The notes under the pieces: model-generated
Database searches by the model: none
What the model saw: only the letters and a program-made list of their open reading frames with translations
What the model was told of the DNA's origin: nothing
Made by a program: the position numbers and the translations under genes
Shown here: positions 1 through 38,308 of the stretch, piece by piece
Numbering within the stretch: position 1 is the stretch's first letter
Layout: each line of letters opens with the position of its first letter
NCBI GenBank assembly: GCA_903878125.1
Contig: CAIRGS010000101.1
Span: 1-38,308 of the forward strand
DNA length: 38,308 bases
Direction of reading: 5' to 3'
From: an uncultured Nitrosomonadales bacterium
GTDB lineage: Bacteria > Pseudomonadota > Gammaproteobacteria > Burkholderiales > Gallionellaceae

Positions 1-2007
1 TATCGCATCGACTGGTCTGAGTTTCGTCATGCATTCATTTTCACCCTCGAAAACACTGTCACGCAGGGGAAGTCATCCTTTACCCGCAAGGCAGTCGTCC
101 AGGCTGTTAGCGCAGGGCTGCTGGCACTGGGGGGAGGGCAGGCACTGGCCACCAACCTGATTTTTGATTCCAGTCCCTCAGCCATCACTACAGTGCTGAC
201 TGCAGACGACAGCTTGTTGGTTGGGGTAAATAACCCCGGCGTGAGCCTCACCATCGGGGCGGGTGGATCGGTGACGGTTAACCCCGGCGGGAATTCCGCC
301 ACCCTTGGTGTCAGCGCAACTTCCGACGAAAACAGCCTCAACGTCACCGGAAGCTCCGCCATATTGAGCGTAGCCGAGACTTTAAATGTCGGCTACGCGG
401 GCGCAAAAAATACCCTGACTGTTGGCCCCGGGGGCAGTGTCTCCGCTCTCGACATCTGGATCGGCGGACTGGCAGGGTCGAAGGATAATGCCGTTACCGT
501 AACTGGTACTGGCACGCTGAGTGCCACCAGCTATCTGATCCTGGGCTACGGAGATGGCAGCAACTCCTTGAATGTCCAGTCAGGCGGGCACGTGACCAAT
601 ACTGTTGACGCGGTCATCGGCTGGGTCGCGGGGGCGACAGACAATTTGGCGACGGTGACAGGTACCGGTTCTCTCTGGACGAACTCACGCATGTTCTATA
701 TGGGGTATGCCAGCAGCGGCAATCAACTTACGATATCCAATGGCGGCAAGGTCGCTGTCAATGTCAATAACCAGGATGCGCTGATTGGCGCAACGCCAGG
801 TGCTGACAACAACAAGATAGAGGTAACGGGCGCGGTGTCCGAGCTATCCAACTTGAACGGTACACTTTATGTCGGCCGTAGCGGTAACTCAAACTCGCTG
901 CAGATAAAAAGCGGTGGTCTTGTCACAAGCAAGAACGTCAGGATTGGCGGAGGAACCGGAGCCACCGGCAGTCCCAGCGGGAACGGAGCAATCGTCGACG
1001 GCGCGGGATCGATATGGAATATCGCTGGCACGCTTCGGGTTGGTGCGGGCGTGGCGGGCACCAATAGCGGCCTTGACATCACCAATGCTGGCGTCGTCAA
1101 TGTCACCGGCAACAGTTTCGTGGGTTATGACGCGACCTCAGACGAAAATCACGTGTTGATCAGTGGCGCGGGTTCCCAGCTTAACGCGAATGCTTTGACG
1201 ATAGGCTACGCGGCGGGCTCGATCAATAATGTGATGACCCTCTCGAACGGTGGGGCGCTGTCCGCTTCCGTAATTACCATCGGGGAATCGAGCGGACTTG
1301 TGATCGGCGCGGGCGGAGCATCGGGGGCTATCTCGACACCGATTACCATCACCAGCGCGATGACTGCTCCCTTTGTGAAATTCAACCATACCAATAGCAA
1401 CTACACCTTCGCATCGTCGCTCGCGGGCACCCTTGAGGTGATACATGACGGGTCCGGCACCACGAACCTTACTGGAACAAATACCTACACCGGGGCAACG
1501 ACCATCAATGCCGGTGTCCTGAATATAAACAGCATCAGCGCAACAAGCGCCATCACGGTCAACTCCGGCGGCACACTGGGTGTGGCGGCTGGGAATACCG
1601 GAACCGACATCGGCATCTACACGCAGGACGCGGCCGGCACCTTCCGCACCTATATTACAAACAACACCACTTTCGGTATATTGAATGTGCTTGGCACTGT
1701 AGGCATGGCCAGCAATGCCAGGATTGATGTTCAGGTCAACAACTGCGGTAATGTCACTCCAGGCACCACCTTTGCTGGCATCATTTCTTCCACTAACACC
1801 ATCAGCGTCAATTCATTCATCGTCACCGACAACTGTGCCGGTTTGGTCTTTACTGCGAGCTTGAGCGGGAATTCCCAAGCTGTGAATCTGGTTGCCAATA
1901 TTGCGCCTGCTGTATCCATTCCCTCCCTCTCGGAATGGGGCATGTTCTTTCTCTCCAGTCTGTTGGCCTTTGGGGCGGTCATCAGTCTGCGTCGTCAGCG
2001 CCAGTGA
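1..2007 (+). CDS. Exported repetitive surface protein with IPTL-CTERM tail, 5' end outside window
   Basis: The reading frame is open from base 1. No ATG, GTG or TTG lies in frame before the internal GTG at 193, so the true start is left of the window and the track start is internal. The first visible residues look like a signal peptide: a basic stretch (SSFTRK), a hydrophobic core and a cut near GGGQALA. The body is built of roughly 50-residue Gly/Asn/Thr-rich units alternating motifs such as GYAGAKNTLTVGPGGSV and GSKDNAVTVTGTG, like the T5SS/PEP-CTERM-associated repeat. One autotransporter-type strand repeat follows (GTNTYTGATTINAGVL). The last 30 residues carry SIPSLSEWGMFF, a hydrophobic stretch and RRQRQ, the IPTL-CTERM sorting signal. 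It is probably a surface or matrix protein processed by an exosortase-like system; its ligand is unknown. Confidence 0.85.
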   Translation, partial: YRIDWSEFRHAFIFTLENTVTQGKSSFTRKAVVQAVSAGLLALGGGQALATNLIFDSSPSAITTVLTADDSLLVGVNNPGVSLTIGAGGSVTVNPGGNSATLGVSATSDENSLNVTGSSAILSVAETLNVGYAGAKNTLTVGPGGSVSALDIWIGGLAGSKDNAVTVTGTGTLSATSYLILGYGDGSNSLNVQSGGHVTNTVDAVIGWVAGATDNLATVTGTGSLWTNSRMFYMGYASSGNQLTISNGGKVAVNVNNQDALIGATPGADNNKIEVTGAVSELSNLNGTLYVGRSGNSNSLQIKSGGLVTSKNVRIGGGTGATGSPSGNGAIVDGAGSIWNIAGTLRVGAGVAGTNSGLDITNAGVVNVTGNSFVGYDATSDENHVLISGAGSQLNANALTIGYAAGSINNVMTLSNGGALSASVITIGESSGLVIGAGGASGAISTPITITSAMTAPFVKFNHTNSNYTFASSLAGTLEVIHDGSGTTNLTGTNTYTGATTINAGVLNINSISATSAITVNSGGTLGVAAGNTGTDIGIYTQDAAGTFRTYITNNTTFGILNVLGTVGMASNARIDVQVNNCGNVTPGTTFAGIISSTNTISVNSFIVTDNCAGLVFTASLSGNSQAVNLVANIAPAVSIPSLSEWGMFFLSSLLAFGAVISLRRQRQ

Positions 2008-2065
2008 GCATTCTGTTTCAATGCTCGCCCTTAATCGGAACAACAAAGGGGACGAATATAAAGAA

Positions 2066-2151
2066 AAATGGGGACGTAGCCCAAATTATCCGATCCGGAT
2101 TACCCATACCTACCACGTGCCTACGCATAATATCTGGCTACGTCCCCATTT
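2066..2151. repeat. Inverted repeat with 16-bp perfect arms
   Basis: Arms AAATGGGGACGTAGCC (2066-2081) and GGCTACGTCCCCATTT (2136-2151) are exact reverse complements separated by 54 bp. It lies between the IPTL-CTERM gene and the cassette region. The sequence style resembles palindromes associated with Y1/REP transposases, but no transposase is present, so that is inference. It could also fold as a transcript-end hairpin for the upstream gene. Confidence 0.6.
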
Positions 2152-2164
2152 AATTTTCAGGGCA

Positions 2165-2196
2165 TTGACAACATGTAGCCGCGCAACTACAGTTGC
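2165..2196 (+). promoter_or_regulatory. Promoter and palindromic operator of the first toxin-antitoxin pair
   Basis: TTGACA (2165-2170), a 17-bp spacer and TACAGT (2188-2193) make a good sigma-70 promoter. The palindrome GCAACT-AC-AGTTGC (2183-2196) covers the -10 box, as expected for autorepression by the antitoxin. The toxin ATG at 2200 is only 6 bp past the -10 box, so the transcript may begin at the start codon. Confidence 0.6.
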
Positions 2197-2199
2197 TGC

Positions 2200-2495
2200 A
2201 TGATTGAAATTCGCAAAACAAACCTATTCGTGCAATGGCTTGATGCCTTGCAAAACCTCCAGGCGAGAGCGCGCGTCCAAGCAAGGATCGAGCGCTTGCT
2301 GCCGGAAACCCCGGTGATGTTGACCCAGTTGGCGAAGGTGTCTCTGAGTTGCGAATCAATTATGGTCCCGGTTATCGGGTGTATTTCAAGAAGCGGGGGC
2401 GAGAGCTGATTATTCTTTTGGCGGGCGGAGACAAGAGTACCCAAACCAAAGACATCAAGGCGGCCTTGCGCCTCGCACGCAATCTTTCGGAGTAG
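2200..2495 (+). pseudogene. HigB/RelE-type toxin, frameshifted
   Basis: The ORF from 2200 begins like the RelE/HigB-type addiction module killer family (MIEIRKTNLFVQWLDAL, then ARARVQARIERL) but leaves frame near 2298. The expected remainder continues in another frame: GNPGDVDPVGEGVSELRINY, GPGYRVYFKKRGRELIILL, and so on to TAG at 2493-2495. Restoring one base after CGCTTG would rejoin the frames, so a 1-bp deletion is the simplest explanation. The intact product would be a ribosome-dependent mRNA nuclease of about 98 residues. The antitoxin follows 7 bp downstream and is intact. The shift may be genuine loss of toxin, a sequencing error or, less likely, programmed. Confidence 0.75.
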
Positions 2496-2502
2496 AGCAA
2501 CC

Positions 2503-2802
2503 ATGACTACAACCGTTACCACTCGCTATGACGTTGCCGAACACCTCAGAACCCAAGAGGAAATGGCTGCTTACCTTGAGGCCTGCCTTGAAGAAGCAGA
2601 TGGAGATGCTGCATTCATTGCCAAAGCACTTGGCGATATTGCTCGCGCCAAGGGTATGTCACAGGTCGCGCGAGACGCAGGACTGTCCCGCGAAAGCCTT
2701 TACAAGGCGCTTTCCGGTGAGCGTAGCCCGGACTTCGACACCATCCTTAAAGTCATTGGTGCGCTAGGGCTGAAGTTACATGCCGAAGCCGGACACAGTT
2801 GA
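2503..2802 (+). CDS. HigA-like antitoxin (addiction module antidote protein)
   Basis: The 99-residue product has a helix-turn-helix in its second half (AKGMSQVARDAGLSRESLYK, then ALSGERSPDFDTILKVIGAL) and matches the short antidote family paired with RelE/HigB-type killers. It would bind the toxin and repress the shared promoter, probably at the palindrome over the -10 box. It starts 7 bp after the toxin frame stops, and the attC begins 8 bp after its stop, so the pair fills the first recognisable cassette. The reading frame is intact although its toxin is frameshifted. Confidence 0.85.
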   Translation: MTTTVTTRYDVAEHLRTQEEMAAYLEACLEEADGDAAFIAKALGDIARAKGMSQVARDAGLSRESLYKALSGERSPDFDTILKVIGALGLKLHAEAGHS

Positions 2803-2809
2803 CCAAGTT

Positions 2810-2872
2810 GCCCAACCTGACATTCAACCCGGACTCCGCAAAAGCGCGGAGCCGGTTAATTTTACGTTAGGC
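2810..2872 (+). other. attC site 1
   Basis: R'' is GCCCAAC (2810-2816) and R' is GTTAGGC (2866-2872), 63 bp in all. The centre folds as CTCCGC-AAAAGC-GCGGAG with one extra base on the left arm. It closes the first toxin-antitoxin cassette; the expected partner box GTTGGGC is not found at that cassette's left end. ATTCAAC at 2822 is an alternative R'' candidate. Confidence 0.8.
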
Positions 2873-2897
2873 CGCAGCAGTTCCTCTTCCCAAGACA

Positions 2898-3278
2898 ATG
2901 AGTAAGTTCGCTACAAAGTCGTTGCCAGTATTGCCTGATCTGTTGGCACCTGACGGTTCAGCAGTACGAGTTCTGCTCGCCATGCGCGGCGGCTCCATGG
3001 CTCACTTTGAGCTTGCAGCAGGCCAAACTTCGTTGGCCGTTGCGCATCGGACGGTCGAAGAAATCTGGTATGTCCTGTCCGGTCGCGGAGAAATGTGGCG
3101 AGCTGAAGGCGAACAAGAGAAGATTGCTGTCCTCGAGGCAGGCATTTGCCTCACCATCCCGGTGGGTACGCGGTTTCAATTTCGAGCGTCGACTACTGAG
3201 GGCCTTTGCGCAGTAGCGATCACAATGCCGCCTTGGCCGGGGCCTGAAGAAGCACAGTATGTTGTCGGCCCCTGGTAG
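2898..3278 (+). CDS. Cupin-domain protein
   Basis: The 126-residue product has the two cupin motifs: a first half with AHRTVEEIWYVLSGRGEMW, holding the His and Glu positions used for metal binding, and a second with GICLTIPVGTRFQFRA. No other domain and no signal peptide is visible, so it is a single-domain cytoplasmic cupin; the substrate cannot be told. In the second motif the usual histidine is replaced (VGTRFQF), so metal binding may be incomplete. It is the only gene in its cassette, starts 26 bp after the R' box and has no clear Shine-Dalgarno sequence, which is common for cassette genes. Confidence 0.8.
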   Translation: MSKFATKSLPVLPDLLAPDGSAVRVLLAMRGGSMAHFELAAGQTSLAVAHRTVEEIWYVLSGRGEMWRAEGEQEKIAVLEAGICLTIPVGTRFQFRASTTEGLCAVAITMPPWPGPEEAQYVVGPW

Positions 3279-3294
3279 TCGGCTCCAGAATGCG

Positions 3295-3354
3295 GCCTAA
3301 CCCTTCCTTCAAGCGGACCGGCCTTCGGCGGTCCGCTTAAGTCAAACGTTATAT
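3295..3354 (+). other. attC site 2
   Basis: R'' GCCTAAC (3295-3301) and R' GTTATAT (3348-3354), 60 bp. A strong central hairpin TTCAAGCGGACC/GGTCCGCTTAAG has the loop GGCCTTCGGC. R'' exactly complements the GTTAGGC box that opens this cassette. This is the most classic site of the array. Confidence 0.9.
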
Positions 3355-3404
3355 TTCACAGCCGCGACCGGGTGGTGGTATGGGGCCATCCACCCGGAGC
3401 GCTT

Positions 3405-4172
3405 TTAGTTACGCCCAGCGATCACGCCGCCATCAACGTCCCAAATTGCGCCAGTCACCCAGCTGGTATCGTCACTGAGAAGGAAGTCGATGGTTTTTGC
3501 AACATCCTCGGGTGTGCCGATTCGCCCAATCGGATGAAAGCTGTTGAATGTGGCAAGTGTTTCGTCAATTTTACTTGGGTCAATGAATGCCTTGTAAATG
3601 GGTGTTTTAACCACAGCCGGTGAAACTGCATTTACGCGAATATTGAGGTCAGCCAACTCCATAGCCATATGTTGTGTGAGTGCGTGTAGTCCGGCTTTCG
3701 CCATCGAGTATGCAGAGGAAGGCGTCACCTTAATGGCCTGCTGTGCCCACATTGATCCAATGTGCACAATCGAGCCACCGTCGTTCGCCGCCATGTTCTT
3801 AGCCACTGCCTGTGAAATGAAAAAGGTGGCACGGTTCAAATCCAGGTAGGTGTCATAGTCCTCATGTTCATGCTCAAGGAATGGCGTGGGCTTGAAGTAG
3901 CCCGCCGCGTTCACCAAGTATTTGATGTGGCGGCCGTGGTTCTCGGCAAAGGCAACGATGCGCTGCACGTCATTCCGTTCGTACAAGTTTGCTTGGAGGG
4001 TTTCAACATGGCCAAATGCAGAAAGTTCGTGCTTTGCCGTTTCCAGTTTTTCCGGCGAGTTGCCTACAATCACGGTTTTTATGTCGCGTTGCAGCAAGAG
4101 TCTCGCGGTTGCAAGACCCATTCCACTGGAGCCACCCACAATCAGGGCCAGGGGTTGTACCATGTTTTTCAT
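3405..4172 (-). CDS. SDR-family NAD(P)-dependent oxidoreductase
   Basis: The 255-residue classical short-chain dehydrogenase has a nucleotide-binding glycine motif near the N-terminus (GGSSGMGLA), NAAG at about residue 85, a catalytic serine region ([11 protein letters not shown]) and YSMAK with the Tyr and Lys. The tail [15 protein letters not shown] is typical. The start was moved from the track's 4247 to the ATG at 4172 because AAAGGTGATC lies just upstream and the SDR fold begins there. The gene runs against the cassette direction and is divergent from the HxlR gene, which probably controls it. The substrate is unknown. Confidence 0.88.
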
Positions 4173-4235
4173 CAGATCACCTTTTATCAGTAGTTGCAGG
4201 AGATCGCAGAGTATAGAATTCGGTAGCCTGCTGAA

Positions 4236-4280
4236 AAGCAGGTACAAATTGGTACGACAGTCACTTATTGGTACAAGTTG
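4236..4280. promoter_or_regulatory. Divergent control region of SDR and HxlR genes
   Basis: The 108-bp gap between the divergent starts holds three GTAC half-sites (4242, 4252, 4271) within GGTACAAATTGGTAC and ATTGGTACAA. Repeated, spaced palindromic cores beside an HxlR-type regulator gene suggest an operator; no binding evidence exists. Confidence 0.4.
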
Positions 4281-4622
4281 ATGAGCAGCCAGGATAAAAA
4301 ATTTTCTAGAAGATCAGCTCCCGAACGGAGCGCGCGTATGGTTGAGGCCATCTTTGGCTGTAAATGGTCACTTACCGTCTATCAGCTCCTAGCAAATGGC
4401 ATCCATCGGCCAGGTGAAATGGTGCGTAGTGTTGAGGGCCTAACAACGAAAGTGCTCAACGAGTGCCTTCGTAAAAACATGGAATTCGGTATCATTGAAC
4501 GCATCGCCTATGACGAAGCCCCGCCACGCGTTGAGTATGTGGTTACGCGGTTTGGCACGAAATTCATCCGCATCCTGGATGAACTAGAGAAGCTTCAGCG
4601 TGAGATCGAAAGTGAAATATAA
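4281..4622 (+). CDS. HxlR-family winged-helix transcriptional regulator
   Basis: The 113-residue product has the HxlR (DUF24) layout: [20 protein letters not shown], then [20 protein letters not shown] as the recognition helix, then the wing [12 protein letters not shown]. HxlR proteins are dimeric repressors or activators, often redox- or aldehyde-sensing, and commonly sit divergent from the oxidoreductase they control, as here. The track start is TTG at 4278; ATG at 4281 is preferred. Its TAA stop lies inside the R'' box of the attC, showing tight packing of the cassette. Confidence 0.85.
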
Positions 4623-4703
4623 CAACGCCATCAACTCGGACAGTAAAAAGCGGCGCGCCTTCGTCGCCCCGCTTTTTACTGCCGGTTATGGCGAACGTTA
4701 GGC
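4617..4703 (+). other. attC site 3
   Basis: R'' ATATAAC (4617-4623) and R' GTTAGGC (4697-4703), 87 bp. The core is a perfect 13-bp hairpin CAGTAAAAAGCGG/CCGCTTTTTACTG; AACGCCAT and ATGGCGAAC also pair. R'' exactly complements the unusual GTTATAT box at the start of this cassette. Confidence 0.85.
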
Positions 4704-4718
4704 ATTCGCAGCCAGCCC

Positions 4719-4747
4719 TTGTTGCGCACCGCGCAACGCGCTATCAT
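4719..4747 (+). promoter_or_regulatory. Promoter and operator of the HigBA cassette
   Basis: TATCAT (4742-4747) with TTGTTG (4719-4724) at 17 bp forms a plausible promoter. The perfect inverted repeat GTTGCGC-ACC-GCGCAAC (4721-4737) fills the spacer, a good place for HigA autorepression. The cassette therefore carries its own promoter. Confidence 0.55.
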
Positions 4748-4753
4748 TCACAC

Positions 4754-5032
4754 ATGATTACATCGTTTCGCCACAAAGGACTGCGAAAATACTTTGAATC
4801 CGGCAACTTGGCTGGAATCCAACCTGCACATGCTAATCGGCTCAAAATGCAGTTGGCGGCACTCGAAACGGCTCAAACTATCGAGGACATGGACATTCCC
4901 GGTTTCCGGCTTCACCCGCTAAAGGGAGGTGAGCGTGGGCGTTGGTCAATATGGGTAAATGGCAATTGGCGCGTCACGTTCGAGTTTGAGAACGGCAACG
5001 CATTTATTTTAGATTACGAGGATGATCACTAA
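4754..5032 (+). CDS. higB: HigB toxin (RelE/ParE superfamily)
   Basis: The 92-residue product MITSFRHKGLRKYFESG... has the HigB pattern: LKMQLAALETAQTIEDMDIP, then GFRLHPLKGGERGRWSIWVN and NWRVTFEFENGNAFILDYED. HigB cuts mRNA on the translating ribosome. The track start (4688) lies upstream of the attC R' box and was rejected; ATG 4754 gives the family-standard N-terminus. The stop overlaps the antitoxin start by one base (TAATG), so translation is coupled. The frame is intact, unlike the first toxin of the array. Confidence 0.88.
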   Translation: MITSFRHKGLRKYFESGNLAGIQPAHANRLKMQLAALETAQTIEDMDIPGFRLHPLKGGERGRWSIWVNGNWRVTFEFENGNAFILDYEDDH

Positions 5033-5325
5033 TGGCTATGCACAATCCACCGCACCCCGGAGCATTTATTCAAGAGGTTTATCTTGTGCCGAACGAAATT
5101 AGTTGCAGGGAACTCGCCCTCAAATTGGGGGTTGCCGCCTCGACCCTTAACCGCGTTTTGAACGAAGCCAGTGGCGTGAGTCCTGAAATGGCTCTCCGTC
5201 TTTCAAAGGCATTGGGACGCTCACCGGAAAGCTGGTTAACGATGCAAGACAATTACGATTTATGGCAAGCCAAGCAGACCGTGGACTTGAAGAAAATCCG
5301 CAAGATTGAATTCAAATATGCCTAA
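5032..5325 (+). CDS. higA: HigA antitoxin
   Basis: The 97-residue product begins MAMHNPPHPGAFIQEVYLVP, the hallmark of the HigA/VapI family, followed by a helix-turn-helix (CRELALKLGVAASTLNRVLN) and the conserved SPEMALRLSKALGRSPESW. It neutralises HigB and represses the pair's promoter, probably at GTTGCGC-ACC-GCGCAAC. It is translationally coupled to higB and its stop falls inside the R'' box of attC 4. Such pairs are thought to stabilise cassette arrays. Confidence 0.92.
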   Translation: MAMHNPPHPGAFIQEVYLVPNEISCRELALKLGVAASTLNRVLNEASGVSPEMALRLSKALGRSPESWLTMQDNYDLWQAKQTVDLKKIRKIEFKYA

Positions 5326-5381
5326 CCGACATTCAACCCCGACTCCGCAAAAGCGCGCAGCCCCTTACTTTTACGTTAGGT
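5320..5381 (+). other. attC site 4
   Basis: R'' GCCTAAC (5320-5326) and R' GTTAGGT (5375-5381), 62 bp. The core CTCCGCAAAAGCGCGCAG is nearly the same as in sites 1 and 6, so these sites form one subfamily. R'' exactly complements the opening GTTAGGC of the HigBA cassette. Confidence 0.85.
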
Positions 5382-5421
5382 TTCATAGCTTCAACCACCC
5401 CGGGCTGCTGTGGAGACTGCC

Positions 5422-6243
5422 ATGCCAAACTCAAAGATGACCATGTCCCAAATCGTTCGCGTGGCTCTCGCCTTCTTGCTGGCGACAACGCAACTTCCGG
5501 CGGCATTCGCCCTGGACAACGCGCCGGCGAGCGTCGTTCAGGAGCTTGCGCCATTCTCGTCGGATGAGGGCGTTGCTCGCCTTGCCCGATCGACTGCAAA
5601 AGTCGACTTTCCCGCGCTCGCCAATCAGTTCGAACCGCAATCGAACGCCGCCTTCTGTGGTCCTACGTCAGCGGCTATCGTGCTTAACGCGGTGCGCGGT
5701 CGCAGCGATGATCTGCCCCGCGATCGAAGCCGCTTGCGTCCTGAAGACTTTCGGTTTATTCCCGCCAAGTTCGACCTGACACTCCCTCGCTTCACTCAAG
5801 ATAACGTAATTACGAAAGGCGTGAAGACACGGGCACAAGTTCTCGGCGAGCCCACAACAATCAATGGAAAGCAGGTGGGTGACGGCGGCTACCAGGTCCG
5901 CCAGCTCGATGAAATGCTGAGGGCGAATGGTCTTGTCACCCGGCTTGTCATCGTCGATGACAGAAAGATTGAGCAGGACATTCGGACCGAACTGCTTGAG
6001 AATCTCAACAGGCAGGGTGATTATGTGATTGTTGCGTACCGACGCGCGGCCGAAGGCCAAAGGGGCGGCGGACATATATCACCTCTCGGGGCATACGATG
6101 CTGAATCCGACTCGTTCCTCGTTCTGGATGTAAACCCTGCAAGGGCTGGCTGGGTTTGGATGCCAACGGCAACGCTCATCAAGGGCATGCGCACCTTCGA
6201 CACGGTCGAAAACCGTGGGTACATATTGGTTCAATCACCGTGA
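5422..6243 (+). CDS. Exported phytochelatin-synthase-like cysteine peptidase
   Basis: The 273-residue product has a signal peptide (hydrophobic core VALAFLLATTQL, cut near AAFA-LD) and a papain-fold phytochelatin synthase domain. The nucleophile is Cys79 in NAAFCGPTSAAIVLNAV, the histidine is near 218 (GGGHISPLGAYD) and the aspartate near 236 (LVLDVNPARAGW). Bacterial homologues lack the plant C-terminal domain and mainly hydrolyse glutathione to gamma-Glu-Cys, with weak or no phytochelatin synthesis; that activity is inferred here. GGAG sits 6 bp before ATG 5422, which is preferred to the GTG at 5410. It is the sole gene of its cassette and points to thiol or metal handling in the periplasm. 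Confidence 0.85.
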   Translation: MPNSKMTMSQIVRVALAFLLATTQLPAAFALDNAPASVVQELAPFSSDEGVARLARSTAKVDFPALANQFEPQSNAAFCGPTSAAIVLNAVRGRSDDLPRDRSRLRPEDFRFIPAKFDLTLPRFTQDNVITKGVKTRAQVLGEPTTINGKQVGDGGYQVRQLDEMLRANGLVTRLVIVDDRKIEQDIRTELLENLNRQGDYVIVAYRRAAEGQRGGGHISPLGAYDAESDSFLVLDVNPARAGWVWMPTATLIKGMRTFDTVENRGYILVQSP

Positions 6244-6289
6244 GCCTTCTTCTTCTGCCGGCGGGAGCCGTACAATTTTACGCCGCGAG

Positions 6290-6379
6290 ACCTAACTCTA
6301 GGTGGAAAGGACGGGCGAAAGCGGGCGTCACTTTTCTCACGGCTGCCTCGCGCGCCCGCTTTTCACCACCACGTTGGCA
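6290..6379 (+). other. attC site 5 (atypical R')
   Basis: R'' ACCTAAC (6290-6296) exactly complements GTTAGGT at the start of its cassette. Long imperfect arms (GGTGGAAAGGACGGGCG against CGCCCGCTTTTCACCACC) lead to GTTGGCA (6373-6379), a poor match to GTTRRRY. The site is 90 bp. Confidence 0.7.
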
Positions 6380-6904
6380 GAAGAAAACTTTGCGCATGAA
6401 ATTTGTCATCATTGCGTTGACACCAGCGACCCAAGCCATCTGAAACCTTCGGATTCAGCAAAGCAGCGAATGGATGGGTGGATCGTATCGCTAAACGAAT
6501 GGGTAGAAAACCATCCAGGCGAACTAGAAAATACAACTGTCCAAACCAATCCTGATGAAGTAGCGGATGACGCGCAGCATTTCTACAACGATGTATCTCG
6601 ATCTCTACAAGATAGCCGGTCATCAAGACAAGCTCGTCTAGTAACTACTCCAAAAATACCTGATCGCATTCTCACCACGTCCACTTCATTTCGGCGAAAT
6701 CCAGATGTTGTTGCTGAGGTTTTATTGAGGGCAGAAGGAAAGTGTGAGGGTTGCTTTCAGCCAGCACCATTCGCGCGCGCATCGGATGGAACGCCATACC
6801 TTGAAGTACATCACCGTGCCATGCTTGCAGCGGGTGGTGAAGACACAGTGGCCAATGCCGTTGCCTTGTGTCCAAACTGTCATCGCGCAGTACACTATGC
6901 ATAA
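6374..6904 (+). CDS. HNH endonuclease-domain protein, start uncertain
   Basis: The C-terminal third is an HNH zinc-type nuclease: CEGC, then YLEVHHRAMLAAGGEDT, then ALCPNCHRAVHYA. The family includes McrA-like and phage or restriction-linked nucleases; the target is unknown. The N-terminal part is Glu/Asp-rich and contains EICHHC, a possible second metal knuckle. The frame is open back to GTG 6302 through the whole attC, so the start is unclear: TTG 6374 is the first start codon in the cassette and is used here, while ATG 6470 would give a shorter protein. No Shine-Dalgarno sequence supports either. The stop lies inside the next R'' box. Confidence 0.7.
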   Translation: MAEENFAHEICHHCVDTSDPSHLKPSDSAKQRMDGWIVSLNEWVENHPGELENTTVQTNPDEVADDAQHFYNDVSRSLQDSRSSRQARLVTTPKIPDRILTTSTSFRRNPDVVAEVLLRAEGKCEGCFQPAPFARASDGTPYLEVHHRAMLAAGGEDTVANAVALCPNCHRAVHYA

Positions 6905-6961
6905 CCCTACGCTCAAGCGGGTCTGCGCAAAAGCGCGCAGCCCCTCAATTTTACGTTGGGC
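6899..6961 (+). other. attC site 6
   Basis: R'' GCATAAC (6899-6905), core CTGCGCAAAAGCGCGCAG and R' GTTGGGC (6955-6961), 63 bp. R'' does not match the GTTGGCA at the start of the HNH cassette, so that cassette was rearranged or one box has mutated. Confidence 0.75.
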
Positions 6962-6979
6962 CTCTTAGAGAACTAAGCT

Positions 6980-7462
6980 ATGCGTTTGTGGACACTACAT
7001 CCTTGTTACTTGGACTCTCGTGGCTTGGTAGCTCTCTGGCGCGAGGCGCTACTGGCGCAAGCCGTTCTCGGTGGGCATACGCGCGGATATACCCATCATC
7101 CCCAGTTATGTCGTTTCCGCGACACTCCATCGCCTATGGCAGCGATCGCAACATATTTGCATGCTGTCCTTTCAGAAGCGAATGTTCGTGGATACCGGTT
7201 CAATGCAACAAAGATTCTTTCGGAACGAAATGCAGTACAAATCGTGGCTAGTCGTGGGCAGCTTGACTACGAGTGGAAACACCTTGTTAAAAAGCTACGT
7301 GCTCGTGATCCTTCATGGTTTGAACAATTCGCCACATTAACCGAGCTCAAACCACATCCGATGTTTCTGATTGTCTCCGGCCCCATCGCAGAGTGGGAAG
7401 TCACGCAACCCGACCCATCAAGCCACCGGACGCTGCGCGATAAAGCCGCGCAACGCCGATGA
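6980..7462 (+). CDS. Pyrimidine-dimer DNA glycosylase family protein (T4 endonuclease V-like)
   Basis: The 160-residue product begins MRLWTLHPCYLDSRGLVALW and continues LLAQAVLGGHTRGYTHHPQL and CRFRDTPSPMAAIATYL, the signature of the Pyr_excise (PF03013) family. The phage T4 member cuts the glycosidic bond of UV dimers and then the backbone; most bacterial relatives are untested. The N-terminal Thr/Arg region and the His/Arg-rich helix are present. The last 20 or so residues (QPDPSSHRTLRDKAAQRR) are encoded by DNA that looks like a worn attC, so the native C-terminus may have been replaced. It opens its cassette 19 bp after R'. Confidence 0.8.
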   Translation: MRLWTLHPCYLDSRGLVALWREALLAQAVLGGHTRGYTHHPQLCRFRDTPSPMAAIATYLHAVLSEANVRGYRFNATKILSERNAVQIVASRGQLDYEWKHLVKKLRARDPSWFEQFATLTELKPHPMFLIVSGPIAEWEVTQPDPSSHRTLRDKAAQRR

Positions 7463-7477
7463 TGTCAAAAGCTAGGC
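7403..7477 (+). other. Degenerate attC-like site 7 overlapping the glycosylase 3' end
   Basis: ACGCAAC (7403-7409), TCAAGCC, arms CGGACGCTGCGC/GCGCAACGCCG and GCTAGGC (7471-7477) follow attC order and length (75 bp). Both boxes are off consensus by one or two bases. It would separate the glycosylase cassette from the GyrI-like one. Confidence 0.45.
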
Positions 7478-7510
7478 AGTCCGGCATTTCACCAGCTTAG
7501 AGATATTAAA

Positions 7511-7967
7511 ATGGATGTTCAAATCGTCAACTTTCCAGAAACCAAGGTTGCGGTATTAGCACACAGTGGCTCTCAAGCATTGGAGCATGAATCTGTCCGA
7601 AGCTCATTGCATGGCGTCTTGAAAATCGTCTACCACCCGACAGGCATCGCAATTATGGGGTGCATACAACGATCCGCGTACAACGCCACCCGCAGAATAC
7701 CGAGTGGATTTTTGCATATCGGTAGAGCATGACGCTTCGCCCAATTCACAAGGCGTAATAAACAGATTATTCTTGCTGGTCGTTACGCTGTTATGCGTCA
7801 TTTTGGGTCACGCAAAACATATCGGCAGCGGTATATCTTTACGAGGTCTGGTTAACCAATAGCGGTGAAACCCTACGAGATTTTCCAATCTTTTTTACTA
7901 CGTAAATGTCGGCCCACAAATTCAAGCACGCGCAATGATTACAGACGTATGCCTCCCACTGCTGTGA
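7511..7967 (+). pseudogene. GyrI-like/AraC effector-binding-domain protein, multiply frameshifted
   Basis: The start MDVQIVNFPETKVAVLAHSG is in frame from 7511, but the family continues in other frames: LIAWRLENRLPPDRHRNYGV, then PRTTPPAEYRVDFCISVEHD, then an IILAGRYAVMRHFGSRK-like part, then YLYEVWLTNSGETLRDFPIF and a YVNVGPQIQA-like end closing with ITDVCLPLL and TGA at 7965. At least four shifts are needed. Intact relatives are small ligand-binding GyrI-like proteins related to the gyrase inhibitor SbmC and to Rob C-termini. The track ORFs in this stretch are fragments of it. The attC behind it is also worn, so this is an old part of the array. Confidence 0.7.
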
Positions 7968-8011
7968 GATCTCAAATGCATGAAGAATCAGTGGTGGCGA
8001 GTAAACTAATA

Positions 8012-8071
8012 AAAACTACGTTCAAGTGGGACTTGCGCAAAAGCGCGCAGCGGCTTAGTTCCATGCTAGCC
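8012..8071 (+). other. Degenerate attC-like site 8
   Basis: TTCAAGTGGGACTTGCGCAA and GCGCGCAGCGGCTTAGTT keep the core shared with sites 1, 4 and 6, and GCTAGCC (8065-8071) stands where R' should be. No good R'' box is left. Confidence 0.5.
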
Positions 8072-8185
8072 GAAAGAAATGTCAGGTCAACTATAGGGCG
8101 TCTCTATAAACTGCCCATAGAATTTACACGCTATGTCAGCCAGCTGTCGCTGTGAAATGTTATATTCCGGTGCGATCATGAACGA

Positions 8186-8386
8186 GTGGCAAGCGATGAG
8201 AAAAGTAAAGCAACCCGGATTGCTGATATGGCCGAACGGACAAACAAGTTGACCAAGATGGGCGACCCGCTGGTTGGATTGAACGCCAAGATTGACTTGG
8301 AAGCCTTTCGCCCCGACCTGAACAGAATCCATGAGAAAGAGCGCAAGAGCAACGCGTGCTGCCACATTGACCGAAGAGCAGATTGA
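8186..8386 (+). pseudogene. N-terminal fragment of an IS5-type transposase
   Basis: The fragment (GTG start) reads MAEWTNKL-like MAERTNKLTKMGDPLVGL then NAKIDLEAFRPDLNRIHEKE, the N-terminal DUF772-type domain of IS5/IS1182 transposases. It ends abruptly after RKSNA; the DDE catalytic domain is absent. A following out-of-frame scrap (LTEEQIELQF) may be a later piece joined by deletion. No terminal inverted repeats were found. Confidence 0.65.
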
Positions 8387-8419
8387 ATTACAATTTTAGT
8401 TATAGCGAAGGAGTAATCC

Positions 8420-8674
8420 ATGGCAAACATTCGACATTATTTTGATGCGGGTTCATTGCTCGTCATCTTAATAACACTTGCTCTTTTCCTGGCCGCGCTC
8501 TACTTCACTGGGTTTACTCACGATCTATTACTCGAAGCTGGTGTATTTCTGGTGTCGGTGAAGTTGATCTTGATGTCGTACAAAAATGCAGTTGTATCAG
8601 ATAAGCTGCATAATGAGTTGGCTGAGATTCGTTCCCTGATACAAGAAATGAATAACAAATCGAGGTCAAATTAA
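8420..8674 (+). CDS. Small two-helix membrane protein of unknown function
   Basis: The 84-residue product has a strong Shine-Dalgarno sequence (AAGGAG) ahead of ATG 8420. Two hydrophobic segments are visible (SLLVILITLALFLAALYFTG and AGVFLVSVKLILM), with a short polar link HDLLLE and a charged, helical tail (SDKLHNELAEIRSLIQEMNN) that could form a coiled coil in the cytoplasm. I recall similar short proteins only as hypotheticals. It lies between a transposase scrap and a worn attC; cassette membership is likely but not shown. Confidence 0.7.
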   Translation: MANIRHYFDAGSLLVILITLALFLAALYFTGFTHDLLLEAGVFLVSVKLILMSYKNAVVSDKLHNELAEIRSLIQEMNNKSRSN

Positions 8675-8853
8675 AGCCTGACGGGTAAGGTTGGATTGTG
8701 ATCGCGAAGAGAGCCACAATCTGAGCCGTTTGTTCTACAAGCCCGGTGAGGGCAATGGGGGGACGGAAAATGCAGAGTATGCGGCGGCGCTGATGCCTGC
8801 ATTTATTGTCCCAAATAGCGCAGTGAATTCAAACGTTAAGTTAGTGGAGACTC
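8675..8853. other. Gene-free stretch ending in an R'-type core site
   Basis: No credible ORF is seen. GATTGTG/CACAATC (8692-8722 region) forms a hairpin soon after the membrane-protein stop. GTTAAGT at 8835-8841 fits GTTRRRY exactly and opens the OsmC cassette. A matching R'' box is not found, so the attC here is incomplete. Confidence 0.45.
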
Positions 8854-8856
8854 ATG

Positions 8857-9294
8857 ATGCAAGACTTTCCTCATCACTACCGAGTTGCGGCGAATGCGGT
8901 TCCAGATGGCGATGTTAGCCTTTCGGCAGAGAAGCTGGAAACACTAGCTTCGGCACCACCGCAGGAGTTCGGTGGGCCCGGAGATCGTTGGTCCCCCGAG
9001 ACACTATTGGTGGCGGCTGTCGCGGATTGCTTTATTCTCGGTTTTCGGGCCATCGCCAAGGCTTCGAAGTTATCGTGGTTGTCGTTGAACTGTGACGTCG
9101 AAGGTACCCTCGAACGCATGGAAGGAACGATGAAGTTCACAGAGTTCAAGGTGAATGCCGTGCTTATCTTGCCCGCAGATACAGACGAGCAAAGAGCACG
9201 ACGCATACTTGAGAAAGCCGAAGAGAGCTGTCTAATTACAAACTCTCTATCCGGCGCAACACACTTGCATGCCGTGGTGTTGGTCAAGCCCTAG
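8857..9294 (+). CDS. OsmC-family protein
   Basis: The 145-residue product follows OsmC-like order: PPQEFGGPGDRWSPETLLVA, then AVADCFILGFRAIAKA with the first cysteine, LNCDVEGTLERMEGTMKFTE, and ILEKAEESCLITNSLSG with the second cysteine. OsmC/Ohr proteins reduce organic peroxides with the paired cysteines; the OsmC-like branch is less well known. GGAGA at 8846 is 6 bp from ATG 8857 and only 3 bp from ATG 8854, so 8857 is chosen. It is the only gene in its cassette and adds to the thiol-redox flavour of the array. Confidence 0.87.
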   Translation: MQDFPHHYRVAANAVPDGDVSLSAEKLETLASAPPQEFGGPGDRWSPETLLVAAVADCFILGFRAIAKASKLSWLSLNCDVEGTLERMEGTMKFTEFKVNAVLILPADTDEQRARRILEKAEESCLITNSLSGATHLHAVVLVKP

Positions 9295-9304
9295 TCATGA
9301 CGCA

Positions 9305-9363
9305 ACCTAACAATGAAATGAAGCCCGGTTGGGCTTGGCAGACGAGGAATTCGAACGTTAGTT
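9305..9363 (+). other. attC-like site 10 with an internal REP-like palindrome
   Basis: ACCTAAC (9305-9311) and GTTAGTT (9357-9363) bound 59 bp. R'' differs by one base from the ACTTAAC expected from this cassette's start. The core AATGAAATGAAGCCCGGTTGGGCTT (25 bp, 9312-9336) belongs to a palindromic repeat found three more times in the window. Confidence 0.6.
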
Positions 9364-9480
9364 AGCAAAACCAGAGTAAAGCAGGCCCTAAAAAACTCAT
9401 CACCCACTGGCAGATTTTGACTTATGCTTCATCCCCAAGGTCTGCATGTGGCGGCCCCGTCAATCTTGAAGGAGAACAAC

Positions 9481-9768
9481 ATGGCATATGGAATCGTTCA
9501 TTATTTTCCTGGTGGTACGAAAAATCAATACGAAGCAACAATCGCAGCAGTGCATCCAGGCGGAAGTGGTCTGCCTAGGGGCCAGACTTTCCACGCAGCT
9601 GGCGCATCAGCAGGGGGGTGGACAATCGTGGCTATTCACGATTCTCAGGAGAGTTGGGAGAAGTTCCGGGATGAAATTCTTTTGCCCCGAATGCAACAAG
9701 GTATCGAAGGCGGGTTCACTACCCCGCCAGAAGAGACAGCCTTTGAAGTCCACAACCTACTTTCGTAG
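9481..9768 (+). CDS. Small protein, possibly of the dimeric alpha-beta barrel type
   Basis: The 95-residue product MAYGIVHYFPGGTKNQYEAT... was given a start at ATG 9481, not the track's 9424, because GAAGGAG lies 7 bp upstream. The pattern (short strand, helix after YEATIAAVHP, HAAGASAGGWTIVAIHDSQE, then SWEKFRDEILLPRMQQGIEG) resembles stand-alone ABM-like or ferredoxin-like folds, which bind or oxidise small aromatics. No catalytic residues can be assigned. It seems to be the last cassette gene. Confidence 0.7.
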   Translation: MAYGIVHYFPGGTKNQYEATIAAVHPGGSGLPRGQTFHAAGASAGGWTIVAIHDSQESWEKFRDEILLPRMQQGIEGGFTTPPEETAFEVHNLLS

Positions 9769-9882
9769 CGCGGTTGGGCTTATATAAATTCGACGATTTG
9801 GTTATCGGCGGAAAGTCAATAATTGGAGCGGTAGTCGGGGGGCGTTCTTCAGCCGGATCGCGCCCCCAGCATGATGTTAGCC
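9769..9882. other. Right end of cassette array, convergent hairpin
   Basis: A GGGGGCG...CGCCCCC stem lies between the last cassette gene and the convergent TPR gene. GTTAGCC at 9876-9882 resembles a final R' box and overlaps the TAA of the TPR gene. Either could mark the array end; the evidence is weak. Confidence 0.35.
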
Positions 9883-10755
9883 CCAGCTGTCCCCACTATC
9901 GCTAGAGCTATTATCAGCGATGTTTGAGTCGTCACTCCAGGAAGAGTTATCGGCTATGCCAAAGTCTGTGCCCCCCATGTCGTTGGAGGAGCCCCCCCAA
10001 GTGTCCGCAACAGGAGCCGCGCTGCTAGCGGCATTAGTAGCGCTATGCCCTCCATCCATGAAGCGATGAGCTAGAGCTTCAGCTGCCACCATACCCACGC
10101 CAACTGCAGCGCCGGTAGCAAGCCCCCCCATAATCCCGCTGCCTATCCCGCCGCCGGCAGGAGCTGCTCCGGGTGCCACTCCTGCGCCAGCCGCCGGTGC
10201 TGCGGCTGAGCCATAGCGTTGCATGGGCACGGGAGATGCGGAAGCGTTTTGGCTACCCGGTTGATAGTTGTTTGGAACATTTGCTGTGTTACGCGACTTA
10301 ATTGCGCGTATAACAAAAAATATTATCGCAGTTACACCCAACCCGAGGAATAGTATCCCCCATGGAAAACTGTTGCCTACTACAGATTGCACATTACTGA
10401 CCAGAGGTTGGCTAACACGATGGGCAGCGGCAATTCTATTTTTTAAGTCTTGCACAGCTTGTGGTTTGGCAAATGACAAATCTGGCTTCAAGCGTTCCGC
10501 GATATTCATCTCGGCTTCGGCTTGCCCCATTTGGCCTTGCTTGGCCAATATTTCTGCTTCTACAAAATGTGCCTTGGCACTGTTTGGATGCTCCTTAAGA
10601 ACTTTATCCATCATTTTTTGCGCGTCTGCCAACTTATTTGCGTGGGCTGCTTGATAGACTTGGTCGAGCGTTGGAGAGTCTTCCGCAAATGCAATCCCAT
10701 TCGAGAAGAGCATTGCGGTCAATAAAACTAATCCGTAAGTTACAGTTTTTAACAT
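9877..10755 (-). CDS. Exported TPR protein with a membrane anchor and Gly/Ser-rich tail
   Basis: The start is ATG 10755, preceded by GGAGGA; the track start at 10845 adds a non-conserved leader. The 292-residue product has a signal peptide (VTYGLVLLTAMLFSNGIAFA), two TPR-like helix pairs (LADAQKMMDKVLKEHPNSAK and MGQAEAEMNIAERLKP), a transmembrane helix near residue 140 (WGILFLGLGVTAIIFFVIRA), a Pro/Ala/Gly-rich linker, a glycine-rich hydrophobic stretch (GGLATGAAVGVGMVAAEALA) and a Ser/Asp tail ending SDSGDSWG. This architecture suggests an assembly factor in the periplasm or inner membrane. Its partner is unknown and it stands alone. Confidence 0.75.
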   Translation of the reverse strand: MLKTVTYGLVLLTAMLFSNGIAFAEDSPTLDQVYQAAHANKLADAQKMMDKVLKEHPNSAKAHFVEAEILAKQGQMGQAEAEMNIAERLKPDLSFAKPQAVQDLKNRIAAAHRVSQPLVSNVQSVVGNSFPWGILFLGLGVTAIIFFVIRAIKSRNTANVPNNYQPGSQNASASPVPMQRYGSAAAPAAGAGVAPGAAPAGGGIGSGIMGGLATGAAVGVGMVAAEALAHRFMDGGHSATNAASSAAPVADTWGGSSNDMGGTDFGIADNSSWSDDSNIADNSSSDSGDSWG

Positions 10756-10940
10756 TTCAAATCCTCCATGACATTCGTACTGATATATGTGTCCAAGTCT
10801 AGCTAAATTCAAGAGCAAAGTTACAATTTTTTGGCGAGCGTGCATCCTATTCTTGCCACTATAGAAAAACTTGCTACGCTTTTTGACGGGTTGCTACTTG
10901 GTTGCCTTGTCTGTCGTAAACCAGATTGTGAAATTCCACG

Positions 10941-11090
10941 ATGTCATACTGCCGGGTGACCGACCCCGACCTGGGCATCGACGTGGTGGCAGAAGGCATG
11001 CGCCAGAAAACGCTGAACGCAGTGCTCTGCAACTCCTTCGCATTCGGCGGCAGCAATGCCGTGCTCATTGCGTGCAGGTTTGAGGAATGA
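10941..11090 (+). pseudogene. 3' remnant of a beta-ketoacyl-ACP synthase gene
   Basis: The short frame reads RVTDPDLGIDVVAEGMRQKT then NAVLCNSFAFGGSNAVLIAC and stops at 11088-11090. NSFAFGGSNAVL is the C-terminal signature of KAS I/II enzymes (FabB/FabF) that carries the last active-site region. Only about 45 of some 410 residues remain, with none of the catalytic Cys or first His. It is probably a deletion scar. ATG 10941 is in frame, but there is no reason to think it is translated. It is absent from the ORF track. Confidence 0.75.
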
Positions 11091-11117
11091 GTAACGCCAC
11101 CATCCACTCCCGGAGAT

Positions 11118-11151
11118 GTTGGGCTTTATTTCATCAGTCTAACCGGGCTTT
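11118..11151. repeat. REP-like palindromic repeat, copy 2
   Basis: GTTGGGCTTTATTTCATCAG...AACCGGGCTTT is a member of the family seen at 9312, 12480 and 22311 (GTTGGGCTT-CATTTCATTCA-GCCCAAC type). It lies between the KAS remnant and the glycosyltransferase gene, in a 160-bp gene-free piece. Confidence 0.55.
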
Positions 11152-11250
11152 AACCCCTAGTTAGATCGCTGTTACTGAGAAAGTCTTAACTTATTTTTTC
11201 AGGTGTTAAGCCGGGGTTGAGGTGAAAGTGGCGACTTTACAGAGGCGTCT

Positions 11251-12348
11251 TTAAGGCTTTTGCGGAGACTCAATAGTCGCTAGTTTCGCCTGAATGGCTG
11301 AGTTCTGCGGGTCAAGCTCAAGGGCACGCCGATAACTGACGATCGCATCGCTTTGTCTGTCTTGCCCTTGCAGCACCAACCCATAATTGAGATGCAGTCC
11401 TGCCACTTGGTCGTTGATCAGCAACGCCCGCCCGATCAGCTCCATTGCCATGTCAAATTGCCCCCGATGGTAGTTAATCATTCCCAGAAGGTTCAATGCG
11501 GTCAGGTTATCAGGCTGAATAGAAAGTATTTTGTCACAGACTTGATGAGCCTCTGAAAGCTGATTGCTGCGTTGCAATTGCAACCCTTGCTTTTGAAGTG
11601 AATGTATGGTGTCGGCCAACTTAGTTCTTACATGTTTCCACTTTTCATATATCTTGGCTCGCCCTTTTTCCTTGAGTGCCTCGTCGACATTTGTTCCGGC
11701 ACCTGCTCCTGAAGAAAATTGGGTACACCGATAGTAGGCACTGATGCCATCGAAATGAATAAAAGGCGTCTGTATGGAAAGCTGAATCCAAAAATCCCAA
11801 TCTTCATAAATTTCCATTTCAACGTCGAATCGGCATCCTGCCTCAAGCAGATATCGATCAAACAAAACTGCATTAATCGCAATATAATTATGATGCAGCA
11901 AATTTAGCGAGTTGAACTGATTGTTGAACCGATTATTGTTGACGCCAGTTTCCGCCGTACCTGCCGCATTCACTAAGGCGACCCCGGTATAGACGACGTG
12001 CGCATCAGCGTTTTGCATCATAATTTCGGCAAGTTTCGCAATATGGCTCGGCCCGAAATAGTCATCGTCATCGAGAAAAATAATGAATTTCCCCCAAGCA
12101 TGGTCCAAACCTAAATTTGCTGCTGCACTGCGCTTCAGCGGCATACCACTACTAACAAAACGAAGCGGATACCGTCCGCAATATTGGTTTAACACGGGGT
12201 GATTTCGGCCAAGCGCATCTACCACGACCACCTCAATATTCGGATAGCTCTGGCCTGCGATGGAGTTAAGTGCTGCAGCAAGTTCAGTGCGTCCAATACT
12301 GCGGACAATGACGCTGACGAGCGGGTATTCAGTGGCAGTTATTGACAT
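11251..12348 (-). CDS. Family 2 glycosyltransferase fused to TPR repeats
   Basis: The first 230 residues are a GT-A fold of family GT2: LVSVIVRSIGR, YPNIEVVVVDALG, AANLGLDHAWGKFIIFLDDD with the DDD metal site, and an IYEDWDFWIQL acid motif. About 50 residues of linker follow, then three TPRs (EAHQVCDKILSIQPDNLTAL, FDMAMELIGRALLINDQVAG, SDAIVSYRRALELDPQNSAI). The fusion suggests a transferase acting on, or docked to, a protein partner such as flagellin or an exported glycoprotein; this is inference. ATG 12348 is used. TTG 12354 is also possible and lies at better distance from AGGATA. It stands alone with no polysaccharide cluster nearby. Confidence 0.85.
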   Translation of the reverse strand: MSITATEYPLVSVIVRSIGRTELAAALNSIAGQSYPNIEVVVVDALGRNHPVLNQYCGRYPLRFVSSGMPLKRSAAANLGLDHAWGKFIIFLDDDDYFGPSHIAKLAEIMMQNADAHVVYTGVALVNAAGTAETGVNNNRFNNQFNSLNLLHHNYIAINAVLFDRYLLEAGCRFDVEMEIYEDWDFWIQLSIQTPFIHFDGISAYYRCTQFSSGAGAGTNVDEALKEKGRAKIYEKWKHVRTKLADTIHSLQKQGLQLQRSNQLSEAHQVCDKILSIQPDNLTALNLLGMINYHRGQFDMAMELIGRALLINDQVAGLHLNYGLVLQGQDRQSDAIVSYRRALELDPQNSAIQAKLATIESPQKP

Positions 12349-12884
12349 TTCCAATTTGGTTTTATCCTAAAGCGCGGAGGAATGTATGCCACAGCGACTG
12401 CGGTATATGTTGGATATATGGAACTTATTTTAAGGGCTTGCCTACTGGTTTTGTTGCAAGCGTTCCCGTAAGCAAATTAAAGCCCGGTTGGATTGAATGA
12501 AATGAAGCCCAATATCTCGCCGCTTATCATAACTATTTACTCCATCACCGCTTTGCTGACCCCAATCCCACGCGCATTATGCGCGCAGTTCTAACATTAC
12601 AATATTTTCTTTCGGCTTCTTCAAGCTTCCGCACTGCGCGACTTACCGTTCTGTGGTGTACCCCGAAATGATAATTTATAACGGTGTTCAATGGCTGGAG
12701 AGCTTATAAAATGGAGCTTGTATGTGGCGCGTAGTATCATGATGACGTGCTATTTAATCAAACCCCTCTAAGGACGGACAATAATTCCAGGCTGTTCATT
12801 TGCCGGGAATCTGCTGTTTTTTAAATGACGATGGCGTTGTCTGAAAATCAGGTAGCTAAACAGGATTTATAAAAGTATTCGTAA
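12349..12884. other. Long intergenic region upstream of mltA
   Basis: It holds a REP-like repeat (12480-12512), the palindrome CGCGCATTATGCGCG near 12572 and A/T-rich sequence. Micro-ORFs such as MPQRLRYMLDIWNLF behind GGAGG near 12378 are too short to call. No clear promoter for mltA could be fixed. Confidence 0.5.
12480..12512. repeat. REP-like palindromic repeat, copy 3
   Basis: AAGCCCGGTTGGATTGAATG followed by AAATGAAGCCCAA: the inverted form of the GTTGGGCTTCATTTCATTCA family. Confidence 0.55.
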
Positions 12885-14105
12885 ATGAAGAAACATAATA
12901 TTGAACTAAATAAAAAATGGTTGGTTTTGGTGCTGAGCGTATTTCTTACTGCCTGTTCCATTTTCTCCAAGCCCAGGCCGCCAGTTGTGTCACGCCCTCA
13001 ACCAGTTGTGTTGCCTCCCAAAGTTGTACCAGCACCCGTAGCAGGAACGCCTGCCCCGTTGTTTATGGTGAGTAAGTGGGAGATGCTGCCGGATTGGCAA
13101 ACGCTCGACCTTGCATCCTCCCAAACTGCATTTCTGCAAAGCTGTCGTGTGTTGAAAAAAAAGCCGCACTGGCAGGAGGTATGTGTTCAGGCCGAACAAT
13201 TGGGGGTTAATGACAATGTCAGACTGCGTGCATTTTATGAAGAATGGTTTACTCCTTATCAACTGCTGAATCCGGACGGCAGCGAGCAGGGAATGATTAC
13301 CGGTTATTACGAGCCGTTGCTCAAGGGCAGCCGTTTCAAGACATCGCGCTTCCAATATCCTTTGTATGCCGCGCCGAATGATTTACTCACGATCGATCTG
13401 GGCGGAGCCTATCCGCAACTAAAAGACCTGCGCTTGCGTGGCCGCTTGCAGGGCAAACGCGTCGTGCCCTATTACAACCGTGCAGAAATCGATGCTGGTG
13501 TCGGAGCGTTCACGGGGAACGAATTGTTCTGGGTGGAGAATGAAATTGAGTTATTTTTTCTGCAAATCCAAGGTTCCGGGCGCATTGAATTGCCGGATGG
13601 CAAGCAGGTAAAAGTCGGTTATGCAGATCAAAATGGCTACCCTTATGTGTCCATCGGCAAAAAGTTGGTTGAAGCAGGCGAGCTTAAGCTTGAAGAAGCC
13701 TCCATGCAGGGCATTAAGGGTTGGGCCGAGAAAAATCCGGATAAAATTAATAAATTACTGGGACAGAATCCCAGCTACGTATTTTTACGCGAATTGCCGG
13801 ATGGTCTGTCCGCACCGTTGGGTGCGCTGGGCGTGCCACTTACCAAGGAATACAGCATTGCCGTAGATCCGCGCACCATCCCGCTGGGCGCGCCAGTCTT
13901 TCTCGCTACGACCTATCCCAATGATAGCGCACCACTTAACCGTTTGATGCTGGCGCAAGACACGGGCGGTGCCATCAAGGGCGCTGTGCGCGCGGATTTT
14001 TTCTGGGGCTTTGGCGAATTTGCGGGAGCGCAGGCGGGTAAGATGAAGCAACAAGGGCGGCTATGGGTGCTGTTTCCGAAAGGTGGGAAGCCGATGTTGA
14101 ATTGA
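12885..14105 (+). CDS. mltA: Membrane-bound lytic murein transglycosylase A
   Basis: The 406-residue lipoprotein has a signal with lipobox LTAC (Cys24), a Pro/Val-rich linker, the MltA double-psi barrel domain (GYYEPLLKGSRF, FWVENEIELFFLQIQGSGRI) and the C-terminal 3D domain with its aspartates (MLAQDTGGAIKGAVRADFFW). MltA cuts the MurNAc-GlcNAc bond in peptidoglycan and forms 1,6-anhydromuropeptides, anchored to the outer membrane. Length fits the family. It is transcribed towards the minus-strand block. No clear Shine-Dalgarno sequence precedes ATG 12885; AGGA is about 20 bp away. Confidence 0.95.
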   Translation: MKKHNIELNKKWLVLVLSVFLTACSIFSKPRPPVVSRPQPVVLPPKVVPAPVAGTPAPLFMVSKWEMLPDWQTLDLASSQTAFLQSCRVLKKKPHWQEVCVQAEQLGVNDNVRLRAFYEEWFTPYQLLNPDGSEQGMITGYYEPLLKGSRFKTSRFQYPLYAAPNDLLTIDLGGAYPQLKDLRLRGRLQGKRVVPYYNRAEIDAGVGAFTGNELFWVENEIELFFLQIQGSGRIELPDGKQVKVGYADQNGYPYVSIGKKLVEAGELKLEEASMQGIKGWAEKNPDKINKLLGQNPSYVFLRELPDGLSAPLGALGVPLTKEYSIAVDPRTIPLGAPVFLATTYPNDSAPLNRLMLAQDTGGAIKGAVRADFFWGFGEFAGAQAGKMKQQGRLWVLFPKGGKPMLN

Positions 14106-14136
14106 GGATAAATTCATTGCTGGCTGTGCAAAGTAC

Positions 14137-14745
14137 CTATTCGTGATCCGGATTTTCATCAAGCAATTGTTTCACCGCCGCCATATCCGCTTGTCTCCCG
14201 ATCTTGCGGCTGCCACTGAACCTTGCATTCTCAGGCAGTACCGCGATATTCACCGGTACACCGGTTTCAGTTGTCAGCGTAAAACTGGGCACAGTTTGTT
14301 GCTTGCCCATGAGATGTATGGACCATTCACCGCCTTCAAAGGGCAGATTATGTTTGAGCAAAAACATCATCACGGCCTTTTCGTCATCGGAATAAACTAA
14401 AAGGTTAATATCTGATTGCTCGCCTGCCGTGCCGTTCAGCACGGAGCCAGAGAGGAATGGGTGAAAGGGTTCCAATAATTCCATAGCGGCGAGTGCCTGC
14501 TGGCGTAATTGGTGCAGGACAAGGGGGTGGCTTTCACTCTGATACAGGGCACGGAAGCTGCGCAACGCCATTTCAACTTCATCATTGCTAGGCAGGTGTT
14601 GAGTATCTTCCGCCCCCATTTGTTTGGCGGCCTTGCGTTTGGCAAACGCATAATCGGTAATGCCACCTTCGGCCATTAGACGCGCGGCGTGATGTGCGAG
14701 CTGTTCACGCATCAGGTCGCGCCGATGCACACGATCTTTACTCAT
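14137..14745 (-). CDS. Nucleotidyltransferase-like protein
   Basis: The 202-residue product has an N-terminal helical part (REQLAHHAARLMAEGGITDY, AFAKRKAAKQMGAEDTQHLP) and then a Pol-beta/MNT-like motif, FLSGSVLNGTAGEQSDINLL, where GS and the acidic pair SD-I-L would bind metal and nucleotide. Relatives are annotated variously, some as UDP-N-acetylmuramate-alanine ligase, which the sequence does not support. Its stop-to-start spacing with mrcA is 6 bp, so it is probably the last gene of a pyrD-mrcA transcript. The substrate is unknown. Confidence 0.7.
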   Translation of the reverse strand: MSKDRVHRRDLMREQLAHHAARLMAEGGITDYAFAKRKAAKQMGAEDTQHLPSNDEVEMALRSFRALYQSESHPLVLHQLRQQALAAMELLEPFHPFLSGSVLNGTAGEQSDINLLVYSDDEKAVMMFLLKHNLPFEGGEWSIHLMGKQQTVPSFTLTTETGVPVNIAVLPENARFSGSRKIGRQADMAAVKQLLDENPDHE

Positions 14746-14751
14746 CTTAAA

Positions 14752-17055
14752 TTAAAATATGCGATTGATGATTGATTCGATAAGCGACTTTTCCTGTGGC
14801 GGGACGAGTTGCTCTGACGGCAAATATTCCTGGTAAAAATATTCCACTAATTCGCCCGCTTCATTCAGTTGTCCATCTTTGTTAATGCGCGCAGCCACCA
14901 AATTTTCCGGCATGGTGTAGGTGGCTTCAGGAGTATTTTTGAGTATTTTCCCCATGTAGTCCATCCAAATGGGTAATGCAGCTCCGCCTCCGGTTTCCCT
15001 CTCGCCCAGGGTACGCGGATTGTCGAAACCGACCCAGGTAACCCCTACCAAAGTGGGATGGAAGCCGCTGAACCAGGCATCCATTGAATCGTTTGTAGTG
15101 CCGGTCTTGCCCGCTAAATCATGGCGCCCCAATTGCATGGCGCGGAAGGCGGTGCCGTGTTGCACTACGTCTTGCATCATGCTTACCATGGTGTAGGCAT
15201 TACGCACATCTATAACCTGCGGGGCGGTTTCTCCGGCTACAACGGGTGCGGCCTGGTGTAGCACTTTGCCATTGCTGTCCTCAATGCGCTGGATGAAATA
15301 GGGGGTAATGTGGAAGCCGCCATTGGCAAAGACGGAGTAACCCGTCAGCATTTGCATGGGCGTAACCGAACCGGCACCTAATGCCATAGTGAGGTAAGGA
15401 GGGTGCTTGGCTGCTTCGAAGCCAAACTTGGTGATGTAGTCTTGTGCATATTGCGGTGTGATAGTTTGCAGGATGCGAATAGAGATCATGTTTTTGGATT
15501 TGATCAGCGCTTGCCTCATGCGCATAGGGCCTTCAAACCCCCCATCGTAGTTTTTCGGTTCCCAAGCTGTGCTGCCTGTATCTGCCGCACTAATCACTAA
15601 AGGTGCGTCGTCGATAACGGTGGCAGGGGTCAGACCCTTTTCCAATGCAGCGGAATAAATGAACGGTTTGAAGCTGGAGCCGGGTTGCCTCCAAGCCTGA
15701 GTTACATGATTAAATTGGTTGCGGTTAAAGTCGAAGCCGCCTACCAGAGCGTAGATCGCACCATTGCGCGGGCTGGCAGCAACAAAAGCTGCTTCCACTT
15801 GCGGCAGTTGAACAATCTTCCAAATATTCTTTTCGTCCTTCTGCACGTGGATGAGTGAACCGGCACGCAAGCGCCGATTCAATGCAGCCTTGTTGCTCAT
15901 ATAGGCCTGAACAAATTTCAGTCCTTCACCGCTAATGGTGGCGATGGCGCCCCCCTTGCTGTAAGCGCGGATGCCTTTGGAATTGGCTTCAAGTACCACA
16001 GCGGGAATCATGTCATCACTATCAGGAATGTCCTGCAGCGCTTCTTCCAGCTCTTCGTCTGTGCTCCCTAGCGGTAGATCGATATAGCCTTCCGGACCGC
16101 GGTAACCATGGCGTCGGTCATAATCCAGCACACCTTTGCGTAGCGCTTCATAGGCTGTTGCCTGGTCTAGCTGACGGATAGTTGTATAGACCTTGATACC
16201 TTGCGTATAGGTGTCATCCTGATAGCGTTTGAATACCTCTTGCCTAACCATTTCCGCCAGATAATCAGCTTTGCCTGCAAATTCTTGATAGCTGCGTTTC
16301 ACCGTTAGAGGTTGATGCAGTGCCGTTTCTTGTTGCTGGACGTTAATGAAACCCAGCTCATGCATGCGGCGCAGTACGTATGCTTGGCGCAGTTTGGCGC
16401 GCTTGGGGTTGACCACCGGGTTATAAATGGAAGGGGCCTTGGGTAAGCCAGCTAGCATAGCGAACTCAGCCACGCTGAGTTGATTAAGATTCTTGCCGAA
16501 ATAGCCTTGCGCGGCAGCCGCAAAACCATAAGCACGTTGACCAAGGTAGATATGATTAATATAAAGCTGGAGGATTTCATCCTTGCTCAGATTTTGTTCG
16601 ATCTTGATGGCAAGCAATACTTCATTAAATTTGCGCGACAATTTTTTCTCTTTAGTCAGGAAAAAATTGCGTGCCACTTGCATGGTGATAGTGCTGGCTC
16701 CTTGCTTGACGCCGCCCGGAGTGAAATTGTTATAAACGGCGCGCAATACGCCCATGTAATCCACCCCGCCGTGCTTATAAAACCGATCATCTTCCGCTGC
16801 GAGAACGGCTTTTTTCATCAAGTCGGGGACTTCATCAATCTTGACCAGCGCACGACGTTCCTCCCCGAATTCGCCGATCAGGACGCCCTCCGCGCTGTAT
16901 ACACGTAGCGGAATTTTAGGCCGATAGTCGGTCAATGCTTCAAGCGAGGGCAGCGTGGGGTATGTCAGCATTGCCGCAAACATCAGCACCAACAGTGGTG
17001 TGATGATGAGGGCGAGGCCAGCTATGGCCGGGTAAAACCACCAGCGGGAAGTCAT
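14752..17055 (-). CDS. mrcA: Penicillin-binding protein 1A (bifunctional peptidoglycan synthase)
   Basis: The 767-residue protein has one N-terminal transmembrane helix (AIAGLALIITPLLVLMFAAM), a GT51 glycosyltransferase domain (AAEDDRFYKHGGVDYMGVLR, GASTITMQVARNFFL, NEVLLAIKIEQNLSKDEILQ), an OB-like linker and a transpeptidase domain with SSFK (GSSFKPFIYSA), SKN and KTGTT. It polymerises and crosslinks peptidoglycan at the inner membrane. The track start (17139) overlaps pyrD; ATG 17055 (MTSRWWFYPA) leaves a 34-bp gap and gives the usual N-terminus, though no clear ribosome site supports either. It is in the same direction as pyrD. Confidence 0.95.
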   Translation of the reverse strand: MTSRWWFYPAIAGLALIITPLLVLMFAAMLTYPTLPSLEALTDYRPKIPLRVYSAEGVLIGEFGEERRALVKIDEVPDLMKKAVLAAEDDRFYKHGGVDYMGVLRAVYNNFTPGGVKQGASTITMQVARNFFLTKEKKLSRKFNEVLLAIKIEQNLSKDEILQLYINHIYLGQRAYGFAAAAQGYFGKNLNQLSVAEFAMLAGLPKAPSIYNPVVNPKRAKLRQAYVLRRMHELGFINVQQQETALHQPLTVKRSYQEFAGKADYLAEMVRQEVFKRYQDDTYTQGIKVYTTIRQLDQATAYEALRKGVLDYDRRHGYRGPEGYIDLPLGSTDEELEEALQDIPDSDDMIPAVVLEANSKGIRAYSKGGAIATISGEGLKFVQAYMSNKAALNRRLRAGSLIHVQKDEKNIWKIVQLPQVEAAFVAASPRNGAIYALVGGFDFNRNQFNHVTQAWRQPGSSFKPFIYSAALEKGLTPATVIDDAPLVISAADTGSTAWEPKNYDGGFEGPMRMRQALIKSKNMISIRILQTITPQYAQDYITKFGFEAAKHPPYLTMALGAGSVTPMQMLTGYSVFANGGFHITPYFIQRIEDSNGKVLHQAAPVVAGETAPQVIDVRNAYTMVSMMQDVVQHGTAFRAMQLGRHDLAGKTGTTNDSMDAWFSGFHPTLVGVTWVGFDNPRTLGERETGGGAALPIWMDYMGKILKNTPEATYTMPENLVAARINKDGQLNEAGELVEYFYQEYLPSEQLVPPQEKSLIESIINRIF

Positions 17056-17089
17056 GGGATATGGAATTGAATAAAGGTCATGGTCAGGA

Positions 17090-18124
17090 TTATATCGGCT
17101 CTTGGCAGGGAAATAACCCAATCGCGTTAACACATTCATTGATTAACTCAGGACCGCGATAAATCAGCCCGCTGTAAATCTGTATTAGCTCAGCGCCAGC
17201 GTGTATTTTTTCCACTGCATCTTCTCCGCTCAAGATGCCGCCTACGCCGATGATAGGCAGAGATCCTTGTAATGCGGTGGCCAGTTCGCGGATAACGGCA
17301 GTAGATCTGTCACGCAATGGCGCGCCGCTCAGTCCGCCTGTTTCTGTGTGCTGCGCCAGATGTTCGACGCTCGTGCGCGTCAGCGTTGTATTGGTGGCAA
17401 TCACGCCGTCAATGCGGTGACGTTGCAACAGCGTCGCGATCTGGCGGATTTGTTCGCTATCAAGATCGGGGGCTATTTTTAACGCCAGCGGAACATATTT
17501 GCCATGCAAATCAGCCAGTTTTTCCTGCTCCGCTTTAAGTTGCCTGAGCAACGCATCCAGCTCATCACTCCCTTGCAGCTGGCGCAAATTCTTGGTGTTG
17601 GGCGAAGAAATGTTGATGGCGACATAGCTGGCGTGGGAGTACACACGTCGTAACCCGATCAGATAATCAGCGGCGGCAGATTCAATCGGCGTGTCAAAAT
17701 TTTTGCCAATATTGATGCCAAGAATGCCGCGATAATTTGCGCGTTTTACGTTTTCAATGAGTACATCCACGCCGTGGTTGTTGAACCCCATGCGGTTGAT
17801 GATGGCCTGTGCCTCGGGCAGGCGAAACAAGCGCGGCTTTGGGTTGCCTTCCTGGGCGCGGGGCGTGACGGTTCCGATCTCGATGAAACCAAAACCCAGT
17901 GCGGCCAGCGCATCGATGTGATCGCCGTTTTTATCTAATCCTGCGGCCAGCCCAACCGGGTTGGGAAAAGTCAGTCCCATCACTTTATGTGGGTTGTCCA
18001 GCGGATGTTTGACCAACAGCGGCAGCAGGCCAAGCCGATAGGCGAGCTGCAGCGCATCAAGCGTAACGTGGTGGGAGGTTTCCGGATTAAAGGAAAAAAG
18101 CAGCGGTCGAATCAGCGGATACAT
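17090..18124 (-). CDS. pyrD: Dihydroorotate dehydrogenase (quinone), class 2
   Basis: The 344-residue product has the amphipathic N-terminal membrane hairpin ([19 protein letters not shown]), FMN-barrel motifs ([51 protein letters not shown]), the catalytic serine region [13 protein letters not shown] and [16 protein letters not shown]. It oxidises dihydroorotate to orotate with quinone in pyrimidine synthesis. The start is set at ATG 18124, one base after the bpt stop, rather than the track's 18163, which overlaps bpt. It is probably cotranscribed with aat-bpt upstream. Confidence 0.96.
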
Positions 18125-18125
18125 G

Positions 18126-18860
18126 TCACGGCCTGTCAGTTGGGAGGGCTTGCCATTTGCCATGTATAAGTCCTTGCAGCGGATGGAAATTGGCTTTGTA
18201 TGCCATTTTTTTGCTCCCCTCTATCCAGTAACCCAGATACAAATACTCCAGTTGCAATTTCCGGCATAGATCGATCTGCCACAGGACGTTGTAGGTGCCA
18301 AAGCTGGCTTGCGCTACATCCGGGTCATAAAACGTATAAACAGAGGATAGCCCATCATCGAGAATATCGATGATACTCACCATGCGCAGCACCCCATTTT
18401 CGCGGAACTCCACCAGTGTGGAATCAATATGGCTTTGCAGCAAAAAATTGCGGTATTGGTCGCGACTATCATTCTTCATGCCGCCATCAGGATGCCGCGC
18501 CATTTGATAACGCTGATACAAAATGAAATATTCCTCGTTGTCTCTCAATGCATGCAATGAGGCTTCCAAGCCAATGTGGCGTTGCCTGGAGCGGCGCTGT
18601 GTGCGGCTGGGTGCGAACGATGCGACTTCGACGCGCACCGGAACGCAGGCTTGGCAGGCATCGCAGCGCGGTCTATAGGTAACCGACCCGCTTCGGCGGA
18701 AGCCGTGCCGCATCAGCTCCGAATACACAGCCGGGGTGATCAGAAAGCTGGGCGTGGCGACCTGTGAGCACGCTAGTCGACCCGGCAGGTAGCTACACGA
18801 ATAGGGGGCTGTAAGGTAAAGCTGCAGCGCCGATAGCGGAATGTCATGCAACAAGTTCAT
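18126..18860 (-). CDS. bpt: Aspartate/glutamate leucyltransferase
   Basis: The 244-residue ATE-like transferase has an N-terminal domain with cysteines ([30 protein letters not shown]) and a GNAT-like C-terminal domain ([40 protein letters not shown]). Bpt adds leucine to proteins with N-terminal Asp or Glu, marking them for ClpS/ClpAP. It overlaps aat by 17 bp; both act in the bacterial N-degron pathway, so the pair is a functional unit. ATG 18860 gives the usual family start. Confidence 0.95.
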
Positions 18861-19542
18861 GGTCGAACTGCCATTTGAGCGGAGTGTCCTGACAGTGTAT
18901 CAATTCTTTTAACCGATGCAAAAATTCCGCACGCGGGATTTCGCGTGCGCCGAGCGAGGCAAGATGCGGTGTACTCATCTGGCAGTCGATCATGCCATAC
19001 CCCCAGCGCTGCAATTGTGCGGTGAGATGGGCGAGCGCAATCTTGGATGCATTAGTGGCGTGGCTGAACATCGACTCGCCATAGAACATGCGCCCAATAC
19101 TGATGCCATACAGCCCACCCACCAGATTGCCATCCATCCAGATCTCCACCGAGTGAGCTACGCCCTTCTGATGCAGCTCGGTATAAGCTGCAATCATGTC
19201 TTCATGTATCCATGTTCCCGCCTGTTCGCGGCGCGGCGCGGCGCAGGCACGCATTACCTGCTCGAAAGCGCTATCCGTACGAACTTCATAGCGCTTATCG
19301 CGTAAGGTCTTGCGTAATGACATGGAAATTTTGAATTCCTCAGGGATCAGCACCATGCGTGGATCCGGGCTCCACCAGAGTATGGGTTCCCCGGTGTTGA
19401 ACCAAGGGAAGATGCCGTGCCGGTAGGCATCCAGTAGACGGTGTGCAGATAGGCTGCCCCCCGCAGCCAGCAAGCCACTGGGCTTGAGCAGTGCCTGCTC
19501 TACAGGCGGAAAGGGCATACCAATATCCAGGAACGTGATCAT
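18844..19542 (-). CDS. aat: Leucyl/phenylalanyl-tRNA-protein transferase
   Basis: The 232-residue protein carries [59 protein letters not shown] and [20 protein letters not shown], all diagnostic of Aat. It moves Leu or Phe from tRNA to N-terminal Arg or Lys of proteins, making N-degrons read by ClpS. It overlaps bpt downstream. In this row of minus-strand genes it follows the esterase gene after a 70-bp gap. Confidence 0.96.
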
Positions 19543-19612
19543 CTTCTGTAGCCAGCCGGGGTGAAGTGATTTAAGCAGGCAATCTGCCTGGCAGATGCTC
19601 GCAAATCATGGC

Positions 19613-20287
19613 TTAAAGAGGTTTTGTATTTAATTTGTGGGTCAGCCAAGTCTGGATATCACGTACTTCTTCCGCGCATACCGAATGTGGCATGCCATAT
19701 TCATGCCACTCAACCTGATAACCCCGTTTTTTTAATTCGTTTGCCGAGTCTATCCCTCGCGCATAAGTCACTACTGGGTCACTATTCCCATGTGCCATGA
19801 AGATGGGGATATTGAGAGCAGCTGCACTGGCTTCACTCGACAACGTTTCGGCCTGAAGGAGATAGGCGGATAGGGAAAGAATGCCGCCCAGGCGCGACGC
19901 ATGGCGCAAGCCGGTATGCAGCGCAATAGCTCCGCCTTGTGAGAAGCCCGCGAGAAAAATATTATCTGCAACAATGCCACGCTGTTTTTCCTGTGCAATC
20001 AGTACTTCAATAGCGGCTTGCGAAGCGCGAATACCCTTAACATCCTGTTTGGCGTCAGCATTAAAAGCAGTGATGTCATACCACGCACGCATGATTAAAC
20101 CGCCGTTGATGGTGACTGGCTGTTTGGGTGCATGCGGAAACAGGTAGCGTACCGCTACCGGCAGGTTCATTTCTTCCGCAATGGAAACAAAATCTTCGCC
20201 GTCAGCGCCCAAGCCATGCATCCAGATGATGCTGTGTTGGGGCGACTTCCCGGTTTCAAGAGTGATATGTGGTAGAACGCTGTTCAT
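19613..20287 (-). CDS. Carboxylesterase / phospholipase-like alpha/beta hydrolase
   Basis: The 224-residue product of the Abhydrolase_2 group has a catalytic triad seen as serine in FLAGFSQGGAIALHTG, aspartate in AHGNSDPVVTYARG and histidine in YGMPHSVCAEE; the oxyanion region is IWMHGLGADGEDFV. There is no signal peptide, so it is cytoplasmic. Relatives hydrolyse short-chain esters or act as acyl-protein thioesterases; the natural substrate is not evident. It lies between darP and aat in the same direction. Confidence 0.92.
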   Translation of the reverse strand: MNSVLPHITLETGKSPQHSIIWMHGLGADGEDFVSIAEEMNLPVAVRYLFPHAPKQPVTINGGLIMRAWYDITAFNADAKQDVKGIRASQAAIEVLIAQEKQRGIVADNIFLAGFSQGGAIALHTGLRHASRLGGILSLSAYLLQAETLSSEASAAALNIPIFMAHGNSDPVVTYARGIDSANELKKRGYQVEWHEYGMPHSVCAEEVRDIQTWLTHKLNTKPL

Positions 20288-20323
20288 GGTTTGATGTTGC
20301 GTATCTGAAAATGGTGGATGAGC

Positions 20324-20854
20324 TTATTCGGGTGCTGGGGAAGTTGGCTCCGGCAGAATGTCACGCAATACCTGGAAAATTTCGCGATAGTTCTTCGGCG
20401 GTTTTGCCAGTTCTTTTTCCTTGATGGCATTTCGAACCAGCGCCCGCAGCCTTTGTGCATCTGCTTCGGGATGATCAGCGAGTAACTCGGTCAGCGCCGC
20501 ATCGTTTTCCAGCAGACGATCTCTCCACCGTTCCAGTTGATGCAGCCAAGCGATATGCTGATGCGATTTGCCGCTCCATGCTTCCAGCTTGGCGATGATG
20601 GGTGCGGGTTCTACGTCGCGCATTAATCTGCCAATGTATTGCATTTGCCGCCGTTGCGCGCCAAATTTATTGATGCGCTTCATCTCGCGAACGGCGTCAA
20701 ACAAGCGTTCTGGCAAGTCCATCTGCTTCAGCTTGTCGGCACTAAGTTCAACCAATTGCTCACCGATATCCTGAAGATCATGCATCTGCTGCTTGATCTT
20801 GGTTTTGCTGGGTGGCAAATTTAATTCTTCGGCATTGTCATCGTAGTGGTGCAT
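20324..20854 (-). CDS. darP: Ribosome biogenesis factor DarP (YjgA, DUF615)
   Basis: The 176-residue, charged, helical protein has the DUF615 blocks LPPSKTKIKQQMHDLQDIGE, LVELSADKLKQMDLPERLFD, FGAQRRQMQYIGRLMRDVEP and the C-terminal KPPKNYREIFQVLRDIL. DarP joins late 50S subunit assembly. It is divergent from pmbA, its usual neighbour in proteobacteria, with about 60 bp between starts that must hold both promoters. Confidence 0.93.
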   Translation of the reverse strand: MHHYDDNAEELNLPPSKTKIKQQMHDLQDIGEQLVELSADKLKQMDLPERLFDAVREMKRINKFGAQRRQMQYIGRLMRDVEPAPIIAKLEAWSGKSHQHIAWLHQLERWRDRLLENDAALTELLADHPEADAQRLRALVRNAIKEKELAKPPKNYREIFQVLRDILPEPTSPAPE

Positions 20855-20915
20855 AGGTGCGAAATTATAAATAGATATTGTTATGATAACGCTTTCCCAC
20901 GAAACCGTTTACCTT

Positions 20916-22271
20916 ATGAATAACATTACACCGCCCGAACATCGTTTTTCCCATCCTGCTGACACCCTCCACCAGATTGCGCGGGACATGCTTGAATATG
21001 CCAGCCACCAAGGGGCAACTGCCGCTACGGCGGAAGTGTCGGATGGTTTCGGGCAAGCTGTCACTGTCCGTCATGGTGAAGTCGAAACCATAGAATACAA
21101 CCGTGACAAGGGTCTTGGAATTACCGTTTACATCGATCAGCGGCGCGGCAATGCCAATACCTCCGATTTCTCGCCGCAGGCAGTGCGCGACACGGTGGAC
21201 GCCGCCCTCTCCATTGCTCGCCACACCGCCAGTGACGACTGTGCCGGGCTGCCTGAAAACGATATGCTGGCCACAGAGTTTCCCGATTTCGACCTGTACC
21301 ATCCCTGGTTACTGGACGTGGAAGGCGCAATTGAGCTGGCCAAGACCTGTGAACAAGCTGCATTTGATGCCGATCAGCGGATCGACAATTCGGAAGGCGC
21401 CACGGTAAACATACATGAGTCCCAATTCGTGTATGCCAACAGCTTGGGCTTTATCGGTGGATATCCTACCTCGCGCCATGGTATCAGCTGCGCCGTCATC
21501 GCTGGCAAGGACGAAGCCATGCAGCGCGATTACTGGTACAGCGAAGCGCGTGCCGCGAGCGACCTGCTGGCAGCGGAAAATGTCGGCCAAATTGCAGCAG
21601 AACGCGCCGTGCGGCGGCTCAATGCCCGCAAGCTCGATACCATGCAAGTGCCGGTGCTATTCGAGGCGCCGATAGCCGCCAGCTTACTCGGCCATTTTGT
21701 CGGCGCAGTGAGCGGCGGCAGTCTGTACCGAAAATCCTCCTTTCTGCTCGACTACATGGGCAAGCAAGTATTTTCACCCAACATCTGCATTGATGACATA
21801 CCCGACATTTCCCGCGGCCTGGCTAGCAGCGCATTTGATGGCGAGGGCGTGAAAACGCAGCGCCGTACCATTGTTCAGAATGGCGTACTGCAAAGCTATT
21901 TTCTCTCCACCTATTCCGCACGCAAACTGGGCATGAACACGACCGGTAATGCAGGCGGCAATCACAATCTCATCCTGCGTCCTGGCGAACTGAATTTTAA
22001 CGGCCTGCTGAAGAAAATGGGCCGTGGTCTGCTGGTCACCGAACTGCTAGGGCAGGGTGTAAATCACATCACCGGTGACTATTCGCGCGGCGCGGCCGGT
22101 TTCTGGGTGGAGAACGGAGAAATTCAATATCCGGTAGAAGAAATCACCATCGCCAGCAATTTGAAGGACATGTACATGCATATTGCGGCCGTGGGTAATG
22201 ATGTGCTGGTGCAAGGGTCACGGCAGTGTGGTTCTATTTTGGTTGAAAATATGATGGTGGCGGGGCAGTAA
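20916..22271 (+). CDS. pmbA: Metalloprotease PmbA (TldE)
   Basis: The 451-residue protein has typical blocks YNRDKGLGITVYIDQRRGNA, STRHGISC-like TSRHGISCAVIAGKDEAM, FVGAVSGGSLYRKSSFLLDY, GEGVKTQRRTIVQNGVLQSY and GDYSRGAAGFWVENGEIQYP. PmbA is the non-catalytic partner of TldD; together they form a heterodimeric protease that degrades or trims peptides such as microcins and the CcdA antitoxin. The start is ambiguous: ATG 20916 gives the E. coli-like length, ATG 20883 adds 11 residues. No Shine-Dalgarno sequence decides. tldD is not in the window. Confidence 0.94.
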   Translation: MNNITPPEHRFSHPADTLHQIARDMLEYASHQGATAATAEVSDGFGQAVTVRHGEVETIEYNRDKGLGITVYIDQRRGNANTSDFSPQAVRDTVDAALSIARHTASDDCAGLPENDMLATEFPDFDLYHPWLLDVEGAIELAKTCEQAAFDADQRIDNSEGATVNIHESQFVYANSLGFIGGYPTSRHGISCAVIAGKDEAMQRDYWYSEARAASDLLAAENVGQIAAERAVRRLNARKLDTMQVPVLFEAPIAASLLGHFVGAVSGGSLYRKSSFLLDYMGKQVFSPNICIDDIPDISRGLASSAFDGEGVKTQRRTIVQNGVLQSYFLSTYSARKLGMNTTGNAGGNHNLILRPGELNFNGLLKKMGRGLLVTELLGQGVNHITGDYSRGAAGFWVENGEIQYPVEEITIASNLKDMYMHIAAVGNDVLVQGSRQCGSILVENMMVAGQ

Positions 22272-22310
22272 AATATATGAGGTGGTGAATTGTCGACGCC
22301 AATGTTTTGA

Positions 22311-22374
22311 GGTTGGGCTTCATTTCATTCAGCCCAAACTACCAAGCTGAACCATAGGAGAATGGAACCTATGG
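22311..22374. repeat. REP-like repeat copy 4 and adjacent hairpin
   Basis: GGTTGGGCTTCATTTCATTC then AGCCCAAACT (22311-22340) forms the clearest copy of the family. CCATAGG/CCTATGG (22352-22374) makes a second hairpin with an 9-base loop. Both lie behind pmbA and could end its transcript, although no T-run follows. Confidence 0.55.
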
Positions 22375-22906
22375 GAATAGTAAGGTTTTGAAGTGTGGCG
22401 TCAACCTTTTGTTCTGGTACGGCTTGCTTCCGCGCAGGTTGTAAAGGCGTGAAACCGAGATACTCGCCAGCCGTTCAAAGTGCACATCACCGAAAACCAA
22501 AAGAGCGCGTTCCATGAGCTTGTGGGTTGCAGGCCCGGACAGCGTGCTATGCAGCTCATCTATCTCGGCCAGCAAGGGCACGTCTGCTGAGGTATAGCGA
22601 TAGGTGAAGCCATGCATGGGTGAGCAGGTCTGTTTCGATAGCTTACCAGCCGTGCGGTATTGCCGTACCAGTCGGGTTACTTGCTGGCGTGATGCCCGGT
22701 CATGCGCTCGATATAGCGCAGCAGTACGCGCTTGTCGACCCGCCCGTGCGGGGCATAGCCAAACCGCTTGAGGACGCGCCCGATAAATTGGTTACGCTAT
22801 TTTTTTGAACTCGAAATACCACCCCCGATGTTCCGTTCAAAAATGCCTTGATCTGCACCAAGGTCTGTAGCTTTGCTTCTTCCATGTTGATCACCATGCC
22901 TCGCAT
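22369..22906 (-). pseudogene. Truncated, frameshifted IS integrase/transposase (N-terminal half)
   Basis: Three frames together rebuild one protein: VINMEEAKLQTLVQIKAFLN then GTSGVVFRVQ (22906-22800), NQFIGRVLKRFGYAPHGRVD and KRVLLRYIERMTGHHA (22800-22684), then QQVTRLVRQYRTAGKLSKQ, ADVPLLAEIDELHSTLSGPA, ERALLVFGDVHFERLASISV and LYNLRGSKPY (to 22369). This matches the helix-turn-helix half of a widespread rve-type integrase; the DDE half is gone. Two frameshifts (near 22800 and 22683) and the 3' loss show it is dead. No terminal repeats were recognised. Confidence 0.75.
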
Positions 22907-23131
22907 AATGACCGGCCCAGCAAATCAATTTCAGACTCATGTCATGTTGGAAATACGCCAATCCTTTAGACTTATTTGATATTGGAAAAGGCTTATGGTT
23001 GACGACCAAACCGTTTCCCGGTACATTTAGTTTTGGTGAAAAGGGGCGTTTATTTTTTCCTGTACACTGAATAACAATTGTATTCAAATTTGGAATTTAT
23101 AATCCAGCCAACTCAACACAAAGGAAAAAAT
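22907..23131. promoter_or_regulatory. Upstream region of the Cys-rich protein gene
   Basis: A perfect TATAAT at 23098-23103 lies 28 bp before the start codon. Immediately upstream is the near-palindrome GAATAACAATTGTATTC (23069-23085, centre ACAATTGT), where a -35 box should be; no good -35 match is seen, so an activator or repressor site is possible. The rest is gene-free. Confidence 0.45.
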
Positions 23132-23389
23132 ATGTTCAGCAAAATTTTGGTAACAATGGCAATGATCGGTTCAATGGCTTTATTCTCACAAGCAGCTCTT
23201 GCCAAAATTGGCGATGCTTGTAACAAAGACAATGCTACGACAGTATGTGACGCCAAGAAAAATGAAGCCTGCCTGTTGGCCGTTACTCCATCTAAATGTA
23301 TCGCGCTTCATTCACTTCCAAAAGGTACGGCATGTGTGAAACCTGCCGTATGTTCGTCAGACAAATGCACAGCTGGGAAATGCGAGTAA
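23132..23389 (+). CDS. Small secreted cysteine-rich protein, unknown function
   Basis: The 85-residue product was given a start at ATG 23132 (AAAGGAA 7 bp upstream), not the track's 23078. The signal peptide ILVTMAMIGSMALFSQAALA is followed by a mature part of about 60 residues with eight cysteines (DACNKD, TVCDAKKNEACL, SKCIAL, TACVKPAVCSSDKCTAGKC). The even number and the C-x5-C/C-x4-C spacing suggest four disulphides in the periplasm or outside. I know no firm family. It has its own promoter candidate and a strong terminator, so it is a single-gene unit. Confidence 0.8.
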   Translation: MFSKILVTMAMIGSMALFSQAALAKIGDACNKDNATTVCDAKKNEACLLAVTPSKCIALHSLPKGTACVKPAVCSSDKCTAGKCE

Positions 23390-23423
23390 TTAGCTTTTGC
23401 TGAGATAGCTTGTAGTTGAGACT

Positions 23424-23477
23424 ACCCGAATCTTCGAGATTTATTGCTTTAATAAATTTCGGAGATTCGGGTTTTTT
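23424..23477 (+). terminator. Rho-independent terminator of the Cys-rich gene
   Basis: ACCCGAATCTTCGAGATTTATT pairs with AATAAATTTCGGAGATTCGGGT around GCTTT, followed by TTTTTT. The stem is about 20 bp with one or two mismatches. It is the best terminator in the window. Confidence 0.92.
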
Positions 23478-23547
23478 CATTGATGGGCACAGCATGTCAA
23501 ACTCTGCTGAAATCCCGCACCCACTTAATTTTCCATATTAATTTCTC

Positions 23548-25038
23548 ATGCCAGTATCAAAAGATGGATTGCCACGCAATCGTGACGTGCATGAAGATCT
23601 GATTCGTAAACTGCGAAAGCTGTTGCCGCCAGAAGCCATACTCACTGACAAAGAAGATCTACGCCCGTTCGAGTGTGACGGGCTATCAGTGTATCGACGT
23701 CTGCCCTTGGTCGTGGCTTTGCCTGAAACTATTGCGCAGGTGCAGGCCATCATGCGTCTGTGTCATGCTTTGCAGGTGCCCGTTGTGGCACGCGGTGCAG
23801 GCACCGGTTTGTCCGGTGGCGCTCTGCCTTTGTCTGATGGCGTATTGCTGAGCTTGGCAAAATTTAAACGCATACTCCATATCGATCCAGAAAATGCGTT
23901 GGCCATTTTACAACCGGGTGTGCGCAATCTGGCAATTTCCGAGGCCGCCGCCGCGTATGGAATGTATTACGCGCCTGACCCTTCCTCGCAGATTGCCTGC
24001 ACCATAGGCGGCAATGTTGCTGAAAATTCCGGCGGGGTGCATTGCCTGAAATATGGCCTGACGGTACACAACGTTCTGATGCTGAAAGTAGTGACGATGG
24101 AGGGGGAGTTGCTGACCATCGGTGCTGAAACACTGGATTCTCCGGGCTATGATCTGCTGGCATTGATGGCAGGCTCGGAGGGGATGCTGGCGGTGATCGT
24201 TGAGGTTACGGTGAAGCTGCTGGCCAAGCCGGAGCGCGCGCAAGTTTTGCTGGCGGCCTTTGATGATGTCTTCAAAGCCGGGGAAGCGGTCGGCGCGATA
24301 ATCGCTGCCGGTATTATTCCGGCCGGTCTGGAAATGATGGACAAGGTGGCCATTCATGCGGCAGAAGATTATGCGCATGCCGGTTATCCTCGTGATGCAG
24401 AGGCGATTTTGCTGTGCGAACTGGATGGCACGAATGCGGAAGTATCCGAGCACATCATGGAAGTGCGCGAAATATTGCACCAGAGCGGCGCGACCGAGGT
24501 GCGCACTGCCGTTAACGAAGCAGAGCGACAGCTGTTCTGGAAGGGGCGTAAATCAGCCTTCCCCGCAGTGGGGCGCATTTCGCCGGATTATTACTGCATG
24601 GATGGCACGATTCCACGCCGTCAATTGCCGCATGTATTGCGCCAGATCAGTTTATGGTCGGAAGAGTACGGCTTGCCGGTGGCGAATGTGTTTCATGCCG
24701 GAGATGGCAATCTGCATCCGTTAATTTTATTCGATGCCAATAAGGACGGCGAGTTGGCACGTACTGAGGAATTCGGTCAGCGTATCTTGCAACTGTGCGT
24801 CGAAGTGGGCGGATCTATCACTGGCGAGCATGGCGTCGGCATGGAAAAAATTAATCAGATGTGTATCCAGTTCAAAGCGGCCGAACTCAGCCAATTCCAC
24901 GCGGTTAAAGCCGCTTTCGATCCCGCCGGCTTGCTTAATCCCGGGAAAGCCGTGCCCACCTTGCAGCGCTGCGCAGAATTTGGCGCCATGCACGTCCATC
25001 ACGGACAGCTGCCCCATGCCGAACTGGAACGCTTCTGA
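23548..25038 (+). CDS. glcD: Glycolate oxidase FAD-linked subunit GlcD
   Basis: The 496-residue protein has a PCMH-type FAD domain (PVVARGAGTGLSGGALPLSD, PDPSSQIACTIGGNVAENSG, GVHCLKYGLTVHN) and a C-terminal cap (FHAGDGNLHPLILFD, GSITGEHGVGMEKINQM). GlcD with GlcE and GlcF oxidises glycolate to glyoxylate and passes electrons to the membrane quinone pool. Its stop overlaps the glcE start (TGATG). In an autotroph the enzyme salvages glycolate made by RuBisCO oxygenation; no RuBisCO gene is in view. GlcD and D-lactate dehydrogenases are close, but the glcEF neighbours settle the call. Confidence 0.93.
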   Translation: MPVSKDGLPRNRDVHEDLIRKLRKLLPPEAILTDKEDLRPFECDGLSVYRRLPLVVALPETIAQVQAIMRLCHALQVPVVARGAGTGLSGGALPLSDGVLLSLAKFKRILHIDPENALAILQPGVRNLAISEAAAAYGMYYAPDPSSQIACTIGGNVAENSGGVHCLKYGLTVHNVLMLKVVTMEGELLTIGAETLDSPGYDLLALMAGSEGMLAVIVEVTVKLLAKPERAQVLLAAFDDVFKAGEAVGAIIAAGIIPAGLEMMDKVAIHAAEDYAHAGYPRDAEAILLCELDGTNAEVSEHIMEVREILHQSGATEVRTAVNEAERQLFWKGRKSAFPAVGRISPDYYCMDGTIPRRQLPHVLRQISLWSEEYGLPVANVFHAGDGNLHPLILFDANKDGELARTEEFGQRILQLCVEVGGSITGEHGVGMEKINQMCIQFKAAELSQFHAVKAAFDPAGLLNPGKAVPTLQRCAEFGAMHVHHGQLPHAELERF

Positions 25039-26102
25039 TGTGGGAGTGCGATATCAGTGAGACACTGCAGCAGCAGGTGCGCAACGCCGTCGGTAACGGG
25101 ACACCGCTCAAAATTGAAGGCGGCAATAGCAAAATATTTTTAGGACAAGAGACGCACGGCGAAATTCTGGATGTCAGCGGCCATCGCGGCATCGTCGAAC
25201 ATGATCCGTGCGAGTTGGTTTTGACTGCACGTAGCGGCACGCCGCTCAAAGATATTGAAGTCGCGTTGGCAGAAGCCGGGCAGATGCTGGCATTCGAGCC
25301 GCCACATTTTGGTGATAATGCTACCTTGGGTGGCACCATTGCCTGCGGTTTGTCTGGGCCGCGTCGTCCTTTTTGCGGCTCTGCCCGCGATTTTGTATTG
25401 GGCTGCAAGCTGCTCAATGGCAAGGGCGAGATATTGCGCTTCGGCGGCCAGGTAATAAAAAACGTGGCGGGCTACGATGTCTCGCGCCTGATGGTCGGTG
25501 CATATGGCACGCTGGGTGTGTTGCTGGAAATCAGCTTGAAAGTGCTGCCGCGCCCGGCGGCGAGTCACACTCTGATACAGGAATGCACTCAAGCTGAAGC
25601 CATCAGCAAAATGAGCCGCTTGCTGTCCCAGCCCGTGCCGGTCGATGCGGCCTGTTATCATGCGGGGCACTGTTATGTGCGCCTGTCCGGCAGCGAGCAA
25701 GCAGTCAAGCATGCCCACGAGCATTTGGGCGGCGAAGTGATAGAGAAATCAGAACCTTTCTGGCACGCCTTACGCGAACATCATTTGCCATTTTTTGGTT
25801 CCGCGAATCCGTTGTATCGCGTAATGGTAAAGCCCGCCGTGCCACCTTTAGAAATTGCCGGCGAATGGCTGCTCGATTGGGGTGGTGCGCAGCGTTGGCT
25901 AGTAAGTGACGAACCGATTGTGTTGATACGCGAACGCGTCGCTACAGTAGGCGGCCATGTCACCCAGTTCCGGGGCTGCGAACACAATGGCGAAATATTT
26001 CAGCCGCTCGCCGCGCCATTGCTCGTCATTCATCAACGCCTGAAATCCAGTTTTGATCCACACGGAATTTTTAACCGGGGGCGCATGTACGCCAACTTGT
26101 AA
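25038..26102 (+). CDS. glcE: Glycolate oxidase FAD-binding subunit GlcE
   Basis: The 354-residue product is a second FAD-binding PCMH domain, shorter than GlcD: PLKIEGGNSKIFLGQ, EPPHFGDNATLGGTIACGLS, GPRRPFCGSARDFVLGCKLL and VIKNVAGYDVSRLMVGAYGT. The C-terminus FDPHGIFNRGRMYANL closes the fold. It forms the GlcDEF complex. It is translationally coupled to glcD and 5 bp from glcF. Confidence 0.93.
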   Translation: MWECDISETLQQQVRNAVGNGTPLKIEGGNSKIFLGQETHGEILDVSGHRGIVEHDPCELVLTARSGTPLKDIEVALAEAGQMLAFEPPHFGDNATLGGTIACGLSGPRRPFCGSARDFVLGCKLLNGKGEILRFGGQVIKNVAGYDVSRLMVGAYGTLGVLLEISLKVLPRPAASHTLIQECTQAEAISKMSRLLSQPVPVDAACYHAGHCYVRLSGSEQAVKHAHEHLGGEVIEKSEPFWHALREHHLPFFGSANPLYRVMVKPAVPPLEIAGEWLLDWGGAQRWLVSDEPIVLIRERVATVGGHVTQFRGCEHNGEIFQPLAAPLLVIHQRLKSSFDPHGIFNRGRMYANL

Positions 26103-26107
26103 GCCAT

Positions 26108-27340
26108 ATGCAAACTGCCATTGCTCCTGAACTCTTGGTTAACCCCGACATTGCCGAAGCCAATGCGATTCTGCGTTCTTGCGTGCACTGCGGATTTTGC
26201 AACGCCACTTGCCCCACCTATCAGTTGCTTGGCAACGAACTGGATGGCCCACGTGGGCGTATTTATCTGATCAAGGAAATGCTGGAAGGCAATCAATCCA
26301 GCGAGAAGACGCAATTGCATCTGGACCGTTGCCTGACCTGCCGCGCCTGTGAAACCACGTGTCCATCCGGTGTGCAGTATGGTCGTTTGATTGACATCGG
26401 GCGGCAGATCATTGAGGAGCGTGCGCCGCGTCCATTGTGGCAAAAAATTGTGCGGCGCAGTCTGCTGGCAGTGCTGCCGTATCCCAAGCGTTTTGCGCTG
26501 GTGCTTGGCATTGGCCGTGTGGTGCGCCCATTATTACCACTTTCTTTGCAACGTAAAATCCCGACTCAACGACGGGTGCAGTCAGCTCGTCCGCAAGCAA
26601 TTCATCCGCGCAGCATGCTGGTATTGGAAGGTTGTGTGCAGTCGCTGAGTGCGCCAAATATCAACACTGCTGCTGCATGCGTGCTGGATAAACTGGGCAT
26701 TTCTTTAATCAGTGCCTCCAGGGCCGGCTGCTGTGGAGCCCTCAATCAGCACTTGGCTGATATTAATGGGGCGCATGACATGATGCGCCGCAATATTGAT
26801 GCCTGGTGGCCGTATATTGAGCAAGGCGCAGAGGCTATTGTGATGAGTTCCAGCGGCTGCGGCCTGATGGTGAAAGAATACGGCACAACGCTGAAACATG
26901 ATCCAAATTATGCCGCGAAGGCGGCACGCATCAGCGAATTGACACGCGACTTGAGCGAAATTCTGAGCCGCGAAAATTTGAGTGCCTTGGCCGATGTTGG
27001 AAAAGGCGTCCGCGTTGCTTATCAATCGTCTTGTACCTTGCAGCATGGGCAAAAACTGCCTGGGGTAGTTGAAACTATCCTGCAAAACTGCGGTTACATG
27101 CTGACGCCAGTTGCGGACAGCCATCTGTGCTGTGGCGCTGCGGGCACTTATACGCTGATGCAACCTGCGCTGTCGCAGCAGCTGCTGGAAAATAAGTTGG
27201 ATGCACTGCAACGGGGCTCGGCCGAGGTCATCGCCACCGCCAACATTGGCTGCCAGCTGCATTTGGAAAGTGCAGCCCACTTGCCGGTTAAACACTGGAT
27301 CGAGCTGTTGCAACCATTTCCCCAACAAGGGCCGCCCTGA
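26108..27340 (+). CDS. glcF: Glycolate oxidase iron-sulfur subunit GlcF
   Basis: The 410-residue protein has two 4Fe-4S ferredoxin motifs (CVHCGFCNATCPTYQ and CLTCRACETTCPSGVQ) and two CCG domains (SRAGCCGALNQHL and DSHLCCGAAGTYTLMQ). It carries electrons from the flavin subunits to the quinone pool. The stop codon TGA lies within the 6-bp target duplication of the MITE-like element, so the element joined exactly at the end of the gene without harming it. Confidence 0.95.
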   Translation: MQTAIAPELLVNPDIAEANAILRSCVHCGFCNATCPTYQLLGNELDGPRGRIYLIKEMLEGNQSSEKTQLHLDRCLTCRACETTCPSGVQYGRLIDIGRQIIEERAPRPLWQKIVRRSLLAVLPYPKRFALVLGIGRVVRPLLPLSLQRKIPTQRRVQSARPQAIHPRSMLVLEGCVQSLSAPNINTAAACVLDKLGISLISASRAGCCGALNQHLADINGAHDMMRRNIDAWWPYIEQGAEAIVMSSSGCGLMVKEYGTTLKHDPNYAAKAARISELTRDLSEILSRENLSALADVGKGVRVAYQSSCTLQHGQKLPGVVETILQNCGYMLTPVADSHLCCGAAGTYTLMQPALSQQLLENKLDALQRGSAEVIATANIGCQLHLESAAHLPVKHWIELLQPFPQQGPP

Positions 27341-27341
27341 A

Positions 27342-27479
27342 GCGCCTCTAAAAATCCAAGTTTCGTCGCAATACGGCGTTACTCGAAAAAAATTATCGCT
27401 TACATATTAACTATATGCCGCGCTCAAATTTTTTTAGTCGTGCCTTGTCTTGCTTAGAAACTTGAATTTTTAGAGGCGC
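27342..27479. mobile_element. MITE-like element, short copy
   Basis: The terminal inverted repeats are GCGCCTCTAAAAATCCAAGT (left) and the reverse complement of ACTTGAATTTTTAGAGGCGC (right), and flanks CCTGAA are duplicated at 27336-27341 and 27480-27485. It is 138 bp with no ORF. It closely matches the element at 37010-37188, but lacks about 40 bp near the left end. It lies directly after the glcF stop. Confidence 0.75.
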
Positions 27480-27545
27480 CCTGAAAGCAGTGAAAAAAGT
27501 TAAAATGCCGTATTTAACGAATCGCAACCCGCAAGGAGAAAAAGC

Positions 27546-28727
27546 ATGGCAATAAAATCGTTCCATCCCCCGCAACGCATTTTGATGGGCCCAGGTCCTT
27601 CAGATGTCAGCTCACGTGTACTGGAGGCCTTGTCGCGCCCCACTATCGGCCATCTTGATCCAGTGTTCGTAACGATGATGGACGAGATGAAAGAGCTGTT
27701 GAAGTACGCTTTCCAGACTAAAAATGAATTGACTATGCCCGTTTCTGCCCCCGGCTCGGCCGGAATGGAAACCTGCTTCGTCAATCTGGTCGAACCCGGC
27801 GACAAGGTCATCGTATGTCAGAATGGAGTGTTCGGCGGACGCATGAAGGAAAACGTTGAGCGCGGCGGCGGCATTGCAGTGATGGTGCAGGACGATTGGG
27901 GACGCGCAGTTGACCCGCAAAAAGTGGAAGATGCACTCAAGGCTAATCCTGATGCCAAGATTGTTGCGTTTGTCCATGCAGAAACTTCCACAGGCGCCCT
28001 GTCTGATGCCAAAACCTTGGTGGCGCTTGCCCATAAATATGGTTGCTTGACCATTGTGGATGCAGTCACTTCACTAGCCGGTTCGCCACTCAAGGTCGAC
28101 GAATGGGAAATAGACGCTATTTATTCCGGCACGCAAAAATGCCTCTCCTGTACGCCTGGACTTTCCCCAGTCAGCTTTAGTACGCGCGCGTTGGAGAAAA
28201 TCAAGAACCGTAAAAACAAAGTGCAAAGCTGGTTCCTGGATTTGAATCTGGTCATGAGTTATTGGGGCGGATCAACCAAGCGCGCCTACCATCACACTGC
28301 TCCGATCAACGCGTTATATGGCTTGCACGAATCATTGGTGATGTTGCAGGAAGAAGGCCTGGAAAATTCATGGGCTCGCCACACGAAAAATCACCTTGCC
28401 TTGCGCGCTGGTCTGGAAGCAATGGGATTGAAGTTTGTGGTGCCAGAATCTGAGCGTCTGCCACAACTGAACGCACTTACTATTCCTGATGGCGTGGACG
28501 ATGCCGTCGTGCGCTCCACCCTGCTAAACGATTATCAACTGGAAATTGGTGCGGGCCTGGGCGTAATGGCAGGCAAGGTGTGGCGCATAGGCTTGATGGG
28601 TTACGCCAGTAATAAGAGCAACATTTTGGTGTGCCTCGGTGCGCTGGATGACGTATTAGGCAGGATGAAGGCACCGGTTCAGCATGGTGTGGCAGTAGCT
28701 GCAGCGCAAAAAGTTCTGGCGGGCTGA
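27546..28727 (+). CDS. Class V aminotransferase, serine/alanine-glyoxylate type
   Basis: The 393-residue PLP enzyme of fold type I has PPQRILMGPGPSDVSSRVLE, SAPGSAGMETCFVNLVEPGD, VHAETSTGALSDAKTLV, the aspartate in LTIVDAVTSLAG and the PLP lysine in YSGTQKCLSCTPGLSPVSF. It makes glycine from glyoxylate using serine or alanine, taking the product of GlcDEF just upstream. The two genes are separated by the MITE, and a strong ribosome site (AAGGAG) stands 10 bp before ATG. Phosphonate (2-AEP) transaminase relatives exist, but the context favours glyoxylate. Confidence 0.88.
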   Translation: MAIKSFHPPQRILMGPGPSDVSSRVLEALSRPTIGHLDPVFVTMMDEMKELLKYAFQTKNELTMPVSAPGSAGMETCFVNLVEPGDKVIVCQNGVFGGRMKENVERGGGIAVMVQDDWGRAVDPQKVEDALKANPDAKIVAFVHAETSTGALSDAKTLVALAHKYGCLTIVDAVTSLAGSPLKVDEWEIDAIYSGTQKCLSCTPGLSPVSFSTRALEKIKNRKNKVQSWFLDLNLVMSYWGGSTKRAYHHTAPINALYGLHESLVMLQEEGLENSWARHTKNHLALRAGLEAMGLKFVVPESERLPQLNALTIPDGVDDAVVRSTLLNDYQLEIGAGLGVMAGKVWRIGLMGYASNKSNILVCLGALDDVLGRMKAPVQHGVAVAAAQKVLAG

Positions 28728-28919
28728 TTCGTTTATAAGGCTCTTAATGTTTGTTTTCAGGAATCCCTCTTTGTGCTGAAACAAAGGGGGCGTGGCGCGT
28801 TCTGGTGCATCTGGGCAAACGATGTAGCGGGTTCCGTTGCTGGTGAATTGGCTCACCATATTTTATTGCCTGCCGCCCTCCCCACTGACTTTTGACGACG
28901 TCTTTGTAATCAATGCCAA

Positions 28920-29273
28920 ATGAAAAAATCTGAAATTAAATTCACCATTACCCGCGACGATAAAAAGGTACCTGAAAAAATCGACTGGAGTGCATCTGAT
29001 ATTCAGGAACAAACTACCACCAATGCAATAATGATTGCTCTGTGGGACGCCCGGGAGAAGAATACGCTGCGTATTGATTTATGGACCAAAAACATGATGA
29101 AAGAGGAGATGAAAAAGTTTTATCATCAAAGTCTATTGTTCATGGCAGATAATTTTGAACGTGCTACCGGAGATGTGGAAGCCTCGCAAGCGATGCGAAA
29201 TTTTGCTCAGACGATGGGCGAAAAATTGAATCTGGTTATGGAAAATAAATTTGTTGCTCTAAAAAATAATTAA
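28920..29273 (+). CDS. GldC-like protein, copy 1
   Basis: The 117-residue product MKKSEIKFTITRDDKKVPEK carries IDWSASD, IMIALWDAREKNTLRIDLWT, KFYHQSLLFMADNFERATGD and FAQTMGEKLN. The pattern is that of GldC, a small cytoplasmic protein linked to the gliding apparatus of Bacteroidetes, but known with unclear role elsewhere. No signal peptide or membrane segment is present. Copy 2 follows after 77 bp and is about 55 percent identical by eye. No other gliding genes (gldA-N) are in view, so the gliding role should not be assumed. No obvious ribosome site is upstream. Confidence 0.8.
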   Translation: MKKSEIKFTITRDDKKVPEKIDWSASDIQEQTTTNAIMIALWDAREKNTLRIDLWTKNMMKEEMKKFYHQSLLFMADNFERATGDVEASQAMRNFAQTMGEKLNLVMENKFVALKNN

Positions 29274-29350
29274 ACCAATCCTGTCCTTGGCACTACGATA
29301 ATCCAGCGCTATTACCTTTAATAAACAATCCTTTAAGGAATTAATTAAAA

Positions 29351-29692
29351 ATGACGAAATCTGAAATTAAATTTACGGTCACTCTCGACGACAACATGGT
29401 GGCAGAAAAAATAGACTGGAGCGCTTCCGATGCGAAAGAGACCAACAAGAGCAAAGGAGTAATGATCTCAGTTTGGGATACCAAGGAAAACAATACGATG
29501 CGGATTGATTTCTGGACCAAAGATATGATGGTCGATGAAATGTGTCAGTTTTATCACCAGACTTTTTTATCAATGGCGGATACTTTCGAACGTGCTACCG
29601 GGGAAAAGGAAGTAGCGAAATCAATGCGAAATTTTGCCCAGCAGTTTGGCGAAAAAGTGAATCTGTTTTCCAAACAAAAATTTGATGCGTAA
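29351..29692 (+). CDS. GldC-like protein, copy 2
   Basis: The 113-residue paralogue MTKSEIKFTVTLDDNMVAEK carries KIDWSASDA, VMISVWDTKENNTMRIDFWT, QFYHQTFLSMADTFERATGE and MRNFAQQFGEKVNLF. The ribosome site TAAGGAA is 12 bp before ATG. Differences from copy 1 are spread across the chain while the WDxKExNT(L/M)RID(L/F)WTK core is kept, so the duplication is old. Charged residues in the middle could interact with a partner. Possibly the two form a heteromer. Confidence 0.82.
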   Translation: MTKSEIKFTVTLDDNMVAEKIDWSASDAKETNKSKGVMISVWDTKENNTMRIDFWTKDMMVDEMCQFYHQTFLSMADTFERATGEKEVAKSMRNFAQQFGEKVNLFSKQKFDA

Positions 29693-29741
29693 CGTCAACA
29701 TACGAAAGCGCAGTGGTACGTTCTTTCACCATTAAGGCAAT

Positions 29742-29848
29742 GCTGAACAAACCCCTCCGTTCGGGCTGAGCCTGTCGAAGCCATTTGCAACTTATTGATT
29801 TTAAAATAGTACGTTTCGACAAGCTCAACGCGAACGGACTTATTCAGC
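29742..29848. repeat. Interrupted inverted repeat of the genome-wide TTCG..GAGCCTGTCGAAG type
   Basis: The left half reads CTCCGTTCGGGCTGAGCCTG then TCGAAG, and the right half TTTCGACAAGCTCAACGCGA then ACGG; the outer ends GCTGAACAA and TTATTCAGC are also inverted. Such pairs occur as REP/BIME-like elements in many proteobacteria. 107 bp, between the GldC-like gene and a small ORF. Confidence 0.6.
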
Positions 29849-29887
29849 GTATCCATAAATTAAATTATTACAATCAAGAGGAAAATC

Positions 29888-30109
29888 ATGAAAACAGTTG
29901 GTGAATTAAGACAGGCTCTTGAAGGCGTGCCAGATGATCGTGTGCTAAAGGCGCAGGTAGTAGCCATAAACGGGAGCGCGTGGACACTGAATGTCGAATT
30001 TTGCGCGTTGGTACCGGCTGGCCCAAGTATGCCAGGAGGCTCCATGGCGGTGCTGAAACTAACTCATCCTGAATTGGAAACCATGCCGGAGTGGCCAGCA
30101 CCTACTTGA
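29888..30109 (+). CDS. Small conserved-looking protein, unknown function
   Basis: The 73-residue product MKTVGELRQALEGVPDDRVL has a good ribosome site (AGAGGA, 7 bp). It starts with a helix-like VGELRQALEGVPDD, where LRQAL and PDD are the kind of motif seen in small regulatory or immunity-type proteins, and then short strands with Pro/Gly (ALVPAGPSMPGG). No signal peptide, no cysteine pair (one Cys). It ends 17 bp before uppP and may share its transcript. I cannot name a family. Confidence 0.6.
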   Translation: MKTVGELRQALEGVPDDRVLKAQVVAINGSAWTLNVEFCALVPAGPSMPGGSMAVLKLTHPELETMPEWPAPT

Positions 30110-30126
30110 TACGCACCTAAATTATT

Positions 30127-30945
30127 ATGGATATCACCCCGCTTTTCCTGGCCTTCATTCTCGGCATTATTGAAGGACTAACCGAATTCCTGCCCATTTC
30201 CAGTACGGGTCACCTGATTATTGCTGGCGACTTACTCAACTTTAATGATGAGAGGGGCAAGGTATTCATGATCGTCATCCAGTTGGGTGCGATTTTGGCA
30301 GTGGTATGGGAATTCCGAGCCAAGCTGTTGGCAGTGACGTGTGGCTTAGTGGCGCGCGAACCCGTTGCCGTGCGCTTTGCCAGTAACGTGTTGGTGGCAT
30401 TTCTGCCAGCAGTCGTGCTTGGGCTAATGTTCCACCACTGGATCAAGAACTATCTGTTTAATCCTTACACCGTGGCGATGGCGCTAATCGTGGGAGGATT
30501 GGTGATTCTGTGGGTGGAAAAACGAGCGTTTCACCCGCACATCAAAAGTATCGAAGATATGCGCTGGCAGGATGCAATCAAGGTGGGATTTGCCCAGTCG
30601 GTGGCCATGTTTCCTGGCGTTTCGCGCTCCGGCGCAACCATCATGGGCGGGATGATTTTTGGGCTTGATCGACGAGTTGCGACCGAGTTTTCTTTCTTTC
30701 TTGCTATTCCTACCATGTGCGGGGCAACCGCCCTCGACCTTTACAAGAGCTGGCATCTGCTATCAGCCACAGATCTGCCAGTATTCGCAGTAGGCTTTAT
30801 TGCCGCGTTCGTCAGCGCCTATCTGGCCGTAGCGGCCTTACTTAAATTTATTTCCAATCATACTTTTGTGGGGTTTGCCTGGTACCGCATAGTATTCGGT
30901 CTGCTAGTGCTGGCTACCGCCTACAGCGGTGTTGTGGAATGGTAA
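30127..30945 (+). CDS. uppP: Undecaprenyl-diphosphate phosphatase
   Basis: The 272-residue, multi-helix membrane protein has [20 protein letters not shown] (the PISSTGH catalytic motif) near the N-terminus and [19 protein letters not shown] in the second half (PGVSRSG, the other active-site loop). It removes one phosphate from undecaprenyl-PP to recycle the carrier for peptidoglycan and O-antigen synthesis. High hydrophobicity and length match BacA/UppP. It is convergent with the rhodanese gene. Confidence 0.97.
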
Positions 30946-30969
30946 GTTTTTCAAGCGATTAGCTGCCGA

Positions 30970-30986
30970 TAGACTTATATAGTCTA
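30970..30986. terminator. Small palindrome between convergent genes
   Basis: TAGACT-TATAT-AGTCTA is perfectly inverted and overlaps the rhodanese stop codon. It may act as a weak two-way terminator; there is no T-run. Confidence 0.3.
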
Positions 30987-31436
30987 GCTCTGTTCCCACG
31001 GTAATTCACGTGCGCGCCAGCCACCCAGTACATTGCGGTGCTTGTTGGCATCTTTGTCGCCTTCAAAGCCTTCCAGCACGTTGTAGGATTCGGCATAACC
31101 GATTTCGGACGCAGCTACAGCGGCATTATGAGAGCGGGCACCACTGCGGCAGATGAATAATACCAATGCCTCTTTGTCTACCTGTTGCTCAAGCTGTGCC
31201 ATGAAATTCTGGTTGGGTTTCATGCCGGGATAGGTAGCCCATTCAATTTCCACTGCATCGGGGATATGCCCCACCCAATCCAGCTCAGCGCGTGTGCGCA
31301 CATCAACCAGCTTGGCGCCGGGCGCAGCTTGCAGTATTTCGTAAGCCTCATTCGGTAGCAGGGCGCCCACATAGGGTAAATTCATTTCTTTGGCGCGTTT
31401 TTGCGCGGCGTTCAAAATTTCTGTGATTTTCCCCAT
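30984..31436 (-). CDS. Single-domain rhodanese-like sulfurtransferase
   Basis: The 150-residue product has a rhodanese homology domain: AKLVDVRTRAELDWVGHIPD, then the active-site loop FICRSGARSHNAAVAA with Cys, and ending YNVLEGFEGDKDANKHRNVL with GWRARELPW. The six-residue loop CRSGAR fits sulphur transfer rather than a phosphatase. It has no signal peptide. It takes sulphur from a thiosulphate- or persulphide-like donor; the partner is unknown. It is transcribed away from glnA. Confidence 0.88.
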   Translation of the reverse strand: MGKITEILNAAQKRAKEMNLPYVGALLPNEAYEILQAAPGAKLVDVRTRAELDWVGHIPDAVEIEWATYPGMKPNQNFMAQLEQQVDKEALVLFICRSGARSHNAAVAASEIGYAESYNVLEGFEGDKDANKHRNVLGGWRARELPWEQS

Positions 31437-31635
31437 GATTTTTCTCCACTATTGTTCGATACATAACCCGCAAGCATTGCTCGCGGAGGACGATTGCATA
31501 CTATCCCAATGCAGCAACAAATCCTATCTGCCCGTACCCTGCAAACACCCAGGACCAAGACTCTATAATGCAAGTTAAGCGAGATTTGGACGACGATATG
31601 CGTACCTCAACTTCGTGCATCACCATCAACGGTCA

Positions 31636-31652
31636 TGCACAGAAATAGTGCA
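31636..31652. promoter_or_regulatory. NtrC-type enhancer site
   Basis: TGCACAGAAATAGTGCA fits the NtrC pattern TGCAC(C)-N5-(G)GTGCA with perfect TGCAC/GTGCA arms. It lies 94 bp upstream of the sigma-54-like promoter, a usual activator distance. Confidence 0.65.
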
Positions 31653-31746
31653 CGGCCATGGCATACGTCCCGAAAAAAGCACACATTTAAATCCAATTAT
31701 TCTCATGAATATGGCAAAATGCTCGTTTCAGAGTTGGAATATGAAG

Positions 31747-31762
31747 TGGAACGCTTCGTGCT
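31747..31762 (+). promoter_or_regulatory. Sigma-54 promoter of glnA
   Basis: TGGAACGCTTCGTGCT keeps GG and GC at the required 10-bp spacing and resembles TGGCACG-N4-TTGCW with two mismatches. Expected transcription start is near 31773, some 80 bp before glnA. Confidence 0.65.
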
Positions 31763-31854
31763 TGATTCCCAGTGCTTGATTCCCAAGTTTAAGTTTGTGT
31801 AATTTCCAGTTTATTTTTTTAGTTTAGTCGTTAACGTTTATGGAGAGAATTATT

Positions 31855-33276
31855 ATGTCGAAGTCAGTTGCTGATGTTCTTAAGTTACTTAAAGACAATG
31901 AAGTTAAATTCGTTGACCTGCGCTTCACTGATACCCGTGGCAAAGAACAGCACGTTTCGATTCCGGCACATGTGGTGTCAGATAGTGACGACTGGTTCGA
32001 ATCCGGCCACGCCTTTGACGGTTCATCCATCGCTGGCTGGAAAGGCATACAAGCATCCGATATGTTGCTGATGGCCGATCCTGCATCCGCATTTCTCGAT
32101 CCTTTTATGGACGAAACCACATTGGTGATGACTTGCGACGTGGTGGAGCCATCCGACGGCAAAGGTTATGACCGCGATCCACGCTCAATCGCCAAGCGTG
32201 CTGAAGCCTATTTGAAATCCACCGGATTAGGCGATGTCTGCTACTTTGGCCCTGAGCCTGAGTTTTTCATTTTTGATTCAGTAAACTGGCAAGTGGATAT
32301 GTCTGGCTGTTTCTGCAAGGTTAACTCTGAAGAAGCCGCCTGGTCTTCCGCAGAAAAATATGATGGTGGCAATACTGGCCATCGGCCCACGGTCAAGGGC
32401 GGTTATTTCCCTGTACCCCCTGTCGATTCGCTACAAGACATGCGCTCTGCAATGTGCTTGATATTGGAAGAAATCGGTGTTCCTGTCGAAGTGCATCACC
32501 ACGAAGTGGCGACCGCCGGACAATGTGAAATTGGCACCCGCTTTGATAGCCTGGTCAATCGTGCCGATCAAACCCAGAAACTTAAATATGTGGTGCACAA
32601 CGTCGCACATCAATATGGCAAGACTGCGACCTTCATGCCCAAGCCGATTGTCGGTGATAACGGCTCAGGTATGCATGTCCATCAATCCATCTGGAAGGAT
32701 GGCAAAAATCTGTTTGCAGGCAATGGATATGCCGGGCTGTCCGAATTAGCACTGTATTATATTGGCGGTATTATCAAGCATGCCCGTGCGCTTAACGCCA
32801 TCACCAACCCCGGCACTAACTCCTACAAGCGTTTGGTTCCCGGCTTCGAAGCCCCGGTAAAGTTGGCTTACTCGGCGCGAAACCGCTCAGCCTCGATCCG
32901 CATTCCCTTCGTGCAAAGTGATAAGGCACGCCGTATTGAAGTGCGTTTCCCGGATCCAACTGCCAATTCTTATCTGGCTTTCACCGCCATGATGATGGCT
33001 GGCTTGGATGGCATACAAAATAAAGTTCACCCAGGCGATCCTGCGGACAAAAATTTGTATGACTTGCCACCAGAAGAGGATGCAAAAATCCCAACAGTGT
33101 GTTCCAGCCTCGAACAAGCTCTGGAAGCGCTGAACAAGGATCGCGAGTTCCTGACCCGCGGCGGTGTATTCTCTAATGACTTCATTGATGCTTACATTGA
33201 GTTGAAAATGGAAGAAGTGACCCGTTATCGCATGACAACGCATCCAGTTGAATTCGACATGTACTACAGTCTGTAA
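31855..33276 (+). CDS. glnA: Glutamine synthetase, type I
   Basis: The 473-residue GSI has [17 protein letters not shown] at the N-terminus, [62 protein letters not shown] and [29 protein letters not shown] carries the tyrosine that GlnE adenylylates, so it is of the GSI-beta regulated type. It makes glutamine from glutamate, ammonia and ATP. ATG 31855 is used (GGAGAG 9 bp upstream) and not 31840. NtrC/sigma-54 signals upstream indicate nitrogen control; glnL/glnG are not in the window. Confidence 0.98.
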
Positions 33277-33459
33277 CGTTTAATATTTGCAACGGGCTTC
33301 CCGGGGAAGTCCGTTCGCCCGACTCATGGTTAATGGCTCATATTGGCATTAACCGGCTGTTGATCGGTCCACTTTACGCCACCGTTTAAGTAACCATTTT
33401 ATTCGCTGGAGCAGAGCGTGAATATTGCGTAAGTAAACAAAAGCCGTTATATTCCAGCC
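33277..33459. promoter_or_regulatory. glnA-leuA intergenic hairpins and leu promoter
   Basis: ACGGGCTTCC/GGAAGTCCGT (33292-33314) is a 10-bp hairpin just after glnA but lacks a T-run. GGTTAATG/CATTAACC (33328-33354) is an 8-bp perfect inverted repeat. TTGCGT (33425-33430) and TATATT (33448-33453) at 17 bp make a promoter whose start would fall at about 33460, the first base of the leader peptide. Confidence 0.55.
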
Positions 33460-33540
33460 ATGCACTTCTCTCGCCACATCTCGCAATCGCACTCTACATC
33501 CAGCCTTCTGGCTGCGTTGCTGCTGCGCACCGCGCGCTAA
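33460..33540 (+). CDS. Leucine-rich leader peptide of leuA
   Basis: ATG at 33460 opens a 26-residue frame, MHFSRHISQSHSTSSLLAAL then LLRTAR, ended by TAA at 33540. Five of seven consecutive codons around LLAALLL are leucine codons. It lies 90 bp before leuA with mutually exclusive hairpins in between, the classic arrangement of ribosome-mediated attenuation by Leu-tRNA supply. There is no Shine-Dalgarno sequence, but the promoter -10 box ends 6 bp upstream, so it may be translated leaderless. Too short for the ORF track. Confidence 0.75.
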   Translation: MHFSRHISQSHSTSSLLAALLLRTAR

Positions 33541-33606
33541 AATACATCCCCTGGTTTTGAAGCAAGCGGCATCCAGCCGAATTTTATTCGCCTGGATCGT
33601 GCGAAT
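33501..33606 (+). promoter_or_regulatory. leuA attenuator: alternative hairpins
   Basis: CAGCC-TTCT-GGCTG (33501-33514) overlaps the Leu codons. ATCCAGCCGAAT-TTT-ATTCGCCTGGAT (33571-33597) pairs 11 bp with one mismatch. ATTCGC (33586-33591) can instead pair with GCGAAT (33601-33606). ATCCAGCC occurs twice (33498, 33571) and can compete for GGCTG. No U-run follows, so it may act on leuA translation or through Rho instead. Confidence 0.55.
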
Positions 33607-33629
33607 AAATAATTGCAATGGAGTCCAGC

Positions 33630-35165
33630 ATGAAAGAAAAATTAATAATATTTGACACTACCTTGCGCGATGGCGAACAAAGCCCGGGCGCGTCCATGAC
33701 AAAGGAAGAAAAGATCCGCATCGCACGCCAATTGGAAAAGCTGGGCGTTGATGTTATCGAGGCAGGATTCGCTGCGGCCAGTCCGGGTGACGCAAATGCG
33801 ATCCGCAGTGTTGCGCAAATCATCGAGAATTCCACGATTTGTTCATTAGCGCGCGCCACTGAAAGCGATGTTCGCGCTGCGGGTGAAGCGATCAAGCCAG
33901 CCAAGTCTGGCCGCATTCACATCTTTATCGCCACTTCACCCATCCACATGAAAATGAAGTTGCGTATGCAGCCCGACCAAGTGGTGGAAGCGGCGGTAAA
34001 AGCGATAAAGCTCGCACTGGAATATACCGACGACATCGAATTTTCTGCCGAGGATGCGGTGCGCTCGGAAATGGATTTTCTCGTTCGTATTTTTGATGCA
34101 GTGATTCAAGCTGGAGCGAAGACCCTGAACGTGCCGGATACTGTCGGTTATGGCATCCCGGTTTTGTGGGGCGAGCGCATCAAACAGTTGATCGAACGCG
34201 TACCGAATGCAGGGAAAGTAGTGTGGTCCACCCATTGCCACAACGATCTCGGAATGGCGGTGGCCAATTCTCTTGCTGCCGTAATGAACGGTGCGCGTCA
34301 GGTGGAATGCACCATCAACGGCTTGGGCGAGCGTGCCGGCAACGCCAGTCTGGAAGAAGTCGTGATGGCGGTGAAGACACGCCGGGATGTGTTCAGTTGC
34401 GATTCGCGCATAGACACCACGCAGATCGTTCCAACTTCCAAACTCGTGTCCAGCATCACCGGTTATCCGGTGCAACCTAACAAGGCGATTGTCGGCGCGA
34501 ATGCTTTTGCCCATGAATCCGGCATTCATCAGGATGGTGTGCTCAAGCACCGCGAGACTTACGAAATTATGCGTGCCGAAGATGTTGGCTGGAGCACGAA
34601 TAAATTGACCTTGGGCAAGCTTTCCGGTCGCAACGCGTTCCGTACCCGTTTGCAGGAACTCGGCATTGTGCTGGAAAACGAAGAAGTGGTGAACGACGCT
34701 TTCGCCCGCTTCAAAGAATTGGCTGACCGCAAGCGCGAAATTTTTGATGAGGACTTGCAAGCCTTGGTTAGTGAAAGCGTGGTGGCGCAAGTTAGCGAGC
34801 ATTATCGTTTGGTCTCCTTGCGCGCGCATTCGGAAACCGGCCTTCTGCCCGTGGCGCAGGTGCGACTGAGTGTGGGCGGACAGGAATTTGCTGCCGAGTG
34901 CCAGGGAGGTGGGCCGGTAGATGCGACGTTTAAAGCCATCGAGCAGATCGTGCAAAGTGGCACCGAATTGCAACTTTATTCGGTAAACAACATTACCAGC
35001 GGCACAGATGCACAGGGCGAAGTGACCGTGCGGCTATCCAAGGGCGGTCGCATAGTCAATGGTCAAGGTGCAGACACTGATATCGTGGTAGCCTCCGCCA
35101 AGGCTTATCTGCATGCGCTGAATAAATTGGACAATGAAGCGGAGCGTGCACATCCGCAGGTGTGA
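33630..35165 (+). CDS. leuA: 2-isopropylmalate synthase
   Basis: The 511-residue protein begins [20 protein letters not shown], the HMGL-like TIM barrel, with [20 protein letters not shown], the metal-binding [40 protein letters not shown] and [17 protein letters not shown]. The C-terminal part (about 390 on) is the LeuA allosteric domain that binds leucine. It joins acetyl-CoA with 2-oxoisovalerate, the first leucine-specific step. ATG 33630 follows TGGAG and is preferred to 33618. Regulation by a Leu-rich leader is visible upstream. Confidence 0.97.
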
Positions 35166-35190
35166 TTTACTGATGGGCTTCAGGCATGAG

Positions 35191-35216
35191 CGGCACGTCA
35201 CTAGGCGTGCCGTTTT
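35191..35216 (+). terminator. Terminator behind leuA
   Basis: CGGCACG-TCACTAGG-CGTGCCG followed by TTTT: a 7-bp perfect stem with an 8-base loop, 26 bp after the leuA stop. Confidence 0.8.
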
Positions 35217-35289
35217 CCTTCCACTCCAGCACACGCAAACGGCTCAAAGAATATTTATTATCAATAAGTATTATCAATAAGGACATGGC

Positions 35290-36216
35290 GTGCAGTCAGC
35301 TATATCAGTCGAAAATCTCACAAAGACCTACGCCTCGGGATTTATGGCGCTCAATAGCATCAATCTTGAGATTCAGCATGGAGAAATCTTTGCCCTGTTG
35401 GGTCCGAATGGGGCTGGCAAGACAACATTAATCAACGTCATTTGCGGGATTGTTAATCCGAGCCAGGGCAGGGTGCTGGCCGACGGCCATGACATCGTTT
35501 CTGACTATCGTGCGGCCAGATCAAAAATCGGGCTGGTGCCGCAGGAGCTTTCCACCGATGCCTTCGAAACCGTTTTGGCCACGGTGAAATTCAGTCGCGG
35601 CCTGTTTGGTAAACCGCCCAATCCGGCTTATATCGAAAAAGTGCTGCGCGACCTGTCCCTGTGGGACAAGAAAGATGCAAAAATCAGGACACTGTCGGGC
35701 GGCATGAAGCGCCGGGTAATGATTGCCAAGGCTCTCTCCCATGAACCGCAAATTCTATTTCTCGACGAGCCTTCGGCAGGCGTTGATGTCGAGCTGCGCC
35801 GTGACATGTGGGAAATGGTCCGGGGCTTACGAAAAAGTGGCGTGACTATTATTCTGACCACTCACTATATTGAGGAAGCCGAGGAAATGGCCGACCGCAT
35901 CGGGATAATCAGCAAAGGCAATATTATCCTGGTGGAGGACAAGGTCAGATTGATGGAAAAGCTCGGCAAAAAACTGCTCAAGCTGTATCTGCAATCTCCA
36001 CTGGCGAACATTCCCGAGGAGCTTGCCGGATATCCGCTTGAGCTATCGGCTGACGGCAATGAGCTCATTTACATCTTTGACGCCCAAGGCGAACAGACAG
36101 GAATCGCAGATCTGCTACGACAGCTCGCCAAGCACGGGATCGACTATAGGGATCTCCAGTCCAGCCAAAGCTCACTGGAAGAAATTTTCGTTAATTTGGT
36201 AAGCGGATGCCCATGA
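35290..36216 (+). CDS. ABC transporter ATP-binding protein (ABC-2 exporter type)
   Basis: The 308-residue ATPase has Walker [17 protein letters not shown], a Q-loop near [14 protein letters not shown], signature [17 protein letters not shown], Walker [13 protein letters not shown] and the switch histidine in [20 protein letters not shown]-terminal extension of about 80 residues is typical of drug or polysaccharide export subunits. The start is GTG 35290 with AAGGA upstream. It overlaps the permease gene. Substrate could be a drug, lipid or capsule precursor; it cannot be told. Confidence 0.92.
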
Positions 36217-36974
36217 ATTTTTATGCAATTCGCGCGATTTATTTATTCGAGCTGGCGCGTACTTGGCGAACGCTGATGCAAAGTATTGCATCGCCAGTCA
36301 TTTCGACCACGCTTTATTTCGTGGTGTTTGGCTCAGCGATCGGCTCGCGCATGACCGAGATCGACGGTATCAGCTATGGAGCTTTTATTGTCCCCGGTCT
36401 GATCATGCTGGCCCTGCTGACGGAAAGCATTTCTAATGCCTCTTTCGGTATTTACATGCCAAAATTCTCGGGTACCATCTACGAGATCCTCTCTGCCCCT
36501 ATTTCTTATGTGGAGACCGTCATTGGCTATGTTGGGGCTGCGGCCACCAAGTCCGTCATCCTGGGCTTGCTCATACTGGCTACGGCGCGGATTTTCGTTC
36601 CGTTCGAGATCGCGCATCCGTTGTGGATGATTTTCTTCCTGATACTCACTGCCGTTACCTTCAGCCTCTTCGGTTTCATAATTGGTGTGTGGGCTGACGG
36701 GTTCGAGAAGTTACAAATCATACCCATGATGATCATCACGCCGCTGGCTTTTCTGGGCGGAAGTTTTTATTCGATCAGCATGCTGCCACCCCTGTGGCAA
36801 AAAATCACGCTGTTCAACCCGGTGGTCTACCTGATCAGTGGTTTCCGCTGGAGCTTTTATGGTGTCTCCGACGTCAACGTGGCCATCAGCGTTGGCATGA
36901 CGTTGGTCTTTCTTTTCTTGTGTCTCACCACCGTGTGGTGGATTTTCAAGACGGGATACCGACTCAAGAGCTGA
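36213..36974 (+). CDS. ABC-2 type permease
   Basis: The 253-residue membrane protein with about six transmembrane helices has [20 protein letters not shown] at the N-terminus, [20 protein letters not shown], the ABC-2 motif area [20 protein letters not shown], and LSGGSF-like [20 protein letters not shown], as in the NodJ/YadH group. It pairs with the ATPase, whose last codons it overlaps. ATG 36213 has a purine-rich site 6 bp ahead; 36207 would add two residues. A MITE-like element follows 35 bp after the stop. Confidence 0.92.
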
Positions 36975-37009
36975 GGATGCACAAGGCTGTGCAGATGCAG
37001 CAATCAATA

Positions 37010-37188
37010 GGGCACCTCTAAAAATCCAATTTTGCGAGCAGCCGCTTTGCGTCTTGCCTGCTTACCCCGTTTCGTCACAATACGGCGTTACTCGAAAAAA
37101 TTATCGCTTACATATAAACTATATGCGGCGCTCCAATTCTTTACTCGTGCCTTGTCTTGCCTAGAAACTTGAATTTTTAGAGGCGCCC
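37010..37188. mobile_element. MITE-like element, long copy
   Basis: Ends GGGCACCTCTAAAAATCCAA and the inverse of TTGAATTTTTAGAGGCGCCC; 179 bp, no ORF. The central part (AATACGGCGTTACTCGAAAA, TTATCGCTTACATAT, CGTGCCTTGTCTTGCCTAGA) matches the copy at 27342-27479. About 40 bp (GCGAGCAGCCGCTTTGCGTC and on) are present only here. No clear target duplication. Confidence 0.7.
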
Positions 37189-37203
37189 TTTAATTCATCA
37201 AAG

Positions 37204-37653
37204 TCAGTTTGAGTTGCGCAGGCAGTCTGCCCAGTTATTAGGCGTCTCGTAAATGCGCACGCGTTCCAGTTGCAGGTTATTCCCAAAGCTATGGTGGTAG
37301 GCGCTGTCGAGCAGCTTGAATGCGAGCATGGCGAGATTCTCTGCGGTCGGCGGCACTTCCAGAACGACAGTTTTGTGATTGGGCAGCGAGTTCAAAAAAT
37401 CCAATACCGCCGTGTCATTTCGATATACCAGGAAGGCATGATCCCATGCATCAACCAACTGTTCTTTGGCGATGCGCTTCACTTCGGTATAGTCCATTAC
37501 CATGCCTTGTTCGGATAAGCCATCGGTAGTGATAATCTCGCCGGACAGGGTGATTTCAATGGCGTAGCGGTGGCCGTGCAAATGCCGGCACTGGCTGGTA
37601 TGACTGGGGATGCGGTGACCTGCATCAAATTCTAGCCTTCGGGTAATTTGCAT
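37204..37653 (-). CDS. queD: 6-carboxy-5,6,7,8-tetrahydropterin synthase
   Basis: The 149-residue product of the 6-pyruvoyl-tetrahydropterin synthase fold has RLEFDAGHRIPSHTSQCRHL, with the zinc histidines in FDAGHR and HLHGHRY, the catalytic Cys in SQCRHLHGH, and the later VPPTAENLAMLAFKLL with the conserved PTAEN. It is the second step in queuosine synthesis (7-carboxy-7-deazaguanine path). The start is ATG 37653; the track start adds 22 residues with no support. It is alone here; queC/queE are not in view. Confidence 0.94.
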   Translation of the reverse strand: MQITRRLEFDAGHRIPSHTSQCRHLHGHRYAIEITLSGEIITTDGLSEQGMVMDYTEVKRIAKEQLVDAWDHAFLVYRNDTAVLDFLNSLPNHKTVVLEVPPTAENLAMLAFKLLDSAYHHSFGNNLQLERVRIYETPNNWADCLRNSN

Positions 37654-37764
37654 GATGGGTGCGAGCTGTGTAGGTGTGCGGATTATAACTTGAATGCAGC
37701 CAGTATTTTCTTCACGCACGCATGTACAAGAACTGGGGGTTCAATAGCCTGCAGCACGAATGGG

Positions 37765-37801
37765 GTCATATCTAGCTATGTAGTACATTGCTAGATATGA
37801 C
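37765..37801. repeat. 37-bp near-perfect palindrome
   Basis: GTCATATCTAGC-T-ATGTA-G-TACAT-T-GCTAGATATGAC: both halves are complementary except one position. It could be a REP-type element, an operator or a site for a recombinase. Its flanks (GGG...CACC) extend the inversion weakly. Confidence 0.75.
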
Positions 37802-37950
37802 ACCTGAGCTTCTTTGAACAGGAGAGATGAAATGTTAAAACTTAATGCTATGCTGGCCCCTTTAATTAACACCAAATAGAAATGTCCGCTTTTCTGCAAA
37901 TGAGGCTTCGTCAGTCAGTATTTGACGGAAGGGTTCACTGTAGTTGTCGT

Positions 37951-38019
37951 GTCGGAACCTATTTATTTGCGTGCATGTATCGCACGCAAATAAGGTGTTG
38001 ATTCTAAATTCCGACTTTT
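37951..38019 (+). promoter_or_regulatory. Nested hairpin upstream of the RCC1 gene
   Basis: An outer stem GTCGGAA/TTCCGAC (37951-37957, 38009-38015) encloses a perfect 12-bp stem TTATTTGCGTGC/GCACGCAAATAA (37963-37974, 37982-37993). TTTT follows the outer stem. It ends 33 bp before the start codon, so it may control that gene or end a transcript before it. Confidence 0.5.
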
Positions 38020-38052
38020 CCCCAAGAATACTTAATTGACTGGAGTTTTATG

Positions 38053-38308
38053 ATGACCCTGCTGAAAAAATTTTTGTATACGCTGCCACTCGTTTTTATT
38101 GGATGGCTGGGGAGCGTACCAGGCCATGCAGCCGAGAGCGGCGTGACAGCCATCACTGCAGGCTACGATCACACCTGCGCGCTCACCACGGCAGGCGGGG
38201 CAAAGTGCTGGGGGTGGAATGGCGAAGGCCAGCTCGGCGACAATACCACCACCCAGCGTTTGACACCGGTAAATGTGTCGGGACTTGCCAGCGGCGTGAC
38301 AGCCATCA
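38053..38308 (+). CDS. Exported RCC1-repeat protein, 3' end outside window
   Basis: The frame is open to the right edge and absent from the track. It starts [20 protein letters not shown] with a signal peptide cut near GHA-AES, then [20 protein letters not shown] and [20 protein letters not shown], the RCC1/BLIP-type beta-propeller repeat; a second repeat begins at SGVTAI. Bacterial proteins of this type are usually surface or secreted and often end in an IPTL-CTERM tail, as the first gene of the window does; that end cannot be seen. GGAG is 7 bp from ATG 38053 and 4 bp from ATG 38050, so 38053 is chosen. Confidence 0.85.

Follow-up and report, generated by a model that had tools for sequence, protein, structure and literature searches.

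The analysed stretch of 38,308 nucleotides (the window), which forms the whole of contig C101 in an assembly of 297 contigs, contains a genuine integron gene-cassette array. This array is most likely the distal end, already decaying in part, of a sedentary chromosomal integron belonging to "Candidatus Nitrotoga", whose integrase IntI is encoded on another contig, C213. The assignment of the genome to this genus of the Gallionellaceae is based on MltA orthologues, among which that of G018 (95% identical) defines the closest relative.

The attC sites were located with two covariance models, R1, constructed from nine sites of congeners and contig C213 under exclusion of the window sequence, and R2, constructed from 47 non-window sites including the aadA1 attC of plasmid R100; the latter site served as positive control and scored 43 bits with R1. 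Six attC sites of the window are matched by R1 and eight by R2 (E = 7e-16 to 0.06), all on the plus strand between positions 2810 and 8071 (Table 1). Six of the R2 matches are strong, attC 5 is weak and attC 8 marginal; up to E = 10, R1 reveals no further attC on either strand of the 38-kb window. The initial annotation, which had described about eight attC-like sites in one orientation, is thus borne out by the models. It had also placed the array at 2200–9882; the array itself is confirmed but its right end is not, as neither R1 nor R2 supports an attC in 8072–9882 and the segment 8408–11126 is colinear with G018 at 92% identity. The genes in 8072–9882 are possibly former cassettes. A plain motif scan (R″/R′ boxes plus an energy cut-off) yielded numerous false pairs, so that the covariance models were used in its place, and an Rfam search of the window gave no match. 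Relative to shuffled sequences, the DNA folding z-scores of sites 1 to 8 are −3.4, −4.4, −8.1, −0.3, −1.6, −2.7, −2.4 and −0.1, with bulged bases present. The attC types are mixed, sites 1, 4 and 6 being alike and sites 2, 3, 5 and 7 belonging to other types; this variation is larger than usual for sedentary integrons and counts against the assignment to them.

A further claim of the initial annotation concerned the exact complementarity between the opening R′ and the closing R″ box in four cassettes, including the pair GTTATAT/ATATAAC. Exact pairs are found in the four consecutive cassettes 2 to 5, namely GTTAGGC(2866)/GCCTAAC(3295), GTTATAT(3348)/ATATAAC(4617), GTTAGGC(4697)/GCCTAAC(5320) and GTTAGGT(5375)/ACCTAAC(6290). 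Four of the six testable pairs in the window are exact versus 1.0 expected from shuffles (p 0.006), and together with four other arrays the number rises to 15 of 27 versus 2.4 expected, a value never reached in 50,000 shuffles. On the basis of the four pairs and these statistics, the pairing had been read correctly.

Table 1. Features of the window (contig C101) with positions, strand and supporting evidence
Feature	Position	Strand	Evidence
Surface-protein gene, PATR repeat and IPTL-CTERM signal	193..2007	+	Pfam PF12951, PF18203
Inverted repeat TGGGGACGTAGCC ... GGCTACGTCCCCA	2069..2148	.	left edge of array; read from sequence
Cassette 1, left end lost	2158..2866	+	HI1420-type antitoxin 2503-2802 (PF21716); frameshifted toxin from 2200
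attC 1	2810..2872	+	R1 63 bits, R2 70 bits
Cassette 2: cupin protein 2898-3278	2867..3348	+	PF07883; exact R′/R″ pair
attC 2	3295..3354	+	R2 42 bits
Cassette 3: SDR oxidoreductase 3405-4172 (-), HxlR regulator 4278-4622 (+)	3349..4697	+	Pfam; exact pair
attC 3	4617..4703	+	R2 42 bits; bottom-strand fold z -8.1
Cassette 4: HigB-like toxin 4754-5032, HTH antitoxin 5032-5325	4698..5375	+	PF05015, PF01381; exact pair
attC 4	5320..5381	+	R2 37 bits
Cassette 5: phytochelatin synthase-like protein 5422-6243	5376..6373	+	PF05023; exact pair
attC 5, weak score	6290..6379	+	R2 23 bits, E 0.0012
Cassette 6: HNH endonuclease domain protein, longest ORF 6302-6904	6374..6955	+	PF01844; R′/R″ mismatched
attC 6	6899..6961	+	R2 58 bits
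Cassette 7: pyrimidine dimer DNA glycosylase-like 6980-7462	6956..7471	+	PF03013; common to G018, G014
attC 7, core decayed (GCTAGGC)	7408..7477	+	R1 58 bits, R2 36 bits; GTTAGGC in G014
Cassette 8: GyrI-like pseudogene, several single-base indels	7472..8065	+	alignment with G014
attC 8, decayed (GCTAGCC)	8014..8071	+	R2 16 bits, E 0.06
Genes 8420-8674, OsmC 8854-9294, 9424-9768	8072..9882	+	PF02566 (OsmC); colinear with G018, 92%
MltA lytic transglycosylase, right flank, conserved chromosomal anchor	12885..14105	+	PF03562

The surface-protein gene to the left of the array has a reading frame that is open to the contig start, and its matches in congeners are confined to the C-terminal motif. 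The arms of the adjacent inverted repeat are single-copy in the genome. At the DNA level, the phytochelatin synthase-like cassette 5 has only two short matches among 369 genomes of the class, and a plasmid search with the array gave, among the matches listed, only distant ones, mostly to the SDR gene. The intact G014 copy of the GyrI-like gene of cassette 8 matches PF06445 and the Cass2 family PF14526 ("integron-associated effector binding protein").

Comparison of the locus between relatives indicated that the gene order is not conserved and that the differences involve individual cassettes, with breaks at the crossover point, which, together with the attC scores, supports the interpretation as an integron array. 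Cassettes 3 and 7 and part of cassette 4 are common to the window and G018, in the same order and with different cassettes between them, and the homology of the two sequences starts or stops exactly at G|TT. Over 1,355 bases, cassette 3 and its G018 counterpart share 99.8% identity, as opposed to 92–93% for the chromosomal flanks; the cassette has therefore moved recently between the two lineages, after their split. In many genomes of the class the attC of cassette 3 lies next to other genes, its own being absent there, and in G268 the SDR/HxlR genes adjoin other attC sites. In G018, the HigB portion of cassette 4 is fused to a different 5′ part. The attI sites of C213 and G018 are identical over 62 bases up to GTTAG and unrelated beyond. 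The evidence of cassette exchange in this integron is unusually clear.

The initial annotation had described the array as lacking an integrase in view. This holds for the window contig, on which neither an integrase nor an attI was found, but not for the genome, as an intact intI accompanied by attI and cassettes lies on C213. This gene (C213:4061-5002; TIGR02249, 484 bits) is the only one in the genome above the integron-integrase cut-off and contains no internal stop. The encoded protein is 57% identical to IntI1, and its residues R137, H268, R271, H294 and Y303 align to identical residues; these R/H/R/H/Y positions are the catalytic residues of tyrosine recombinases. The attI ends at about position 3908 and is followed by five cassettes, the first four of which close with ACCTAAC, GCATAAC, GCCTAAC and GCCCAAC, each matching its own opening box, and the fifth has no recognisable attC. 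The cassettes end about 360 bases before the contig end, which carries what by eye looks like the start of a putative REP-type transposase. Within the genus, intI lies above the cut-off in 12 of 19 genomes including the source genome; in the others it is broken or none exceeds the cut-off.

In analogy to the known mechanism of the family, IntI from C213 would act as a tyrosine recombinase on attC bottom strands folded in single-stranded form, inserting circular cassettes at attI and excising them, with reshuffling of the array as the result. Entry of new cassettes would take place beside attI on C213, and older ones would end up in the window. IntI may still be active at present, and C213 and the window are probably physically linked in the source strain, most likely as one locus interrupted by a gap in the assembly, into which the surface-protein gene at the window's left end also falls.

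The linkage is established in two relatives. A single contig of G007 unites the C213 flank on the alpha/beta hydrolase side with the MltA flank and also carries an intI remnant and attC sites. In G018, the MltA contig starts inside intI (residues 1–298) and the hydrolase contig starts with the last intI residues; on visual inspection, the break itself resembles the end of a putative IS. Moreover, seven congeners have intI next to the same hydrolase-gltX/cysS block, and the array adjoins mltA in G018 and G007. Since both flanks belong to one integron in G018 and G007, the window most likely represents the distal end of a single sedentary chromosomal integron that was broken up in the assembly. 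The ends of C213 and C101 are oriented compatibly. Contamination as the cause of the two contigs is considered unlikely because both carry sequences 91–96% like those of G018.

Several observations point against a single locus: C213 and the window are unjoined, their array ends are separated by at least a transposase-like fragment and the surface-protein gene, neither of them an evident cassette, the hydrolase and MltA genes of G006 and G008 are 50 kb apart with the hydrolase inverted, and cassette 1 is rearranged. The last point derives from a homologous toxin-antitoxin cassette in G317, whose opening box is intact and precedes the homologous part by about 20 nt; as cassette 1 has no such box, the left edge of the array was cut by a rearrangement. 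If this event had separated the window array from the C213 integron, the array would be a true CALIN, at most served in trans. We consider this improbable, given that G018, as the closest relative, and G007 carry both flanks in one integron and that the contig ends are compatible, despite a contig devoid of integrase and attI, a left edge running into cassette 1, the other rearrangements of the locus within the genus (G006 and G008) and the general abundance of CALINs, which occur, for example, in about half of the Xanthomonas genomes (PMC12444791).

The distal end of the proposed single integron is partly decaying, as two attC sites and two genes, the cassette 1 toxin and the GyrI-like gene, are degraded; an assembly error is possible, but the several indels of cassette 8 are concentrated in this one cassette. 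The core boxes of attC 7 and attC 8 no longer contain GTT, and their G014 counterparts score 58 and 46 bits, with an intact core at the former. The decayed cores, the two frameshifted genes and the intI genes broken or below cut-off in several congeners would also be expected of an array in which cassette movement has stopped and only relics are left. This is a doubtful interpretation, however, in view of the 99.8% identity of cassette 3 between species whose flanks differ by 7–8%, and of a source-genome intI that is free of stops and retains the catalytic residues. A set of chance inverted repeats between ordinary genes without any attC has practically no probability left and is already refuted, for even though the folding of sites 4, 5 and 8 exceeds that of shuffled sequences slightly or not at all, independent covariance models recognise the sites in a single orientation with zero matches elsewhere and the homology switches exactly at the predicted crossover.

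The integrase of C213 might, in addition, act on sites beyond its own array. An attI scan detected copies that lack an integrase in 11 Nitrotoga genomes, the source genome among them, with up to five per genome, and the reversed attI pattern, used as control in the same scan, gave no matches. One copy (G013:C5) occupies the position where the integron normally lies, next to fragments of a broken intI. We examined 24 such orphan attI-like loci, of which some retain 130–290 bases of the intI side, three retain the first 45–57 intI codons with homology ending at the same point, and 11 are followed by attC. In five orthologous pairs, representing four sites, the upstream flanks match at 90–94% as far as the crossover G|TTA, whereas the following 300 bases show no relationship (44–49% in a global alignment). 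The orphan attI of the source genome, C135:1821 after the thiC gene, is a member of such a pair. The pair L204/L208 displays the reverse situation with the same cassette behind the attI core and a different flank before it. Both arrangements are as expected of insertion by an integrase encoded elsewhere, and the orphan sites look like landing sites served in trans by a distant integrase, as far as can be deduced from their sequences; several carrier genomes no longer possess an intact intI. The chances appear evenly balanced that the genus operates a distributed system, in which one integrase would serve its own attI and array, with the window as the distal end or a detached part of the latter, as well as, presumably in trans, scattered orphan attI sites, each with its own cassettes. 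A literature search for comparable orphan attI sites yielded no such case, the nearest being the delta-attI cassettes (PMC12901181) and attG sites. The orphan attI are more novel than the array and most worth further work: if confirmed, one integrase maintains several chromosomal insertion loci, which would bear on the origin of integrase-less arrays.

The integron itself is of an already known, ordinary kind, and no report of a Nitrotoga integron was found in the literature searched. Its significance lies in the documentation of an integron that has recently exchanged cassettes and belongs to a nitrite-oxidising genus of freshwater and wastewater, with a cargo that includes toxin-antitoxin pairs, a phytochelatin synthase-like gene and a DNA repair glycosylase, and in sister genomes from which cassette gain and loss can be read at base resolution.

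The Nitrotoga locus resembles the sedentary chromosomal integrons of Proteobacteria, such as that of Xanthomonas downstream of ilvD (PMC12444791) and, as far as it is referred to in PMC2426708, the chromosomal integron of Nitrosomonas europaea (Leon and Roy 2003). Shared features are intI, attI and a one-orientation array at a conserved chromosomal place, as well as intI decay in some lineages and toxin-antitoxin cassettes. The differences concern the host genus, the location between an alpha/beta hydrolase gene and mltA, and the attC types, which are not uniform but mixed within the Nitrotoga array. At the contig level the window corresponds to a CALIN, defined by the presence of two or more attC sites in the absence of an integrase (PMC8618304, PMC12444791), but it deviates from one in that the genome encodes an integrase and synteny in two relatives puts this at the other end of the locus. 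The orphan sites are akin to the delta-attI-type cassettes described in PMC12901181 and the attG sites cited there (Loot et al. 2024), insofar as attI-derived or unusual sites outside the integrase-adjacent attI have a role, presumed for the orphan sites, in cassette insertion. In contrast to these, they are neither degenerate genomic sites nor resistance cassettes, but recognisable attI copies at orthologous positions behind which the DNA has been exchanged.

Copies of attI that have no integrase beside them, here termed orphan attI sites, occur in 11 Nitrotoga genomes (loci L204-L231), among them the window's own. Where such copies are orthologous, the flank and attI are conserved as far as the crossover point G|TTA and unrelated DNA lies beyond it. 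An attC was found behind 11 of the 24 loci.

Three orphan loci (L207, L218 and L226, two of them orthologous) retain the start of intI, and the homology of this remnant stops in all three at one common point, near codon 52. The pattern is what copying of a defined, truncated unit might leave. Behind the attI core of L204 (genome G006) and L208 (genome G003) stands the same cassette, and the preceding flanks are unrelated, which looks like a joint move of attI core and cassette.

The attC closing cassette 3 (window 4617-4703) has copies of 80-94% identity elsewhere in the class, in several genomes that are without the SDR/HxlR genes of this cassette. The product of the cassette adjoining attI on C213, the contig of the window's own genome with the intact intI, is made of short glycine-rich repeats and gave no match in a Pfam search. 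To the left of the array, the inverted repeat is single-copy in the genome, and no full-length relative of the surface-protein gene was found in the 18 congeners searched.

Positions of the features named in the text
Feature	Position	Remark
Orphan attI, window's own genome	G000:C135:1821-1848 (= L229:1522)	
PATR/IPTL-CTERM surface-protein gene, large	window 1-2007	at contig start
Inverted repeat, 13-base arms	window 2069-2148	between IPTL-CTERM gene and cassette 1
Cassette adjoining attI on C213	L019:3474-3866	encodes 130-aa protein
Second attI-like copy, inverted	L060:3097-3136 (G007:C25:12108)	

In the closest relative, G018, intI is broken after residue 298 and its parts lie on two contigs (L055:1-130 and G018:C21), a split apparently caused by an insertion sequence. 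The inverted attI-like copy of the congener G007 lies upstream of mltA, the right-flank anchor of the array, at a distance of a few hundred bases, and points at the integron from the opposite end.

Follow-up and report, generated by a model that had tools for sequence, protein, structure and literature searches.

Introduction

What kind of protein is encoded by the short open reading frame at positions 23132-23389 of the stretch of bacterial DNA analysed here, and what might it do for its host? The stretch, hereafter the window, is 38,308 nucleotides long, and its nearest named relatives are mostly Candidatus Nitrotoga records (93-99% protein identity), which indicates that the host is a nitrite-oxidising member of this genus. 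A preliminary description of the locus proposed an unrecognised, small exported protein with eight cysteines, encoded by a single-gene unit. No description of this Nitrotoga protein was found in the literature.

Results

A conserved gene for a small, probably exported protein

The reading frame begins with ATG, ends with TAA and encodes 85 residues (Table 1). Its N-terminal segment, MFSKILVTMAMIGSMALFSQAALA, was recognised by eye as a signal peptide that ends in an ALA cleavage motif, and we infer that the protein is exported. All eight cysteines (C30, C39, C47, C56, C68, C74, C79 and C84) fall within the mature part of 61 residues. The protein contains neither a CXXC motif nor a CC pair, and no catalytic residues are evident. 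In the complementary frame, the opposite strand carries several stops. The proposed small exported protein from a single-gene unit is supported, with the signal peptide assigned by eye.

Table 1. Features of the eight-cysteine gene and its flanks in the window
Feature	Positions	Strand	Basis
Candidate sigma-70-like promoter, TTGACG-17-TACATT	22999..23027	+	9/12 consensus matches
Alternative -10 element, TATAAT	23098..23103	+	Sequence; kept in 6/8 orthologues including G008
Ribosome-binding site, AAAGGAA	23120..23126	+	Sequence; invariant in 8/8 aligned orthologues
CDS, 85-residue eight-cysteine precursor	23132..23389	+	Sequence; orthologues with mostly synonymous differences
Sec-type signal peptide, residues 1-24, putative cleavage after ALA	23132..23203	+	By eye; conserved in orthologues and distant relatives
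Mature eight-cysteine domain, residues 25-85	23204..23386	+	Cysteine pattern aligned with relatives and Dkk4 CRD1
Intrinsic terminator, 20-bp stem and T tract	23425..23477	+	Folding; conserved in most orthologues

A clear match to the protein is present in 9 of 19 Nitrotoga genomes, and the gene is full-length and intact in 8 of the 19 (identity 92-99%). Compared with the copy in genome G014, the window gene carries 12 synonymous and 2 nonsynonymous differences, with 2, 0 and 12 changes at codon positions 1, 2 and 3, respectively. Compared with that in G006, the codon differences are 14 synonymous and 3 nonsynonymous, and 17 of 19 base changes fall at third positions. This pattern indicates that the gene is under purifying selection where it is kept.

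Other members of the genus lack an intact copy. In genome G007, all that is left is a degenerate trace of the part encoding the signal peptide (BLASTN E 1.8e-11), the remnant in G009 has lost the promoter and the signal peptide and is separated from its terminator by a contig break, and the gene was not found upstream of glcD in G001, G013, G015 and G005. Because the gene is absent, broken or reduced to a relic in these genomes, the protein appears to be useful and not essential. The best reading of its distribution is a conditional benefit, conferred by a protein that is conserved but dispensable.

Transcription signals and genomic surroundings

The predicted terminator comprises a 20-pair stem followed by six T residues, and its folding energy of -35.9 kcal/mol compares with a mean of -11.6 for shuffled sequences (z = -10.1). 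It is retained in the orthologues of G018, G010, G014, G017 and G003 and with the remnant in G009; G006 and G008, which have a different sequence downstream of the gene, lack it. The very strong terminator noted in the preliminary description is therefore real. That the hairpin might be a mobile repeat was rejected, as the genome holds only one copy.

The proposal that the gene has its own promoter with a palindrome fared less evenly. The candidate promoter listed in Table 1 is kept in 7 of 8 orthologues (it is replaced in G008), although such a match does not rise above shuffled sequence (one match, 1.9 expected). In contrast, the orthologues do not preserve the palindrome GAATA-N7-TATTC (23069-23085), and the idea of a conserved operator was discarded. 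Between pmbA and the promoter (22369-22906), short reverse-strand frames resemble transposase remnants by eye and have no Pfam match.

In Nitrotoga the gene lies directly upstream of glcD, and its left neighbour differs between genomes. The window and G018 have pmbA in this place, G006 and G008 have a citE-sucC-sucD-type cluster (the setting also of the relic in G007), and G003 and G017 have rlmB. These names were assigned from the look of the sequences, with pmbA and glcD confirmed by Pfam. The downstream region of the window (23548-28727) carries glycolate oxidase-like glcD, glcE and glcF genes and a class-V aminotransferase gene. Co-function with glcDEF, as the position of the gene just upstream of glcD might suggest, was rejected as evidence because the terminator intervenes in most genomes, because glcD remains in genomes without the gene, and because the neighbours differ outside Nitrotoga. 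The neighbouring genes gave no functional hint. Searches of phages, plasmids and viral contigs yielded no match to the protein, so that nothing suggests a gene carried as cargo by a mobile element.

Relatives in other Pseudomonadota and kinship to Dickkopf_N

Searched alone, the window protein has no match among Pfam (at E values up to 10), NCBIfam or PDB sequences. However, profile searches recovered proteins with a signal peptide and eight cysteines in register from several other Gallionellaceae, and the same architecture occurs in G741, a genome from another family of the class, and in five genomes from other families of the phylum. The distribution is sparse, with matches at E 0.001 in 3 of 369 genomes sampled from the class and in 8 of 399 sampled from the phylum; both counts include the genome of the window, and some matches span only part of the profile. 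When scored with a profile built only from relatives outside Nitrotoga, the window protein reaches 26.5 bits, compared with a maximum of 19.0 bits for 2000 cysteine-preserving shuffles of the same protein. Cysteine spacing is therefore not the sole basis of its kinship to these relatives, and the protein belongs to a grouping that we define here as stand-alone eight-cysteine exported proteins of Pseudomonadota. The short relatives share the spacing C-x4-C-x5-C-x8-C-x9-C-x5-C-x4-C-x10-C.

Four relatives score above the Pfam gathering cut-off of 25 bits for Dickkopf_N (PF04706), with 28.2, 27.0, 29.2 and 27.3 bits, and six further relatives fall just under it (22.1-24.7 bits). The single match of the family profile to PDB sequences, a weak one (E 5.4), is the first cysteine-rich domain of Dkk4 (Dkk4 CRD1). 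Most known domains of the Dickkopf_N type come from animal proteins that regulate Wnt signalling, and no function was described for stand-alone bacterial proteins of this type in the literature searched. Thus, the term 'unrecognised' holds for the window protein itself, but not for its relatives. The preliminary description had named a match to a known family of described function as the finding that would overturn it, and this came about only by half, because the relatives carry a recognisable domain to which the literature searched assigns no function in stand-alone bacterial proteins.

The window protein resembles Dickkopf_N and Dkk4 CRD1 (PDB 5o57) in being a presumably exported cysteine-rich domain with the eight-cysteine spacing and two predicted half-repeats. 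Unlike Dickkopf_N proteins, it is bacterial, stands alone at 61 residues, falls itself below detection, and has neither a CRD2 nor a Wnt context. DUF7107 (PF23416) and Myxo_Cys_RPT (TIGR04201) have half-repeats of a comparable pattern, C-x(4-5)-C-x(4-5)-C, but match only below their curated cut-offs. The adjacent cysteines of the WAP four-disulphide core are missing from the window protein, and the WAP model matches only one member of the family (E 1.2). The window protein is best read as a distant bacterial cousin of the Dickkopf/colipase-type disulphide-rich domain that has drifted beyond the Pfam model. The kind of domain is known; its stand-alone bacterial form with eight cysteines is new.

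Predicted fold and disulphide pairing

The predicted structure of one relative has a pLDDT of 93.2, and its top PDB neighbours by Foldseek are draxin with DCC, mamba intestinal toxin 1 (MIT1), Dkk4 CRD1 and Dkk1, all of which we take to be of the Dkk/colipase type. The best of these matches has an E value of 0.13 and probabilities reach 0.84, with none significant at E 0.001. Proteins of the colipase fold (Dkk1 CRD2, draxin, MIT1/prokineticin) are thus the nearest structural neighbours of this model through matches that are individually not significant, and they differ from the eight-cysteine family in size and loop lengths. The model of the window protein (pLDDT 72.5) gave no meaningful fold match in a PDB search.

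Dkk4 CRD1 contains the disulphides 41-53, 47-63, 73-85, 79-90 and 66-80; the two halves repeat one another structurally, and the C66-C80 bond connects both ends of the linking loop (PMC6078440). The spacing of the eight cysteines in the short relatives fits these positions minus 66 and 80. A Dickkopf_N domain of the Dkk4 CRD1 kind has ten cysteines in five disulphides, whereas the window protein has eight cysteines and, judged by spacing, the positions of Dkk4 C66 and C80 are empty. Because both partners of this pair are absent, the bacterial family would have exactly one disulphide fewer, with none half-formed. The spacing fits two half-repeats with 1-3 and 2-4 disulphides each, and by comparison with Dkk4 CRD1, not by reading from the model, we predict for the window protein the pairs C30-C47, C39-C56, C68-C79 and C74-C84 and a Dickkopf-N/colipase-like fold. 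The genome encodes DsbB (4.9e-44), and an oxidising periplasm is therefore expected.

Discussion

A putative binding module

On balance, we lean towards the view that the protein is an exported, four-disulphide binding module of the Dkk/colipase type, with most of the doubt attached to its role and little to the gene. The gene would form a transcription unit by itself, with a promoter and a terminator of its own, and the Sec pathway would export the small product to the periplasm, where DsbA/DsbB would oxidise the eight cysteines, giving each half of the internally repeated fold two of the four disulphides. The resulting rigid module might then hold a protein or another ligand, either within the periplasm or immediately outside the cell. 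A binding role is our guess by analogy, favoured over catalysis because of the size of the protein, the lack of evident catalytic residues and the fold class.

A broader proposal, which is possible but rather doubtful, is that there exists a hitherto undescribed bacterial family of Dickkopf/colipase-fold mini-proteins, stand-alone and exported, which may have spread by single-gene transfer among distant Pseudomonadota and which act as secreted ligands or inhibitors in nitrite- and iron-oxidising communities. A stand-alone bacterial version with exactly one disulphide fewer would provide a minimal model for the origin of the fold and for what it binds. For nitrite oxidisers, the gene points to a conserved, dispensable exported protein of the kind that a metabolic survey would miss. 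Its importance is, for now, modest.

Alternative functions

Among other functions, the protein might be secreted to inhibit a protease or another hydrolase, using a disulphide-knotted half-domain much as carboxypeptidase, squash or WAP-type inhibitors do. The Foldseek neighbours of the relative's model do include the Ascaris carboxypeptidase inhibitor, squash trypsin inhibitors and SLPI, but the alignments span just 24-34 columns and are weak, with E values of 1.9 at best. Moreover, the loop that is best conserved among the relatives (ACKRDAVC) reads ACVKPAVC in Nitrotoga, so that the proteins show no reactive loop in common. We therefore consider an inhibitor unlikely.

With eight cysteines in 61 residues and hosts that oxidise iron or nitrite, a periplasmic metal-binding or thiol-redox protein, whose cysteines serve as ligands in place of structural disulphides, could also be imagined. 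This is improbable given that 8/8 cysteines fit positions that form disulphides in a known fold whose cysteines are all paired (Dkk4 CRD1, PMC6078440), that CXXC is missing, and that the host has DsbB. A secreted, antagonistic, bacteriocin-like peptide would agree with patchy presence, a single exported gene product and half-domains like an inhibitor cystine knot (ICK). It is nonetheless very improbable, as no adjacent immunity or export gene was recognised in the contexts seen, the leader is a Sec signal peptide and not a bacteriocin leader, and the sequence is almost invariant under purifying selection. The notion that the frame arose by chance and is no real gene has nothing but small size in its favour and is refuted by conservation, namely orthologues with mostly synonymous differences and a conserved ribosome-binding site and terminator, which leaves it barely conceivable.

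The Dkk/colipase-type binding module thus remains our preferred reading, and several related architectures were observed alongside it. The relative in G741 (L096:1435-1683) has a signal peptide very like those of the Gallionellaceae proteins and a mature part 78% identical to that of G038; it is flanked by genes that are restriction-modification-like on one side and VWA-domain-like on the other, and may have been acquired by horizontal transfer. Long proteins from the same order (L043-L053) are likewise bacterial and Dickkopf_N positive, but differ from the stand-alone small proteins in that their tandem Dickkopf_N repeats lie inside long open frames (612-934 residues), in one case (L045) joined to an apparent peptidase domain. 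In a small protein of another member of the Gallionellaceae (G136, L042:1501-1809), a signal peptide near-identical to those of the eight-cysteine relatives is fused to an apparent Sel1-type repeat, an arrangement that suggests signal-peptide shuffling.
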